This document shows, piece after piece, positions 1-64,000 of a DNA stretch of 64,000 nucleotides. Origin of the DNA: Sulfuriferula multivorans (lineage in GTDB: Bacteria > Pseudomonadota > Gammaproteobacteria > Burkholderiales > Sulfuriferulaceae); the NCBI RefSeq assembly GCF_003851125.1, contig NZ_BGOW01000003.1, positions 124,001-188,000 on the forward strand, written 5' to 3'. Position 1 is the first letter of the stretch. Every line of letters begins with the position of its first letter. Both the position numbers and the translations under genes were made by a program. Under the pieces are notes generated by a model, which worked only from the letters and a program-made list of their open reading frames with translations, ran no database searches and was not told where the DNA came from.

Positions 1-1371
1 GACAATCGGGACCGGGTAATCACGGCCTATCGTCACCCCATACGCGTGCTGAAGATCCTCCGATAATAACCATGGTGTATGGATGTACCGCGCAGGCAAG
101 GCCGCCAATTCAGGCAGGTAGCGCTTGATGAATTTGCCCTCGGCGTCGAATTTTTCCGACTGGGTAATCGGGTTGAAAATACGGAACCACGGTTGCGCGT
201 CGCAGCCGGTGGAGGCCGCCCATTGCCAGCCGCCATTGTTGGCGGCGAGGTCGAAATCGATCAGCCGGTCGGCGAAATAGCGTTCGCCCAGACGCCAGTC
301 CACATGCAGGTCTTTCACCAGAAACGACGCCGCCACCATGCGCAGGCGGTTGTGCATGGTGCCGGTCTGGTTGAGCTGGCGCATCGCGGCGTCGACCAGC
401 GGGTAGCCGGTACGCGCTTCGCACCAGGCGGCAAAATGGCCCGCGGGATTCGGCCAGGCAATAACGTCGAATTCCGGCTTGTAGGAATGCCCGGCGGCCA
501 CGCGCGGATGGTGCCAAAGCACTTGCTGGTAAAACTCGCGCCAGATCAATTCCGACAGCCAGGTCTGCGCACCTTCTCCACCGCTGCCGTCTGCTGTGGT
601 CACCAATTGGCGGGTGGATACGGTGCCGAAGCGCAGGTGCACCGAAAGACAGGACGACCCTTCAAGTGCCGGGTAATCGCGCGCCGCCTTGTAGCGACCC
701 ATGCGCCCGATAAAATCTTCGAACAGACGCTGCGCTCCGGCGCTGCCGGCCTGAATGCCCAGCGCGTCCAGATTGGTGCGCGAAAACCCCATACTGTCGA
801 GGCTGGGCAGCGGCTGCGGCGGCATGGGTGCGAGCCGCTCCAGATAACGCGACACCGGGTAAGGCATGAGATAAAACGGTGAAAGTTTTTTCAGCCAGGC
901 GTTCTTGTAGGGCGTAAACACCCCAAACGGCTTGCCCGCCTGGGTGAGCACTTCATCGGTGTCGAAAATCACCTGATCCTTGAACGCGCGCAGTACCCGG
1001 CCGTTTTGTGACAACTGTTCGGCCACCTCGGCATCGCGGGCGATGGCGGCAGGCTCATAATCGCGGTTGCAGAATACGGCCTGGGCATTCAATGCGTGCG
1101 CCAGTTGCGGAATCAGCTCGCACGCCCGGCCATAACGCGTAATCAGGCTGCTGCCATGCGCCTCCAGCTCCAGCTTGAGTGCGTCCAAGCTCTCCCGGAT
1201 GAATTCCACACGGCGGTCGGCACGGTCGGGCAATGCATCGAGAATGTCCGTGTCGAAAATGAATACGGGTATCACGGCGCGGCTCGATTTCAGGGCATGA
1301 TAGAACGCGGCGTGGTCGTCCAGCCGCAGGTCGCGGCGCAACCAGACCAGCGCAGTGTCAAATTCGGGCAT
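1..1371 (-). CDS. phrB: Deoxyribodipyrimidine photolyase, 3' end cut by window edge
   Basis: Light-driven repair of cyclobutane pyrimidine dimers in cytoplasmic DNA, using reduced FAD and an antenna pigment. Reading leftward from the ATG at 1371 there are 457 uninterrupted codons. E. coli PhrB has about 470, so only the extreme C-terminus is missing. The start matches the N-terminal alpha/beta domain (WLRRDLRLDDH near residue 10). The FAD-binding domain carries MHNRLRMVAASFL near residue 338 and WQWAASTGCD near 380, both hallmarks of class I photolyases/cryptochromes. The ASTG..A.PWFRIFNP stretch is intact. It is divergent from yqgE with a 68-base gap. A cryptochrome-type role cannot be excluded from sequence alone, but a repair enzyme is the likeliest reading. 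Confidence 0.93.
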   Translation of the reverse strand, partial: MPEFDTALVWLRRDLRLDDHAAFYHALKSSRAVIPVFIFDTDILDALPDRADRRVEFIRESLDALKLELEAHGSSLITRYGRACELIPQLAHALNAQAVFCNRDYEPAAIARDAEVAEQLSQNGRVLRAFKDQVIFDTDEVLTQAGKPFGVFTPYKNAWLKKLSPFYLMPYPVSRYLERLAPMPPQPLPSLDSMGFSRTNLDALGIQAGSAGAQRLFEDFIGRMGRYKAARDYPALEGSSCLSVHLRFGTVSTRQLVTTADGSGGEGAQTWLSELIWREFYQQVLWHHPRVAAGHSYKPEFDVIAWPNPAGHFAAWCEARTGYPLVDAAMRQLNQTGTMHNRLRMVAASFLVKDLHVDWRLGERYFADRLIDFDLAANNGGWQWAASTGCDAQPWFRIFNPITQSEKFDAEGKFIKRYLPELAALPARYIHTPWLLSEDLQHAYGVTIGRDYPVPIV

Positions 1372-1401
1372 GCTATTTTGAAAAGTATTTATCAGGCTAA
1401 A

Positions 1402-1430
1402 TTGTGATTGATGCGCTAGGCCGTTACAAT
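1402..1430 (+). promoter_or_regulatory. Candidate sigma-70 promoter for the yqgE-ruvX-pyr genes
   Basis: TTGTGA (1402-1407) and TACAAT (1425-1430) are separated by 17 bases. The predicted transcription start falls at about 1437, only a few bases before the yqgE ATG at 1440, and there is no Shine-Dalgarno sequence. If this promoter is right, the message would be leaderless or nearly so. Confidence 0.35.
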
Positions 1431-1439
1431 TGAATTCAC

Positions 1440-2000
1440 ATGCAAACCGTTAACCTTACCGACCACTTCCTGATCGCCATGCCCAACATGGTCGACCCCA
1501 ATTTTTCCAAAACCCTGACCTATATCTGCGAGCACAACGAGGAAGGTGCGCTCGGTGTGATTGTGAATCGGCCTACCGATCTGGATATGGCGGCATTGTT
1601 CGACCAGATCGGCATCGAGCTGGAACGCACCGAACTGGCCGGGCAGGCCGTCTACTACGGTGGCCCGGTGCAGACCGAGCGCGGCTTTGTGCTGCACCAG
1701 CCGGCCGGGGAATGGCAGTCGACCATGGCGGTGAACGAGCGCCTTGGGCTGACCACCTCCAAAGACATTCTCGAAGCAGTCGGTCGCGGCCACGGCCCGG
1801 ACAAGCTGATGGTGTCGCTCGGTTATTCAGGCTGGTCGCCGGGGCAGCTGGAAGACGAACTCGGGCAAAACGCCTGGCTGTCGGTCAAGGCCGATCCGCA
1901 GGTGATTTTCGACTTGCCGGTGGAAGAGCGCCTGAATGCGGCGATGAAAATTCTCGGCATCGACTTTGCCATGCTGTCGGACGACGCGGGCCACGCCTGA
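1440..2000 (+). CDS. YqgE/AlgH family protein (UPF0301)
   Basis: 186 residues, the normal length for the YqgE/AlgH (DUF179) family. It shows the family N-terminus ([17 protein letters not shown]), the [11 protein letters not shown] strand and the [15 protein letters not shown] segment. The biochemical role is unsettled; the family is linked to alginate regulation in Pseudomonas only by the historical AlgH name. It is the first gene of a tight run: its TGA stop overlaps the ruvX ATG by one base, and pyrR and pyrB follow. The yqgE-ruvX-pyrR-pyrB order is common in beta- and gammaproteobacteria, which supports co-transcription with pyrimidine genes. The ATG at 1440 fits the family start, although no ribosome-binding site precedes it. 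Confidence 0.92.
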
Positions 2001-2440
2001 TGGGTTCGGGCAGCGTGCTGGGCTTCGACTTTGGCCTGAAACGCATCGGTGTGGCCGTCGGCACGCTGGAACTGAAACTTGCTCACCCGCTGGAAACCAT
2101 CGCCATTGAAACCACCGACGCGCGCTTTGCCCGCATCGGCAAGCTTATCGAGGAATGGCAGCCGGCGCTGGCCGTGGTCGGCATTCCGCACCGCGGCGAC
2201 GACAGCGCCCACGAATTTGCCCCCACCTGCCTGCGCTTCGCCCAGCGCCTCAAGGGACGCTTCGGCTTGAACGTGGCGCTGGTAGACGAAAGTTACAGTT
2301 CCGCTGCGGCCAGCTCCACACTGAACGAATCCGGCATACGCGGGCGCCGGCAAAAATCCGTGCTCGACCAGGTCGCCGCCCAGCACATCCTGCAACATTA
2401 TTTCGACGAACCCGATCATGCCCATCATTACCTTGCCTGA
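2000..2440 (+). CDS. ruvX: RuvX/YqgF RNase H-fold nuclease (pre-16S rRNA processing)
   Basis: 146 residues. RNase H-like nuclease implicated in 5' maturation of 16S rRNA and, by fold, in Holliday-junction resolution. The first catalytic motif is GFDFGLKRIGVAVG near residue 8. The middle motif VDESYSS and the C-terminal DQVAAQHILQHYF, with its conserved aspartate, are both present. The ATG at 2000 overlaps the yqgE stop, which fixes the start. The longer in-frame opening from 1712 lies entirely inside yqgE and is a shadow. The 3' end overlaps pyrR by 23 bases, indicating translational coupling. Confidence 0.93.
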   Translation: MGSGSVLGFDFGLKRIGVAVGTLELKLAHPLETIAIETTDARFARIGKLIEEWQPALAVVGIPHRGDDSAHEFAPTCLRFAQRLKGRFGLNVALVDESYSSAAASSTLNESGIRGRRQKSVLDQVAAQHILQHYFDEPDHAHHYLA

Positions 2441-2927
2441 CGCAGAAACGCTCGTCGCCCAACTGGCGGCGGCAATCAAACCCACGCTAACGCCCAACAC
2501 CGTGCTGGTGGGCATGTACACCGGCGGCGTGTGGGCAGCACAGCAAATGCACGCGCTGCTTGACCCGGACATGCCGCATGGCGACCTCGACATCTCCTTT
2601 TACCGCGACGACTTCGACCGCATCGGCCTGCACGCGCAGGTCAAGCCGACGCGCCTGCCGTTCGAGGTGGAAGGGCGCGACATCCTGCTGGTGGACGACG
2701 TGCTCTACACCGGCCGCTCGGTGCGCGCCGCCATGAACGCGCTGTTCGACTACGGCCGCCCGGCGCGCATCCGCCTTGCCGTGCTGGTGGACCGGGTGGG
2801 CGACCGCGAACTGCCGATCATGGCGGATTTTGTCGGCGCCACGGCAAGCGTCCCAGCGCACCAGCATATCCACCTTGTCCGCGACGACGCGGGCCGCCTC
2901 AAGCTCAAACTGGTTGATCTCAAATGA
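2418..2927 (+). CDS. pyrR: Bifunctional pyr regulator / uracil phosphoribosyltransferase PyrR
   Basis: 169 residues. PyrR converts uracil and PRPP to UMP, and in many bacteria it binds pyr mRNA to control attenuation. The PRPP-binding loop [19 protein letters not shown] lies near residues 90-108. The N-terminal region ([15 protein letters not shown]) and [15 protein letters not shown] match the family. It overlaps ruvX by 23 bases and pyrB by 4 bases (ATGA), so it is translated with the pyrimidine genes. I could not identify an attenuator hairpin upstream, so RNA-based control here is inferred from the family and not seen. Confidence 0.94.
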
Positions 2928-3874
2928 CCCTGAACCCGCAACTCAACCAGGACGGCGCGCTCAAACATCTGCTGACCATAGACGGCCTGCCGCGCGCCAT
3001 CCTCACCCACATCCTGGACACCGCCGAGGGCTTCATCGCAGTCAGCGAGCAGGAGGTCAAAAAGGTGCCGCTACTGCGCGGCAAGGCGATTTTCAACCTG
3101 TTTTTCGAACCCTCGACGCGCACCCGCACCACCTTCGAAATCGCCGCCAAGCGCCTGTCCGCCGACGTCATCAATCTCAACATCAACGCCTCCAGCCAGA
3201 GCAAGGGCGAAACCCTGCTCGACACCGTGGACAACCTCGCCGCCATGCAGGCCGACATGTTCGTGGTGCGCCACGCGCAGAGCGGCGCCGCGCACATGAT
3301 TGCGCGCCACGTGGCGCCGCACATCCATGTCGTCAATGCCGGCGATGGCCGCCATGCCCACCCCACCCAAGGCTTGCTGGATATGTTCACCATCCGCAAA
3401 TACAAGGGTGAATTCCACAACCTGCGCGTCGCCATCGTCGGTGACGTGCTGCACTCGCGCGTGGCGCGCTCGCAAATCCACGCGCTGACCACGCTGGGCG
3501 TGCCCGAAGTGCGCGTGATCGCCCCCAAGACGCTGCTGCCCACCGGCGTCGAGCAGTTGGGCGTGCATGTCTACCACGAAATGGCGAAGGGGCTGAAAGA
3601 CGTCGACGTGGTCATCATGCTGCGCCTGCAAAACGAGCGCATGCGCGGCGCACTGCTGCCCAGTGCGCAGGAATATTTCAAATATTACGGCCTGACCCCG
3701 GACAAGCTGACGCTGGCCCGGCCCGACGCCATCGTCATGCACCCCGGCCCGATGAACCGCGGCGTCGAGATCGACTCGGCCGTGGCCGACGGCAAGCAAT
3801 CGGTCATCCTGCCGCAGGTAACTTACGGCATCGCCGTGCGCATGGCGGTAATGAGCATTCTGGCGGGGAATTGA
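2924..3874 (+). CDS. pyrB: Aspartate carbamoyltransferase catalytic subunit
   Basis: 316 residues. Catalyses carbamoyl phosphate + L-aspartate to N-carbamoyl-L-aspartate, the committed step of pyrimidine synthesis. The carbamoyl-phosphate motif [12 protein letters not shown] lies near residue 61, the catalytic HPTQGLLD near 147 and HPGPMNRG near 278. The start overlaps pyrR by four bases. No pyrI regulatory subunit is present. The next pyrimidine gene encodes a dihydroorotase-like protein without catalytic histidines. In Pseudomonas-type class A enzymes such a protein assembles with PyrB and is needed for activity, and the gene order here suggests the same arrangement. Confidence 0.96.
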
Positions 3875-3926
3875 GATTGTCCCTGAATAATTCAGCACTG
3901 CGCTGGGGGCTGGTTGAGCGCCGCCT

Positions 3927-3998
3927 GGTAGGGTGCAATAAGCGCAGCGCATTGCACCGCATGCATTCGGCGCAATGCCCGTTGGTTATTGCCCTACC
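3927..3998. repeat. 72-bp imperfect palindromic repeat between pyrB and pyrC-like gene
   Basis: The outer arms GGTAGGGTGCAATAA (3927-3941) and TTATTGCCCTACC (3986-3998) are inverted copies differing by two inserted bases. The inner arms GCATTGCACCGCATGC and GCATTCGGCGCAATGC are also near-complementary, so the element can fold on itself almost throughout. It has the look of a REP- or MITE-type dispersed element, and I recall similar sequences scattered in proteobacterial genomes. The short open frame across it (3871-4062) is probably not a gene. Its position inside an operon could make a transcript hairpin that alters pyrC-like expression. Confidence 0.7.
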
Positions 3999-4058
3999 AT
4001 GTTCCAATTTTTGGGGTTCGGATACCAAAGGCTCGTTAATGAATAAGCTGAAAAAATC

Positions 4059-5357
4059 ATGAAAATCCACATCAAGAACGGTCGCCTGATCGACCCCAAG
4101 CACGGCCTCGACACCCACGCCGACCTCTATATCGCAGCCGGCAAAATCGCTGCCATCGGCAGCGCACCCAGGGACTTCCACGCCAACCGCGTGATCGACG
4201 CCAGCCACTGCATCGTCTGCCCCGGCCTGGTCGATCTCGCCGCGCGCCTGCGCGAACCGGGCTTCGAGTACAAGGCCACGCTCGAATCGGAAATGGATGC
4301 CGCGTGCGCCGGCGGCATCACCAGCCTGGCCTGCCCGCCCGACACCGACCCGCCGCTGGACGAACCCGGCCTGGTGGAGATGCTCAAGTTCCGCGCCCAG
4401 AATCTCAACCAGGCACGCGTCTATCCGATCGGCGCGCTGACCCAGAAATTGGAAGGAGCGCGCCTTACCGAAATGGCCGAGCTGCGCGACGCCGGCTGCG
4501 TGGGCTTCTCCCAGGCCGACGCCCCGATCACCGACACCCAGGTGCTGGTGCGCGCGCTGGAATACGCCGCCACCTTCGGCTTCACCGTATGGCTGCGCCC
4601 GCAGGACGCCTACCTCGCCAAAGGCGGTGTGGCGCACGACGGCTTCGTCGCCACGCGCCTGGGTTTGCCCGCCATCCCCACCAGTGCGGAGACCGTGGCG
4701 CTCGCCACCATCCTGCTGCTGGCCAGGGAAACCGGCGCGCGCGTGCACCTGTGCCGTCTTTCCGCCGCCGAGAGCCTGGCGATGGTGCGCACCGCCAAGG
4801 CCGAAGGCCTCAACGTAAGCTGCGACGTCGGCATCAACCACGTCCACCTCAGTGAAATGGACATCGGCTATTTCGACACCAACCACCATCTCGTGCCCCC
4901 GCTGCGCGGCCTGCGCGACCGCGACGCGATCCGCGCCGCACTCGCCGACGGCACCGTGGACGCGCTGTGCTCCGACCACACCCCGGTGGACGAAGACGGC
5001 AAGCAAATGCCCTTCGGCGAATCCGAACCCGGCGCCACCGGGCTGGAACTGTTGCTGCCACTGACGCTGAAATGGGCACGCGAAAACGGCATTCCGCTCA
5101 GCCAGGCACTGGCGCGCATCACCCATCAACCCGCCCATATCCTCGGCCTCGACGCCGGGCACCTGGCCATCGGCCATGCCGCGGACATCTGCGTGTTCGA
5201 CCCTGAAGCTACGTGGATAGTCGCCTCCAGCATACTCAAAAGTCAGGGCAAGAACACACCGTTTTTGGGTTATGAAATGCAGGGGCGGGTGCACGCCACG
5301 TTGGTGGAGGGGCATGTGGTGTTTGAGGGGGAGGAGAATGGGCAGAGGCGGAGGTAG
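4059..5357 (+). CDS. Dihydroorotase-like protein PyrC' (predicted non-catalytic)
   Basis: 432 residues with the amidohydrolase fold of type I dihydroorotases along its length. The metal-ligand histidines are gone. The usual D-x-H-x-H is DLAAR (residues 59-63), the usual H-C-E is RPQ at 180-182, and H-x-x-H-x-S is HLCRLS at 230-235. The aspartate of CSDHTPVD near 312 survives. In pseudomonads and relatives such a PyrC' is known to be inactive and to serve as the structural partner of PyrB in class A aspartate carbamoyltransferase. The location just after pyrB fits that role. A true dihydroorotase should therefore be encoded elsewhere in the genome. The ATG at 4059 has only a weak ribosome-binding site. 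Confidence 0.9.
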   Translation: MKIHIKNGRLIDPKHGLDTHADLYIAAGKIAAIGSAPRDFHANRVIDASHCIVCPGLVDLAARLREPGFEYKATLESEMDAACAGGITSLACPPDTDPPLDEPGLVEMLKFRAQNLNQARVYPIGALTQKLEGARLTEMAELRDAGCVGFSQADAPITDTQVLVRALEYAATFGFTVWLRPQDAYLAKGGVAHDGFVATRLGLPAIPTSAETVALATILLLARETGARVHLCRLSAAESLAMVRTAKAEGLNVSCDVGINHVHLSEMDIGYFDTNHHLVPPLRGLRDRDAIRAALADGTVDALCSDHTPVDEDGKQMPFGESEPGATGLELLLPLTLKWARENGIPLSQALARITHQPAHILGLDAGHLAIGHAADICVFDPEATWIVASSILKSQGKNTPFLGYEMQGRVHATLVEGHVVFEGEENGQRRR

Positions 5358-5474
5358 AATCCAGGTCGGCCCCGCACTGGCCCGCCCCGCAACCTGTCTC
5401 GCACCTTGTCAAGCAACCGGGGAGGCTGAATTGTGGTGCTCTGCCGGCGCTTTTTAGAGAGCCCATATATTACG

Positions 5475-6501
5475 TTAGCCCTTCCGGGAGTCGAAATGAA
5501 CTATCACGCTGAACTTGCTCTGATAAAACAGAACTTCGAGCAACTCCTCACGTTGTGTGACCCTAATTCGGCGTGCGATTGGCGTCCTAGCGAAAGTCAA
5601 CGCCTTGCCTACGTTCCACTCGCGGAACGTGTGCTCAGAGCAATAGACAGAGTGCGAAACCTCGAAAGACGAAAACTGTTACAGGAAGGGCAACCTCAGG
5701 AGTACGTCCCGCATTCAATTCTCTTTTATATCCGTGACCAAGTAGACCCACGTGTAAGTGCACTGAAAGAAGCCTTAGATCGCCTTGACCCAGATGGAGC
5801 CTTTGTTCGCCAGCTACTTGATGAACTTGATCACGTTACCTGCCCCGTGAATCAAACATTTGAAACTGGCATCGAACAAGTTCGAGAGCTAATTGATCGA
5901 AATCCCGATAGGGACTTTGATAGCTGGCTCAACCCTGACACTGCTTGCGAGGTTATTGACTCGTCATTGATTTCCTTCGATCCTGACTCATGGCTGGATC
6001 GCGCACGTGAATTGGCTCCGATTCGCACACACAAAAAAGATGTCCTGCTACCTAGCCATGTTCGGCTCCGCATCGAAGAACTCAATCGCGCATACGTCTT
6101 CGGTTGCTGGCTGTCCGTGCTTGCGCTCTCCCGCGCAATTTTGGAATATGCAGTCCTCGATAACATTCACAAATTCGACATCGCTCCAACTTGGCCAGCC
6201 GTGGGGCGAGATCCAAAAGGAAGGACGAAGAAGCTGGCTGATCTAATCGAGGATCTAACTCCGCATGTTCCGGCCCTCTCGAAAGGAATGGACAAGCTTC
6301 GAGACTATGGAAATGATTACATGCATCCAAAAAAGTCCCAGATGAGCAAGGAGACTTTGTTCCAATGCAAATCTGCGGCGAAGGACGCAGTGAAGACCGT
6401 AGTTGACGTCGTCGAGGGCCTATATCTTGTTCAAAAACCGGGCTAACCCGGCAGTCAACACGGACGCTGCGCGATTAAGCCGCGCAGCGCTTGTTACTAC
6501 G
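5475..6501 (+). mobile_element. Integron-type gene cassette (single orf plus attC)
   Basis: The left boundary is GTTAGCC at 5474-5480, with the crossover expected after the G. The right boundary is the core GTTATGT at 6501-6507, the last part of a complete attC. The inverse core GGCTAAC at 6441-6447 is the exact reverse complement of the left-hand GTTAGCC, which is what a circularised cassette predicts. The cassette is 1027 bp with one gene (5496-6446) whose stop codon lies inside the inverse core, as in classical cassettes. No integron integrase or attI was recognised in the window, so this looks like a cassette stranded at a secondary site or the remnant of an array. Confidence 0.8.
5496..6446 (+). 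CDS. Cassette-borne protein with DUF4145-like C-terminal domain
   Basis: 316 residues from the ATG at 5496, which has GGGAG five bases upstream. The longer opening from 5433 would cross the cassette boundary. The C-terminal third (about 210-310) has the helical pattern of DUF4145: an AYVFGCWLSVLALSRAILEYAV helix, then LADLIEDL, then LRDYGNDYMHP. The N-terminal two thirds are unrecognised and mostly alpha-helical. No membrane segment or signal peptide is present. DUF4145 proteins are often carried on mobile DNA and near restriction or phage-defence genes, but their biochemical function is not established. Base composition is visibly less GC-rich than the neighbouring pyr genes, consistent with acquisition. 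Confidence 0.75.
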   Translation: MNYHAELALIKQNFEQLLTLCDPNSACDWRPSESQRLAYVPLAERVLRAIDRVRNLERRKLLQEGQPQEYVPHSILFYIRDQVDPRVSALKEALDRLDPDGAFVRQLLDELDHVTCPVNQTFETGIEQVRELIDRNPDRDFDSWLNPDTACEVIDSSLISFDPDSWLDRARELAPIRTHKKDVLLPSHVRLRIEELNRAYVFGCWLSVLALSRAILEYAVLDNIHKFDIAPTWPAVGRDPKGRTKKLADLIEDLTPHVPALSKGMDKLRDYGNDYMHPKKSQMSKETLFQCKSAAKDAVKTVVDVVEGLYLVQKPG

Positions 6502-6507
6502 TTATGT
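6441..6507 (+). other. attC: attC recombination site (59-base-element type)
   Basis: 67 bp. It begins with the inverse core GGCTAAC and ends with the core GTTATGT. Between them is a perfect 9-bp stem, CGCTGCGCG (6464-6472) with CGCGCAGCG (6481-6489). Partly paired outer boxes (GTCAACA against TTGTTAC) flank it. The mispaired outer boxes and strong inner stem are the normal architecture of attC sites, which are recombined as folded single strands by IntI. Its size is at the short end of the known attC range. Confidence 0.82.
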
Positions 6508-6528
6508 TTATCCATAGGAGAGTCCTTA

Positions 6529-6903
6529 ATGCTAAAAATATCGAGAATTGCATTCCTTCCCGTTGGCCTTTGCGTCATATTACTTGCCGGTTGTGCTGTT
6601 GGGTGGACACGCCCCAACACTACTGAATCTGAGTTTAATCAGGATCGTTACGAATGCCAGCAACAAGCCGCGCAAATGTATCCTGTCATGATGGTTCAAA
6701 GAACTATTGGCGTTGGCTATCAGACTTCGGCTCAAACAAACTGCACCTCTTACGGATACAATACGAACTGCACTACAACTGGCGGGAACTATGTTCCACC
6801 TGCCACAGTAACTGAGGACGCAAACTCAAATAATCGCAATACCGCATTTAGCTCATGTCTGAACTCCAAAGGATATACGTTCAAAATGGAGTTCAAAAAA
6901 TAA
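6529..6903 (+). CDS. Small secreted lipoprotein of unknown function
   Basis: 124 residues. The signal peptide ends in the lipobox LLAGC (cysteine at about 22), so the mature protein should be lipid-anchored. It is rich in Asn, Thr and Tyr and carries further cysteines (ECQQQ, TNCTSYGYNTNCTT, SSCLNSKGYTF) that could form disulfides. The ATG at 6529 is preceded by AGGAGAG. The gene starts 28 bases after the attC crossover point, as a cassette gene would, but I see no second attC after its stop, only RAYT-associated repeats. It may be a cassette whose end was lost, or the resident gene beside which the cassette landed. No specific function can be assigned. Confidence 0.75.
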   Translation: MLKISRIAFLPVGLCVILLAGCAVGWTRPNTTESEFNQDRYECQQQAAQMYPVMMVQRTIGVGYQTSAQTNCTSYGYNTNCTTTGGNYVPPATVTEDANSNNRNTAFSSCLNSKGYTFKMEFKK

Positions 6904-6919
6904 TGCCCGAGGAATATCA

Positions 6920-6977
6920 GGGTCAGGTCTCAATACTCTTAGTTTAGTGAAGGAGCCGGGGTCAGGAGCCGGGGTCA
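6920..6977 (+). repeat. Direct repeats upstream of the REP-associated transposase
   Basis: GGAGCCGGGGTCA occurs twice in tandem (6952-6964 and 6965-6977). GGGTCAGGTCT occurs at about 6920-6930 and again at 6972-6982, the second copy running into TTGCATTA. Short GGGGTCAGGTCTTGCATT-like strings just before the gene are typical of sequences associated with RAYT transposases. No matching copy was found immediately downstream of the transposase gene. Confidence 0.6.
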
Positions 6978-7017
6978 GGTCTTGCATTAACACATCCCCC
7001 TCTGCCATACTCCTCCC

Positions 7018-7860
7018 ATGGCACGCCCCTTACGACTCGAACTGGCAGGCAGTCTTTACCACGTGACCTCGCGCGGTGACGGCCGGGAGGATATTTACCT
7101 GTCGGACGCTGACCGGGAAGCCTGGCTGGCAGTATTGGGGCAGATCTGCATGCGCTTCAACTGGGTGTGCCACGCCTGGTGCCAGATGAGCAATCACTAT
7201 CATCTGCTGATTGAAACGCCGGAAGCCAACCTGGCACAGGGGATGCGCCAGCTCAACGGGGTGTATACGCAACGCTTCAACCGCCTGCACGGACGGGTGG
7301 GGCATGTGTTTCAGGGCCGGTACAAAGCCATCCTGGTGGAACGCGACAGCTACCTGCTGGAACTGGCGCGCTACGTCGTGCTCAATCCGCTGCGCGCCGG
7401 GATGGTGAAGCGGCTTGAAGCCTGGCCGTGGAGCAGCTACCTCGCCACCTGCGCTCAGGCGCCTGCGCCGGAGTGGTTGCAAACCGACTGGATCCTAGCG
7501 CAATTCGGGCGGCAGCGCAGCCGCGCGATCCGGAAATACGTGGCCTTCGTGCATGAAGGTGCGCGGCTGCCGAGCATATGGTCACAGTTGCGGGGTCAGA
7601 TTTATCTGGGCTCGGACGCCTTCGTGGAAAAGATGCAGATGCAAATCGAAAAGAAACCGGCGCTGGATGAAATACCGCGTGCGCAGCGGCGCGGGCTGAC
7701 CCAGCCCCTGGCGGATTTCGAGCGGCGCTATGACCGCAACGAGGCAATGGCACGCGCGTACCGGTCAGGTCAGCACACCATGGCAGCGATCGCCCGGCAC
7801 TTCGGTGTTCACTACTCGACGGTGAGCCGGCTGGTCAAGGCGTATGAAGATTCAGCGTAG
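7018..7860 (+). CDS. REP-associated tyrosine transposase (RAYT, Y1_Tnp family)
   Basis: 280 residues. Single-strand DNA nuclease of the IS200/IS605-related Y1 family, thought to move or maintain REP/BIME sequences. The N-terminus ARPLRLELAGSLYHVTSRG is characteristic. The metal-binding HUH-type motif is NHYHLL near residue 61. The likely catalytic tyrosine is in ARYVVLNPLRAG near 121. A C-terminal helix-turn-helix (AIARHFGVHYSTVSRLVKAY, 256-275) is present, as in the longer RAYT subgroup. The gene is full length and intact. It borders the integron cassette segment, so this stretch has taken at least two kinds of mobile DNA. Confidence 0.88.
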   Translation: MARPLRLELAGSLYHVTSRGDGREDIYLSDADREAWLAVLGQICMRFNWVCHAWCQMSNHYHLLIETPEANLAQGMRQLNGVYTQRFNRLHGRVGHVFQGRYKAILVERDSYLLELARYVVLNPLRAGMVKRLEAWPWSSYLATCAQAPAPEWLQTDWILAQFGRQRSRAIRKYVAFVHEGARLPSIWSQLRGQIYLGSDAFVEKMQMQIEKKPALDEIPRAQRRGLTQPLADFERRYDRNEAMARAYRSGQHTMAAIARHFGVHYSTVSRLVKAYEDSA

Positions 7861-7957
7861 GGCTGAAGAATGCTATGTTGAGAAACCTGATTGCGCGAAC
7901 AACTATCGATGACACATCGATACCGCGTGGCGTCACCAGACCCAACCCGGAGCCGTT

Positions 7958-8455
7958 ATGACCGTACGCAGCAGAAACCAGATAGTCCATACCCTCTTTG
8001 ATATCGGCGTGATAAGCAAAGCCGTGGATGGCGTGCTCGAAATTATCGGCGGCATCCTTCTGTTCTTCGTTAATCCCGCCCAGATCCACGGGCTGTTGCG
8101 GGCGCTTACCCAACATGAGTTGAGCGAGGATCCGCATGATTTGATTGCCGGCTTGATCATGCGTTCTGTTCAGCACCTCTCCATGGGTACCGAGGCCTTC
8201 GCTGCGGTGTTTCTGTTATGGCACGGAGCGGTCAAGATCGGCGTGGTGTGGGCCCTGTGGCAAAAGAAATTTTGGGCTTATCCGATTGCGATAGTGGCGT
8301 TTGGGCTGTTCCTGATCTATCAGGTCTATCGCTATTCTCTCACCCATTCAGTCTGGCTCCTGGTGCTTTCATTCCTTGATCTCTTCGTGATCATTCTCAC
8401 TTGGCTCGAGTACAGGCGCTTGCGTAGTTCGCACGGGTTCAGTCAATCGCACTGA
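7958..8455 (+). CDS. DUF2127 family integral membrane protein
   Basis: 165 residues with about four predicted membrane helices. The sequence follows the DUF2127 pattern: VSKAVDGVLEIIGGILLFF near residue 19, then LWHGAVKIGVVWALWQKKFWAYP near 87, then FLIYQVYRYSLTHSVWLL. Function is unknown. Such proteins sit alone or beside transporters in many proteobacteria. It is a stand-alone gene here, 97 bases after the RAYT stop and 145 bases before the EamA gene. The ATG at 7958 is preceded by a modest GGAG. Confidence 0.75.
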   Translation: MTVRSRNQIVHTLFDIGVISKAVDGVLEIIGGILLFFVNPAQIHGLLRALTQHELSEDPHDLIAGLIMRSVQHLSMGTEAFAAVFLLWHGAVKIGVVWALWQKKFWAYPIAIVAFGLFLIYQVYRYSLTHSVWLLVLSFLDLFVIILTWLEYRRLRSSHGFSQSH

Positions 8456-8600
8456 GGTGCCAGAGTTGGCATAAACGCCCCTGCCAACACAGCCAATGCT
8501 TAGAGCCGCAAAAATGTCGGAAGAAAACCATGGTCTGGTTAGAAATGGCAGAATCCTCAATATTGAGTCCAGGTGAACTGAATACCCCTACTGTCGATTT

Positions 8601-9464
8601 ATGACTTTAAAACTTCCCATGCCGCCTACACGCACAATTGCCCTGACCGTACTCGCCATGATCGCGTTTGCCGGCAATTCGCTGCTATGCCGGGCGGCCC
8701 TCAAACACACCAGTATCGATGCGGCCAGCTTCACGACCATTCGTCTGATCTCCGGCGCCGTGATGCTCTGGCTGCTGGTGAAAATGCGGCGCATCACGCC
8801 TGGCGGCGAGGGTAACTGGCTGTCGGCTGTTGCGTTGTTTATTTATGCCGCCGGCTTTTCTTTTGCCTATGTGAGCCTGCCTGCGGCGACCGGTGCACTA
8901 CTGCTGTTTGGTGCAGTGCAGGCGATGATGATCGGCCATGGCATCTGGGCCGGGGAACGCCTGCGCAGACTGCAACTCGTCGGATTGGTGCTCGCTTTCG
9001 GAGGAATTGTTGGCCTGTTGCTGCCGGGTCTTTCGGCACCGCCCCTGTATGGTTCCATATTGATGTTGGGTGCCGGGGTGGCGTGGGGCGTCTATTCCTT
9101 GCGCGGGAAAGGTGCGGGTGATCCCGCCAGCGTAACAGCGGGTAATTTCCTGCGCGCTGCACTTATCTCGGTAATACTGAGCGCACTCATGCTCAACGGC
9201 GCCTCATGGGATATTGCCGGATTTTGGTACGCGGTTTCTTCAGGCGCGCTGGCTTCCGGAATAGGATATGCCATCTGGTATACAGTATTGCCGGCACTGA
9301 AAGCCACGAGTGCCGCCACCGTGCAACTGAGTGTCCCGGTCATTGCGGCGTTGGGAGGCATCATGTTGCTTGGCGAGCCCCTATCCTTGCGCCTGGTATT
9401 GGCCTCGCTGGCTATTCTCGGCGGAATCGTTCTGGTCATTCTTGAAAAACAAAACGCCATCTGA
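8601..9464 (+). CDS. EamA/DMT-superfamily transporter
   Basis: 287 residues with ten hydrophobic segments in two EamA repeats, as expected for the drug/metabolite transporter superfamily. The second repeat includes YAIWYTVLPALKATSAATVQL and the typical GGIMLLGEPLSLRLVLAS. The substrate cannot be deduced; relatives export amino acids, nucleosides or drugs. Two starts are possible, ATG 8601 and ATG 8619, neither with a strong ribosome-binding site. A perfect 12-base palindrome (CTCAATATTGAG, 8556-8567) lies 34 bases upstream and might be an operator. The FlK-like gene follows 23 bases later, so the two may be co-transcribed. Confidence 0.88.
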   Translation: MTLKLPMPPTRTIALTVLAMIAFAGNSLLCRAALKHTSIDAASFTTIRLISGAVMLWLLVKMRRITPGGEGNWLSAVALFIYAAGFSFAYVSLPAATGALLLFGAVQAMMIGHGIWAGERLRRLQLVGLVLAFGGIVGLLLPGLSAPPLYGSILMLGAGVAWGVYSLRGKGAGDPASVTAGNFLRAALISVILSALMLNGASWDIAGFWYAVSSGALASGIGYAIWYTVLPALKATSAATVQLSVPVIAALGGIMLLGEPLSLRLVLASLAILGGIVLVILEKQNAI

Positions 9465-9487
9465 CTGATGCGCGACAGGAGGTTCCA

Positions 9488-9925
9488 TTGAAAGACACCC
9501 TGCAACCCGGCATCCGCTACGAACACAAGTTCATCGTGCCGATATCGAAAACCGTACCGGCGCTGTATCCGGAATCCGCAGAGTTTGTGGCGATGCCTGA
9601 AGTCTTTGCCACCGGTTTCCTGGTGGGTTTGCTCGAATGGGCCTGTATCAAGGCGATCAACCCGCATATTGATTGGCCAGACGAACAAACAGTCGGGACG
9701 CACATTGACGTAAGCCATGAAGCCGCCACGCCACCGGGCCTTGAGGTCACCGCTACCGTAGAGTTGACCGCTGTCGAGGGAAGAAAACTTATTTTTGCCG
9801 TGGAGGCTCACGACGGGGTGGATATAATTTCTAAAGGACGGCACGAACGGTTCGTAATCAACAGGGAACGGTTTGCTGCGAAGCTGGGCGAAAAAATGCG
9901 GGGCAACTCATCATCCTGCGCCTGA
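9488..9925 (+). CDS. Hotdog-fold thioesterase, FlK family
   Basis: 145 residues. It resembles the fluoroacetyl-CoA thioesterase FlK. T42 and E50 fall at the same positions as FlK's Thr42 and Glu50, and a histidine (H77 in SHEAATPPG) lies where FlK has His76. The family also includes general acyl-CoA thioesterases, and nothing here implies fluoroacetate metabolism. The start is TTG at 9488 behind a good AGGAGG. It lies 23 bases after the EamA gene. Confidence 0.8.
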   Translation: MKDTLQPGIRYEHKFIVPISKTVPALYPESAEFVAMPEVFATGFLVGLLEWACIKAINPHIDWPDEQTVGTHIDVSHEAATPPGLEVTATVELTAVEGRKLIFAVEAHDGVDIISKGRHERFVINRERFAAKLGEKMRGNSSSCA

Positions 9926-9988
9926 CCCACATCGCACGATCATCACACCGCGACTGAGCTGGTAATACATATCAAAGGAGTCGGTATC

Positions 9989-10105
9989 ATGAAACCTCGC
10001 ATTGGCATGATTACCCTGGATGTTCGCGATCTTGGCGCCGCGATAAAATTTGAGGTAGCGCACAATCCCCTTTTTTGGGTCGGCCCAAGCGACCATGACG
10101 CATAA
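9989..10105 (+). pseudogene. VOC (glyoxalase-fold) gene remnant with large internal deletion
   Basis: A ribosome-binding site (AAAGGAG, 9974-9980) precedes ATG 9989 and a 38-codon frame. The first part, MKPRIGMITLDVRDLGAAIKF, is a typical N-terminal start of a VOC protein. The last part, EVAHNPLFWVGPSD, is a typical VOC C-terminus. The two are joined in frame, so the roughly 90-100 residue middle, with most of the metal and substrate sites, is missing. It cannot fold as a normal VOC domain, and I call it a deletion remnant. The flanks hold no other recognisable gene between 9925 and 10188. Confidence 0.7.
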
Positions 10106-10187
10106 CGACACATTCCAACGTTAGTTCGCAGGGGTCAGTCAGCTAAACGAACGCCTCAGCAAGTTTGATTCAGGGAAGGGGAAAAGA

Positions 10188-11201
10188 ATGCTGCCAGTTG
10201 ACGAACCGCACAGATTGTTTCGCGCCTTCTCATTGGCGATCGCACTGGTACTCATGGGACAACTGGCATATGCGGGGTCGATACGTGACCGCATCATGGA
10301 ACGCTATTTAGCTGAACACTCAGGAAACATTGAGCATGACGATGCTTCCGGCAGTGTGCCTCTACCCGCTGGGATGCAACTGTTGCGAGATGTGCCCTAC
10401 GGCAAAGATGAACAACAGCGTATGGACGTTTATCTACCCAGACAGGCGGCAGGCGCTCCGGTGATTTTCATGGTTCACGGAGGTGGCTGGCACCGCGGCG
10501 ACAAAAGCTCAAAAACCGTAGTGGAAAACAAGATGACCCGCTGGGTATCCAGGGGATTTATTTTCATCTCGACCAATTACCGTCTGCTTCCCAAGGCCGA
10601 TCCTTTGCAACAAGCGCAGGATATCGCGCACGCACTGGCCACAGCCCAAGACAAGGCGGCTAGCTGGGGAGGCGATCCCACGAAGTTTATTCTGATGGGC
10701 CATTCAGCTGGGGCGCATCTTGTCGCCCTCCTGGCCGCATCGCCAACAATGGCCTTGCGCATGGGCGCGCGCCCCTGGTTAGGCACGATCTCTCTCGACA
10801 GTGCCGCCCTCGATGTTGTACAGACCATGGAAGCGCGGCACCTTCGCCTTTATGACCAAGCCTTTGGTAGCGATGCCAGCTATTGGGAAAAAGTGTCACC
10901 CTATCATGCGCTCGCTGCGAATGCGTTCCCATTTCTGACGGTGTGCTCAACTCGCCGTAGCGACTCATGCCAGCAGGCGCACGAATTCGCCGCCAAGGCC
11001 GCATCTTTAAAGGTGCGTGCCAGTATTTTGGAGCAGGATTTATCACACAAGGAAATCAATCAACAGTTAGGCGCCGCAGGGGGCTATACCGACTCAGTCG
11101 AGTCATTCATGGGCTCGCTGGATGCGTCTGTAATGCGCAAGCTAGCGAATCAATCGGGCACGTCAAACTTAACAGGTCACTTAATTCAACCCCAACCATA
11201 G
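10188..11201 (+). CDS. Secreted alpha/beta-hydrolase (esterase/BD-FAE-like)
   Basis: 337 residues. A signal peptide runs to about residue 29 (LVLMGQLAYA), so export to the periplasm or beyond is likely. The oxyanion-hole motif HGGGWHRGDK is at 97-106 and the nucleophile elbow GHSAGAH has Ser173. A C-terminal histidine in DLSHKEIN is a plausible triad member. This matches the hormone-sensitive-lipase/BD-FAE group that hydrolyses short-chain esters. The substrate is unknown. It has its own ribosome-binding site (GGGAAGGGG) and is followed nine bases later by a thiol-redox gene, so it may head a small transcription unit. Confidence 0.82.
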   Translation: MLPVDEPHRLFRAFSLAIALVLMGQLAYAGSIRDRIMERYLAEHSGNIEHDDASGSVPLPAGMQLLRDVPYGKDEQQRMDVYLPRQAAGAPVIFMVHGGGWHRGDKSSKTVVENKMTRWVSRGFIFISTNYRLLPKADPLQQAQDIAHALATAQDKAASWGGDPTKFILMGHSAGAHLVALLAASPTMALRMGARPWLGTISLDSAALDVVQTMEARHLRLYDQAFGSDASYWEKVSPYHALAANAFPFLTVCSTRRSDSCQQAHEFAAKAASLKVRASILEQDLSHKEINQQLGAAGGYTDSVESFMGSLDASVMRKLANQSGTSNLTGHLIQPQP

Positions 11202-11210
11202 GCCCGGCTC

Positions 11211-11699
11211 ATGAGATATATCTCCCAGATCACTTTTCTTCTCCTTTGTGCTATTGCGGTGACGACATCTTCTGTCGCACAGAGTCTGTACAAATCCATC
11301 GGGCCTGACGGGAAGGTTGTCTACAGCGATCACCCGCCGGTCGGGGCTCGAATCGAAAAGACCATGCAGTTCACCAACCTGCCGAGCACGGCATTGCCGG
11401 CTTCGGCCTCCTCCTATGCCGAGCAGTTACGCCGGACGCAAGCTTCGCCAGCGACTGCTGCATCGGCCGGCGTTGTTTTGTACTCGGCAAAATGGTGCGG
11501 ATACTGCAAGCAAGCCAAGGCCTACCTGGCAAGCAAAAATATCGCGTACCAGGATTTCGACATTGATACCCGCGAAGGCATGACTGCTTACGTCCAGGCT
11601 GGCGGCGGCAAGGGCATACCGTTGCTGGTCGCATCCGGCCAGCACGTTCAGGGCTTCTCGCCGTCGGCCTATGATGAGCTCTTTGCCAACCGAAAGTAG
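11211..11699 (+). CDS. Exported DUF4124-glutaredoxin fusion protein with CGYC active site
   Basis: 162 residues. A signal peptide ends near residue 24. A DUF4124 segment follows (LYKSIGPDGKVVYSDHPP, 27-44), and then a glutaredoxin-like domain from about 85 with redox motif CGYC at 96-99 and the cis-proline region GKGIPLLV. It is probably a periplasmic thiol-disulfide protein; its partner is unknown. A paralogue with the same two-domain layout but a CGPLC motif lies at 16486-17049. It follows the esterase by nine bases. The C-terminal GFSPSAYDELF is shared in character with the paralogue (GFDPNRWNTAL), supporting common descent. Confidence 0.82.
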   Translation: MRYISQITFLLLCAIAVTTSSVAQSLYKSIGPDGKVVYSDHPPVGARIEKTMQFTNLPSTALPASASSYAEQLRRTQASPATAASAGVVLYSAKWCGYCKQAKAYLASKNIAYQDFDIDTREGMTAYVQAGGGKGIPLLVASGQHVQGFSPSAYDELFANRK

Positions 11700-11908
11700 G
11701 GCAGGAAATCTGCGTAGCCCGCCTTCATCAAGCCAATGGCGGGCAGCTGGATGCGCCCGAGACATTATTCGATCCCTGGTAAATCGTCCCGACATTCACG
11801 GCGAATAATTTTTTACACTTGCCCCGGCAAGTGGAACGGGGATGTAAATGTGGCTAACAAGGGCACCCTGAACGCGGTAAAATACGCAAAACTTACTGCA
11901 TACAGCTT

Positions 11909-12661
11909 ATGTCGCACAAAAAACTGCCTTATTTTGAACTGCGCAACAGCACCGTCGATACCCTTCTTTTCATCGTCAAATCAACCGATCTCTCGGAGCT
12001 TCGCGCCGAGTTGGCGCGCCGCTATGAGGCGACGCCCGGATTTTTCGCCAACGATGTGGTCGCCATCGATCTGCGACGTCTTGAAAACGAGCGGATACCG
12101 GTCGACGACGTCGCCGCGCTATTAAACGAATTCCGCTTGCGCCCGATCGGCATCGTCGCCACCGAAGCGCAGCAGGAATGGGCGGGGAAGGGCAACCTGC
12201 CCTTCGTTGAATTGCGCGAGCGTCGCGATGCCAGCAAACCGGCCGCTGCGCCCGATGCACCTGACGCGCCACCCGCAACACCGCCATCTCCGCCTCCCGT
12301 AAGCGAAAGCACTGCCAAGGTAGCCGCCACCACCATGGTGATCGACAAACCGTTGCGTTCCGGTCAACAGATTTATGCCCCCGGCGATCTGGTGGTGCTC
12401 GGCCTGGTCAGTTTCGGCGCCGAGGTCATCGCGGCAGGCAGTATCCACATCTACGCGCCATTGCGCGGCCGCGCTCTGGCCGGGGTGCACGGCGACCATG
12501 AGGCGCGTATTTTCTGTACCTGCTTTGAGCCCGAACTGATTGCCGTCGCAGGAATCTACCGAACAGCAGAAAACCCTTTGCCCGACAATGTGCTGGGCAA
12601 ACCGGTTCAGGTCAGACTGAATCAGGAAAAATTAATCATTGAGCCGTTGCGCCTCACCTGA
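11909..12661 (+). CDS. minC: Septum site-determining protein MinC
   Basis: 250 residues. Inhibitor of FtsZ polymerisation near the poles. The N-terminal FtsZ-binding domain covers about residues 1-105. A Pro/Ala-rich linker (about 108-135) follows, then the C-terminal beta-helix domain that binds MinD ([22 protein letters not shown] from about 148). It is the first gene of minCDE with 49 bases to minD. The 210-base gap before it holds a 7-bp inverted repeat (GCCCGCC at 11717-11723 with GGCGGGC at 11738-11744) without a T-run, and no gene. Confidence 0.96.
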
Positions 12662-12710
12662 GCATGCAACGGCTCACGTCTCCAATCCAACCATTTAACA
12701 AGGGCAAGGT

Positions 12711-13526
12711 ATGACAAAAATCATTGTGGTGACCTCAGGCAAAGGCGGCGTCGGCAAGACCACCACCAGCGCCAGCTTCGCTGCGGGTTTGGCATTGCGC
12801 GGTCACAAGACAGCGGTCATAGACTTCGACGTCGGCCTGCGCAATCTCGATCTGATCATGGGCTGCGAGCGCCGCGTGGTGTATGACCTGATCAACGTGA
12901 TCCAGGAGGAAGCCAACCTCAACCAGGCGTTGATCAAGGACAAGAAGTGCGAAAACCTGTTCATCCTGCCGGCGTCGCAGACACGCGACAAGGACGCGCT
13001 GACGCATGAAGGTGTCGAAAAAGTGATCACCGATCTGCAGGGGATGGGCTTCGAATACATCGTTTGCGATTCGCCCGCGGGTATTGAATCAGGCGCATTG
13101 CTGGCCATGCATTTCGCCGACGAAGCGCTGATCGTCACCAACCCGGAAGTGTCGTCGGTGCGCGATTCGGACCGGATTCTCGGCATGCTGTCGTCCAAAA
13201 CCAAACGCGCGATCGAAGGCAAGGATCCGGTCAAGGAGCATTTGCTGATCACGCGTTACAACCCGAAACGCGTCAGTGAAGGCGAAATGCTGTCGCTGAC
13301 TGATATCCAGGAAATTTTACGCATTGAACTGATCGGCGTTGTGCCCGAATCGGAATCGGTGCTGCACGGTTCGAACCAGGGCGTGCCGGCGGTGCATCTG
13401 GAAGGTACCGATGTTGCCATGGCGTATCAGGACGTGGTTGCCCGCTTCCTCGGTGAAGACAAGCCGTTACGCTTTACCGACTACCAGAAGCCGGGCTTGC
13501 TCAAACGCCTCTTCGGCAATAAATAA
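12711..13526 (+). CDS. minD: Septum site-determining ATPase MinD
   Basis: 271 residues. Membrane-associated ATPase that carries MinC to the inner membrane and oscillates with MinE. The deviant Walker A motif [15 protein letters not shown] is near residue 9 and the [10 protein letters not shown] region near 38. The C-terminal amphipathic membrane-targeting helix is present (LLKRLFGNK). A ribosome-binding site AAGGGCAAGG precedes the ATG at 12711. It is followed by minE after ten bases. Confidence 0.98.
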
Positions 13527-13536
13527 GGGGGTAATC

Positions 13537-13794
13537 ATGATGTCTATACTCTCGTTCCTGCTTGGGGAAAAAAAGAAAACCGCGTCGGTCGCCAAGGAGC
13601 GCCTGCAACTGATCATCGCGCACGAACGTGCCGGCGGACATGCGCCCGCCGATTATCTGCCGGCGCTGCAAAAGGAACTGGTGGCGGTGATTTCCAAATA
13701 CGTGAAGATCGGCGCCGACGATATCAAGGTCAGCCTGGAACGCCAGGACAATCTCGAGGTTCTCGAAGTCAAAATCGAAATTCCGCAAACCTGA
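13537..13794 (+). CDS. minE: Cell division topological specificity factor MinE
   Basis: 85 residues. Stimulates MinD ATPase and drives pole-to-pole oscillation. It has the membrane-binding N-terminus ([14 protein letters not shown]), the MinD-contact helix [15 protein letters not shown] and the C-terminal dimerisation domain ([12 protein letters not shown]). Two adjacent ATGs (13537 and 13540) are possible starts behind AAGGGGG. A much longer in-frame opening from 13339 lies within minD and is a shadow. minE ends the min operon and is convergent with the gamma-carbonic anhydrase gene. Confidence 0.97.
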
Positions 13795-13826
13795 ATATGG
13801 CCTGAGGCGCCGGGCACGCCGCAATG

Positions 13827-14378
13827 TCAGCCTTGCTGATAATCCCGCGCCAGCTTCACGTAATGTTCCGCAGAGTAGCTGAAGTAGGCCAGTTCCTCAT
13901 CGGTCAGCGGCCGTATCAGTTTGGCGGGGCGGCCGATGTAGAGGTGGCCGCCTGACAGCACCTTGCCCTCCGGTACCAGACTCCCCGCACCGAGCAGCAC
14001 GCGCGGCTCGATCATCACTTTGTCCATGACGATGGAGCCCATGCCGATCAGGCATTCATCGCTTATCGTGCAGCCATGCAGGATGACGCTGTGGCCGACG
14101 GTGACATTGGCGCCGATCATCAGCGGGGCGCCCATGGGGTCGCGCTCGGTCTTGTGGGAGACGTGCAGCACGCTGTTGTCCTGGATGTTGGTGCCGGCCC
14201 CGATGCGGATGCTGTTCACGTCGCCGCGGATGACGGCGCCGCACCATATCGAGACGTTGTCGCCGAGGACGACGTCGCCGATGACGCGCGCGCTGTCGTG
14301 AATCCAGCTGCCGCGTCCAACGCGCGGCAGCATGCCGCGAAAGGCTTGAACATTCTGTGCTGGGAGCTGTCCTGACAT
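13827..14378 (-). CDS. Gamma-class carbonic anhydrase family protein (YrdA/PaaY-like)
   Basis: 183 residues. Left-handed beta-helix hexapeptide protein, presumably a trimer. The likely metal ligands are the histidines in LHVSHKT and GHSVILHGC. Relatives include Cam-like carbonic anhydrases and YrdA, many with weak or unknown activity. I chose ATG 14378 (MSGQL) because the alternative ATG at 14393 is only five codons longer and has no better ribosome-binding site. The opening that continues to 14711 runs under prlC. It is divergent from prlC with a 61-base gap. Confidence 0.88.
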   Translation of the reverse strand: MSGQLPAQNVQAFRGMLPRVGRGSWIHDSARVIGDVVLGDNVSIWCGAVIRGDVNSIRIGAGTNIQDNSVLHVSHKTERDPMGAPLMIGANVTVGHSVILHGCTISDECLIGMGSIVMDKVMIEPRVLLGAGSLVPEGKVLSGGHLYIGRPAKLIRPLTDEELAYFSYSAEHYVKLARDYQQG

Positions 14379-14439
14379 AGTGTTATCTCGCATTTGAAAA
14401 CGGTTATTATATTGTGCTGAATTTCTTACAGGTTGCGCC

Positions 14440-16464
14440 ATGAATCCTTTGCTCGATTTTTCCGCTCTGCCGCGTTTTTCGCAAATCAAACCCGAACACG
14501 TCACGCCCGCCGTGGATGCGCTGCTGGCCGAGAATAAGGCGCTGGTAGAACAGCTCGCCAACGCTGCCGAGGCGCCGACCTGGAAGACTTTCGTGCAGCC
14601 GATGGAGGACGCCAACGAGCGTCTGTCGCGGGCATGGGGGCCGGTATCGCATCTCAATAGCGTGATGAACAGCCCCGCATTGCGCGAGGTGTATAACGCC
14701 AATCTGCCCAAACTTACTCAGTATTACGCTGAAATGTCGCAGAATCTGGCGCTGTTTGCCAAGTTCAAGGCGCTCAAGGACAGCGCGGGCTATATGACCC
14801 TGAACCCGGCGCAGAAAAAAATCATCGAGAATGAACTGCGCGGTTTCCGTCTGGGCGGCGCCGAACTGCCCGAAGACCAGAAACCACGCTTTCTGGAGAT
14901 TCAGGAAGCGCTGGCCAAGCTGTCAGCCAAATTCGAGGAAAACCTGCTCGACGCCACCAATGCGTTCAGCCTGTTCATCGACGATGAAGCCACGCTCTCC
15001 GGCCTGCCCGACGACGTGAAACAGGCAGCGCGCGAGGCGGCGGAGCACGACGGCAAGCCGGGCTGGAAGCTCACCCTGCATGCCCCTTCCTACATGCCGG
15101 TGATGCAGTACGCGGACAATCGCGCGCTGCGCGAGCAGATTTACCGGGCTTACGTCACCCGCGCGTCCGAGTTCGGCCCGCCCGACCTGGACAACACCGA
15201 TCTGATCAACCGGATCGTCAGCTTGCGCCGCGAAGACGCCACCATGCTGGGCTTCGCCAGTTATGCGGAAGAGTCGCTGGCCACCAAGATGGCGGAAACG
15301 CCGCAGCAGGTCAAAGAGTTTCTGAGCGAGTTGGGCGCCCGTGCCAAACCCCACGCCCAGCGCGACATGGACGAACTGCGCGAATTCGCCCGCGCCGAAC
15401 TGGGGCTGGCCGATTTGCAGGCCTGGGATGCGACCTACGCCAGCGAAAAGCTGCGCGTGGCGCGCTACGCGTTTTCCGACCAGGAGGTAAAGCAGTATTT
15501 CCCGGAAACCCAGGTGCTGCCCGGCATGTTCAAACTGGTGGAAACGCTATACGGCCTGGACATCCGTCCTTCCCAGACCGAAACCTGGCACCCGGATGTG
15601 AAATTTTTCGACATTCGCGACCGCAGCGGCAGCCTGATCGGGCAGTTCTACCTCGACCTGTACGCACGCGAGCATAAACGCGGCGGCGCGTGGATGGACG
15701 ATGCGCTGACCCGGCGCCGCAAAAACGACGCCATCCAGACCCCCGTGGCGTATCTCACCTGCAATTTCTCTGCTCCGGTCGGCGGCAAACCGGCGCTATT
15801 CACCCACGACGAAGTGATTACCCTGTTCCACGAATTCGGCCACGGCCTGCACCACCTGCTGACCAAAATCGAAGACCTCGGCGTGTCCGGCATCAATGGC
15901 GTGGAATGGGACGCAGTGGAGCTGCCGTCGCAATTCATGGAAAATTTCTGCTGGGAATGGGAGGTATTGAAACACCTGACCCGGCATGTGGACAGCAAGG
16001 CGCCGCTGCCACGCGAGCTGTTCGATAAAATGACCGCCGCGAAGAATTTCCAGAGCGGCTTGCAGACCTTGCGCCAAATCGAGTTTTCATTATTCGATAT
16101 GCGTCTGCACGACGACTTCGACCCCGCAACCGGCAAGACCGCGCTGCAATTGCTGCAGGAAATCCGCGCGCAGGTGGCGGTACTGATACCACCCGATTAC
16201 AACCGCTTTCCCAACAACTTTTCGCACATCTTCGCGGGCGGCTATGCGGCGGGTTACTATAGTTACAAATGGGCGGAGGTGCTGTCCGCCGACGCCTACA
16301 GCCTGTTCGAGGAAAACGGCGTGCTGTCGGAAAGCGTCGGCCACCGCTTCTGGAGCGAAATTCTCGGTGTGGGCGGCTCGCGCCCGGCGCTGGAATCGTT
16401 CGTTGCCTTCCGTGGGCGCGAACCAGCCATCGACGCCTTGCTGCGCCACAACGGCATGGTTTGA
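14440..16464 (+). CDS. prlC: Oligopeptidase A (M3 metallopeptidase)
   Basis: 674 residues, the usual size for OpdA/PrlC. Cytoplasmic zinc endopeptidase that degrades short peptides, including cleaved signal peptides. The zinc motif HEFGHGLHHLL is near residue 464, with the downstream glutamate ligand region (GINGVEWDAVELPSQFMENF) about 25 residues on. The N-terminal M3 helical region is intact. It is divergent from the gamma-carbonic anhydrase gene and followed 21 bases later by a DUF4124 gene. Confidence 0.96.
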   Translation: MNPLLDFSALPRFSQIKPEHVTPAVDALLAENKALVEQLANAAEAPTWKTFVQPMEDANERLSRAWGPVSHLNSVMNSPALREVYNANLPKLTQYYAEMSQNLALFAKFKALKDSAGYMTLNPAQKKIIENELRGFRLGGAELPEDQKPRFLEIQEALAKLSAKFEENLLDATNAFSLFIDDEATLSGLPDDVKQAAREAAEHDGKPGWKLTLHAPSYMPVMQYADNRALREQIYRAYVTRASEFGPPDLDNTDLINRIVSLRREDATMLGFASYAEESLATKMAETPQQVKEFLSELGARAKPHAQRDMDELREFARAELGLADLQAWDATYASEKLRVARYAFSDQEVKQYFPETQVLPGMFKLVETLYGLDIRPSQTETWHPDVKFFDIRDRSGSLIGQFYLDLYAREHKRGGAWMDDALTRRRKNDAIQTPVAYLTCNFSAPVGGKPALFTHDEVITLFHEFGHGLHHLLTKIEDLGVSGINGVEWDAVELPSQFMENFCWEWEVLKHLTRHVDSKAPLPRELFDKMTAAKNFQSGLQTLRQIEFSLFDMRLHDDFDPATGKTALQLLQEIRAQVAVLIPPDYNRFPNNFSHIFAGGYAAGYYSYKWAEVLSADAYSLFEENGVLSESVGHRFWSEILGVGGSRPALESFVAFRGREPAIDALLRHNGMV

Positions 16465-16485
16465 ATACATAAAGGGGGACAAGCA

Positions 16486-17049
16486 ATGCGTAAACTTGCG
16501 GCTTCAATGGTTTTGCTACTGTGCGCCACCAGCGTTTATGCCAGCCAGGTTTATCGCTGGGTGGATAAAAACGGCCAGGTTCAATACAGCGACCAGCCGC
16601 CTCCCGCAGGCGTGAAAAAATCCGAGCAACGCACCATCGGCAGCAACGTGATCGACGGGCAGGCATCTTACCCGCTCCAGCAGGCCATGGCGAAAAACCC
16701 TGTTGTCCTCTATGCGGGCCAGTGTGGCCCGCTCTGCGACGAGGCGCGCAAGCTGCTCGACAAACGCGGCATTCCCTACGCCGCCAAAGATCCGCAGAAT
16801 CAAAAAACCGATGCCGACGAATTGATGAAGCTGGTTGGCGTGATGGAGGTGCCGGTGCTCAAGGTTGGCAATCAGCACGTTAAAGGCTTCGATCCCAATC
16901 GCTGGAATACGGCACTGGACGAGGGCGGCTACCCCAAGTCGAACCTGCCGTTGCGCGAACGCAAAACCGATACTGCGACTCCCGACAAAGCAGTAAACAA
17001 TCCCGCTTCTGCCACAGGCCCATCCCAGACACCAGCGCCTAAAAAATAG
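16486..17049 (+). CDS. Exported DUF4124-glutaredoxin-like protein with CGPLC motif
   Basis: 187 residues. A signal peptide ends near residue 19, and a DUF4124 segment (VYRWVDKNGQVQYSDQPPP) follows. A glutaredoxin-like domain starts at about 72. The expected CxxC is spaced as CxxxC (C80-GPL-C84), which is unusual for thiol oxidoreductases. The cis-proline region (MEVPVLKVGNQHVKGFDPNRW) is kept. A low-complexity Pro/Thr tail (about 160-187) follows. It is a paralogue of 11211-11699. A ribosome-binding site AAAGGGGGAC is present. The redox function is uncertain because of the altered spacing. Confidence 0.8.
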   Translation: MRKLAASMVLLLCATSVYASQVYRWVDKNGQVQYSDQPPPAGVKKSEQRTIGSNVIDGQASYPLQQAMAKNPVVLYAGQCGPLCDEARKLLDKRGIPYAAKDPQNQKTDADELMKLVGVMEVPVLKVGNQHVKGFDPNRWNTALDEGGYPKSNLPLRERKTDTATPDKAVNNPASATGPSQTPAPKK

Positions 17050-17096
17050 CCTCGGAAAAGCGCGGTTTGAGGCAGGGAAAATAATTTACGCCATTT

Positions 17097-17864
17097 ATGA
17101 AAATAGCCACCTGGAACGTCAACTCCCTCAAGGTTCGTCTGCCGCATTTGCTTGACTGGCTGGCTGCGCGTCAGCCCGACGTGGTATGCCTGCAGGAAAC
17201 CAAGCTGGAGGATGGAAAATTTCCCTGCGCCGAAATCGCGGCCGCCGGATATCAGGTCGTGTATGCAGGACAAAAAACCTACAATGGGGTAGCCATTCTC
17301 AGTAAGCAACCCTTGCTGGACGTGGCCGCAGGCATTGCGGGTTACGATGATCTGCAGCAACGCGTCCTTGCTGCCACAGTGGATGGCATGCGGGTAATCT
17401 GCGTGTATGTACCCAATGGTCAAAGCGTAGATTCAGATAAGTATCAATACAAGCTGGCCTGGCTGCAGGCACTCACCAGGCTGCTCCGGGACGAGCTGAC
17501 GCGCTACCCGAAACTGATCGTGCTGGGCGATTACAACATCGCCCCTGAAGACCGTGACGTGCACGACCCGGCGGCATGGGCGGGTTCGGTACTGGTCTCC
17601 GAACCGGAGCGCGCGGCCTGGCGCGAACTGCTGGCGCTGGGGCTGAAAGACAGCTTTCGCTTGTTCGATCAGCCGGAACAGACCTTCAGCTGGTGGGATT
17701 ACCGCATGGCGGCGTTCCGACGCAACATGGGGCTGCGCATTGACCATATCCTGCTCTCCGACACCCTGGCGCCCAGTTGTACCGGATGCGTCGTGGACAA
17801 GGACCTGCGCAAGCTGGAACGCCCCTCCGACCATGCGCCGGTAGTGGCAGAACTGGCTGGATAG
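17097..17864 (+). CDS. xth: Exodeoxyribonuclease III / AP endonuclease
   Basis: 255 residues. Base-excision-repair AP endonuclease and 3'-5' exonuclease. The motifs are in order: ATWNVNSLKVRLPHLLDWL at the start, VCLQETKLED near 38 (metal-binding Glu), LGDYNIAPEDRDVHDP near 145, LRIDHILLSD near 216 and SDHAPV near 246 (catalytic Asp-His). It is convergent with the hemerythrin gene, with 17 bases between their ends and no obvious terminator. Confidence 0.96.
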   Translation: MKIATWNVNSLKVRLPHLLDWLAARQPDVVCLQETKLEDGKFPCAEIAAAGYQVVYAGQKTYNGVAILSKQPLLDVAAGIAGYDDLQQRVLAATVDGMRVICVYVPNGQSVDSDKYQYKLAWLQALTRLLRDELTRYPKLIVLGDYNIAPEDRDVHDPAAWAGSVLVSEPERAAWRELLALGLKDSFRLFDQPEQTFSWWDYRMAAFRRNMGLRIDHILLSDTLAPSCTGCVVDKDLRKLERPSDHAPVVAELAG

Positions 17865-17881
17865 CGGATAGCCGTATTGCG

Positions 17882-18394
17882 TTACGTTTGCCTGCGCGCT
17901 TGCATCGAGTGGCTCAGAGCGGCCAGCGCCGCCGCATCCAGATAACGCTCGGCCAGCGGAAAGACTTCGTGCTCTTCCACGACAATATGCGCGCGCGTCA
18001 GTGACACGAAGGGCTGCACAGTGAGGTCGGCTGGTGCGCCTGCGGAAATGACCTGCAAAGCGGCCTCCAGCTGTATCCATAGTTTGTCCAGTTCGCGATG
18101 CTGGGCCATCAGGTTTTCCAGCGTCCGGTGCTGGATGGCCGGAAAAGCGGAATGAGCGCGCAGTACCGGAAACAGATCGCGCTCTTCATCTTCGTGATGC
18201 AGCGGTGCTCCCACTTGGAAATAGCGCAGAATGCGTGCCGCTGCCAGCTGCGCATCCTGATCCGTGCCGTGTTGTCGCAAATGCGATACCAGCCGTTCCA
18301 GCGTATCGCAATGGCCGAGGATGCGCTCATGACAGGCGCGCAGCAGGCCTAACGGGTCATCGAATCCTGGCGCTGGTTTGGGCATAAGTTGCAT
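17882..18394 (-). CDS. Hemerythrin-like HHE domain protein
   Basis: 170 residues. An all-helical hemerythrin-type domain with candidate di-iron ligands: HERILGHCDTLERLV near residue 19, HHEDEERDLFP near 76, HRELDKLW and HIVVEEHEVFPLAERY near 140. Such proteins bind O2 or NO or repair nitrosylated iron centres; the specific role here is inferred only from context. It is the last gene of a four-gene operon controlled, by position, by the FNR/Dnr box at 20021-20034. The start lies six bases after the stop of the preceding gene. Confidence 0.85.
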   Translation of the reverse strand: MQLMPKPAPGFDDPLGLLRACHERILGHCDTLERLVSHLRQHGTDQDAQLAAARILRYFQVGAPLHHEDEERDLFPVLRAHSAFPAIQHRTLENLMAQHRELDKLWIQLEAALQVISAGAPADLTVQPFVSLTRAHIVVEEHEVFPLAERYLDAAALAALSHSMQARRQT

Positions 18395-18400
18395 GGCTTG

Positions 18401-19111
18401 CTACTCCCCCGGTTGAATATGTAGCGGGATGACCATGCCGTTCTTGCGCGGCTTGGGCCATAGCACCGGCCAGATGCGCACCGAAAAAACCAGCAGCGAC
18501 AGCCAGATCAGCGCACCGCCGGCGATGACCACCGGATAAACACCCAACAGGAAACCAGCGCTGTAAGCCAGCAACCCGGCATGCACCAGCCCCATCTGTA
18601 GCCAGGGCCACACCCCCATCAGGATAGGATTGCCGGTAAACCGCGGCAGCATATGCGCGGCCAGTCCATATATCAGCATCAGCATGAAGCCCACCGTGAT
18701 CAGATGCAGCGCCACCGGGCGCGCCGGACCGTCGGTCAGCAGGGTGCCATTAATGGCCAGCCCCAGCCCGCCCAGCATCAGATAGACCATGGCCCCCAGC
18801 ATGAACAGGCGATTATCCAGCGACAGCGTGAGGCCAGCGTGCTGCATATCGGTTTTCTGCTTGGCGGGTGCGGCCGCCACCCAGGCACGCGCTTCGGCAA
18901 AGGTTTGTACGCCGATGCCCTTCAATTCGCCGTCGATCACCACCGCCGGGATGGTTTTCAGGCGCAGCCGGCTCACCAGGGCGCGCCCCTCTGGCTGGCC
19001 CATATCCAGCACCGCGAATTCGATATCCTTTTCTTCGGCCACCTCGCGCCAGATTTTTTCTGACTGATGGCAGGAAGCGCACCATTCCGAAACCAGCAAT
19101 TCGACTTTCAT
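18401..19111 (-). CDS. Thioredoxin-fold domain fused to a haem-copper-oxidase-like membrane domain
   Basis: 236 residues from ATG 19111, preceded by AGGAAC. The opening from 19141 overlaps the upstream gene and lacks a better signal. Residues 1-80 form a thioredoxin/glutaredoxin-like fold with the motif CASC at 11-14 and cis-proline at TIPAVVIDG. Residues about 100-230 contain four hydrophobic helices with histidines in VALHLITVGF and AAHMLPRFTGN. The neighbouring gene (19570-19965) has the same H..GF.LM.IYG..H.LPRF.GN pattern, which resembles helices of CcoN/NorB-type subunit I or NnrS. Function is not established; a redox-linked membrane protein is the inference. Confidence 0.75.
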   Translation of the reverse strand: MKVELLVSEWCASCHQSEKIWREVAEEKDIEFAVLDMGQPEGRALVSRLRLKTIPAVVIDGELKGIGVQTFAEARAWVAAAPAKQKTDMQHAGLTLSLDNRLFMLGAMVYLMLGGLGLAINGTLLTDGPARPVALHLITVGFMLMLIYGLAAHMLPRFTGNPILMGVWPWLQMGLVHAGLLAYSAGFLLGVYPVVIAGGALIWLSLLVFSVRIWPVLWPKPRKNGMVIPLHIQPGE

Positions 19112-19119
19112 GTTTGTTC

Positions 19120-19566
19120 CTAATCCTGGCAGCGCATGCACTGCACGTCATAACGCTCTATCCACGCCTTGAGCGCTTCCTGTGCGGCGTTGCCGGTGGT
19201 GAGATGGGTCAACGCGGTGCTCGGGTCGTCCGGCTTCATGCGCACCAGCCAGGCGTCGTGGTAGGGATCGATGTTGATCAGGTTGGGGTTGGCCAATACC
19301 GTCTCGTTGCGCGCCACGATCACGCCGGGGAATGGCGCTGGAATACCGCCCGCCCATTTTCCAGACTCGATCCGTGCCAAGGGTTTTTTCCATTCGCGAT
19401 GGGTGCCGACGTCCTTGATCCATACATACTGGACCTTGCCCGACATGGTCTGCGACGGGTCGGTGAGACCGATGGTGTAGGTGCCGTCTTCTTCCGGCCG
19501 CACCCAGACGTAATCCAGATCGTAGTAGAGGTCTTCCGGCAGTTCGCAGCCACGGTGTTCGGACAT
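19120..19566 (-). CDS. GcvH-like lipoyl-domain protein
   Basis: 148 residues. It resembles glycine cleavage H protein: DYVWVRPEEDGTYTIGLTDPSQ, then the lipoylation region with candidate lysine K70 in RIESGKWAGG, then PFPGVIVARNETVLANPNLINIDPYHDAWLVRMKP. There are no glycine cleavage P or T genes nearby. A C-terminal CxxC (C143-M-R-C146) is not part of classical GcvH. Related non-glycine H-like proteins serve as lipoyl carriers in sulfur-oxidising Hdr-like systems. Here the neighbours are redox and hemerythrin genes, so I infer a dedicated lipoyl dithiol carrier. The start is coupled to the upstream gene (GGAGG just before its stop). Confidence 0.8.
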   Translation of the reverse strand: MSEHRGCELPEDLYYDLDYVWVRPEEDGTYTIGLTDPSQTMSGKVQYVWIKDVGTHREWKKPLARIESGKWAGGIPAPFPGVIVARNETVLANPNLINIDPYHDAWLVRMKPDDPSTALTHLTTGNAAQEALKAWIERYDVQCMRCQD

Positions 19567-19569
19567 GAT

Positions 19570-19965
19570 TTACCTCCAGGGCCCATGAGGCTTGACGGTG
19601 AACAGCATATTGACGCCGAACAGTACAATGGCGGAATAAACAATCGCGCCGCCCACCAGCACCAGCCAATTGAGCATGGTCAGCCATCCGGCTATCATGA
19701 GCGGCAATCCGGCGTTGGCGAGATAGAGCTGCCAGTTCGCCATGCGCTCGGAATACAGTGCATTACCGGAAAAGCGCGGCAGCACATGCAGGGCGACGCC
19801 GTAGATCATCATCAGGATGAAGCCGAGCAGCATGATGTGGCCGTGCATGCGCGCCACGTTGCCGGGGATCAGTCCCGGGAAACTCAAATGGATCAGCGCA
19901 ACCAAGCCGCCGAGCAGGCCATACATGAGAGAAATAGTTACAAACCAGCGATTGCGCTTATGCAT
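19570..19965 (-). CDS. Small membrane protein resembling haem-copper oxidase subunit I helices
   Basis: 131 residues from ATG 19965 (MHKRNRW), chosen because the opening from 20019 would cover the regulator's promoter region. It has four predicted helices. The core RMHGHIMLLGFILMMIYG then ALHVLPRF resembles helix II of CcoN/NorB-type proteins, where such histidines bind haem. The protein is far too short to be an oxidase. It is the first gene of the operon downstream of the FNR/Dnr box, with GcvH-like, thioredoxin-membrane and hemerythrin genes behind it at 3-8 base spacings. Its role is unknown. Confidence 0.75.
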   Translation of the reverse strand: MHKRNRWFVTISLMYGLLGGLVALIHLSFPGLIPGNVARMHGHIMLLGFILMMIYGVALHVLPRFSGNALYSERMANWQLYLANAGLPLMIAGWLTMLNWLVLVGGAIVYSAIVLFGVNMLFTVKPHGPWR

Positions 19966-20020
19966 AGTGGTACTCCAATCCAACTTGAGATCAGCGTAGC
20001 GGGTTTGTTTTGTTAACACC

Positions 20021-20034
20021 TTGATCTAGATCAA
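20021..20034. promoter_or_regulatory. Perfect FNR/Dnr-type binding site
   Basis: TTGATCTAGATCAA is a perfect TTGAT-N4-ATCAA palindrome between divergent genes. Its centre (20027.5) is about 41.5 bases upstream of a possible start near 19986 on the minus strand, with a weak -10 (TACGCT) in between. That is the classical activating geometry for the four-gene operon. On the plus strand the box ends only six bases before the regulator's own ATG, a position that would favour autorepression. Confidence 0.85.
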
Positions 20035-20040
20035 ACGCCC

Positions 20041-20718
20041 ATGCCGACTACACCCGATATCAAGGATTTCCGCCTCGCCTACCTGTTCCGCGATCTGGAT
20101 CGAGAGCTGCTTGCACAAATCGCGGAGCGTGCGTGCTGGCGCGAGCTGGACGCCGGCGCACCGCTGTTCGCAAAAAATGATCCGGGCAACCGGTTTTATC
20201 TGGTCAAAACAGGGACGATGAAGTTGTTTCTGCTTGCGGAAGATGGGCAGGAACACGTCATGGAACTGATCGGACGCGAGCATCTGTTCGCCGAGGCGGT
20301 GATGTTCATGGGCGGGCGCTACCCGGTCCACGCAGCGGCTCTGGAACCGACGCGGCTGATTGCCTTCGATGCCGGTTTTTTCATGGGTCTGCTGCGCGGC
20401 AATACGGATTTATGCCTGGCGCTTCTGGCTGCAATGAGTCGACGCGTGCACGGCCTGGTGACGGAAATCGATCGCCTCACGCTGCAAACCGGCGTGCAAC
20501 GCTTTGCTCAGTACCTGCTGGCGCAACCGGCGCAAAAAAGTGCCGATACCCGCACGATTCGACTGCCGGCATCCAAACAAACCATCGCCTCGCTACTCGG
20601 TATCCAGCCGGAGACACTGTCGCGCATCCTGTCCAAGCTACGTGACGAAGGCTTGATCGAGGTCAATGCTGAAACTGTCGTCGTGCTCAAACCCGATGCG
20701 CTGGGCCGTATTTCCTGA
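20041..20718 (+). CDS. Crp/Fnr-family regulator, Dnr-like (no Fe-S cysteine cluster)
   Basis: 225 residues. The N-terminal cyclic-nucleotide-type beta-barrel covers about 20-130, a long dimerisation helix about 130-160, and a C-terminal winged helix. The recognition region ASKQTIASLLGIQPETLSRILSKLRDEGLI (about 178-207) has the E-x-x-S-R signature that reads TTGAT. The four N-terminal cysteines of Fnr are absent, so oxygen sensing through a 4Fe-4S cluster is unlikely. Dnr-type NO/haem sensing is a reasonable inference. The gene directly abuts a perfect TTGAT-N4-ATCAA box and is divergent from the hemerythrin operon. No Shine-Dalgarno sequence precedes the ATG. Confidence 0.88.
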   Translation: MPTTPDIKDFRLAYLFRDLDRELLAQIAERACWRELDAGAPLFAKNDPGNRFYLVKTGTMKLFLLAEDGQEHVMELIGREHLFAEAVMFMGGRYPVHAAALEPTRLIAFDAGFFMGLLRGNTDLCLALLAAMSRRVHGLVTEIDRLTLQTGVQRFAQYLLAQPAQKSADTRTIRLPASKQTIASLLGIQPETLSRILSKLRDEGLIEVNAETVVVLKPDALGRIS

Positions 20719-20757
20719 AACCCTTACTGAACATATTCTTCAGGTTGTGCGGCCGGA

Positions 20758-22167
20758 TTATTCCCCGGGCGTGTCTTTGCCTTCCAGACCCAAGTCCTGA
20801 ATCTTTCGTGTCAGGGTATTGCGCCCCAGACCCAACAGATTGGCCGCCTCGATGCGCCGACCGCCGGTGTGCTTGAGCGCAACGGTGATCAGGGTTTTTT
20901 CAAATTCCTGGGTGAGCCCCTCGATAATCCCCACTTCACCACGCCCCAGGGCAGCATCCGCCTCGCGCGCTAGCGACTGCGCCCAGTTGCCTCCAGCTGG
21001 CGCCTGACCCCCTGAGCCAAGCAACTCGGGCGGCAAATCAGCCACATCAATATTCTGCCCGGGTGCCATCACGGTGAGCCAATGGCAGACATTTTCCAGT
21101 TGGCGTACGTTGCCGCTCCACGCCAGGTGACTCAGATGCTTGAGTGCCGCATCAGAGAGCTTTTTGGGTTCCACGCCTTGTTCGCGTGCCGTTTTTTGCA
21201 AAAAATGCCGCGCCAGAATGGGAATGTCCTCACTGCGTTCGCGCAGCGCGGGCAACCGCAGCCGGATTACATTCAGGCGATGGTAGAGATCTTCCCGGAA
21301 CAGGCCTTCTTTTACCCGGTTATCCAGATCCTGGTGGGTGGCAGCAATCACCCGTACATTCACCTTGATCGGTTGATGGCCACCCACGCGATAAAACTGT
21401 CCATCCGCCAGCACCCGCAGCAGACGGGTTTGCAACTCGGGGGGCATGTCGCCGATTTCATCCAGGAACAGTGTACCGCCGTCAGCCTGCTCAAACCGGC
21501 CACGACGCTGGGCTTGTGCACCGGTAAAGGCGCCGCGCTCGTGGCCGAATAATTCGGATTCCAGCAAATCCCTGGGGATCGCTGCGGTATTCAGCGCAAT
21601 GAAGGGCTTGGCTGCACGCGGGCTGTGACGGTGCAGGGCCGACGCGACCAGCTCCTTGCCGCTGCCGGATTCGCCGGTAATCAGCACCGTGGTGTGCGAT
21701 TGCGAGAGTCGGCCAATGGCGCGAAATACCTCCTGCATGGCGGGCGCCTGACCGAGTATCTCCGGCACCGCCTCGCTGGGCGCGGCAGTTTCATCTTCGC
21801 GCTGGCTCTCGTCGATGGCGCGACGAATCAGCTCGATAGCGTGATCCACATCGAATGGCTTGGGCAGATATTCGAATGCGCCGCCCTGAAAAGCCGCGAC
21901 GGCGGATTCGAGATCCGAGTAGGCGGTCATGATAATAACCGGGAGGCGCGGATAGCGTGTTTTGAGCTGCTGCAGCAAATCAAGCCCGGAAGCGCCAGGC
22001 ATTCGGATGTCGCTCACCACCACTTGCGGCGAGTCTTTTTCCAGTGCAGCCTCGGCTTCCTGCACCGAAGAAAAGCTGAGGAAAGGGATCTCCTCTCGCT
22101 TGAGCGCTTTTTCAAACACCCAGCGAATGGAGCGGTCGTCGTCGATAATCCAGACAGGTTTCATCAT
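20758..22167 (-). CDS. ntrC: Nitrogen regulation response regulator NtrC
   Basis: 469 residues. Sigma-54 activator of nitrogen-assimilation genes. The receiver domain has DD at 10-11 and the phosphorylation site D53 in VVSDIRMPG. The AAA+ domain has Walker A GESGSGKE near 171, the sigma-54 contact loop ERGAFTGA near 218 and LFLDEIGDMPPELQTRLLRVL. The C-terminal Fis-type helix-turn-helix is RRIEAANLLGLGRNTLTRKI. It is encoded 13 bases after ntrB, so co-transcribed. Two adjacent ATGs (22167, 22164) are equivalent starts. Confidence 0.97.
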   Translation of the reverse strand: MMKPVWIIDDDRSIRWVFEKALKREEIPFLSFSSVQEAEAALEKDSPQVVVSDIRMPGASGLDLLQQLKTRYPRLPVIIMTAYSDLESAVAAFQGGAFEYLPKPFDVDHAIELIRRAIDESQREDETAAPSEAVPEILGQAPAMQEVFRAIGRLSQSHTTVLITGESGSGKELVASALHRHSPRAAKPFIALNTAAIPRDLLESELFGHERGAFTGAQAQRRGRFEQADGGTLFLDEIGDMPPELQTRLLRVLADGQFYRVGGHQPIKVNVRVIAATHQDLDNRVKEGLFREDLYHRLNVIRLRLPALRERSEDIPILARHFLQKTAREQGVEPKKLSDAALKHLSHLAWSGNVRQLENVCHWLTVMAPGQNIDVADLPPELLGSGGQAPAGGNWAQSLAREADAALGRGEVGIIEGLTQEFEKTLITVALKHTGGRRIEAANLLGLGRNTLTRKIQDLGLEGKDTPGE

Positions 22168-22180
22168 AATTTATAGTCAG

Positions 22181-23236
22181 TTAACTTTGCTGCTGTTGCC
22201 CCAGTGGCAACAGCAGGGTAAAGCAGGTATAGCCAGGGCGGCTATCCGCCTCGATGGTGCCTTGATGCTGGTGCACAAACGTTTGCGCCAGCGTCAGGCC
22301 AAGACCACTGCCGCCTTCGCGGGCCGACACCAGTGGATAAAAAATGCGTTCGCGTATCGATTCCGGGATTCCCGGACCGTTGTCGATAATCTGGATTTGC
22401 ACCGCCAGCGGATGACGCTTCATGGTCAGGGTCACCTGCCGTGCAATGCGCGTACGCAGCACAATCTCGCCTTTCCCGCGCAATGCCTGAACTGCGTTGC
22501 GCACAATATTGAGCGTGGCCTGGATCAGCTGCTCACGGTCGCCGGTAATGTCAGGAATGCTTGTGTCGTAGTCGCGCCGGATAGTGAGCCCGCTCTGCGT
22601 TTCCGCCAACACCAGGCTGCGTACCCGTTCCAATACTTCCAGAATGTTTACCGCGCTGATTTGAGGCAAACGATGTGGCGTAAGCAAGCGATCCATCAGG
22701 GATTGCAGGCGGTCGGACTCCTGGATGATAACCTGCGTATATTCCCGGGTTTCCTTGGGCAGCTCATGCTCCAGCAACTGCGCCGCACCGCGGATGCCAC
22801 CCAGTGGATTTTTGATCTCGTGCGCGAGGTTGCGGATCAGTTCGCGATTGGCCTGCTGTTGCAGCAGCATGCGTTCATCGCGAGCAATTTTAAGTTGCTG
22901 ATCCATGGGGTGGAACTCGATCATGAATGCCACCGGCGCATTTTCCAGCGGGGTCACCGTGCAGCTCACCTGCAGGCGATTGGTGTTCACTTCCAGGACC
23001 AGCTCATGCTCGGTAAAACTGGCATTGTGTGAAAGCGCGTAATCGAGCGCCGTGTGTAACTGCTTCGGCGAGTTGAACAAGGTATCCAGCGACAGGCCGC
23101 CCGCCTGACTGGCGGAAAGCCCGAGCAAATTTTCTGCAGCGGGGTTCAAATAACATGCCTGGCGTGCCGCATCCAGTGCCAGCACGGCAGTGGCCAAGTA
23201 CTCCAGACCCATTAACTGACTGTCTATGACATGCAT
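22181..23236 (-). CDS. ntrB: Nitrogen regulation sensor kinase NtrB
   Basis: 351 residues from ATG 23236. A TTG 54 bases upstream (23290) is the alternative start, and neither has a clear ribosome-binding site. An N-terminal PAS domain (about 10-110) is followed by the dimerisation helix with the phospho-accepting histidine in RNLAHEIKNPLGGIRGAAQLLE. The kinase motifs are NIVRNAVQAL (N box), DNGPGIPESIRERIF (G1) and GGSGLGLTLAQ (G2). It is soluble, as expected for control by PII. The order glnA, DUF4124 gene, ntrB, ntrC is typical of betaproteobacteria. Confidence 0.96.
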   Translation of the reverse strand: MHVIDSQLMGLEYLATAVLALDAARQACYLNPAAENLLGLSASQAGGLSLDTLFNSPKQLHTALDYALSHNASFTEHELVLEVNTNRLQVSCTVTPLENAPVAFMIEFHPMDQQLKIARDERMLLQQQANRELIRNLAHEIKNPLGGIRGAAQLLEHELPKETREYTQVIIQESDRLQSLMDRLLTPHRLPQISAVNILEVLERVRSLVLAETQSGLTIRRDYDTSIPDITGDREQLIQATLNIVRNAVQALRGKGEIVLRTRIARQVTLTMKRHPLAVQIQIIDNGPGIPESIRERIFYPLVSAREGGSGLGLTLAQTFVHQHQGTIEADSRPGYTCFTLLLPLGQQQQS

Positions 23237-23317
23237 CGTGAAGGGCTGGGTTGGGGTAGTTTGAGTGAATGCATTCACCTTAACAAGCAACTAACGCGCC
23301 AGGAATGCAACGCGCAA

Positions 23318-23767
23318 TTATTTTATGCTGGCCAGCTCTTTTTTCAATGCGCGAATATTGTCTTCATGGCGCTTGACGATATCGCGCAATTTATCTGTGC
23401 GTGCGCGCCAGCTTGCACTGCCAGCCTGTTCGCCGCTGCGCAGCGCTTCACCCGCCTTTTGCGCGGCGGTCGCTTCTGCAAGATTGCGTTCTTCGGTGAG
23501 CAACTCATCCTGCAATACACTACGCCGCAAATCATCGCGCTTACGTTGCGTATTGCTATCCACGCGCGGGAAATTGGCCGGCGTGCTGGCTTCCTTTTTG
23601 CGCGCAGGCGCTGCAGTGGTTTCCGCGGGCTCCAGATTCAGTCGTTTGGCACCTCGCCTGGGCAGGTTGGTATAGGTGACTTGACCAGATTCATCCACAT
23701 ATTTGTAAATTTCTGCGTGGACGGGAAGACTGACGATCAGACCAATGATGAGTAGGGCGGCTTTCAT
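23318..23767 (-). CDS. Exported DUF4124-domain protein beside glnA/ntrB
   Basis: 149 residues. A signal peptide (cleavage near residue 18, PVHA) precedes the DUF4124 segment IYKYVDESGQVTYTNLP. The remainder is charged, alpha-helical and probably coiled-coil (about 70-149). No catalytic motif is visible. Proteins of this kind commonly sit between glnA and ntrB in betaproteobacteria, but their function is unknown and the association may be only positional. This copy lacks the glutaredoxin domain of the other two DUF4124 proteins in the window. Confidence 0.82.
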   Translation of the reverse strand: MKAALLIIGLIVSLPVHAEIYKYVDESGQVTYTNLPRRGAKRLNLEPAETTAAPARKKEASTPANFPRVDSNTQRKRDDLRRSVLQDELLTEERNLAEATAAQKAGEALRSGEQAGSASWRARTDKLRDIVKRHEDNIRALKKELASIK

Positions 23768-23855
23768 ATCCAGAACAGGTAAAAGACATACACACTATAA
23801 CGGCCAGGACAACGGAGAGTTTATGGCAAATGAAGGCCGCAAACAATTGATGCAC

Positions 23856-23886
23856 AAAAAAAGGGCGGGGTTTACCCGCCCTTTTT
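23856..23886 (-). terminator. Rho-independent terminator after glnA
   Basis: GGGCGGG and CCCGCCC flank a five-base loop, with an A-run on the left and a T-run on the right of the plus strand. On the minus strand this gives a GC stem followed by seven T residues, placed 18 bases after the glnA stop. The symmetric A/T flanks mean it could also act in the other direction, but no plus-strand gene ends nearby. Confidence 0.85.
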
Positions 23887-23903
23887 AACGCAACGGCCCC
23901 GAT

Positions 23904-25313
23904 TTACAGGGAGTAGTACATTTCAAACTCGACCGGATGGGTAGTCATGCGGAAACGCGTGACCTCCTCCATTTTCAGTTCGATGTAGGCATCGATCATC
24001 TCATTGGAGAATACGCCACCGCGCGTCAGGAACTCGCGGTCCTTGTCCAGATTTTCCAGCGCCATCTCCAGAGAGTGACATACCTTCGGAATCTTGGCTT
24101 CTTCTTCCGGCGGCAAGTCGTACAGATTTTTGTCGGAAGCGTCGCCTGGGTGAATCTTGTTCTGGATGCCATCCAGACCCGCCATCATCAGCGCAGTAAA
24201 GGCCAGGTAAGGATTAGCGGAAGGATCCGGGAAGCGCACCTCGATGCGGCGTGCTTTTTCGCTGGCGACATGCGGAATGCGAATCGAGGCAGAACGGTTT
24301 TTGGCAGAGTAGGCCAGCATTACCGGAGCCTCGAAGCCAGGTACCAAACGCTTGTATGAGTTGGTGCCCGGGTTGGTAATGGCGTTCAGCGCCTTGGCAT
24401 GTTTGATAATGCCGCCAATATAGTACAGGGCGGTTTCGGACAGCCCGGCATAACCATTACCGGCAAACAGGTTTTTACCGTCTTTCCAGATGGATTGGTG
24501 CACGTGCATGCCGGAACCGTTGTCGCCAACGATAGGCTTGGGCATAAAAGTCGCGGTTTTGCCGTAGGCGTGGGCAACGTTTTGCACCACGTATTTGAGT
24601 ATCTGAGTCCAGTCGGCACGCTTGGTCAGGGTGCTGAACATGGTGCCAATTTCGCACTGGCCGGCGGTAGCAACTTCATGGTGATGCACTTCTACCGGCA
24701 CGCCCATGTCTTCGAGCGCCAGGCACATGGCGGAACGGATATCCTGCAGGCTATCCACAGGAGGAACCGGGAAGTAACCACCCTTTACGCCTGGACGATG
24801 GCCCATGTTGCCGCCCTCGTACTTTTCGCCAGAACTCCAGGCCGCCTCTTCGGAATTGATTTTGACTGAGGTGCCGGACATGTCGGTATGCCAGTTCACG
24901 GAATCAAAAATGAAGAATTCGGGCTCTGGGCCAAAATAAGCAGTGTCGCCAATCCCCGTGGATTTTAGGTAGGCTTCGCCGCGCTTGGCGATGGAACGCG
25001 GGTCACGGTCATAGCCTTTCATATCGGTCGGCTCAATCACGTCGCAGGTCAGAAGCAACGTTGATTCGTCCATGAAAGGATCCATGCGGGCACTGTCCGG
25101 ATCCGGCATCAGGATCATGTCGGAAGCCTGGATGCCTTTCCAGCCGGCGATGGAAGAACCGTCGAAAGCGTGGCCGTCGGTGAATTTTTCTTCGTTGAGC
25201 TGTTTCACTGGCACGCTTACATGCTGCTCTTTGCCACGGGTATCGGTAAAACGAAAGTCAACGAATTTCACATCATTTTCTTTGACCATTTTCATTACAT
25301 CGGCGACCGCCAT
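23904..25313 (-). CDS. glnA: Glutamine synthetase type I
   Basis: 469 residues. ATP-dependent amidation of glutamate to glutamine, a dodecameric GS-I beta enzyme. The N-terminal beta-grasp domain contains DGSSIAGW near residue 51. The ATP-binding region [15 protein letters not shown] and the glutamate-binding loop [17 protein letters not shown] are present. The adenylylation site is the tyrosine in NLYDLPPEE near 398. A strong ribosome-binding site (GAGGAGA) precedes the ATG. Upstream lies a sigma-54-type promoter, consistent with NtrC control from the ntrBC genes next door. Confidence 0.98.
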
Positions 25314-25380
25314 TTAAATCTCCTCATTGAGTTGCGTTTGCATAAAAACCGGGTGCACTTTTCTGCTGGGGCAATATTTG

Positions 25381-25396
25381 AGCAGAAAACATGCCA
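25381..25396 (-). promoter_or_regulatory. Sigma-54-type promoter for glnA
   Basis: On the minus strand TGGCATGTTTTCTGCT has the invariant GG and GC separated by ten bases and otherwise matches TGGCAC-N5-TTGCA closely. Transcription would start near 25370, leaving a leader of about 57 bases before glnA. The 349-base gap 25314-25662 otherwise contains no gene. An imperfect palindrome TTGGCAATTGTGCCA (25492-25506), about 100 bases upstream of the promoter, might be an activator site but does not match the NtrC consensus well. Confidence 0.7.
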
Positions 25397-25662
25397 GCAA
25401 AATAAATCCCTGCCATCGTCTATTCAGCAGGTGAAACAAAGTAGCTGACATTGCCATGTGCCGGACGTCTGCATAGAACAGCCGCCCAAGATTGGCAATT
25501 GTGCCACAAGCGCTTTCATCTCTGAAACAAAAAATACGCCCTGTTTTGGAGCAAATCCTTATCTAAATGCCCAATGTTAGTGCATACAGCGCCGGCGAGT
25601 CCTGTCCGCACGATTCTGACTATACTGAAATCAAAATCCAACAACACAACAAGGACCTCGCC

Positions 25663-26115
25663 ATGCCCACCATTAGCCATATTCTCAAACACGCCCAACA
25701 ACGCGGCAAACTGGCCGGGCTGCCCTACGCAGGTGCGCTGACCCCGGTCGAGGCCAATTTGATCTGGCACCAGGCCCCCGGCGCCCGTCTGGTGGACGTG
25801 CGCTCGCATGCGGAATGGGATCTGGTCGGCGAAATTCCCGGTTCCGTGCAGTTGGAGTGGCAAGCTTATCCGGGTTGGGTACAGAACCCGTACTTCTTGC
25901 AGCAACTCAAACAGCAGGTGGATATGGAAGCGTTGGTCATGTTTATCTGCCGTAGCGGAGAGCGTTCTCATCAAGCTGCCTTGGTTGCCCTCAACGCAGG
26001 CTACACTGAAGTTTACAATGTGCTGGAAGGTTTCGAAGGCTGCAAGAGCACGGACGGCAAACGCGGACAGGATAGCGGCTGGAAAACTGCCGATTTGCCA
26101 TGGAAACATCGCTAA
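25663..26115 (+). CDS. Rhodanese-like sulfurtransferase
   Basis: 150 residues from ATG 25663, with AAGGA nine bases upstream. The opening from 25567 extends into non-coding sequence. A single rhodanese domain carries VDVRSHAEWDLVGEIPGSV near residue 47 and the active-site loop CRSGERSH near 104, with a catalytic cysteine that should carry persulfide. GFEGCKSTDGKRGQDSGWK near the end is typical of the small betaproteobacterial rhodaneses. The sulfur donor and acceptor are unknown. It is separated from aroE by 50 bases. Confidence 0.9.
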   Translation: MPTISHILKHAQQRGKLAGLPYAGALTPVEANLIWHQAPGARLVDVRSHAEWDLVGEIPGSVQLEWQAYPGWVQNPYFLQQLKQQVDMEALVMFICRSGERSHQAALVALNAGYTEVYNVLEGFEGCKSTDGKRGQDSGWKTADLPWKHR

Positions 26116-26165
26116 TCGGTCATTATCCCGCTAGAATCTGCCCAGTTTAATTTCAGTAATCCGCC

Positions 26166-26984
26166 ATGCCCCAGCTTTATGCCGTGATCGGCAACCCGGT
26201 CGAGCATTCAAAATCACCACTCATTCACGCCGCTTTTGCCCGTGAAACCTGCCAGGATATCGTCTACGAGCGGCTCCTGGCGCCACTGGACGGCTTCGCT
26301 GAAACGGTCAATGCATTCCGTCGTTCGGGCGGTGCCGGGGCGAACGTGACCGTGCCGTTCAAGGAACAGGCTTTTGCGTTGGCTGACGAGATCTCCGAAC
26401 GCGCGCGGCTTGCGGGCGCGGTCAACACCCTGAAATTTACCGACGCGCGTATCGAGGGCGACAATACCGACGGTGCCGGGCTGGTGACAGACATCACACG
26501 CAATCTCGGCTTTAACATTGCGCGGAAACGGATTCTGATCATAGGCGCAGGTGGCGCGGCACGCGGTATCGCCTTGCCGCTCCTAGCCGAATCTCCGGCG
26601 CTCCTGGTCTTTGCCAACCGCAACCTGAATAAAGCGCAAATACTGCAGCATCAATTTTCACCCTATGGTGTGGTGGAGACTTGCGATTTTGCCGCTCTGC
26701 CAGGCAGGCAGTTTGATCTGGTCATCAATGCCACTTCGGCCAGCCTGTCGGGCGAACAGGTGCCATTGCCCGCCGATCTCTATGCTTTGGACAGCCTGGC
26801 CTACGACATCATGTACGGCATCGGTGAAACCCCGTTTCTCGCCCATGCCCGCAGTCACGGCGCGGGCCAGTACTCGGATGGCCTGGGGATGCTGGTCGAG
26901 CAGGCCGCGGAAGCCTTTTATGTCTGGCGCAAGGTGCGTCCGACAACTGCGCCGGTCATAGCAATGCTGCGTCAGCACTCATAA
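26166..26984 (+). CDS. aroE: Shikimate dehydrogenase (NADP+)
   Basis: 272 residues. Reduces 3-dehydroshikimate to shikimate in aromatic amino-acid synthesis. The shikimate-binding residues are in [17 protein letters not shown] at the N-terminus. The catalytic lysine is in [11 protein letters not shown] near residue 66 and the NTDGAGLV motif is near 99. The NADP-binding loop is [14 protein letters not shown] near 128. The stop codon overlaps the mtgA start (TAATG), indicating coupled translation. Confidence 0.96.
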
Positions 26985-27673
26985 TGGGAAAATGGCTACG
27001 ACGTGGGCTGCTTGGGCTGCTATTGCTAGTGCTGGGCTATCAGTTGTGGATTTTTGCCCATGTGTGGTGGTGGGTGGATCACAATCCAGCCAACAGCGCA
27101 TTCATGGATGAACGCCTCGACATCCTGCAGCAGAACAACCCGGATGCGGAACTGCGCCACAAATGGGTACCGTATGCAAAAATATCCGGCAATCTCAAGC
27201 GCGCCTTGGTCGCGGCGGAAGATGCGCGTTTCCTCAGCCACGATGGCTTTGACTGGGAAGGTATCCAGTACGCGGCTGAAAAAAACCTGAAAAAAGGCCG
27301 GATCGTTGCCGGTGGATCCACCATCAGCCAGCAACTCGCCAAGAATCTGTTTCTGTCGGGCAGCCGCACGCCGTGGCGCAAACTGGAGGAAGCCATCATC
27401 ACGGTAATGCTGGAAAAAATGATGCCCAAACGCCGCATCCTGGAGATATACATGAATGTCATCGAGTGGGGCAATGGCGTATTCGGTGCGCAGGCAGCCG
27501 CGCATTATTATTATCGCACTTCGGCAGCAGCGCTGACTCCAGCGCAGGCTGCCAAGCTCGCCGCCATGGTGCCTAATCCGCGCTACTACGATACCCATCG
27601 CAATGCACGAGGGTTATTGCACCGGGCTGCCATCATCCAGGCGCGCATGGGTTCGGCGGTGGTGCCGCGCTGA
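26984..27673 (+). CDS. mtgA: Monofunctional biosynthetic peptidoglycan transglycosylase
   Basis: 229 residues. GT51 glycosyltransferase that polymerises lipid II into glycan strands. One N-terminal membrane helix (about 8-26) anchors it in the inner membrane. The catalytic glutamate is in AAEDARFLSHDGFDW near residue 74, and GGSTISQQLAKNLFL near 109 and EAIITVMLEKMMPKRRILEIY follow in family order. No transpeptidase domain is present. It overlaps aroE by one base, a common pairing in betaproteobacteria. It is convergent with the copper chaperone gene, three bases apart. Confidence 0.95.
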   Translation: MGKWLRRGLLGLLLLVLGYQLWIFAHVWWWVDHNPANSAFMDERLDILQQNNPDAELRHKWVPYAKISGNLKRALVAAEDARFLSHDGFDWEGIQYAAEKNLKKGRIVAGGSTISQQLAKNLFLSGSRTPWRKLEEAIITVMLEKMMPKRRILEIYMNVIEWGNGVFGAQAAAHYYYRTSAAALTPAQAAKLAAMVPNPRYYDTHRNARGLLHRAAIIQARMGSAVVPR

Positions 27674-27676
27674 GCC

Positions 27677-28117
27677 TCAATGCATCATCTGGCCGCTCGG
27701 GTCACGCACCTGGGCGGTGACCTCCACAATTTCACGCTTTTTGTTCGCCGTTTCGATGGTGAGCTTGATCGGCACCGCCTCTCCGGTTTTGAATGGCTGT
27801 TTTAAATCAAACAGCATCAGGTGAAAACCGCCTGGAGCCAATTTCACTGTCTTGCCCTTAGGCAATGCCAGTGTCTTGACTTCGCGCATTTCCATCACGC
27901 CATGATTCATGCGCATGAGGTGTATTTCCATATTGCCGGCCGCCGGGCTCTGGGCGCCAATCAGCCTGGCATTTTCCGGGCTGGTAATGTCCATGTAAGC
28001 GCCGGCCACCTGTTGGCCCGGTACCGTGGCACGCATCCAGATATTCTCCACTTTCACGTCAGCAGCCATTGCACTCTGCGCCAGTAGCGCCAAGCCCAGC
28101 ATTGCAAATTGTTTCAT
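27677..28117 (-). CDS. Periplasmic copper chaperone PCu(A)C
   Basis: 146 residues from ATG 28117. A signal peptide ends near residue 18 (AMA|AD). The copper-binding pattern H-x10-M...H-x-M is present: MEIHLMRMNHGVMEM and, about 20 residues later, GFHLML. The family delivers Cu(I) to the CuA or CuB centres of cytochrome oxidases in the periplasm. It is divergent from a barrel protein gene and lies beside a TlpA-like thioredoxin and the RegB/RegA system. In other bacteria that system sits next to the Sco-type copper chaperone gene (senC/prrC). Confidence 0.92.
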   Translation of the reverse strand: MKQFAMLGLALLAQSAMAADVKVENIWMRATVPGQQVAGAYMDITSPENARLIGAQSPAAGNMEIHLMRMNHGVMEMREVKTLALPKGKTVKLAPGGFHLMLFDLKQPFKTGEAVPIKLTIETANKKREIVEVTAQVRDPSGQMMH

Positions 28118-28224
28118 GATTGATATCCTCAATTGAAATTCAAGCTTCGGATTGTAGCCTCGTAAACACTCAATAAAATACGCGCATAGTGCAGAGCAAG
28201 GAAAGACGCTGGAGTGTGGCTAAT

Positions 28225-28259
28225 TGTCGCATATCAAGCAGGTGCGACACCGTGTCACA
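28225..28259. promoter_or_regulatory. Inverted/direct repeat cluster, candidate RegA-type operator
   Basis: TGTCGCA (28225-28231) and TGCGACA (28243-28249) are perfect inverted copies 11 bases apart, followed three bases later by TGTCACA (28253-28259). The first half-site is part of AATTGTCGC, a string that recurs in the regB promoter at 29886-29894. The cluster lies between the divergent copper chaperone and barrel genes and about 25 bases upstream of a possible -10 (TAATAT, 28284-28289) that lacks a good -35, as activator-dependent promoters often do. Confidence 0.5.
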
Positions 28260-28332
28260 TATCATGCACACGGCCCGACAAGTTAATATCCAGCCATCAA
28301 AGATTCCATTCTAACAACACAGGGAGTACTCC

Positions 28333-29310
28333 ATGATGGCCACCCAATCCAGCAAAATCCGCAGCCTGATCATCTGTGCCACGCTGCTCACACCTGCATC
28401 GGCACTGGCGTGTTCCAGTTGTGGGTGCACCTTGAGTTCGGATTGGGAAAATCAGGGGCTAGCTAGCACACCGGGGGTGCGGGTGGACTTGCGTTACGAC
28501 TATATCAACCAGAATCAGCTCCGTCACGGCAGCGGCACGGCCAGCAGTGCCGACGTGGCAGCAGCGCTGGCCAACGGCACCGTGGGGGAGACCGAGCGAA
28601 TAACCACCAATCATTACTACACGCTGGGGCTTGATTATTCGCCCAGCCGCGCATGGGGATTCAACCTGCAGGTTCCCTACATCGATCGCAACCACAGCAC
28701 GCTGGGCGCGGGCGATACCGACAACACCTACTCGCATACCCAAAGCGTGGGCGACATCAAGCTGATTGCGCGTTATCAGGGCTTTTTTCCGGAGGGCGAT
28801 ACCGGCATCCAGTTCGGGCTGAAATTACCCACCGGCAAGCATGATTACAACTTCTCCAGCGGTCCTGGCGCCGGCACGCCACTGGATCGCAGCCTGCAAC
28901 CGGGCAGCGGCAGCACAGATATTATCCTCGGCGTCTATCGCTATGGCTCGCTGAATAAAAGCTGGGACTGGTTTGCGCAGGGCATTTTTCAGGCGCCGAT
29001 CAAAACCTTGGATGATTACCGCCCGGGCAATGCACTCAACCTGAATGCGGGGGTGCGTTACATGGAGTTCGGCAATATCGTGCCGCAATTGCAAATCAAT
29101 GCGCAGACGCGCCAACGCGATACCGGCTTGAATGCGGATCCTGACAATACCGGCGGCAAGCTGGTTTACCTGAGCCCTGGCTTTACTGCCGCCATCAGCA
29201 AGTCCACCAAAATTTACGGCTTCATCCAGGTGCCGCTGTATCAATATGTTGAAGGTCTGCAACTGGCTCCGCGCTGGAACGCTTCAGTAGGACTGAACTT
29301 CAGTTTGTGA
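28333..29310 (+). CDS. Cysteine-headed outer-membrane beta-barrel protein
   Basis: 325 residues. A signal peptide ends near residue 24, and the mature N-terminus begins with a cysteine cluster (CSSCGCT). The rest alternates short amphipathic strands, for example LRYDYINQNQL, YYTLGLDYSPS and WGFNLQVPYIDRN. It ends in a phenylalanine-containing strand (SVGLNFSL), as expected of a barrel inserted by BAM. It resembles the phenol-degradation MetA-type barrel family. The ligand is unknown; the cysteines and the copper chaperone next door suggest a metal link, which is inference only. It has two adjacent ATG starts behind AGGGAG. The 3' end overlaps the convergent tlpA-like gene by 11 bases. Confidence 0.75.
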   Translation: MMATQSSKIRSLIICATLLTPASALACSSCGCTLSSDWENQGLASTPGVRVDLRYDYINQNQLRHGSGTASSADVAAALANGTVGETERITTNHYYTLGLDYSPSRAWGFNLQVPYIDRNHSTLGAGDTDNTYSHTQSVGDIKLIARYQGFFPEGDTGIQFGLKLPTGKHDYNFSSGPGAGTPLDRSLQPGSGSTDIILGVYRYGSLNKSWDWFAQGIFQAPIKTLDDYRPGNALNLNAGVRYMEFGNIVPQLQINAQTRQRDTGLNADPDNTGGKLVYLSPGFTAAISKSTKIYGFIQVPLYQYVEGLQLAPRWNASVGLNFSL

Positions 29311-29818
29311 GCGGCGTTTTCAGGTAGGGCAGGACATATTCGTCCAGGCTGGTTGCGGTGATGGGTTGCTCGCCTGACCAGTCGCTTTTGCGCAGTACGC
29401 CAGCGCGGTCAATCACAAAGGTCAGCGGCAAACGCCAGATACGCCCATAGCCTGACACTGTGGCGTTGGAGATCAAGGCCAGCGGGTAAGTGTAGGCTGC
29501 CGCTGCCGCACGTACTTTGGCTTCATCGCTGCGGTCTTCAACACTGACAGCAATAATCTCCAGACCCTCATCGTGGTGCTGCTTGTAGAACCGCTCCAGC
29601 GCAGGCATTTCCACCTGGCAGGGCGGACACCAGGTCGCCCAGAAGTGCAGCAATACCACTTTGCCTTGCAGGCTGGCCAAACTAAGGACGCGACCATCCA
29701 GCGTCGTCACGGTGAACGCCGGTGCTGCCGCGCCCGTTCGCAAACTGTCCGCCAACACCGGAGGCGCACCTGCTAAGGCCAGCACTCCTGCCAGAATAAT
29801 GCCTGCCAGATATTGCAT
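29300..29818 (-). CDS. TlpA-like periplasmic thioredoxin
   Basis: 172 residues. A signal peptide ends near residue 23. A TlpA/ResA-type thioredoxin fold has the active site WCPPC (C64, C67) and cis-proline in WRLPLTFVIDRAG. Such proteins reduce periplasmic cysteines during cytochrome c or CuA-centre assembly; in Bradyrhizobium TlpA reduces the CuA site and Sco. Here it lies between the copper chaperone/barrel pair and regB, so a role in oxidase maturation is plausible. A strong ribosome-binding site (AAAGGAGGAATC) precedes the ATG. Its end overlaps the convergent barrel gene by 11 bases. Confidence 0.9.
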   Translation of the reverse strand: MQYLAGIILAGVLALAGAPPVLADSLRTGAAAPAFTVTTLDGRVLSLASLQGKVVLLHFWATWCPPCQVEMPALERFYKQHHDEGLEIIAVSVEDRSDEAKVRAAAAAYTYPLALISNATVSGYGRIWRLPLTFVIDRAGVLRKSDWSGEQPITATSLDEYVLPYLKTPLTN

Positions 29819-29879
29819 GATTCCTCCTTTGTCAGCTCATATTAAAGCCAGTTTACCCGGCATGGCGCACCCCTTGCCT

Positions 29880-29894
29880 GCGACCAATTGTCGC
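29880..29894. promoter_or_regulatory. GCGAC-N5-GTCGC palindrome upstream of regB
   Basis: GCGACCAATTGTCGC is an inverted repeat of GCGAC/GTCGC about 45 bases upstream of the regB ATG (centre at 29887). Its AATTGTCGC half is identical to the first half-site of the cluster at 28222-28230. RegA/PrrA-type regulators prefer GC-rich half-sites of this kind, so autoregulation is a reasonable inference. Confidence 0.5.
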
Positions 29895-29931
29895 TGCGAT
29901 CCAGCACGCTGGCGGCGTACAATGGCACGCC

Positions 29932-31203
29932 ATGACATTTACCAACCGTTTTCGCACCGTTCCCGTCGCCGGCATGTTGCGCCGCCTGTTTGTGCTGCGG
30001 CTGTATGCCATTGCCGGGCAGACGCTGGCAATAACCGGCGTCAACTTTGGTCTCGACATCCGGCTTCCGCTGCTGCCAATGCTGATGGTGGTCGTCCTGC
30101 TTGCGTTGCTCAACCTGGCCACCTGGGTGCGCCTGGAACAGCCCTGGCCGGTCACCGCCATGGAGTTTTTCGCGCAACTGCTGGTGGATGTAACTGCGCT
30201 GACCACGCTGTTATTCTATAGCGGCGGTTCGACCAATCCGTTTGTTTCACTGTATCTGTTGCCCATCATCGTCGCGGCCATTACCCTGCCAGTGCTTTAT
30301 GCATGGGTGCTGACCACGATTTGCGTGGCCGCATACAGCTTTCTGATGTTTTTCTATCTGTCCCTGAACATGCCGCACGACGCTGCGGCCTTTGCATTGC
30401 ATGTGGCGGGCATGTGGCTCAATTTCATTGCCAGCGCGGTATTGATCACCTTCTTCATTGGCCGCATGGCCGCCTCGATCCGCGGCCGGGAGCGGGAGCT
30501 GGCCGAGGCGCGCGAAACCGGTTTGCGCAACGAACAAATCGTGGCGCTGGGCTGCCTGGCGGCGGGCGCTGCACACGAATTGTCCACTCCGCTGGCCACC
30601 ATGGCAGTGGTTGCCGGGGAGTTGCAATACGAGCACGGCGGTGATCCGGCATTGGCCGCCAACCTGCACATCCTGCGCAACCAGGTCGCAGCCTGCAAAG
30701 CGATTCTCACCCGGCTCACGGCCACCGGTGGCGCCGGGCGTGCCGAAGACGCGCGCCTGCTGGCGGTAGACGTTTATCTCGATGAGCTGGTGGCGCAATG
30801 GCAACTGGTGCGCCCGGCGATCGGCCTGCAAACTCGCTGGGAAGGTGTGCGTCCTGCACCCAATATCCTGGCCGAGGCAACGCTTGGCCAGGCGCTGCTC
30901 AGCCTGTTCAACAACGCTGCAGACGCCGCGCCCTTTGCGGTGGAACTGGAAGCGCGCTGGGATAACCAGGAATTGACACTCGACATCCTTGACCGCGGGC
31001 AAGGCTTTAACCAGGAGGCGGCGGCCCGTGCCGGCGAAGTTTTTTTTACCACCAAACAGGAGCAGGGGGGGGTCGGCCTGGGCTTGTTCCTGGCCAACGC
31101 CAGCATCGAGCGCCTGGGTGGCAGCGTGCGCATGCTGCCGCGCGCAGGCGGCGGCGCGCACATCGTAGTATGTCTGCCTCTGCATCAGCCGCGCACACCA
31201 TGA
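29932..31203 (+). CDS. regB: Redox sensor histidine kinase RegB/PrrB/ActS family
   Basis: 423 residues. Six N-terminal membrane helices (about 20-180). The ubiquinone-binding heptapeptide GGxxNPF is present as GGSTNPF (98-104) between helices. The phospho-accepting histidine is H215 in AAGAAHELSTPLATM. A cysteine at 255 (AACKAILTRL) sits where the redox-active Cys265 of Rhodobacter RegB lies. The ATP-binding motifs LFNNAADA and GVGLGLFLANASIERLGG follow. The kinase responds to quinone redox state and controls respiratory oxidases through RegA. The stop overlaps the regA start (ATGA). Confidence 0.94.
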   Translation: MTFTNRFRTVPVAGMLRRLFVLRLYAIAGQTLAITGVNFGLDIRLPLLPMLMVVVLLALLNLATWVRLEQPWPVTAMEFFAQLLVDVTALTTLLFYSGGSTNPFVSLYLLPIIVAAITLPVLYAWVLTTICVAAYSFLMFFYLSLNMPHDAAAFALHVAGMWLNFIASAVLITFFIGRMAASIRGRERELAEARETGLRNEQIVALGCLAAGAAHELSTPLATMAVVAGELQYEHGGDPALAANLHILRNQVAACKAILTRLTATGGAGRAEDARLLAVDVYLDELVAQWQLVRPAIGLQTRWEGVRPAPNILAEATLGQALLSLFNNAADAAPFAVELEARWDNQELTLDILDRGQGFNQEAAARAGEVFFTTKQEQGGVGLGLFLANASIERLGGSVRMLPRAGGGAHIVVCLPLHQPRTP

Positions 31204-31739
31204 CCGCAGATTGCCCCAGCCTGTTGCTGGTCGACGACGACGCCACCTTTCGCGAGGTATTGACGCAGGCACTGAACCGGCGCGGCTTCACGGTTAGCGG
31301 CGCTGCCAGTGTTGCAGATGCGCTGCAATTGGCCGAACAAAACCCGCCCGAATACGCCGTGGTCGACTTGAAAATGCCCGGTGAATCCGGTCTGCAATTG
31401 GTGGCTCGCCTGAAGCAGCTAGATGAGCACACCCGCATCGTCATGCTTACCGGCTACGCCAGCATTGCCACCGCCATCGAAGCAATCAAGCTCGGCGCCA
31501 CGCACTACCTCGCCAAACCCGCAGAAGTCGACGAAATCGTGGCTGCCCTGCAGCGTGGCGGGGGCGATGCCCATGTGGCATTGAACCCGCACCCCCCCTC
31601 GGTGGAACGCCTGGAATGGGAACACATCCAGCGCGTGCTGGGTGAAAACGACAACAACATCTCTGCTACCGCACGTGCGCTGAACATGCACCGACGCACG
31701 TTGCAACGCAAGCTGGCGAAGCGCCCGGTGCGCCGGTAA
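31200..31739 (+). CDS. regA: Redox response regulator RegA/PrrA/ActR family
   Basis: 179 residues from ATG 31200, which overlaps the regB stop. The opening from 31170 runs ten codons into regB. The receiver domain has DDD at 12-14 and phosphorylation site D56 in VVDLKMPGESG. A proline-rich linker (ALNPHPPSVERLEWEH) leads to the highly conserved helix-turn-helix NISATARALNMHRRTLQRKLAKRPVRR, nearly invariant in RegA proteins. It is expected to activate cytochrome oxidase and other energy genes when quinones are reduced. The GCGAC/GTCGC palindromes at 29880 and 28225 are candidate targets. Confidence 0.95.
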   Translation: MTADCPSLLLVDDDATFREVLTQALNRRGFTVSGAASVADALQLAEQNPPEYAVVDLKMPGESGLQLVARLKQLDEHTRIVMLTGYASIATAIEAIKLGATHYLAKPAEVDEIVAALQRGGGDAHVALNPHPPSVERLEWEHIQRVLGENDNNISATARALNMHRRTLQRKLAKRPVRR

Positions 31740-31751
31740 ACCTGCCTCGTT

Positions 31752-32675
31752 TCAACGCCCGCTGCGCTGGATACTGATTGCCAGCACGCCCGCCAGCACC
31801 AGTGCCGAGCCGGCAATTTGCGTGAGAGACACCCTCTCGCCCAGAAACACCCAGGCCAAATAGATCGTGGACACGGGCCCGATTGCCCCAATCAGCGCCG
31901 TTTTGCCGGCGCCGATGCGGCGCATGGCGGCGGAAATCAAAAATGCAGGCAGCACGGTAGAAAAGACTGCCATTGCCAGCCCCAGATAATAGACTCGTTC
32001 GTTAAGTATCAAATCATTCAGCGGATGCGTCACCGCAAATTGCGCGATGCTGGCGCCGCTGGCTACGGTCATTGCATAGGCTGTGAAGCGGGTAGCGCCA
32101 ATACGTGCAATGGTGTGGTTCGCGCCGATCAGGTAAATTGCGTAGGCCAATGCGCTGCCAAATACCAGCAGGGCGCCAGTCGATATGCCGTTCCCGCGCA
32201 TTCCCGCATCGTGTACGAAGACTAGCGCGATACCGGCATAACTTAATAGCAAAGCGAACTGCTCGCGTGGCTTGATGGATTGCCGGTACAGCCATGCGCT
32301 CAGCACCACGACCATGGTCGGGTAGAGGAACAGGATCAGGCGCTCCAATCCCGCCGAAATATACTGCAAACCAAGAAAATCCAGATAACTGGCGAGGTAG
32401 TAGCCGATAAGCCCGAGCGCAACCACTGCGAACCAGTCACGCACAGTCAATGCAGTCTGTTGCTTGCGGGTATTTGTCCATACGGCGACGGCCAGAAATA
32501 CCGGCACCGAGAAGGCCATGCGCACCGCCAGCAAGGTGATCGCATCCACATGGGCCGCGTACGCCAGCTTGACTAAAATGGCCTTGGCCGAGAATCCTAT
32601 TGCTGCCAGCAAGGCGAGCAGCCCGCCAGTTATTGCATGGTGTTGTATCGCAACATGCTTTATTGAGTTTTCCAC
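31752..32675 (-). CDS. EamA/DMT-superfamily transporter
   Basis: 307 residues from GTG 32675, which has AAAGG at suitable distance. The opening from TTG 32726 lacks a signal. Ten hydrophobic helices in two EamA repeats are present: GFSAKAILVKLAY in the first, GAGKTALIGAIGPVSTIYLAWVFLGERVS in the second. The substrate is not deducible. It is convergent with regA, 12 bases apart. The 207-base gap upstream (32676-32882) holds a small perfect hairpin, GTGGAA-TGT-TTCCAC (32776-32790), and no gene. Confidence 0.86.
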   Translation of the reverse strand: MENSIKHVAIQHHAITGGLLALLAAIGFSAKAILVKLAYAAHVDAITLLAVRMAFSVPVFLAVAVWTNTRKQQTALTVRDWFAVVALGLIGYYLASYLDFLGLQYISAGLERLILFLYPTMVVVLSAWLYRQSIKPREQFALLLSYAGIALVFVHDAGMRGNGISTGALLVFGSALAYAIYLIGANHTIARIGATRFTAYAMTVASGASIAQFAVTHPLNDLILNERVYYLGLAMAVFSTVLPAFLISAAMRRIGAGKTALIGAIGPVSTIYLAWVFLGERVSLTQIAGSALVLAGVLAISIQRSGR

Positions 32676-32882
32676 ATAGACCCTTTCGGTAAACGCAGGT
32701 CCAGGCGGGCAATACAATCGCAGCAAAGACCTGCGATTGTTTTCTGAGTTAAATCAATAGAAAGCGACCGCAGCAGTGGAATGTTTCCACAGCCACAGTC
32801 GTTGGGGGGTGCACAGTGCAGCGCAGTATTGAAGGTTTGCTGTCATGGTTGCAAATTACCTGCGCGCACTGGATGTGTCAAT

Positions 32883-34718
32883 TTATGCAGCATGTCGACG
32901 GTAAGGATAAAACTCATCGCCCACGCGGCTCATGCGTGATTGATGGAAACGCATTTTGTCTGCACCCGTAAACTGGCTCTCTATCGCGCCGTATGCTTGC
33001 GCAGCCCAGGCTTTGTCACGGAAGCATTCGGTGATGCCTTCCACCCAGCGCAGCTTGTCGGCGGGGGAAGTAAGCGCTTTACCGCAGGCTTCATAAATCT
33101 TGCGCAATTGCGCTTCAGGAAGTTCGTAGGATTTAAGGCGATCAAGCAATTGCAGAGCGGCCTCACCGGAGGTGCACAGCGCAGCGGCTTGCAGGTAGAG
33201 GGCTTCCGCGCCCGCAGCGTCGCCTGCCTGAGCCGTAAGATGACCGATGTGGGCGAGGGCATAGTGATCTTTGGCACAGGCGCGCGCGTCATTTAGCAAC
33301 GCATTCCCCCACGCGGCATCACCTAGGTCTGTGATCACGGCTTGCGCCAGCTTGGTGTAGTCGTACACACCGGCTTGGCCGCTCTTGAGTCTGGCTTCCC
33401 AGTCTTTTAAATAAGCGCGCGCCTTTTCACGACCCAGCTCCGTGTGATGGGGCAGATGCGCTGCGGTGTGTGCGACTTCCTTGAACCAGATGAAATCGGT
33501 CGTTTTGGCAGCCGATTCGTCCAGCAGGCGCGTCAGCCAGGCAGTGTCGTCAGTGTGCTTATCCACTGCGACGATGAGCGGCTGGGTGCGGCTGAACTGG
33601 AACGGCTCTTCCGCCAGCATTTTTTCTGCACGGTCGAGCAGTTTGGCAGCATAGGAAGGATCCGCCAGTTCGACGGCTACCCGGTCGGCTAGATGCAAGG
33701 TGGCTTTGACGCTGGATAAGGCATTTTCCAGCGTCTGGAATTCGACATAGCGCGCCTGATTGGCGATGCGTTTTTCCAGTTTTTGTTTGCCACGCTCCAG
33801 GCGTGCCGTATCTTCGGGGAAATGACGTCCCGTGGCGTCCACCACCTTCTGCATTTCATCTGCGCTGGTTACCTTGTCCTCGGCGGCATCCAGTGTCTTG
33901 CTGGCGTTAGCTTTGTCTCCGACTGCCATGAAACCGTCCGTGAGAGAAAGCAACTCGGGTGTAGTGGTGGCCAGCCCGGCCATTTTTTCCAGGATAAGTT
34001 TGACGAAATCCGCATCGTTGGCGGCTTGTGCGGCTTCCAGCAATTTGGCGAGGCTTTGCACATCGCCGCTGCCTTCCAGTACCTTGGTGTAGAGCGGTTT
34101 GGCGCGCGCCGGATCGTTCATGGAATTGGCTAGCAATAGCAGGTCGGCGGGCGCGCTGAGCTTGGTCGCGGCACGCGCGTACAGCTCAGTAACATAGTCC
34201 GCATCGCCCAGGTCTGCGGTAGCAGCCTGCGCCAGCTTGACGTATTCGGCTGCCCTTGCGGCGACCGTTTCCACTTTCGCTTCAGCCTTGGCATAGATTT
34301 TTTTGGCAAAGTCCTTATCGCCGATCACAGCCAGCATCGTTTTCGCCAACCCCAGCAGTGGCGCAACATTGGCGGTCTCCTTCAGCGCCTGTTCGTAGGC
34401 GGCTATTGCTCCGGCCTTGTCGCCCAGTACCTTGAACTTGCCTTCGGCCAGCGCGATTTGTTCCTCGCCGCTCATGCAGTAGTCCTCGGCCTGCTGGATG
34501 AGCTCGGCTGCTTGTGCATCGTCTCCCAGGGCCTTGTATACCGTGGCTACCGCCACCAGATCTTTGGTGAACTGACAATCCCCGGCAATGTCATCCACCA
34601 GCTTCTTCGCGTATTCAGCGTCGGCGGGTTCGGTCAGCGCCTCATGCGCCAAAGCGGCCCAGTCTTCCGGGCTGTTGCAGGATGCCTCTTTAGCACTAAG
34701 GGTATCGCGGGTGGCCAT
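32883..34718 (-). CDS. Large helical repeat protein of unknown function (TPR/SEL1-like)
   Basis: 611 residues with no signal peptide or membrane segment. The sequence is built of 35-40 residue alpha-helical units with a recurring LGDxxxAxxxYxxA core, for example LGDKAGAIAAYEQAL, IGDKDFAKKIYAKAEAKV, LGDADYVTELYARAATKL, DPARAKPLYTKVL and AGDAAGAEALYLQAAAL. This is the pattern of TPR-like solenoids, which act as protein-binding scaffolds. No enzymatic motif is visible. A good ribosome-binding site (AGGAGACC) precedes the ATG. It is divergent from modABC and shares its upstream region. I do not recognise a family name. Confidence 0.7.
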   Translation of the reverse strand: MATRDTLSAKEASCNSPEDWAALAHEALTEPADAEYAKKLVDDIAGDCQFTKDLVAVATVYKALGDDAQAAELIQQAEDYCMSGEEQIALAEGKFKVLGDKAGAIAAYEQALKETANVAPLLGLAKTMLAVIGDKDFAKKIYAKAEAKVETVAARAAEYVKLAQAATADLGDADYVTELYARAATKLSAPADLLLLANSMNDPARAKPLYTKVLEGSGDVQSLAKLLEAAQAANDADFVKLILEKMAGLATTTPELLSLTDGFMAVGDKANASKTLDAAEDKVTSADEMQKVVDATGRHFPEDTARLERGKQKLEKRIANQARYVEFQTLENALSSVKATLHLADRVAVELADPSYAAKLLDRAEKMLAEEPFQFSRTQPLIVAVDKHTDDTAWLTRLLDESAAKTTDFIWFKEVAHTAAHLPHHTELGREKARAYLKDWEARLKSGQAGVYDYTKLAQAVITDLGDAAWGNALLNDARACAKDHYALAHIGHLTAQAGDAAGAEALYLQAAALCTSGEAALQLLDRLKSYELPEAQLRKIYEACGKALTSPADKLRWVEGITECFRDKAWAAQAYGAIESQFTGADKMRFHQSRMSRVGDEFYPYRRHAA

Positions 34719-34877
34719 GCTGGTCTCCTGAGTTTATATAAGCTATCGCAATATTCTACCGATATGTGTCACACAAGTTTAGCGGCGCTTTTTATGGCGC
34801 CATATCGATGATTTATAAGATGCCGATGGAACAGGCACGATCCGGGGCATACTCCGAGTTTGACCCGTAAATGGTGG

Positions 34878-34901
34878 CGCTATATCATGAAATATATATC
34901 G
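34878..34901. promoter_or_regulatory. ModE-like operator upstream of modABC
   Basis: CGCTATAT (34878-34885) and ATATATCG (34894-34901) are inverted half-sites with one mismatch, spaced by eight bases. They resemble the CGNTATAT...ATATANCG box bound by molybdate-loaded ModE. The box overlaps the likely -35 of a promoter with -10 CATAAT (34912-34917), a position suited to repression of modA when molybdate is plentiful. No modE gene is in the window. Confidence 0.6.
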
Positions 34902-34931
34902 GTATTTTTCGCATAATCGTACAAGGCTTAA

Positions 34932-35714
<783 letters not shown>

Positions 35715-35747
35715 AATTGTGCGTTCAAATATATTTCGGCCTGATTT

Positions 35748-36425
35748 ATGAATTTTGATAATCCGGATCTCGCCGCTGTTTGGTTAACCGTCAAACTTGC
35801 CGCGCTCACCACTTCAATCCTGATCGTTATCGGCACACCCATTGCATGGTGGCTGGCGCACACACGCTCGTGGTGGAAAGGTCCAGCCGGGGCGCTGGTC
35901 GCTTTGCCGATTGTGCTGCCGCCCACCGTGCTGGGTTTTTATCTGCTGGTTGCGATGGGCCCTGACGGCCCGGTCGGTCATTTCACCCGATTCCTTGGGC
36001 TGGGACTACTCCCTTTTACTTTTTGGGGATTGGTGGTCGCCTCGGTTTTTTACTCGCTGCCTTTTGTGGTGCAGCCGATACAGAATGCGTTCGAGGCCGT
36101 CAATGAACGTCATGCCGAAGCGGCCGCTACGTTACGCGCCTCGCCGCTGGATACTTTCTTCACTATAGTATTGCCCCTGGCCAAACCCGGCTACCTTACC
36201 GCCACAGTGATGGGGTTCGCGCACACGGTGGGAGAATTTGGCGTCGTGCTGATGATAGGCGGCAATATCCCGGACAAAACCCGCGTGGTATCGGTGCAAA
36301 TATACGACCAGGTGGAGGCGATGGAATATGGCCGCGCGCACGGCCTGGCTGCGGGCATGGTGATCTTTTCCTTCCTCGTCTTGTTGGGCCTGTACACGCT
36401 TAATCCTACCGGGCGACGCAAATGA
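35748..36425 (+). CDS. modB: Molybdate ABC transporter, permease
   Basis: 225 residues with about five membrane helices. The conserved cytoplasmic EAA loop is EAAATLRASPLDTFFTIVLPLAKPG near residue 124. GPDGPVGHFTRFLGLGLLPFTFWG is typical of ModB. It forms the inner-membrane channel of ModABC. The stop overlaps the modC start (ATGA). The ribosome-binding site before ATG 35748 is weak, so translation may depend on coupling with modA. Confidence 0.95.
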   Translation: MNFDNPDLAAVWLTVKLAALTTSILIVIGTPIAWWLAHTRSWWKGPAGALVALPIVLPPTVLGFYLLVAMGPDGPVGHFTRFLGLGLLPFTFWGLVVASVFYSLPFVVQPIQNAFEAVNERHAEAAATLRASPLDTFFTIVLPLAKPGYLTATVMGFAHTVGEFGVVLMIGGNIPDKTRVVSVQIYDQVEAMEYGRAHGLAAGMVIFSFLVLLGLYTLNPTGRRK

Positions 36426-37504
36426 ATTCGGCTATTCGCGCCCGCTTCAAGCTCGATTACAGCGGATTTTCTCTGGATGTCGATGTTGAGCTGCCCGGGC
36501 GCGGCGTCACTGCGCTGTTCGGGCCTTCTGGTTCCGGCAAGACAACACTGTTGCGCTGCATTGCCGGACTTGAGCGCGCCCCGGATGGTTTTTTACAAGT
36601 CAAGGGCACGGTCTGGCAAGACGACGCCAAGCGGATTTTCCTTCCCACATACCAGCGCCCTTTGGGTTATGTATTTCAGGAAGCCAGCCTTTTTCCCCAC
36701 CTCGATGTACGCCGCAATCTGGAATACGGCATGAAACGGGTGCCGGCATCAGAACGGCGCGTTTCGCTGGAGCAGGCCATCGAATTACTGGGCATCGGTG
36801 CGTTATTGGCGCAAAAACCCGATACGCTTTCCGGCGGCGAACGTCAGCGGGTAGGCATCGCCCGTGCATTGAGCGTAAGCCCAAAAATATTGCTCATGGA
36901 CGAACCGCTTGCCGCACTCGATCTGGCGCGCAAGCAGGAGATACTGCCGTTTCTGGAACGTCTGCACGACGAACTGGAAATACCGATCCTGTATGTCAGC
37001 CATGCGCCAGACGAAGTCGCCCGACTGGCCAATCATATCGTCGTCATGGACGGCGGCCGTGCCCTTGCAAATGGCCCGTTGAGCGAAACCCTGGCACGTC
37101 TCGATTTGCCGATTCGCCTGGGTGAAGATGCCGGCGTGGTGATCGACGCCAATGTGGGAGCACGCGACGAAGCGTGGCATCTGCTACGCGCAGATTTTGC
37201 CGGCGGCAGCTTGTGGGTGCGGGATACGGGTGGCGCGATAGGGGAACCAGTACGGGTAAGAATATTGGCGCGCGACGTGAGCCTGGCATTGGTGCGCCCA
37301 GACCACACCAGCATTCTCAACCAGCTGCCCGGCAACATTGTCGCGTTGGCCGACGATGCCCATCCCAGCCTTGCCCTGGTTCGCATACAGGTTGGGGACA
37401 CGCCGCTACTGGCCCGTGTCACCAAACTCTCCGCTGAAACGCTGGGTTTGGCCCCCGGCAAATCGGTATGGGTGCAAGTCAAGTCTGTCGCGTTGATGCG
37501 ATGA
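36422..37504 (+). CDS. modC: Molybdate ABC transporter, ATP-binding protein
   Basis: 360 residues. Walker A GPSGSGKTTLLRCIAGL is near residue 37, the Q-loop near 82, the signature LSGGERQRVGIARAL near 137 and Walker B ILLMDEPLAALD near 157. The C-terminal part (about 290-355) is a Mop/TOBE oxyanion-binding domain (NQLPGNIVALADDAHPSLALV), as in ModC proteins regulated by substrate. It energises molybdate uptake. It overlaps modB by four bases and ends the operon, 53 bases from the convergent hslU. Confidence 0.95.
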   Translation: MNSAIRARFKLDYSGFSLDVDVELPGRGVTALFGPSGSGKTTLLRCIAGLERAPDGFLQVKGTVWQDDAKRIFLPTYQRPLGYVFQEASLFPHLDVRRNLEYGMKRVPASERRVSLEQAIELLGIGALLAQKPDTLSGGERQRVGIARALSVSPKILLMDEPLAALDLARKQEILPFLERLHDELEIPILYVSHAPDEVARLANHIVVMDGGRALANGPLSETLARLDLPIRLGEDAGVVIDANVGARDEAWHLLRADFAGGSLWVRDTGGAIGEPVRVRILARDVSLALVRPDHTSILNQLPGNIVALADDAHPSLALVRIQVGDTPLLARVTKLSAETLGLAPGKSVWVQVKSVALMR

Positions 37505-37557
37505 GTTTTGGTACGGTGCCGCCCCCGGATAGACCGGCAAAAACCCGAATCAAGCTT

Positions 37558-38901
37558 TTATAGAATGTAGCGCACCAGATCTTCGCTCACCGCCAGGTTT
37601 TTCAGGCGCGCATCCACAAAGTCAGCGTCCACGTTGACCAATTGACCCGTATATTTTCCGGCATCGAACGAAACCTCTTCCAGCAAGCGCTCCATCACCG
37701 TGTGCAGGCGTCGTGCGCCGATGTTTTCTGTGGTTTCGTTGACCTGAAAAGCGATTTCTGCGAGGCGGCGAATGCCATCCGGAGTGAAGCTGACCTGCAT
37801 GCCTTCGGTGGCAAGCAGCGCCTGGTACTGACGTGTCAAACACGCATCGGTGGCCGTGAGGATCGCTTCAAAATCGCCAACCGACAGCGAGTCGAGCTCA
37901 ACCCGGATAGGGAAGCGCCCCTGCAACTCCGGAATGAGATCCGACGGTTTGGCCAGATGGAAAGCACCGCTGGCGATGAACAGAATGTGGTCGGTATTGA
38001 CCATGCCATATTTGGTGGTAACCGTGGTGCCTTCCACCAGCGGCAACAAATCGCGCTGCACGCCCTGACGCGAGACTTCGCCACCGCTGCCTTCATTTCG
38101 GCTGGTGATTTTGTCGATCTCGTCGAGGAACACAATGCCGTTTTGCTCGACACTGGCGAGCGCGCGCTGCTTGATGTCTTCCTCATTCACCATTTGCGCA
38201 GCTTCCTCTTCGGTGATGAGCTTCATCGCCTCGGCAATTTTCAGCTTGCGGGTTTTGCGTCGCCCGCCGCCCATATTCTGGAACATGCCCTGAATCTGGC
38301 TGGTCAGGTCTTCCATCCCGGGCGGCGCGAATATCTGCGCACTCGCCTGCATGGCGGCAACCTCGATCTCGACCTCCTTGTCATTCAGCGCCCCTTCGCG
38401 CAGCATCTTGCGAAATTTCTGGCGCGTGGCGGAATCTTCGGGTTTGGCGCTGGTTTCGGCATCGAGATGGTAAGCGACGTCTCGGGCCGGCGGCAGCAAG
38501 GCATCGAGTATACGTTCCTCGGCGGCATCTTCAGCGCGCATTTTGTGCTTGGCCATGTCCAGTTCGCGCAGGTCTTTGATCGCGGTTTCCATCAGGTCGC
38601 GAATAATGGAATCGACATCGCGCCCGACATAGCCCACCTCGGTAAATTTAGTCGCCTCTATCTTGATAAACGGGGCATCGGCCAGCCGTGCCAGGCGCCG
38701 CGCGATTTCAGTCTTGCCGACGCCGGTGGGGCCGATCATCAGGATGTTTTTGGGAGTAATCTCATGGCGCAACGGTTCTTCCACCTGGGCGCGCCGCCAG
38801 CGGTTGCGCAACGCTACGGCTACAGCACGCTTGGCCGCATCCTGACCGATGATGTGTTTGTCGAGTTCGTGGACAATTTCTTGCGGGGTCATCTGGGACA
38901 T
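37558..38901 (-). CDS. hslU: HslU ATPase subunit of the HslUV protease
   Basis: 447 residues. AAA+ unfoldase that feeds substrates to HslV. The N-terminus [27 protein letters not shown] is characteristic. Walker A is [15 protein letters not shown] near residue 56 and Walker B is [11 protein letters not shown] near 252. The intermediate domain (about 105-240) and the C-terminal [21 protein letters not shown] are present. The terminal residues DLVRYIL match the tail that inserts into HslV. It lies three bases after hslV. Confidence 0.97.
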
Positions 38902-38904
38902 GGT

Positions 38905-39441
38905 TTATTCAAGCACTTCGATCACATGATTCTGGTTGGTATAAATGCACAGATCACCGGCAATCGCCAGAGACTTGGCTACAATATCGCGCGCATGCAG
39001 ATCGGTATTTTCCAGCAATCCGCGTGCGGCAGCCTGGGCATAGGCGCCGCCGCTACCGATGGCGAGAATGCCATATTCAGGTTCCAGCACATCGCCGTTT
39101 CCGGTAATGATGAGTGAGTGTTCGCTATCGGCCACCGCCAGCATGGCTTCCAGACGCCGCAGGATTCTGTCGGTACGCCAGTCCTTGGCCAGTTCCACTG
39201 CCGAGCGCAATAAATTGCCCTGGTGCTGGTCAAGCTTGGCTTCGAAACGCTCGAACAGGGTAAATGCATCGGCGGTGCCGCCGGCAAATCCCGCCAGAAT
39301 TTTTTCCTGGTACAGGCGGCGCACCTTACGCGCGGTGGATTTGATAACGATATTGCCAAGGGTAACCTGGCCGTCTCCACCCAGTGCGACCTGATTGCCG
39401 CGCCGAACCGATAGGATGGTCGTGCCGCGATATTGCTCCAT
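38905..39441 (-). CDS. hslV: HslV proteolytic subunit
   Basis: 178 residues. N-terminal-threonine protease that forms a double hexamer with HslU. The short propeptide MEQYRG precedes TTILSVRR, so the catalytic threonine is exposed after processing. [14 protein letters not shown] and [22 protein letters not shown] match the family. It heads the hslVU operon. The 119-base gap upstream towards the STAS gene holds nothing I recognise. Confidence 0.97.
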
Positions 39442-39560
39442 AAGTTAGCTTTCTGCGATGAACAGTGAATTTTCTTGCGATGGGTGGAACATGACAGGAA
39501 CTTAGTTGGGGCCGATGGCTGGTTTCTCAACCCCGCGCGGTCATTATCCTGCGTTTATAT

Positions 39561-40718
39561 TTAACCGGCCTTACGTCGCATGACTTCAGCCATCTCGTCC
39601 ACACCCATGACGATCAGGACGACGTTGACCATTTCATTGCCGCCAATGATGCGCACACGTTTGCCGGCCTGGAGCAGATGCATTAACGCTTCCATGAACA
39701 AATTGACGCTGGCGAATTCGACGCGTTGCACATCTGCCAGATCCAGCTCTACTTCTTTGCGTGCAGTACTGAATGCACGAAACTCCTCAAACAGCGCGGT
39801 ACTACCGCCGTTGATTACGCCATGCATCGCGAACGCGTTAGCCGAGGCACTTTCGGCGGCTTCAGCCGCTACCGGAGCAATACTTTGCGCCACTTCGGCA
39901 GGGGTTTCCCAGGATGGCGGGGAAACTTCGAAACGCACCGCATAGTCAACTGCGAGGTCTTCAAATTCATCCTGTTTTCCCTGCACCTGATATAGCTGTA
40001 ACAAAAGCAGCCAGTGCGCGGGTTCGTGCTGGGCAACATCCCCGGTATGTTGCTGAAGAAGGCTGATCAGTGCGCCGCTGGCTATTTGTAGCTGAGCACG
40101 TTTTTTTTGCAGCTGCGCCAACGCATCCTTGAGTAGCTGGCTACCGGCTGGGGTAACTGAACTGATACCCGACAGGTCCAGCTGAATCGCACCTTGCCCT
40201 GCAGCGCTCTGCAGCAGAGTGATGCGGTCGGCACTGGTTTCGTCAAGGGCACCTTTAAGGCTGAATAGCTGACCGCTGGATTTCGTCGCTTCTGCGGAAA
40301 TGTTTTTTCCTTGCGGTCTTGTCGTTGCCTCATCTACCCACACCGGCGGGGAGGTTTCGCGTTTTACCGCGTAATCAAGCGCCAATTGATCAAACGCCTC
40401 TCGCTGCCGGGTCATGCGGTACAGGTCAAACAACATGCGCCATTGCGCATCGCCGGCATCGGCGCCGGCAAGATGGGTTTTGAGGAGGACGATGGCCTCA
40501 TCGGCACGATCACTGGCATAAAGCATTGCGGCTTCTTCGATGCCGGGGGCAAGCTTGGCACCGGTTTCTACCACATCAATACCACCTTGCAGGGGCGCGG
40601 AATTAAAGTGCTCCTCTGTCAGCGGCGCTTGATTAATAGCCTCAATCGCTTCGGCTTTGCCTGATTTTTTGGCAGGGGCCGGCTTACTCTTGTCTTTGCG
40701 AAAAAACGAAAAATCCAA
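39561..40718 (-). CDS. Internally duplicated STAS-domain protein
   Basis: 385 residues. Two tandem units each pair a helical motif (about 90-130 and 225-265) with a STAS domain (anti-sigma antagonist/MlaB type). The helical motifs are WRMLFDLYRMTRQREAFDQL then ALDYAVKRETSPPVW, and WLLLLQLYQVQGKQDEFEDL then AVDYAVRFEVSPPSW. STAS strands are seen at GAIQLDLSGISSVTPAGSQLL and KEVELDLADVQRVEFASVNLF. No signal peptide or kinase partner is seen. A phosphorylatable serine typical of SpoIIAA is not obvious. The start is TTG 40718, with AAGG ten bases upstream. The gene lies beside hslVU in several betaproteobacteria; function unknown. Confidence 0.8.
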   Translation of the reverse strand: MDFSFFRKDKSKPAPAKKSGKAEAIEAINQAPLTEEHFNSAPLQGGIDVVETGAKLAPGIEEAAMLYASDRADEAIVLLKTHLAGADAGDAQWRMLFDLYRMTRQREAFDQLALDYAVKRETSPPVWVDEATTRPQGKNISAEATKSSGQLFSLKGALDETSADRITLLQSAAGQGAIQLDLSGISSVTPAGSQLLKDALAQLQKKRAQLQIASGALISLLQQHTGDVAQHEPAHWLLLLQLYQVQGKQDEFEDLAVDYAVRFEVSPPSWETPAEVAQSIAPVAAEAAESASANAFAMHGVINGGSTALFEEFRAFSTARKEVELDLADVQRVEFASVNLFMEALMHLLQAGKRVRIIGGNEMVNVVLIVMGVDEMAEVMRRKAG

Positions 40719-41063
40719 TTTTAAAGTACCTTGCTAACGCACGCGCTGCTGCCGTGAGGCATGTCTCGGGAGATGATGACCGGCATGTATTTGAACCATA
40801 TATTAATGATAGGCGCTAAGCATAACAAATATCAAGCGTGCGAACTCACCTGCAACGGTCTTGCAGTCGTACGCGCCTATGCAGTGGCCCACCCAATCAC
40901 TGCTCCCAAGGACAAGTCAACCGCGCCCACGGCTAAGCCCGACACGGCCAGCGCCGGAACAATCAGGATGGCGAATCTCAAATAGAATCGAATGCGTTTT
41001 AGCTTATTCTGTCGACATATCCAGCTGCCACCAGCTGCCAGGTAACGATGGCAGCACACGCGT
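40719..41063. other. Intergenic stretch without a supported gene
   Basis: 345 bases between the STAS and CobW genes. It contains the STAS gene's TTG start region and a tandem repeat of CAGCTGCCAC near 41021-41038. On the minus strand (about 40877-40981) there is an open stretch of 34 codons encoding a hydrophobic peptide (LRFAILIVPALAVSG and following) that begins at a TTG without a ribosome-binding site. I do not call it as a gene. Confidence 0.4.
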
Positions 41064-42131
41064 TCAGGAAGCCGGGTCAGCCGGAATCGGAAGCTGCCCG
41101 CTGGCGTAGGCGCTGTGGAATTCACTCAGCATGTGCTGAACCATATCGGCGTCCATATCCGCCACGATGAATACGAAGCGGCTCTGGCGGCTTTCGTCCG
41201 GCCACTCCGGCAGTTCTGCGGGAGGATAAAGCACATGCTGCACCGCATGCAATACGGTGGGTTTGTCCTTGCCCTTCAGATTCACAATCGCCTTCATGCG
41301 CAGCAGCGATTTGGCGCGGAAACTGAGGAGCATTTGCAGCGCGGCGTAAATTCCCATCCACTCCAGCGGCTCAGCGAAGGTTACGCTGAATGAGCGGATA
41401 CGGTTATCGTGTACCGCTTCCTCCGCGCGCGGCCTGCCGATCAGCGTGGTAGCCGCGGCCGGCCGATAGTGGCTTGCATTCAGCCATTTGTTGACGTCGC
41501 TGGTTTTGCTGGACGGGTCGTATAGACCGGCGTTGAGAATCAGCGCCGCATCAACCTGCCCGTGCTGCACGGTGATAATGGGTGCGCCTGGATTGAGTGT
41601 GGCCAGACGCATTTGCAATGCAGTGCAGGCAGCTTGGTCAGCCAGATCGGTTTTGGTAAGCAGCAAACGATCCGCCACCGCCACTTGTTTGACTGCCTCG
41701 AAGTAACTGTCCAGCTGTTGCTCACCCAGTACTGCGTCCACCGTGGTAACTACACTGTTGAGCTGGAAGCGCGCGGCTATCCAGCGCTCGTTGATCAGGG
41801 TATCAAGTATCGGCGCCGGGTCGGCTATCCCGGTGGTTTCGATGATGACACGCTCGAATTGTGGAATTTCGCCCCGGCTGGATGCCATGAACAGGTTTTT
41901 AAGCGTCGGCGATAGCGAGCCCACCACGGTACAGCAGATGCAGCCGCCTGATAACAGCGCCAACGGGCCGTCGGTTTTTTGCAAAAGCTGGTGGTCCAGG
42001 CCAATTTCGCCGAATTCGTTCATGATGATGGCGCTGCGCGGCAACTGCCGGATCAGCTGGTTAAGCAGCGTAGTCTTGCCGCTGCCGAGGAATCCGGTCA
42101 GTAAGCTTACTGGTATGGGCGTGGGGAACAT
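41064..42131 (-). CDS. CobW/COG0523-family GTPase (metal chaperone type)
   Basis: 355 residues. G3E GTPase with Walker A GFLGSGKTTLLNQL near residue 13, the metal-binding CxCC motif in GGCICCTVVG near 63, the Walker B/ETTGIADP region near 94 and TKTDLAD near 161. A C-terminal CobW_C domain follows (about 250-345, RIRSFSVTFAEPLEW). Members carry zinc or cobalt to target enzymes; which metal applies here cannot be told without a Zur box, and I did not find a convincing one. It is in the same direction as xerC, with a 40-base gap. Confidence 0.9.
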   Translation of the reverse strand: MFPTPIPVSLLTGFLGSGKTTLLNQLIRQLPRSAIIMNEFGEIGLDHQLLQKTDGPLALLSGGCICCTVVGSLSPTLKNLFMASSRGEIPQFERVIIETTGIADPAPILDTLINERWIAARFQLNSVVTTVDAVLGEQQLDSYFEAVKQVAVADRLLLTKTDLADQAACTALQMRLATLNPGAPIITVQHGQVDAALILNAGLYDPSSKTSDVNKWLNASHYRPAAATTLIGRPRAEEAVHDNRIRSFSVTFAEPLEWMGIYAALQMLLSFRAKSLLRMKAIVNLKGKDKPTVLHAVQHVLYPPAELPEWPDESRQSRFVFIVADMDADMVQHMLSEFHSAYASGQLPIPADPAS

Positions 42132-42171
42132 GAAAGTTGATTTCCTGATTTACCGGGGGGTATCTGCACGC

Positions 42172-43047
42172 TCAGCTTTTACGTTTGGCGCGGGGATGGG
42201 CGGCATCATAGGCTTTGGCGAGATGCTGAAAATCCAGGCGGGTATATATCTGCGTGGTACTAATGCTGGCATGGCCGAGCATTTCCTGAACCGCGCGCAG
42301 ATCGCCGGAAGATTGCAACAGGTGCGACGCGAAAGAATGACGCAGAACGTGGGGATGAAGGTTGGCCTCCAGCCCAGCGCGGCTTGCCCACTGCTTCATC
42401 CTTAATTCTATGGCGCGCTGACCCAGATGCGCGCCTCCGCGACCCGGGAAAACATAGTCCGTGCCTGTCGGCCGCTGTTCCAGCCATTCGACCAGCGCCT
42501 GCGTTGCGCGGGTGCCCACTGGCACGATACGGGTTTTGTTGCCCTTGCCGGTAACCGTTACTTCACCACTGGTCAAATCAAGCTGGGTGAGCTTGAGTTC
42601 GGCCAGCTCTGAAAGACGCAGGCCGGAGGAATAAAACAGTTCCAATATTGCCCGGTCGCGTGTAAGGAGCGTTGTGTCCGGTTGCGTCTCAAGCAGTTGC
42701 CTGGTCTGATCGGGAGATAGCGCTTTGGGTAATGCCCTTGGCGATTTCGGCGCACGCAAGCTTTCGCAAGGGTTGTGGGTGTACCCGTGGCGCTTTACCA
42801 GATAATGATAAAAACCTCGCCAGGCAGAAAGTGTGCGCGCCAGGCTTTTGCCGGACAGGCCTTGCGCATGCAGTCCTGCGAGCATGCGACGGATATCCTG
42901 GGTTTGTAACGCGTCCAGGTCGACTGTACCCATTTTTGCGAACAATACGCGCATATCGCGCGCATAGTTTTCGAGTGTGTTGCGGGACAGCCCGCGCTCG
43001 CTGCTTAGATACATCAAGTAAGCTTCGAGCAGGGCTGCTGGTGTCAC
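42172..43047 (-). CDS. xerC: Site-specific tyrosine recombinase XerC
   Basis: 291 residues. Resolves chromosome dimers at dif together with XerD. The core-binding domain (about 1-90) contains LSSERGLSRNTLENYARDM. Catalytic residues: arginine in YSSGLRLSEL, lysine in GKGNKTRIVPVG, HxxR in HVLRHSFASHLL, and the tyrosine nucleophile in TTQIYTRLDF. It starts with GTG 43047, which overlaps the DUF484 stop by four bases (GTGA). The dapF-DUF484-xerC order is conserved in many proteobacteria. Confidence 0.96.
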   Translation of the reverse strand: MTPAALLEAYLMYLSSERGLSRNTLENYARDMRVLFAKMGTVDLDALQTQDIRRMLAGLHAQGLSGKSLARTLSAWRGFYHYLVKRHGYTHNPCESLRAPKSPRALPKALSPDQTRQLLETQPDTTLLTRDRAILELFYSSGLRLSELAELKLTQLDLTSGEVTVTGKGNKTRIVPVGTRATQALVEWLEQRPTGTDYVFPGRGGAHLGQRAIELRMKQWASRAGLEANLHPHVLRHSFASHLLQSSGDLRAVQEMLGHASISTTQIYTRLDFQHLAKAYDAAHPRAKRKS

Positions 43048-43682
43048 GGCAAAAGGCGCTGTAAGGCCGCAGCGAGCAGTTCACCCAAGCGCTGCAGATA
43101 GAGCGTGCCCATTTGCGGGTAAAACCGCTGCGCATCTTCCGAAGCCAGCACCAGAACACCCATACTGTGTTCAGCCTGCAAGGGTACCGCTGCAAACGAG
43201 CGCAGCAGGCTGGCGCCGGCAAACCAGTCTGCCATCTCGTCCATGGGCACGGTACCACAATGTGGTTGGCTGGTTTGTGCCGACCAGTTTTTAACCGCTT
43301 CGGAGACGGCGGCGAATTCCGCTAGCGATGCCGAGCCATGCCAAATACGTAATGCTACATGGGGAATGCCAAAATCCTCATGCAAATTGAGCTTGAGTAC
43401 TTGCAGCAGGGTCGGCAATTCGCGTACCGTCATTAATGCCCGTGACAAATGGTGCATTTTTTCAGCAATCGCGTCGTTCTCTTCGCCGAATTTAATCAAC
43501 TCCGCCAACTTTGTTTCCAGCAGCTTGTATTTTTCCCGCAAATTGAGTATCTGCCGTTCGGCGATGGATACCGCGCGCCCATCAAACGGATGGCTCACGC
43601 GGATGTCCGTCAGCAAATGCGGATGTTGATCAAAAAATTCGGGATGGCCCGCAAGATAGCGGGCGATGTCTTCAGTCTGCAT
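43044..43682 (-). CDS. DUF484 family protein (GAF-like)
   Basis: 212 residues. The N-terminus (DIARYLAGHPEFFDQHPHLLTDIRVSHPF) and the sentence GRAVSIAERQILNLREKYKLLETKL match DUF484. A GAF-like domain follows (about 80-205; VPLQAEHSMGVLVLASEDAQRFYPQMGTLYLQRLG). The role is unknown; it is almost always found between dapF and xerC. It is four bases after the dapF stop and overlaps xerC. Confidence 0.92.
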   Translation of the reverse strand: MQTEDIARYLAGHPEFFDQHPHLLTDIRVSHPFDGRAVSIAERQILNLREKYKLLETKLAELIKFGEENDAIAEKMHHLSRALMTVRELPTLLQVLKLNLHEDFGIPHVALRIWHGSASLAEFAAVSEAVKNWSAQTSQPHCGTVPMDEMADWFAGASLLRSFAAVPLQAEHSMGVLVLASEDAQRFYPQMGTLYLQRLGELLAAALQRLLP

Positions 43683-43686
43683 AGGT

Positions 43687-44520
43687 TTATCCTAAATCAA
43701 TTTCGCCTTCGAATACATTCTCTGCGGGGCCTGTCATCCAGACGGGCATACCCCCGCCTGCCCAGTGAATAGTGAGCACCCCGCCGCGCGTAGCAACTTG
43801 CACCGTAGGATCCAGCAAATCTCGGCTGATGCCAGCGACCACCGCAGCACACGCGCCCGTGCCACATGAGAGGGTTTCGCCTGCACCACGCTCATACACT
43901 CGCAGACGGATATTCTGGCGATCCACGATCTGCATGAAGCCTGCATTCACTTTATTGGGGAAACCTGGATGCGCCTCGATCTGTGCTCCCTGTCTTGCAA
44001 CCGCTGCCGTCTCGATATCCTCTACGTATTGTATGGCGTGCGGATTGCCCATGGACAAGGCGCTAATCTCCACCACCTCATCTTCGAGCACAAGCTCGTA
44101 AGTTAGCGCTTGCTTACTGGCTATAAACGGTATCTGGTCTGGATCGAAACGCGGCTCGCCCATATTGACGGTAACCTGCCCATCCACTTCGAGACGCGGG
44201 CGGATAATTCCGGAGGCGGTCTCAACGCGGATTTCGCCTTCCTGGGACAGGCCTTTATCATGCACAAAGCGCATAAAACAACGCGCGCCATTGCCGCATT
44301 GTTCTACCTCTCCGCCATCGGCATTAAAGATGCGATAACGAAAATCAGCGTCTTTGCGTGTCGGACGTTCCACCAGCAACAATTGGTCACAACCCACGCC
44401 AAAATGACGGTCAGCTATGAATCGCACCTGCTCGGCGTTCAGTTCGACCTGTTGGTGGATTGCATCGAATACGACAAAATCATTGCCCGCACCGTGCATT
44501 TTACTAAAGCGAAGTTTCAT
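43687..44520 (-). CDS. dapF: Diaminopimelate epimerase
   Basis: 277 residues. Interconverts LL- and meso-diaminopimelate for lysine and peptidoglycan synthesis. It starts with the typical [16 protein letters not shown]. The two catalytic cysteines are in QCGNGARCF near residue 78 (C76-type motif) and [11 protein letters not shown] near 222. The length is normal. It is followed by DUF484 and xerC, and preceded by a CoA-binding gene on the same strand, 12 bases away. Confidence 0.97.
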
Positions 44521-44532
44521 CCCGTTTTTGTC

Positions 44533-44946
44533 TCAGATCATCAGCTCAAGGTAATCTCGGTAAATACAGCGATCCATGACCACGATCAGGCCTGCTTGAT
44601 TAGCCCGCCGCGCAGCTTGCTCATGGATAATGCCCTGTTGTATCCAGATTACCGGACATTCAATTTGAATACACTCTTCAACGAGTTGGGGTATATGTTC
44701 TGCAGCACGAAACACGTTGACGATATCCACCGGAAAAGGCAGCTCGGTCAGGCTGGAATAGGCTTTTTCGCCCAAGACCTCCTGCACCATCGGCCGCACC
44801 GGCACCACGCGATAACCAAATTGCTGCATGTGGCGCGCCACGCCGTGGCTGGGCCGCCTTGGCTGGGGCGACAAACCCACCATGGCAATACTCTTTGCGC
44901 GCTGCAATAGCGCCTTGATGACATCTGGACCTGGATTAACGAACAC
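44533..44946 (-). CDS. CoA-binding protein (YccU-like, Rossmann fold)
   Basis: 137 residues. A single CoA_binding (succinyl-CoA-synthetase-like Rossmann) domain with IAMVGLSPQPRRPSHGVARHM near residue 20, GYRVVPVRPMVQEVLGEKAY and DIVNVFRAAEHIPQLVEE. The physiological role is unknown. The start is GTG 44946; there is no closer ATG before the conserved region. It is 35 bases after the gyrB stop and 12 bases before dapF. Confidence 0.88.
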   Translation of the reverse strand: MFVNPGPDVIKALLQRAKSIAMVGLSPQPRRPSHGVARHMQQFGYRVVPVRPMVQEVLGEKAYSSLTELPFPVDIVNVFRAAEHIPQLVEECIQIECPVIWIQQGIIHEQAARRANQAGLIVVMDRCIYRDYLELMI

Positions 44947-44981
44947 GGCTAGGCGTTAAGCTTGGCTGCCAATGTGCACTT

Positions 44982-48534
<3,553 letters not shown>

Positions 48535-48724
48535 ATATAACCTTAATAGTAATAGTTAAAGGTTGCGTAAATTCTGTATAAGATACATTTATGTTGTTCT
48601 ATCAATAAGATAGATAACTATTTAATATGCGGCTAAACCCAGTATGACGCATAGGCAAATTGTGGATAAGTTTTCCTAAAAGGATATTTATCGACTTATT
48701 CACAATTTGTGCACAACTTGCCCA
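48535..48724. other. oriC: dnaN-dnaA intergenic region with DnaA boxes, candidate part of oriC
   Basis: It contains a perfect DnaA box on the minus strand (TGTGGATAA, 48661-48669), a one-mismatch box TTATTCACA (48696-48704) and a weaker TTGTGCACA (48707-48715). About 100 bases of AT-rich sequence lie at 48540-48640. A further perfect box lies on the other side of dnaA (50160-50168). Both flanks are plausible origin parts. I cannot decide between them without GC-skew or replication data. Confidence 0.5.
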
Positions 48725-50056
48725 CTAACTTGTTAACACCTGTAGCAGCAATGCATATTCCCTGCTCATGGCAGCATCTTGTTCTTTGAGTTCTACAATT
48801 TTACGGCACGCATGCAAAACCGTGGTGTGATCACGCCCGCCAAAGGCATCACCAATGTCCGGGAGGCTCAGCGATGTCAATTCTTTTGCCAGAGACATTG
48901 CCATCTGTCGAGGGCGAACCAAGGACCGGGTACGTTTTTTGGAATACATTTCCACTACTTTTATTTTGTAGAAATCGGCCACGGTTTTCTGGATATTTTC
49001 AATGGAAACCTGACGACTTTGTACCGCCAGCAAATCTTTCAGTGACTCTTTCACCAAATCCAGAGAGATGCCGCGGGCCGAAAACCTGGCATAGGCAAAC
49101 ACGCGTTTAAGTGCGCCCTCCAATTCGCGCACATTTGAACGGACTTGCTTGGCGATGAAAAACGCAATATTTTCTTCTAGCACGACGCCTTCAGCCAAAG
49201 CTTTCTTAAGAAGGATTGCCACGCGCATTTCCAATTCAGGGGGTTCGATAGCAACAGTCAAACCCCAGCCAAATCTGGATTTCAGGCGATCTTCCATACC
49301 TGCGATTTCCTTGGGATAGGTATCACAGGTAATGATGACCTGTTTACGTGCTTCGATGAGTGCGTTGAACGCATAGAAAAACTCTTCCTGCGTCCGGCCT
49401 TTGCCACTAAAAAATTGAATATCATCAATCAGCAACAAATCCAGCGAATGATAATGGCGCTTGAAATCATCAAATGTTTTATGCCGATAGGCGCGCACTA
49501 CATCGGATACATAATTTTCCGCATGGATATAGCTAATACGGGCAGCGGGGTTGTAAGTATGCACCACATTGCCGATGGCCTGGATCAGGTGAGTTTTACC
49601 AAGACCCACCCCGCCATAAATAAATAGCGGGTTATAGGCAGTACCGGGATTTTCAGCGACCTGAATCGCCGCTGCGCGGGCAAGCTGGTTAGCCTTTCCA
49701 GTAACGAAACTATCGAACGTGAACGTTGGGTTGAGGCGTTTGGGTGATTCGGGTGGGCTCGTGTTGGGCGCAATTACCGCAGCGACTGCGGAAGGCACAG
49801 ATCTTGGCATGGAAAACGTCGGCTCACCAAGACCGAGATTAATTTCTGTAGGTTCACCAAAGTAAGCGAGCGCTAAAGCCTCTATTCGAGCCAGAAACTT
49901 TTCCTTTACCCAGTCGAGCACAAACCGGTTGGGGGCCAGCAGCCGAAAGGAGTCCTCGTCCAGCGCCGGTTTGAGGGGCTTGATCCATGTATTGAATTGC
50001 TGCGGCGGCAGGTCTTCGGCAAGATGGTTTAGGCAGCTCTGCCAAAACTCATTCAT
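48725..50056 (-). CDS. dnaA: Chromosomal replication initiator DnaA
   Basis: 443 residues from ATG 50056 ([12 protein letters not shown]). The opening from 50128 adds 24 residues that do not fit the family start. Domain I is residues 1-75, with a variable linker after it. The AAA+ domain has Walker [17 protein letters not shown] and Walker [11 protein letters not shown]. Domain IV carries the DNA-binding signature [16 protein letters not shown]. It initiates replication by opening oriC. It is divergent from rpmH across 200 bases. Confidence 0.97.
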
Positions 50057-50159
50057 AAATATAAATGGGGGGTAATTGATGGTGCATAGAAGCTTTGGTG
50101 CTTGCGGGGGCGCTTGCCTGAAAAACACTGAACGCAGATTCTAACCCCGAGGGGGAAAC

Positions 50160-50168
50160 TTATCCACA
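50160..50168 (+). promoter_or_regulatory. Perfect DnaA box upstream of dnaA/rpmH
   Basis: TTATCCACA is an exact match to the consensus DnaA box. It lies between the divergent dnaA and rpmH genes, 104 bases from the dnaA start, a location suited to dnaA autoregulation or to the origin itself. Confidence 0.7.
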
Positions 50169-50189
50169 GGTAGTCTAGATAATTACAGG

Positions 50190-50219
50190 TTGACAGGAGG
50201 CGCAATAAAATAGTCTAAT
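50190..50219 (+). promoter_or_regulatory. Sigma-70 promoter for rpmH
   Basis: TTGACA (50190-50195) is a perfect -35 and TCTAAT (50214-50219) is a five-of-six -10, separated by 18 bases. The start of transcription would be near 50226, giving a leader of about 30 bases before the rpmH ATG at 50257, with AGGA as ribosome-binding site. Confidence 0.7.
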
Positions 50220-50256
50220 CACGTGTTTTACAGAATCATTTTACCTAGGATTTGTC

Positions 50257-50391
50257 ATGAAACGTACTTATCAACCGTCCGTAATCCGCCGCAAGCGCAC
50301 ACACGGCTTTCTGGTTCGCATGAGAACCAAAGGTGGGCGCGCGGTCATCCGCGCTCGTCGCGCCAAAGGCCGTGCCCGCCTCGCTGTTTAA
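50257..50391 (+). CDS. rpmH: 50S ribosomal protein L34
   Basis: 44 residues, too short for most ORF listings. The sequence [20 protein letters not shown] and the Arg/Lys-rich tail ([18 protein letters not shown]) are diagnostic of L34. It is located between dnaA and rnpA as in nearly all bacteria. It carries its own strong promoter and overlaps the possible rnpA start. Confidence 0.98.
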
Positions 50392-50785
50392 GTCCGGAAT
50401 TATAGCCAATAATGCAGAAATAGCCGAAAGGCAAGATTGGCGTTTTCCTAGGCAATCAAGGCTGTTGAAAACGGATGAATATTCATCCGTTTTTAATTTC
50501 CGTTGCGGACAGAGCGGTAATTTTGTTCGTGTTTATGCCAAGCCCAATCAATTGACCCATGCGCGCTTGGGAATCGTTGTTGGAAAAAAAGAATTGCGTA
50601 CGGCCGTAGCGCGCAATCTAGCCAAGCGCACGGTACGCGAAGTCTTTCGCACGAATCAGCAAGACATCCCGGCCATGGATATTATTGTGCGCATCATGAA
50701 ACCGTTCGACAGGTCCAATGTCTTGCTAGTACGCGAAGAATTACTTCAATTGCTGCATAAATCCAAACGATGTCTCGGCTCCTGA
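50333..50785 (+). CDS. rnpA: Ribonuclease P protein component (start uncertain)
   Basis: Protein subunit of RNase P, which trims tRNA 5' leaders. The recognisable protein begins near [17 protein letters not shown] (residue 38 of this frame). The RNR-type motif is [14 protein letters not shown], followed by [12 protein letters not shown]. The start is unclear. The only canonical upstream codon is GTG 50333, which overlaps rpmH by 59 bases. ATT 50399 or CTG/TTG at 50462-50467 would be non-canonical or would truncate the conserved N-terminus. Residue numbers assume GTG 50333. It overlaps yidD by 16 bases. Confidence 0.9.
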
Positions 50786-50979
50786 TATACCTGGTCAAGA
50801 TTTACCAATATGCGATCAGCCCGCTATTAGGCTCGCATTGCCGTTTCACGCCAACCTGTTCCCAGTATGCCGTCGAGGCGCTCACCAAGCATGGAGTGGC
50901 CAAGGGATTTTGGTTATCGATGCGCCGAATATCCCGTTGCCATCCGCGTCATCCGGGTGGTTATGATCCTGTCCCTTAA
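50770..50979 (+). CDS. yidD: Membrane protein insertion efficiency factor YidD
   Basis: 69 residues. The conserved [16 protein letters not shown] near residue 22 and [19 protein letters not shown] at the end identify YidD, which aids YidC-mediated membrane insertion. It overlaps the rnpA stop region by 16 bases and precedes yidC by 15 bases. Confidence 0.96.
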
Positions 50980-50994
50980 ACTATCAAAGCCAAA

Positions 50995-52647
50995 ATGGAT
51001 ACCCAAAGACTAATTCTGTTTGTTGTATTTTCCTTCTCTTTGTTGATGTTATGGGAGAACTGGCAGAAGCACGACCAACCCGTGGCTACGGTTAGCGCAC
51101 CGACACAGGCAACTACTGCCAGCGTAGCGCCGGTGCCGACCCTGGATCAACAGCATGTGACGCCGGCGCCAACACCCTCTGCGGCGGCACCCGGCTTGGT
51201 CAATGGTCCCCGGGCGGTGGTGACCACGGATGTATTGCGCGCAGAAATAGACGCAAATGGCGGGGATTTACGCAGTCTGGATTTGACGAGATACCAGGAC
51301 GCAGTAGACAAAAACAAGACTTTGCGGTTGCTGGAACAAACGCCCGGGCATGAATACATTGCACAATCCGGGTTGATCGGGAGCGACTTGCCGACCCATA
51401 AAACCCTGTTCCAGCTGACCCCGGGTAATTACACCTTGGCGCCTGGACAAGACAAAGTCCAGGTGCCGATGACCTGGGTTGACCCTGCCACGGGCGTAAA
51501 GGTTACCAAAACCTACACGTTTCATCGAGACAGTTACGAAATCGATGTGGGTTATCAAATAGCCAACCCGAGCAAACTTGTCATACCTGTTTATGCCTAT
51601 TTCCAGCTTCTGCGCGATGGCAAAGCGCCGGAAGGCGAATCACATTTTATTCACACCTACACGGGCCCGGCGTTATATACCGAGCAAAGTAAATTCAAAA
51701 AGGTGGAGTTCAAACAAATAGACAAGGGGGAGCAGGACTACCCCCGCTATTCCAATGACGGCTGGATCGGCATGGTTCAGCACCACTTCGTCTCCGCATG
51801 GCTGCCCAAGAACGGGCCTAAACGCGAGTTCTACACCAAGCCGGCCGGCGATGGATTATACAGTGCCGGCGTCATCATGCCCGAGGGTAGTGTGCAACCG
51901 GGTGCCAGTTTGAGTTTCTCAACGCCGTTATACGCAGGCCCTCAGATACAGAAAACCTTGACCGCCTTGGCGCCCGGCCTGGATTATGTGGTGGATTACG
52001 GCCTGCTTACGCCTATCGCGGCCCCCATATTCTGGACCTTGCAGAAGATCCACCAATATGTTGGCAACTGGGGCTGGTCGATCGTTATTCTGACCATACT
52101 GATCAAAATAATGTTCTTCCCGCTTTCTGCGAAGAGCTACAAATCCATGGCGCAGATGCGCGGGTTGGCGCCGCGTTTGCAACGGCTCAAGGAGCAGTAT
52201 GGCGATGATCGCCAAAAGCTGCACCAAGCCATGATGGACTTGTACAAAACCGAGAAAATCAATCCGCTCGGCGGCTGTCTGCCGGTGGTGGTACAGATAC
52301 CCGTATTTATATCACTGTACTGGACGCTGTTGGGAAGCGTGGAAATGCGCCAGGCGCCATTCGTGTTGTGGATACATGACCTGTCTGCACCGGACCCCTA
52401 CTATGTACTACCGATTATCATGGGAATTACCATGCTGATCCAGACGCGCCTGAACCCCACCCCGCCGGATCCGATTCAGGCCAAGGTCATGATGATTATG
52501 CCGGTGGCGTTCAGCATATTTTTCTTCTTCTTCCCTGCAGGACTGGTGTTGTATTGGCTGGTGAATAACCTGATATCCATTTCCCAGCAGTGGTACATCA
52601 CCCGTCGTGTCGAGGCCGCCAAAGCCGGCCATGGCAAGCAAGGATAA
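50995..52647 (+). CDS. yidC: Membrane protein insertase YidC
   Basis: 550 residues. An N-terminal membrane helix (about 6-22), a large periplasmic beta-supersandwich domain (about 60-345) with a Pro/Ala-rich linker at the start, and a five-helix C-terminal core (about 350-545). The core contains [27 protein letters not shown], with the conserved hydrophilic-groove arginine expected near [12 protein letters not shown]. It inserts small membrane proteins, including ATP synthase subunit c from the operon nearby. Its end overlaps the mnmE start by 17 bases. Confidence 0.97.
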
Positions 52648-53965
52648 CGACACCATTGCTGCGGTTGCCACCGCGCCCGGTCGCGGTGGCATAGGCGTAG
52701 TGCGTGTTTCCGGAAGCCAACTCGCACCGCTTGCAAAAGCCATTCTGGGGCAAGAACCACGACCGCGCATAGCCCAGCTATGTCGCTTTCGCGGCAACCA
52801 GGGGGATGTCCTGGATGAGGGCATTGCCCTGTATTTTCCTGCACCCCATTCATTTACTGGCGAAGATGTTCTCGAGTTGCAGGGACATGGCGGCCCGGCC
52901 GTATTGCAGCTCATCATGTCACGTTGTTTCGAATTGGGGGCACGCCCGGCGCAGGCTGGGGAGTTTACCCGGCGCGCTTATCTAAACGACAAGCTTGATT
53001 TGGCCCAGGCCGAGAGCGTGGCGGATCTGATTGACGCGGCATCTACAGAAGCGGCGCGCTGTGCCTTGCGTTCGTTGACCGGAGAGTTTTCGCGACGCAT
53101 TCATGAATTGGTGGAGGCGCTGATCAATTTGCGCATGTTAGTAGAAGCCACACTGGACTTTCCCGAAGAAGATGTCGATTTTTTGAAGGCGGCAGACGCC
53201 TTTGGCAAATTGACTGCAATACAAACCGCACTGGAAAAAACCCGCAAGGAAGCACGCCAGGGCAGTTTATTGCGCGAGGGAGTTCAGGCGGTTTTGATCG
53301 GGCAGCCCAATGTAGGCAAATCCAGTTTGCTCAATCAGCTTGCGGGGCAGGATGTGGCGATTGTCACGCCAGTCGCCGGCACGACGCGGGATACCGTGCG
53401 CGAAACCATACAGATACAGGGCGTACCGCTACATATTATCGACACGGCCGGGTTGCGTGAAACCGAGGATGAAATCGAACGCATCGGTATAGCACGTACT
53501 TGGGAAGCGATACGCCAAGCGTCCGTAGCTTTGTTGCTGGTGGACGCACAACACGGCATTACTGCGGCAGAGCAAGAGATTATCGTTGCGCTGCCAAACA
53601 CATTGCCGCTTTTAACCATTCATAACAAAATCGATCTTAACCAGGAACACCACCGCAAGCAGGGTAACGATCTGTATCTGTCGGCCAAGACCGGCGAGGG
53701 GGTGGAAGCTTTGCGCACAGAGCTCCTTAAAATTGCCGGATGGCAACCGGAAGGCGAAGGCTTGTTTATGGCGCGTGATCGACATCTGGATGCTCTGGCC
53801 CAGGCAGCCCGGCATATCGAACAAGCCAGTCAGTCTGGCGATAGGCTGGAATTTTTAGCTGAAGAATTGCGGCTGGCACAGAATGCCCTATCCGCCATAA
53901 CCGGAGAATTCAGCGCCGATGATTTGCTGGGAGAAATTTTTAGCCGTTTCTGCATCGGAAAATAG
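52631..53965 (+). CDS. mnmE: tRNA uridine-5-carboxymethylaminomethyl GTPase MnmE
   Basis: 444 residues from ATG 52631 ([14 protein letters not shown]). The opening from 52607 is longer but lies deeper in yidC. The N-terminal folate-binding domain contains [14 protein letters not shown]. The G domain has [16 protein letters not shown] near 227, the switch region [13 protein letters not shown] and NKID. The C-terminal tail FCIGK has the conserved cysteine. It works with MnmG to modify U34 of several tRNAs. Confidence 0.97.
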
Positions 53966-54116
53966 GGGGAAATCCCCAGAACCGACCATAATGCGCCGCA
54001 TTGGGCGATCATTGAGCCCCCAAGGGCTTAGCATCGGGCGGCTGAATATTGTGCAGCGAGGCTCGATATGGCGGCCCGGTTTTTGGCTGAGGCTTTCAAA
54101 AACCCAAACCCCCCAA

Positions 54117-54132
54117 TGTTTCACGTGAAACA
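54117..54132. promoter_or_regulatory. parS: parS site (perfect palindrome) between mnmE and mnmG
   Basis: TGTTTCACGTGAAACA is the exact 16-base parS palindrome. It lies in the 237-base gap between mnmE (end 53965) and mnmG (start 54203), about 3.4 kb from parB. Small inverted repeats (AGCCC-CCA-AGGGCT near 54015-54030) lie in the same gap without a T-run. No gene is seen there. Confidence 0.95.
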
Positions 54133-54202
54133 AACTTAACCTTTATGCGGGTTCGGCGTATCATTCCGAGTCTTGTGTACTTGCGTCAAGCAGAACAAAT
54201 CC

Positions 54203-56101
54203 ATGAATTTCCCAGAACGGTACGATGTAATTGTAATTGGTGGTGGTCACGCGGGCACCGAGGCGGCGCTCGCGTCGGCGCGCATGGGCCAAAAAACACT
54301 GCTGCTTACACATAATATCGAGACGCTCGGGCAAATGTCGTGTAACCCGTCAATCGGCGGTATCGGTAAGGGTCATTTGGTAAAAGAGGTGGACGCCCTG
54401 GGCGGCGCCATGGCAGCAGCGACGGATGAGAGCGGCATCCAGTTCCGTATCCTGAATTCATCCAAAGGCCCAGCGGTGCGCGCGACGCGCGCCCAGGCCG
54501 ACCGGGTGCTGTACCGGCAGGCGATACGTAGGCGTTTGGAAAATCAGCAGAATTTGTGGCTGTTTCAGCAGGCAGTGGACGATTTGCTGGTGACCGGCGA
54601 TCGCGTTGATGGAGTAAAAACCCAGTTAGGGCTGATATTTCATGCGCGCGCTGTGGTGCTGACGGCGGGAACGTTCCTGGCGGGCTTGGTGCATGTCGGG
54701 CAATCCAATTATCAGGCAGGGCGTGCAGGCGACCCGCCCGCAATCAGCCTGGCGCATCGTCTGCGCGAGCTGAAGTTGCCGGTGGGGCGCCTCAAGACCG
54801 GCACGCCGCCGCGCCTGGACGGGCGCAGCCTGGATTATTCGGTTATGGAAATACAGCCCGGCGACGACCCGGCGCCAGTGTTTTCGTTTCTGGGCAATGC
54901 CAGTCAACATCCGCACCAATTGCCGTGCTGGATTACTCATACCTCGGAAGAGACGCACGAAATTATTCGCAACGGGCTGGATCGATCCCCGTTATACACA
55001 GGCGTTATTGCCGGGGTTGGACCGCGCTATTGCCCGTCTATTGAAGACAAGGTGGTGCGATTTGCGGAAAAGCTATCGCACCAGATATTCGTTGAGCCGG
55101 AAGGCTTGACGACCCATGAGGTATATCCGAACGGCATTTCGACCAGTTTGCCGTTCGATGTGCAAATGGCGTTGGTGCGTTCGATCAAGGGCTTCGAAAA
55201 AGCGCATGTGACGCGACCAGGGTATGCCATTGAATATGATTATTTCGATCCAACCGGACTGAAAAGCTCTCTCGAAACCAGGGCTATTCAAGGCTTGTTT
55301 TTTGCCGGGCAGATCAATGGCACGACAGGTTACGAAGAGGCTGCCGCGCAGGGCTTGCTGGCCGGTATCAATGCCGGATTGTACGTACAGGAGCGCACGG
55401 CGTGGTGCCCGCAGCGCAACGAAGCTTATCTGGGTGTGTTGGTGGATGACCTGATCACCCGGGGTGTCACCGAGCCGTACCGGATGTTTACCAGCCGCGC
55501 GGAATATCGTTTGTCTCTGCGCGAAGACAATGCCGACCTGCGCTTGACGGAGGCGGGGCGCAGGCTGGGTGTGGTTGATGATTTGCGCTGGGACGCATTC
55601 ATGCGCAAGCGCGACGCCATTGAGGCCGAACTGGCGCGCCTGCGCAGCGTGTGGGTGCGCCCGGAAACGTTGGCCGAGGCAGATGCGCTGCGTGTGCTCG
55701 GCAAGCCGATAGAACATGAATACAGTCTCTATGAGTTATTGCGTCGCCCGGATGTGGACTATGCAGGAATATTAAGCTTGTCCGACACGAGCGCGGTTAC
55801 AAATGACCCGCAAGTGATTGAACAAGTAGAAATCCAGGCCAAATATCAGGGCTATATTGAACGCCAGCATGACGAGATCGAGCGTGGTCGTGCCTTGGAG
55901 GGGCGGCCATTGCCTCCCGATCTGGATTACAGCACGGTGCACGGTTTGTCGGTCGAGGCACAGCAAAAGCTGAATCGCCACAAGCCCGAAACCATAGGAC
56001 ATGCCTCACGTATTTCCGGGATAACCCCTGCGGCGGTTTCTGTATTGCTGGTGCACTTGAAGCGGACCGGCGCCTCCATAAAACATAAAAATTACGCATG
56101 A
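54203..56101 (+). CDS. mnmG: tRNA uridine-5-carboxymethylaminomethyl synthesis enzyme MnmG
   Basis: 632 residues from ATG 54203 ([14 protein letters not shown]). The opening from 54173 adds ten unrelated residues. The FAD-binding [17 protein letters not shown] is near residue 13. The catalytic cysteine region [19 protein letters not shown] is near 48. The NAD-binding region and the C-terminal helical domain ([42 protein letters not shown]) are complete. Partner of MnmE. Overlaps rsmG by four bases. Confidence 0.97.
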
Positions 56102-56721
56102 CCCCGTATCAGCAACTGGAAACGGGCGCGCGTTCGCTAGGGTTGGCGCTGGACGAAAAGCAGTTATCCTGGCTGATGCAGTACTTGAGCCTGATCCAGA
56201 AATGGAACCGTGTGCATAATCTGACGGCGTTACGCGATCCTCAAAAAATGCTGACCCACCATTTGCTGGACAGTCTTGCCGTGTTGCCACACCTTTGCGC
56301 AGATCGCTTGCTGGATGTAGGGAGTGGCGCGGGTTTGCCCGGAATTCCCTTGGCAATTGCTCGCCCAGACTGGGAAATCACGCTGTCTGACAGCAACCAC
56401 AAAAAATCCAGCTTTCAGCAACAGGCGGTAATAGAGCTGGGTTTGAGCAACGTACGCGTGGCCCCAGGGCGTGTGGAAGATATCCGTCTGGAGCAAAAAT
56501 TTGATGGCGTGATCTCCAGGGCATTCTCCGAGATTGCGGATTTCATTGCGTGTACATGCCACTTGTTGGCTACGAACGGGCGCTGGTATGCCATGAAGGG
56601 GGTGTGCCCGGACGAGGAACTGGCGCAATTGCCGGCCGGAGTCGAAGTGGAGCGGGTCGTGCCATTGACCGTCCCCGGGCTGGGTGCGCAACGTCATCTG
56701 ATTATCCTGAAAGCGGTGTAA
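56098..56721 (+). CDS. rsmG: 16S rRNA (guanine-527-N7)-methyltransferase RsmG
   Basis: 207 residues. SAM-dependent methyltransferase acting on G527 of 16S rRNA; its loss gives low-level streptomycin resistance. The motif [26 protein letters not shown] near residue 73 is the SAM-binding site, and [24 protein letters not shown] precedes it. It overlaps mnmG (ATGA) and its stop overlaps the parA start by one base. Confidence 0.96.
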
Positions 56722-57494
56722 TGGCAAAAATTCTGGCAATAACCAATCAAAAAGGCGGTGTCGGAAAAACCACCTCGGCGGTAAATCTGGCGGCAAGCCT
56801 GGCCGCCCTGGGGCAACGCGTCTTGCTGATAGACCTTGATCCGCAGGGCAACGCCACCATGGGCAGCGGCGTGGATAAGCGCAGCTTGCGGCATACCGTA
56901 TACCATGTACTGCTGGAGCTGGCGTCGTTGCCGGAAGTGCGCCAGCATTCGGAAAGCGGCAAGTTTGACTTGCTGCCGGCCAACCGCGAACTGGCGGGGG
57001 CGGAGGTAGAGCTGGTTGATCAGCCACACCGCGAAACCCGGCTTAAAAAAGCGCTGTCCACGGTGGTGGCGGAATATGACTATATATTGATAGATTGCCC
57101 GCCGGCACTTAACCTGCTTACCGTGAATGGGCTGACTGCCGCTGATGCAGTGATGATTCCCATGCAGTGTGAATATTATGCTCTGGAAGGGCTGTCCGAT
57201 CTGGTCAATACGATTAAAAAAGTACGCGCCAGCCTGAATCCGCAGCTGGAAATAGAGGGTTTACTGCGCACCATGTTCGATCCGCGCAACACCCTTGCCC
57301 AACAGGTTTCTGATCAGCTCAAACAGCATTTTGGGGGCAAGGTTTACGATACAGTGATCCCGCGCAACATCCGGTTGGCGGAAGCGCCCAGCCATGGCTG
57401 CCCGGTATTATCGTATGACCGCAATTCCAAGGGCGCGCTAGCGTACCAAAATCTTGCAGAAGAAATGCTGCAGCGCAGCCTTGAGACTAAGTAA
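56721..57494 (+). CDS. parA: Chromosome partitioning ATPase ParA (Soj)
   Basis: 257 residues from ATG 56721. The opening from 56550 is inside rsmG. The deviant Walker [22 protein letters not shown] starts near residue 7, LIDLDPQGNATMGSG near 37 and the DCPPALNLLT region near 118. It lacks an N-terminal DNA-binding extension, as expected of chromosomal ParA. With ParB it moves parS-bound origin regions apart. Confidence 0.97.
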   Translation: MAKILAITNQKGGVGKTTSAVNLAASLAALGQRVLLIDLDPQGNATMGSGVDKRSLRHTVYHVLLELASLPEVRQHSESGKFDLLPANRELAGAEVELVDQPHRETRLKKALSTVVAEYDYILIDCPPALNLLTVNGLTAADAVMIPMQCEYYALEGLSDLVNTIKKVRASLNPQLEIEGLLRTMFDPRNTLAQQVSDQLKQHFGGKVYDTVIPRNIRLAEAPSHGCPVLSYDRNSKGALAYQNLAEEMLQRSLETK

Positions 57495-57525
57495 GCGCAC
57501 ACTAACTTGAGATGGGGTTGAATAA

Positions 57526-58362
57526 ATGGCGAGATTAAAAGGCTTAGGACGCGGGCTGGATGCGCTGCTGGGAGGGGAAGATGCCCCGGCTCTGCCGGGC
57601 GAGTTGCGCAATTTGACGGTAACCCAACTGCAGCCAGGAAAGTATCAGCCGCGCACTAGAATGGACGAGGCTTCGTTACGCGAGCTGGCGGACTCGATCA
57701 AGTCCCAGGGTCTGATGCAGCCGATTCTGGTACGGGCAGTGGGTGCAGAGCGTTATGAAATCATTGCGGGCGAACGGCGGTGGCGTGCGGCGCAATTGGC
57801 CGGCATGAGCACGGTGCCAGTGGTCGTGAAGGTGGTACCGGACGAAGCCGCGCTGGCGATGGCATTGATAGAAAATATCCAGCGCGAAGACCTTAATCCG
57901 ATGGAGGAGGCTACAGGCATTCAGCGTCTGATCGATGAGTTCAATATGACCCACCAGGCCGCGGCAGAAGCGGTAGGGCGCTCGCGTAGCGCAGTAACCA
58001 ACCTGCTGCGTTTGCTCAATTTGGCCAAACCGGTTCAGGCCATGGTGCTGGAGCAGCAACTGGATATGGGGCATGCACGGGCATTATTGGCGCTTACTCA
58101 CCCCAAGCAGAATGAAGCCGCGCACATGATTGTGCAAAAGCAACTCTCGGTACGAGAAACGGAACGCCTGGTAGGACAATTGCTCAATCCGCCCATCACG
58201 GCCATCAAGAAAATAGACCGGGACATCCAGCGTCTCGAAGAAAATTTGTCGGATCGTCTGGGTACGCGAGTCAATATCCAGTCGCGCAAGGGCGGTGCAG
58301 GCAAGCTGACAATAGAATACGCCAGCCATGAACAGCTGGAAGGCATACTCAGCAAGCTCTAG
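57526..58362 (+). CDS. parB: Chromosome partitioning CTPase/DNA-binding protein ParB (Spo0J)
   Basis: 278 residues. The N-terminal tail RLKGLGRGLDALLGGED contacts ParA. The CTP-binding domain has QPRTRMDEASLRELADSI and the GERRWRAAQLAG motif near residue 82. The helix-turn-helix that reads parS is TGIQRLIDEFNMTHQAAAEAVGRSRSAVTNLLRLL. The C-terminal dimerisation domain is complete. Two parS sites lie 3.4 and 10 kb away. Confidence 0.97.
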   Translation: MARLKGLGRGLDALLGGEDAPALPGELRNLTVTQLQPGKYQPRTRMDEASLRELADSIKSQGLMQPILVRAVGAERYEIIAGERRWRAAQLAGMSTVPVVVKVVPDEAALAMALIENIQREDLNPMEEATGIQRLIDEFNMTHQAAAEAVGRSRSAVTNLLRLLNLAKPVQAMVLEQQLDMGHARALLALTHPKQNEAAHMIVQKQLSVRETERLVGQLLNPPITAIKKIDRDIQRLEENLSDRLGTRVNIQSRKGGAGKLTIEYASHEQLEGILSKL

Positions 58363-58450
58363 CCAACCGCGCCTGGGCGACAGGAAAATTTGTAGACGAT
58401 TTGTAAATATGCAACATACTTCTTCGCCACAACATCAAACCACCTAATCG

Positions 58451-58480
58451 TTGCATTAGGTATGCTAATTAAGGTATCAT
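58451..58480 (+). promoter_or_regulatory. Candidate promoter for the ATP synthase operon
   Basis: TTGCAT (58451-58456) and TATCAT (58475-58480) are spaced by 18 bases and placed about 40 bases upstream of the atpI ATG. The region just upstream is AT-rich (58390-58450). It is the only promoter-like sequence I see between parB and atpI. Confidence 0.45.
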
Positions 58481-58521
58481 CCGCGTCTATTTACAGGTTG
58501 GCATGCTTACCTGTGGCTTGA

Positions 58522-58923
58522 ATGCGCACAATAATTCCGCAACACCAAAAGCCTGATTCTGACATTCGCCTGGCCTTGCTGGTGCAAGGCGGGGTGCTGC
58601 TGGTGGCAGCGATACTGGTTTACTTGGTGTACGGACAAGCAAGCGCCATGGCTGTGGCGTCCGGCGGTTTGGTTGCATTGGCAAACAGCGGCTTGCTGGC
58701 TTGGCGCATGCGGGGCGCGGAACGGCGTGTTGACACGGATGCGCAGCAGGATTTGCGCATGCTGTATCGCACCGGCCTGGAACGATTTGCATTGGTAGTG
58801 TTTTTTTTAGCACTCGGCATGGGTGTTCTGAAGCTTGACCCTCCGGTCATGATTGCAGGATTCGTGCTGGGACAACTGGCCTGGCTGGTCGGCGTTACGA
58901 TCAGACTAGGACGGACACATTGA
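58522..58923 (+). CDS. atpI: ATP synthase subunit I (assembly factor)
   Basis: 133 residues with four predicted membrane helices. It matches AtpI proteins at the head of proteobacterial atp operons (LALLVQGGVLLVAAILVYL, LANSGLLAWRM, then ALVVFFLALGMGVLKLDP). It is thought to help assemble the c-ring. It has a weak start context (GTGGCTTGAATG). Followed by atpB after 23 bases. Confidence 0.88.
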   Translation: MRTIIPQHQKPDSDIRLALLVQGGVLLVAAILVYLVYGQASAMAVASGGLVALANSGLLAWRMRGAERRVDTDAQQDLRMLYRTGLERFALVVFFLALGMGVLKLDPPVMIAGFVLGQLAWLVGVTIRLGRTH

Positions 58924-58937
58924 AGATTAATTTTTAG

Positions 58938-59792
<855 letters not shown>

Positions 59793-59837
59793 TCACCAGT
59801 TTCGCTTTAATCACTTTAACTTTAGTCGGAGGAGTAA

Positions 59838-60080
<243 letters not shown>

Positions 60081-60110
60081 GCTGGATACTAACCGTAGAA
60101 AGGTTCTGGC

Positions 60111-60581
60111 ATGAATATCAATGCTACCCTGATCGGGCAATCCATCACATTTTTCGTGTTTGTATGGTTTTGCATGAAATTTGTGTGGCCGCCTATCATG
60201 AATGCGTTGGCCGAGCGCAGGAAACAGATTGCCGACGGGCTTGCTGCAGGTGAACGCGGCAAGCACGAGCTGGAGCTGGCCTCCAAACGCGCTGTCGAAA
60301 ACCTGCATGAAGCCAAGCAAAAAGCGGCAGAAATTATTGCCCAGGCAGACAAGCGTGCAGCACAGTTGGTCGAAGAAGCCAAAGGCGCAGCCAAGCTTGA
60401 GGCTGACCGTATGATTGCTGGCGCACAAGCCAGCATCGCGCAAGAAACCGTGCGCGCCAAAGAAGCGTTGCGCGGACAAGTGGCGGGGCTGGCAGTTGCC
60501 GGCGCAGAGAAAATCCTGCGCCGTGAAATCGACGCCAAAGCCCACGCCGATTTGCTCGATGCAATCAAGAACGAGCTGTAG
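60111..60581 (+). CDS. atpF: ATP synthase Fo subunit b
   Basis: 156 residues. One N-terminal membrane helix ([20 protein letters not shown]) followed by a long charged helix, for example [20 protein letters not shown] then [20 protein letters not shown]. It forms the dimeric peripheral stalk. It lies between atpE and atpH, two bases from atpH. Confidence 0.97.
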
Positions 60582-60583
60582 CC

Positions 60584-61120
60584 ATGGCTGAAATCGCAAC
60601 CATCGCACGTCCTTATGCTGAAGCTGTTTTCAGTCTGGCCAAACAGGCTGGCGCGCTGGACGCCTGGTCCGAACAAATGGCACTGGCCAGCGCAGTGGCC
60701 ACAGATCCTGAAATGAGCCGCTTGGCAGCCGACCCCAAAGTCAGCGCAGAGCAGTTCAGCGGGCTATTTCTCGCTGTGTGTGGAGACAGGCTGGGAGCAG
60801 AAGCCGGCAATTTTATCCGGTTGCTGGTCGACAATGGCCGCATCAGTGTGTTGCCCGAAGTCGTTGCCCAGTTTGAGGCGCTTAAAGCCAGCGAGGGAGG
60901 CGTGCTGGATGCGACAGTCACCAGCGCGTTTGCCATGAGCGAAACCCAGTTAGCCGAATTGTCTGCCCGCCTGGAGAGCCGTTTCAAGTGCAAGATCAAC
61001 GCCAGCGTAAATGTTGACCCCGCGCTCATTGGCGGCGTTGTTGTTGCCGTGGGTGACGAAGTGTATGACGCTTCGGTACGCGGCAAGCTGCAAGGCATGG
61101 CATACGCGCTAACACGTTAA
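60584..61120 (+). CDS. atpH: ATP synthase F1 subunit delta
   Basis: 178 residues. Connects the peripheral stalk to F1. It opens with the family pattern [15 protein letters not shown] and ends with [28 protein letters not shown]. There is no catalytic site. It lies two bases after atpF and 22 bases before atpA. Confidence 0.96.
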
Positions 61121-61142
61121 GAGATTCCGTCTAGGAGCCACA

Positions 61143-62684
61143 ATGCAACTCAATCCCACCGAGATCAGCGATCTCATCAAGAGCAAAATCCAGAACCTGG
61201 CTACAGCTTCCGAGCTGCGTACCCAGGGCACCGTCGTTTCAGTTACAGACGGTATCGTCCGCGTTCACGGTTTGTCCGACGTGATGCAGGGCGAGATGCT
61301 GGAATTTCCCGGCAACACCTTCGGCATGGCACTGAACCTGGAGCGCGACTCCGTTGGTGCCGTGGTGCTGGGTGAATACGAACACATTACAGAAGGCGAC
61401 ACGGTCAAGTGCACCGGCCGTATTCTGGAAGTGCCCATCGGCCCCGAGCTGATCGGGCGCGTAGTGAATTCACTGGGCCAGCCAATCGACGGCAAAGGCC
61501 CGATCAATACCAAGCTCAGTGCTTCCATCGAAAAAATCGCGCCCGGCGTGATTGCGCGTCAATCGGTGACCCAGCCGCTGCAAACCGGTCTGAAATCGGT
61601 CGACGCGATGGTGCCCATCGGGCGTGGTCAGCGCGAACTGATCATCGGCGACCGCCAGACCGGCAAAACAGCCGTCGCGGTGGATGCCATCATCAACCAG
61701 AAAGGCACCGGCGTAACCTGTATTTATGTCGCCGTGGGACAAAAGGCGTCATCGGTTGCCAACGTCGTGCGCAAGCTGGAAGAGCACGGCGCCATGGGTC
61801 ACACCATCGTCGTCGCGGCGACGGCTTCCGACTCTGCTGCGATGCAATACATTGCGCCCTATGCGGGCTGCACCATGGGCGAATACTTCCGCGATCGCGG
61901 CGAAGATGCGCTGATCGTATATGACGACCTGACCAAGCAAGCCTGGGCGTACCGCCAGATTTCCCTGTTGCTGCGCCGTCCGCCAGGTCGTGAGGCGTAC
62001 CCCGGCGACGTGTTCTACCTGCACTCGCGCCTGCTGGAACGCGCCGCACGCGTCAACGCCGATTATGTGGAAAAAGCCACCGGCGGCGCCGTCAAAGGCA
62101 AAACCGGTTCGCTGACCGCATTGCCGGTGATCGAGACGCAAGCCGGCGACGTGTCCGCGTTCGTGCCGACCAACGTGATCTCGATTACCGACGGCCAGAT
62201 CTTCCTGGAAACCGACCTGTTCAACGCCGGTATCCGTCCTGCAATTAACGCCGGCCTGTCGGTGTCACGCGTCGGTGGCGCCGCGCAGACCAAGGTGATC
62301 AAGAAGCTGGGCGGCGGTACGCGCCTGGCGCTGGCCCAATACCGCGAACTTGCGGCGTTCGCACAGTTCGCATCGGACCTTGATGAAGCGACTCGCAAAC
62401 AACTGGAACGCGGCAAGCTGGTGACCGAGCTGATGAAGCAGAACCAGTACGCGCCGATGAACGTTGCAGAAATGGCGCTCACCCTGTTTGCCGTGAACAA
62501 AGGCTACATGGATGACGTGGACGTGAAGAAAACGCTGGCATTTGAAGCTGCGCTGGCCTCCTACGTCAAAGGCAAGCATGGCGACCTGCTGGAAAAAATC
62601 CAGAGCAGCGGCGACATGACAGCCGACACGGAAGCGGCGTTGACCAAGGCTATCGAGGCATTCAAGTCCTCCGCCGTCTACTGA
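61143..62684 (+). CDS. atpA: ATP synthase F1 subunit alpha
   Basis: 513 residues. Regulatory nucleotide-binding subunit. P-loop [15 protein letters not shown] near residue 169. The arginine finger is in the [27 protein letters not shown] stretch near 362, and [13 protein letters not shown] follows. It forms the alpha3beta3 head with AtpD. Full-length, with no unusual features. Confidence 0.98.
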
Positions 62685-62697
62685 TCGGGAAGCAATC

Positions 62698-63561
62698 ATG
62701 GCTGCCGGAAAAGAGATACGCACCAAGATCAAGAGCGTGGAAAACACGCGCAAGATCACCCGCGCCATGGAAATGGTGGCGGCTGCAAAAATGCGCAAGG
62801 CTCAGGAACGCATGCGCGCTGCGCGCCCGTACGCCGAGAAAATCGGCAACGTGGCTGCCCACCTGTCCCAAGCCAACCCGGAGTATAAGCACCCGTTCGT
62901 GGTCAAGCGCGAGAACGAAAAGCGCGTCGGCCTGATCGTGGTCACCACCGACAAAGGCCTGTGCGGCGGCCTCAACACCAACGTGCTGCGTCTGGTAGTG
63001 AACAAGATGAAGCAGTGGGATGTGGCCAAGCTGGGTGTGGATGTCACCGCAATTGGCAACAAGGGGTTGGGCTTCATGCAGCGTACCGGGGCCAACGTGG
63101 TGTCACACATGATTGCGCTGGGCGATACGCCGCATATGGAACGGCTGATCGGCCCGGTCAAGGTGATGCTGGATGCCTACATGGAAGGCAGGATTGATGC
63201 CCTTTATGTGGTGTACAACCGCTTCGTCAACACCATGAAACAGGAACCGACGCTTACCCAGTTGTTGCCGCTGGCTGCCGAACCAAGTGACAAGCCGGTG
63301 CACCACTGGGACTACATCTATGAACCGGATGCCAAATCGGTAGTGGATGGCCTGTTGACGCGTTACATTGAGGCGCTGATTTATCAGGCGGTGGCTGAAA
63401 ACATGGCGAGCGAGCAAAGTGCGCGCATGGTGGCGATGAAGGCCGCCTCAGACAACGCCAAAAACGTGATCGAAGAGCTCAAGCTGGTCTACAACAAGAC
63501 CCGTCAGGCCGCGATCACCAAAGAACTCTCCGAGATCGTGGCTGGTGCCGCGGCCGTTTAA
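62698..63561 (+). CDS. atpG: ATP synthase F1 subunit gamma
   Basis: 287 residues. Central rotor shaft. N-terminal [32 protein letters not shown] and the C-terminal [44 protein letters not shown] form the coiled coil; [14 protein letters not shown] is the conserved middle loop. It is followed by atpD after 27 bases. Confidence 0.98.
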
Positions 63562-63588
63562 GCAATTTTGTTATTTCAAGGAACGACG

Positions 63589-64000
63589 ATGAGTCAAGGC
63601 AAAATCGTACAAATCATTGGCCCGGTGGTTGACGTGGAATTCCCGCGCGACAGCTTGCCCAAGGTCTATGACGCACTGAAAATGGACACCCCCGAGCTGA
63701 CGCTGGAAGTCCAGCAACAGCTGGGTGACGGCATCGTGCGCGCCATCGCCATGGGTACTACCGACGGCCTGCGCCGCGGTATGCTGGTGAGCGGTACCGG
63801 CGCCGCAATTTCGGTGCCGGTCGGGATTAAAACCCTGGGCCGCATCATGGACGTGCTGGGCAACCCCATCGACGACATGGGTCCGATCGGCAACGAAACC
63901 AGTTGGGGCATCCATCGCAAGGCACCGGCTTTCGACGAGCTGGCCGCATCCAACGAGCTGTTGGAAACCGGTATCAAGGTGATCGACCTGATCTGCCCGT
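63589..64000 (+). CDS. atpD: ATP synthase F1 subunit beta, 5' part (cut by window edge)
   Basis: The first 137 codons are visible from ATG 63589, preceded by AAGGAACG. Protein [20 protein letters not shown], then [18 protein letters not shown] and [19 protein letters not shown], is the beta-barrel and start of the catalytic domain. The P-loop lies beyond the window. It is the catalytic subunit that makes ATP. It is expected to be followed by atpC. Confidence 0.96.

Follow-up and report, generated by a model that had tools for sequence, protein, structure and literature searches.

A lone gene cassette beside pyrC in Sulfuriferula multivorans is very probably the remnant of a decayed second chromosomal integron

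The 64-kb stretch of the Sulfuriferula multivorans genome analysed here (the window) holds an intact integron gene cassette with a complete attC site next to pyrC. The immediate left flank of the cassette contains an integron integrase (intI) fragment and an attI-like core, arranged in the order and orientation that they have in an integron, and a complete integron is present elsewhere in the genome. We conclude that the locus is very probably a once complete second chromosomal integron that has decayed at both ends. The stump of intI and attI beside the cassette, together with the complete integron elsewhere, argues for a decayed element of a known kind and against a cassette left behind at some random site. 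The features of the locus are given in Table 1.

Table 1. Features of the decayed locus beside pyrC, in window coordinates
Feature	Position	Strand	Basis and remarks
intI 5′-end remnant, 19 codons, QSTTIQPPRLLDKVRDRLR	5387..5443	-	tblastn and blastn
attI-like core, CGGCGCTTTTTAGAGAGCCCATATATTACG/TTAGCC	5445..5480		crossover point (slash) between G5474 and T5475
Intact integron gene cassette	5475..6501	+	1027 bp; complementary GTTAGCC and GGCTAAC boundaries, complete attC
Cassette gene, 316 aa, uncharacterised	5496..6446	+	DUF4145 below threshold only
attC, recombines as folded bottom strand	6441..6507	+	R″ GGCTAAC, R′ GTTATGT at 6501-6507; covariance model and fold
Probable second cassette without attC, begins TTATGTTTATCC	6502..6903	+	lipoprotein-like ORF 6529-6903, G+C 44%
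RAYT (REP-associated tyrosine transposase), ORF 7018-7860	6953..7860	+	right end of relic

The lone cassette adjoining pyrC is real and carries an attC. A first-pass annotation of the window had placed it at these coordinates and had described a left boundary that exactly complements the inverse core, with the stop codon inside that core; all of this was borne out. The two motifs, at 5474-5480 and 6441-6447, are exact complements and place core sites of the form 5′ TTRRRY and R″ RYYYAA around the ORF, whose TAA stop lies within GGCTAAC. The G+C content is 51% in the cassette, 44% in the ORF to its right (ORF2) and 63% in the pyr genes.

Folding of the attC bottom strand and scoring with an attC model had been proposed in the annotation as checks. 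The fold showed the expected structure of an R′/R″ arm, an L′/L″ arm and a 9-bp terminal stem. The folding energy corresponds to z = -3.6 with the surrounding bases included but only to z = -1.7 for the exact 67 nt. Because the energy by itself is thus modest evidence, we built a covariance model (R1) from 16 attCs of integron arrays in the same genus, leaving the window attC out. The model matched 6441-6507 end to end with 30.0 bits (E 1.1e-5), and this was its only match in the 64-kb window. In G017, another member of the genus, an array attC (L089:3827-3896) is almost identical in sequence. An Rfam search gave no match, a genome-wide search for the exact pattern GTTAGGC...GCCTAAC, which is too strict, returned nothing, and the pattern RYYYAAC...ACGTTAG yielded chance-like matches only.

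The cassette protein had been annotated as DUF4145-like. Its score against this Pfam family is 15.6 bits (E 0.017), below the gathering cut-off of 23.1 and confined to residues 242-281, and the assignment is not upheld. Two full-length homologues were found in other bacteria, with 50% and 46% identity, and neither homologue gene is followed by an attC. Among 399 genomes of the order there is one weak relative besides the protein itself. A search of a defence-system library gave no match, and the predicted structure, of low confidence (mean pLDDT 56), would be all-helical. The assignment of the locus to an integron is independent of the function of this protein.

The 100 bp to the left of the cassette read chromosome, reversed intI 5′ end, attI and cassette, which is integron order. 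In particular, the minus strand from 5443 to 5387 encodes 19 intI codons in frame, divergent from the cassette, and the G003 counterpart reads KNTTFRPPRLLDQVRDKLR. This segment is the best window match for all nine of the nine intI N-termini of the genus in tblastn, with E values from 1e-5 (G003, the best) to 0.08 (the resident IntI on contig C46), and blastn aligns window positions 5395-5438 with the 5′ end of the G003 intI at 84% over 44 nt. The stump is of another lineage than the resident integron beside miaA, and the G003 intI is the closest to it. Relative to G003, the stretch from attI to the intI codons is short by about 110 bp, the part with promoter and start codon, and nothing remains beyond about codon 25; the remnant lacks about 90% of the gene, and these 19 codons are all of intI that adjoins the cassette.

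The attI-like core, flanked by the intI remnant on one side and the first cassette on the other, matches the attI-cassette junction of G011 at 80.6% over 36 nt (31.9 bits). The whole window was also scanned in a sliding manner against the attI regions and intI 5′ regions of the genus, with 20 Markov copies of the window as controls. The intI match reached 49.1 bits, whereas the best unrelated segment of the window scored 28.3 and the highest-scoring of the 20 Markov copies 31.0. Taken alone, the attI match is therefore modest, barely above chance level; by its position it is strong, since it is in the expected place, in the right orientation and at nearly the right crossover distance. The first-pass annotation had reported no integrase, attI or second complete attC. 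This statement stands for complete copies within the window, but it fails for the genome, which has the C46 intI and further attCs, and for the remnants left of the cassette, which also speak against the view that the cassette is stranded outside an integron.

A DNA search with the left flank through the 399 genomes of the order gave weak matches, and those that were read were chance G+C-rich matches, with the exception of a 19-nt core. This core, ATATATTACG/TTAGCCCTT (ATATATTACG/TTAGCCC), is identical to window positions 5465-5483 and occurs in another genus of the order at two unrelated loci (G160, L135 near 8373; G366, L136 4425). Both loci carry lone cassette-like inserts at the core, and no intI was found in the 14-16 kb read there; the core is perhaps a preferred insertion core or the end of an attI. 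Neither the left flank nor either of the two cassette proteins had a match among plasmids.

To the right of the attC junction, the low-G+C ORF at 6529-6903 starts straight away, as a second cassette would, and the segment is probably such a cassette. The R″ expected for it, GGATAAACATAAC, is absent. The RAYT ORF that follows scores 77.6 bits against NCBIfam NF047646 (cut-off 80) and is above the cut-off for Pfam Y1_Tnp. At the threshold used, the element has one other copy in the genome, 96% identical, on contig C62 (L021 10357-11262), where it follows a cassette whose attC ends just past R″. A relative in G017 (L089 4067-4888) lies 170 bp after an array attC. RAYTs were thus seen at cassette ends in three places (window, C62 and G017), in two of them after a cassette without a complete attC.

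The genome (3.6 Mb, 87 contigs) was searched for intI and related attCs, as the first-pass annotation had suggested, and both were found. Contig C46 carries a complete integron integrase (486.9 bits, cut-off 265) that adjoins miaA and is divergent from an attI, CCTACATTACG/TTAGGG; after the attI come a cassette, whose attC scores 54 bits, and then the end of the contig. Genome-wide, the covariance model reported 17 attC candidates. C54 is an array contig, and further array pieces lie on C76 and C62. The first cassette of C46 recurs in C54, and one cassette end is common to C54, C62 and C76; these repeats probably explain the fragmented assembly. In the genus, intI was above the cut-off in 9 of 18 genomes, and wherever the neighbourhood was read (C46 here, G001 and G003) it lies beside miaA. 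A strong attC of 56.8 bits was also seen among prophage-like genes on C17 (L118, 80000-88000, about 4207-4271), and no cassette start was found upstream of it. In a relative, G013, an element whose tyrosine recombinase is split over two frames (256 and 75 aa) occurs on contig C1 at over 30 places, in copies that score identically.

When the other attC-bearing contigs were searched for pieces of intI, a locus on C20 beside dapD (L117 900-3200) turned up. Here, a segment (L117 3013-3123) matches the 5′ end of the G003 intI at 81% over 110 nt and keeps the reading frame to about codon 32, after which the chromosome begins. The cassettes are divergent from the intI fragment, and their attCs, at L117 2007-2069 and 1148-1211, have scores of 67.7 and 26.9 bits (in either order). 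This locus appears to be a second decayed integron of the same build as the one in the window, which makes a chance origin of the window intI fragment still less likely.

The interval beside pyrC was compared with that of relatives. In the closest relative, G001, pyrB and pyrC are 91-93% identical in DNA, and the distance from pyrC to the gene starting at window position 13827 is 387 bp, uninterrupted by a cassette, versus 8.47 kb in the window. The comparison, which had been proposed in the first-pass annotation, thus gave the uninterrupted version but no clean gap of one cassette. No integron was found at pyrC in G001, G003 or G016, and the latter two hold other genes there. At E 1e-20, positions 5358-13826 had no DNA match in G001 among the 16 candidates scored per genome. 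The pyrC spot is variable, and the relic forms the left part of a larger segment that is absent from the relatives compared. The same 8.47-kb segment contains minCDE-like genes at 11909-13794, for which no DNA match was found in 17 genus relatives at E 1e-20 among the 16 candidates scored per genome.

An alternative that the first-pass annotation had raised alongside the survival of the last cassette of an array is insertion at a secondary site: the resident IntI would have moved a cassette from the array into a chance site near pyrC, as in the attG insertions reportedly described by Loot et al. (2024, Nature Microbiology). What the locus shares with these is one cassette, complete with its attC, at a distance from the main array. 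The genome has a complete IntI to perform the reaction as well as scattered lone attCs, including the one on C26 whose site is nearly empty in G001; the 19-nt core at two lone cassettes of another genus, with no intI in the 14-16 kb read, also speaks for it. However, the left boundary of the window cassette is the attI remnant of its own integron and not a chance site, and insertion would leave unexplained both the 19 intI codons and attI-like core in integron order and orientation and the cassette-like ORF2 after the cassette. The flank is not unrelated to attI and intI, and the site in G001, 387 bp against 8.47 kb, is not a clean empty site. We therefore consider insertion at a secondary site improbable for the window, while the other suggestion of the annotation, that an array has shrunk to its last cassette, fits the stump and ORF2. 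A better candidate for a true secondary-site insertion, and a good one, appears to be a lone cassette on C26 (attC 26176-26239; about 4177-5247 in L122, C26:22000-30000), near which no intI piece was found in the 8 kb read. The site measures about 20 bp in G001 and about 1.26 kb here and is nearly empty in that relative, although the locus here has about 160 bp of extra sequence on its left.

It is also conceivable, though very improbable in our judgement, that the intI 5′ end, attI and cassettes were transferred as one module to pyrC (and dapD), the stump then being a sign of transfer instead of decay on the spot. This would accord with the presence in one genome of two relics whose intI genes break off at comparable points (about codons 25 and 32), and class 1 and 2 integrons are known to include cassettes that carry attI pieces (PMC12901181). 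Against it, the two breakpoints differ, no GTT-type recombination junction was seen at either, and two cases are few. Moreover, both intI fragments are closer to the G003 lineage than to the C46 intI, and the resident platform was therefore not the donor. For decay of a second integron, the reading that we prefer, the points against are that the attI match by itself hardly exceeds chance (31.9 bits, with 31.0 for the best Markov copy), that 19 intI codons are all that is left and that the spacing between attI and intI must have shrunk by about 110 bp. Since the whole 8.47-kb segment is absent in G001, the platform may have arrived already decayed within a larger segment.

A decayed second integron would have begun as a platform of divergent intI and attI with at least two cassettes downstream of pyrC. 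One deletion would have removed the stretch from attI to the start of the intI coding region, with promoter, start codon and first codons, and another all of intI downstream of about codon 25. At the right end, the second cassette would have lost its attC where the RAYT element now sits. This would leave 19 intI codons and the attI core, followed by a single intact cassette and a cassette gene that lacks attC. The order of these events and the original length of the array are what we infer from these remains. Having no integrase of its own, the cassette can leave this site only if the complete IntI encoded beside miaA cuts it out at the attC; the resident enzyme may still mobilise it in trans.

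The locus is a new example of the known decay of integrons. Degradation of integrons has been proposed as the origin of clusters of attCs lacking integrases (CALINs), and cases with a single attC can be true positives (PMC9024848). The window locus resembles these loci, as defined by IntegronFinder (PMC9024848), in having an attC cassette with no functional integrase adjoining; it differs in that it keeps one attC only, below the current default of two, and in that traces of attI and intI directly show its integron origin. Pseudogenes make up nearly a third of intI genes, one carrier in five has more than one intI (PMC2426708), and in Xanthomonas the deletion of intI with arrays kept is common (PMC12444791). 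Deleted intI, retained cassettes and several integrons per genome are thus shared with such chromosomal integrons (PMC2426708, PMC12444791), but here the intI piece, of 19 codons, is unusually short, and two stumps coexist with one complete integron. With the miaA integron of the genus (C46, G001, G003) the locus shares the type of attC, the attI and the divergent intI, but it lies at pyrC and its stump is of a G003-like lineage. A platform that can be recognised from 19 codons, and one genome with a complete integron, two stumps and scattered cassettes, are somewhat unusual.

For the lineage as a whole, one could imagine, as a speculative and rather unlikely scheme, that platforms were repeatedly founded at new sites and then lost intI while one complete integron was kept, giving a live integron, at least two stumps with cassettes (pyrC and dapD) and scattered lone cassettes, with a single IntI possibly acting on all of them in trans. 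As the window locus shows, a lone attC that resembles a secondary-site insertion can be what is left of an integron, the only signs being some 20 intI codons and an attI core, which are too short to be picked up by gene-finding tools. Where secondary-site insertions are counted from lone attCs, the left boundary should therefore be examined for stumps of this kind. This genome is a useful natural case, combining a complete integron and two stumps with at least one good candidate, on C26, for a true secondary-site insertion.
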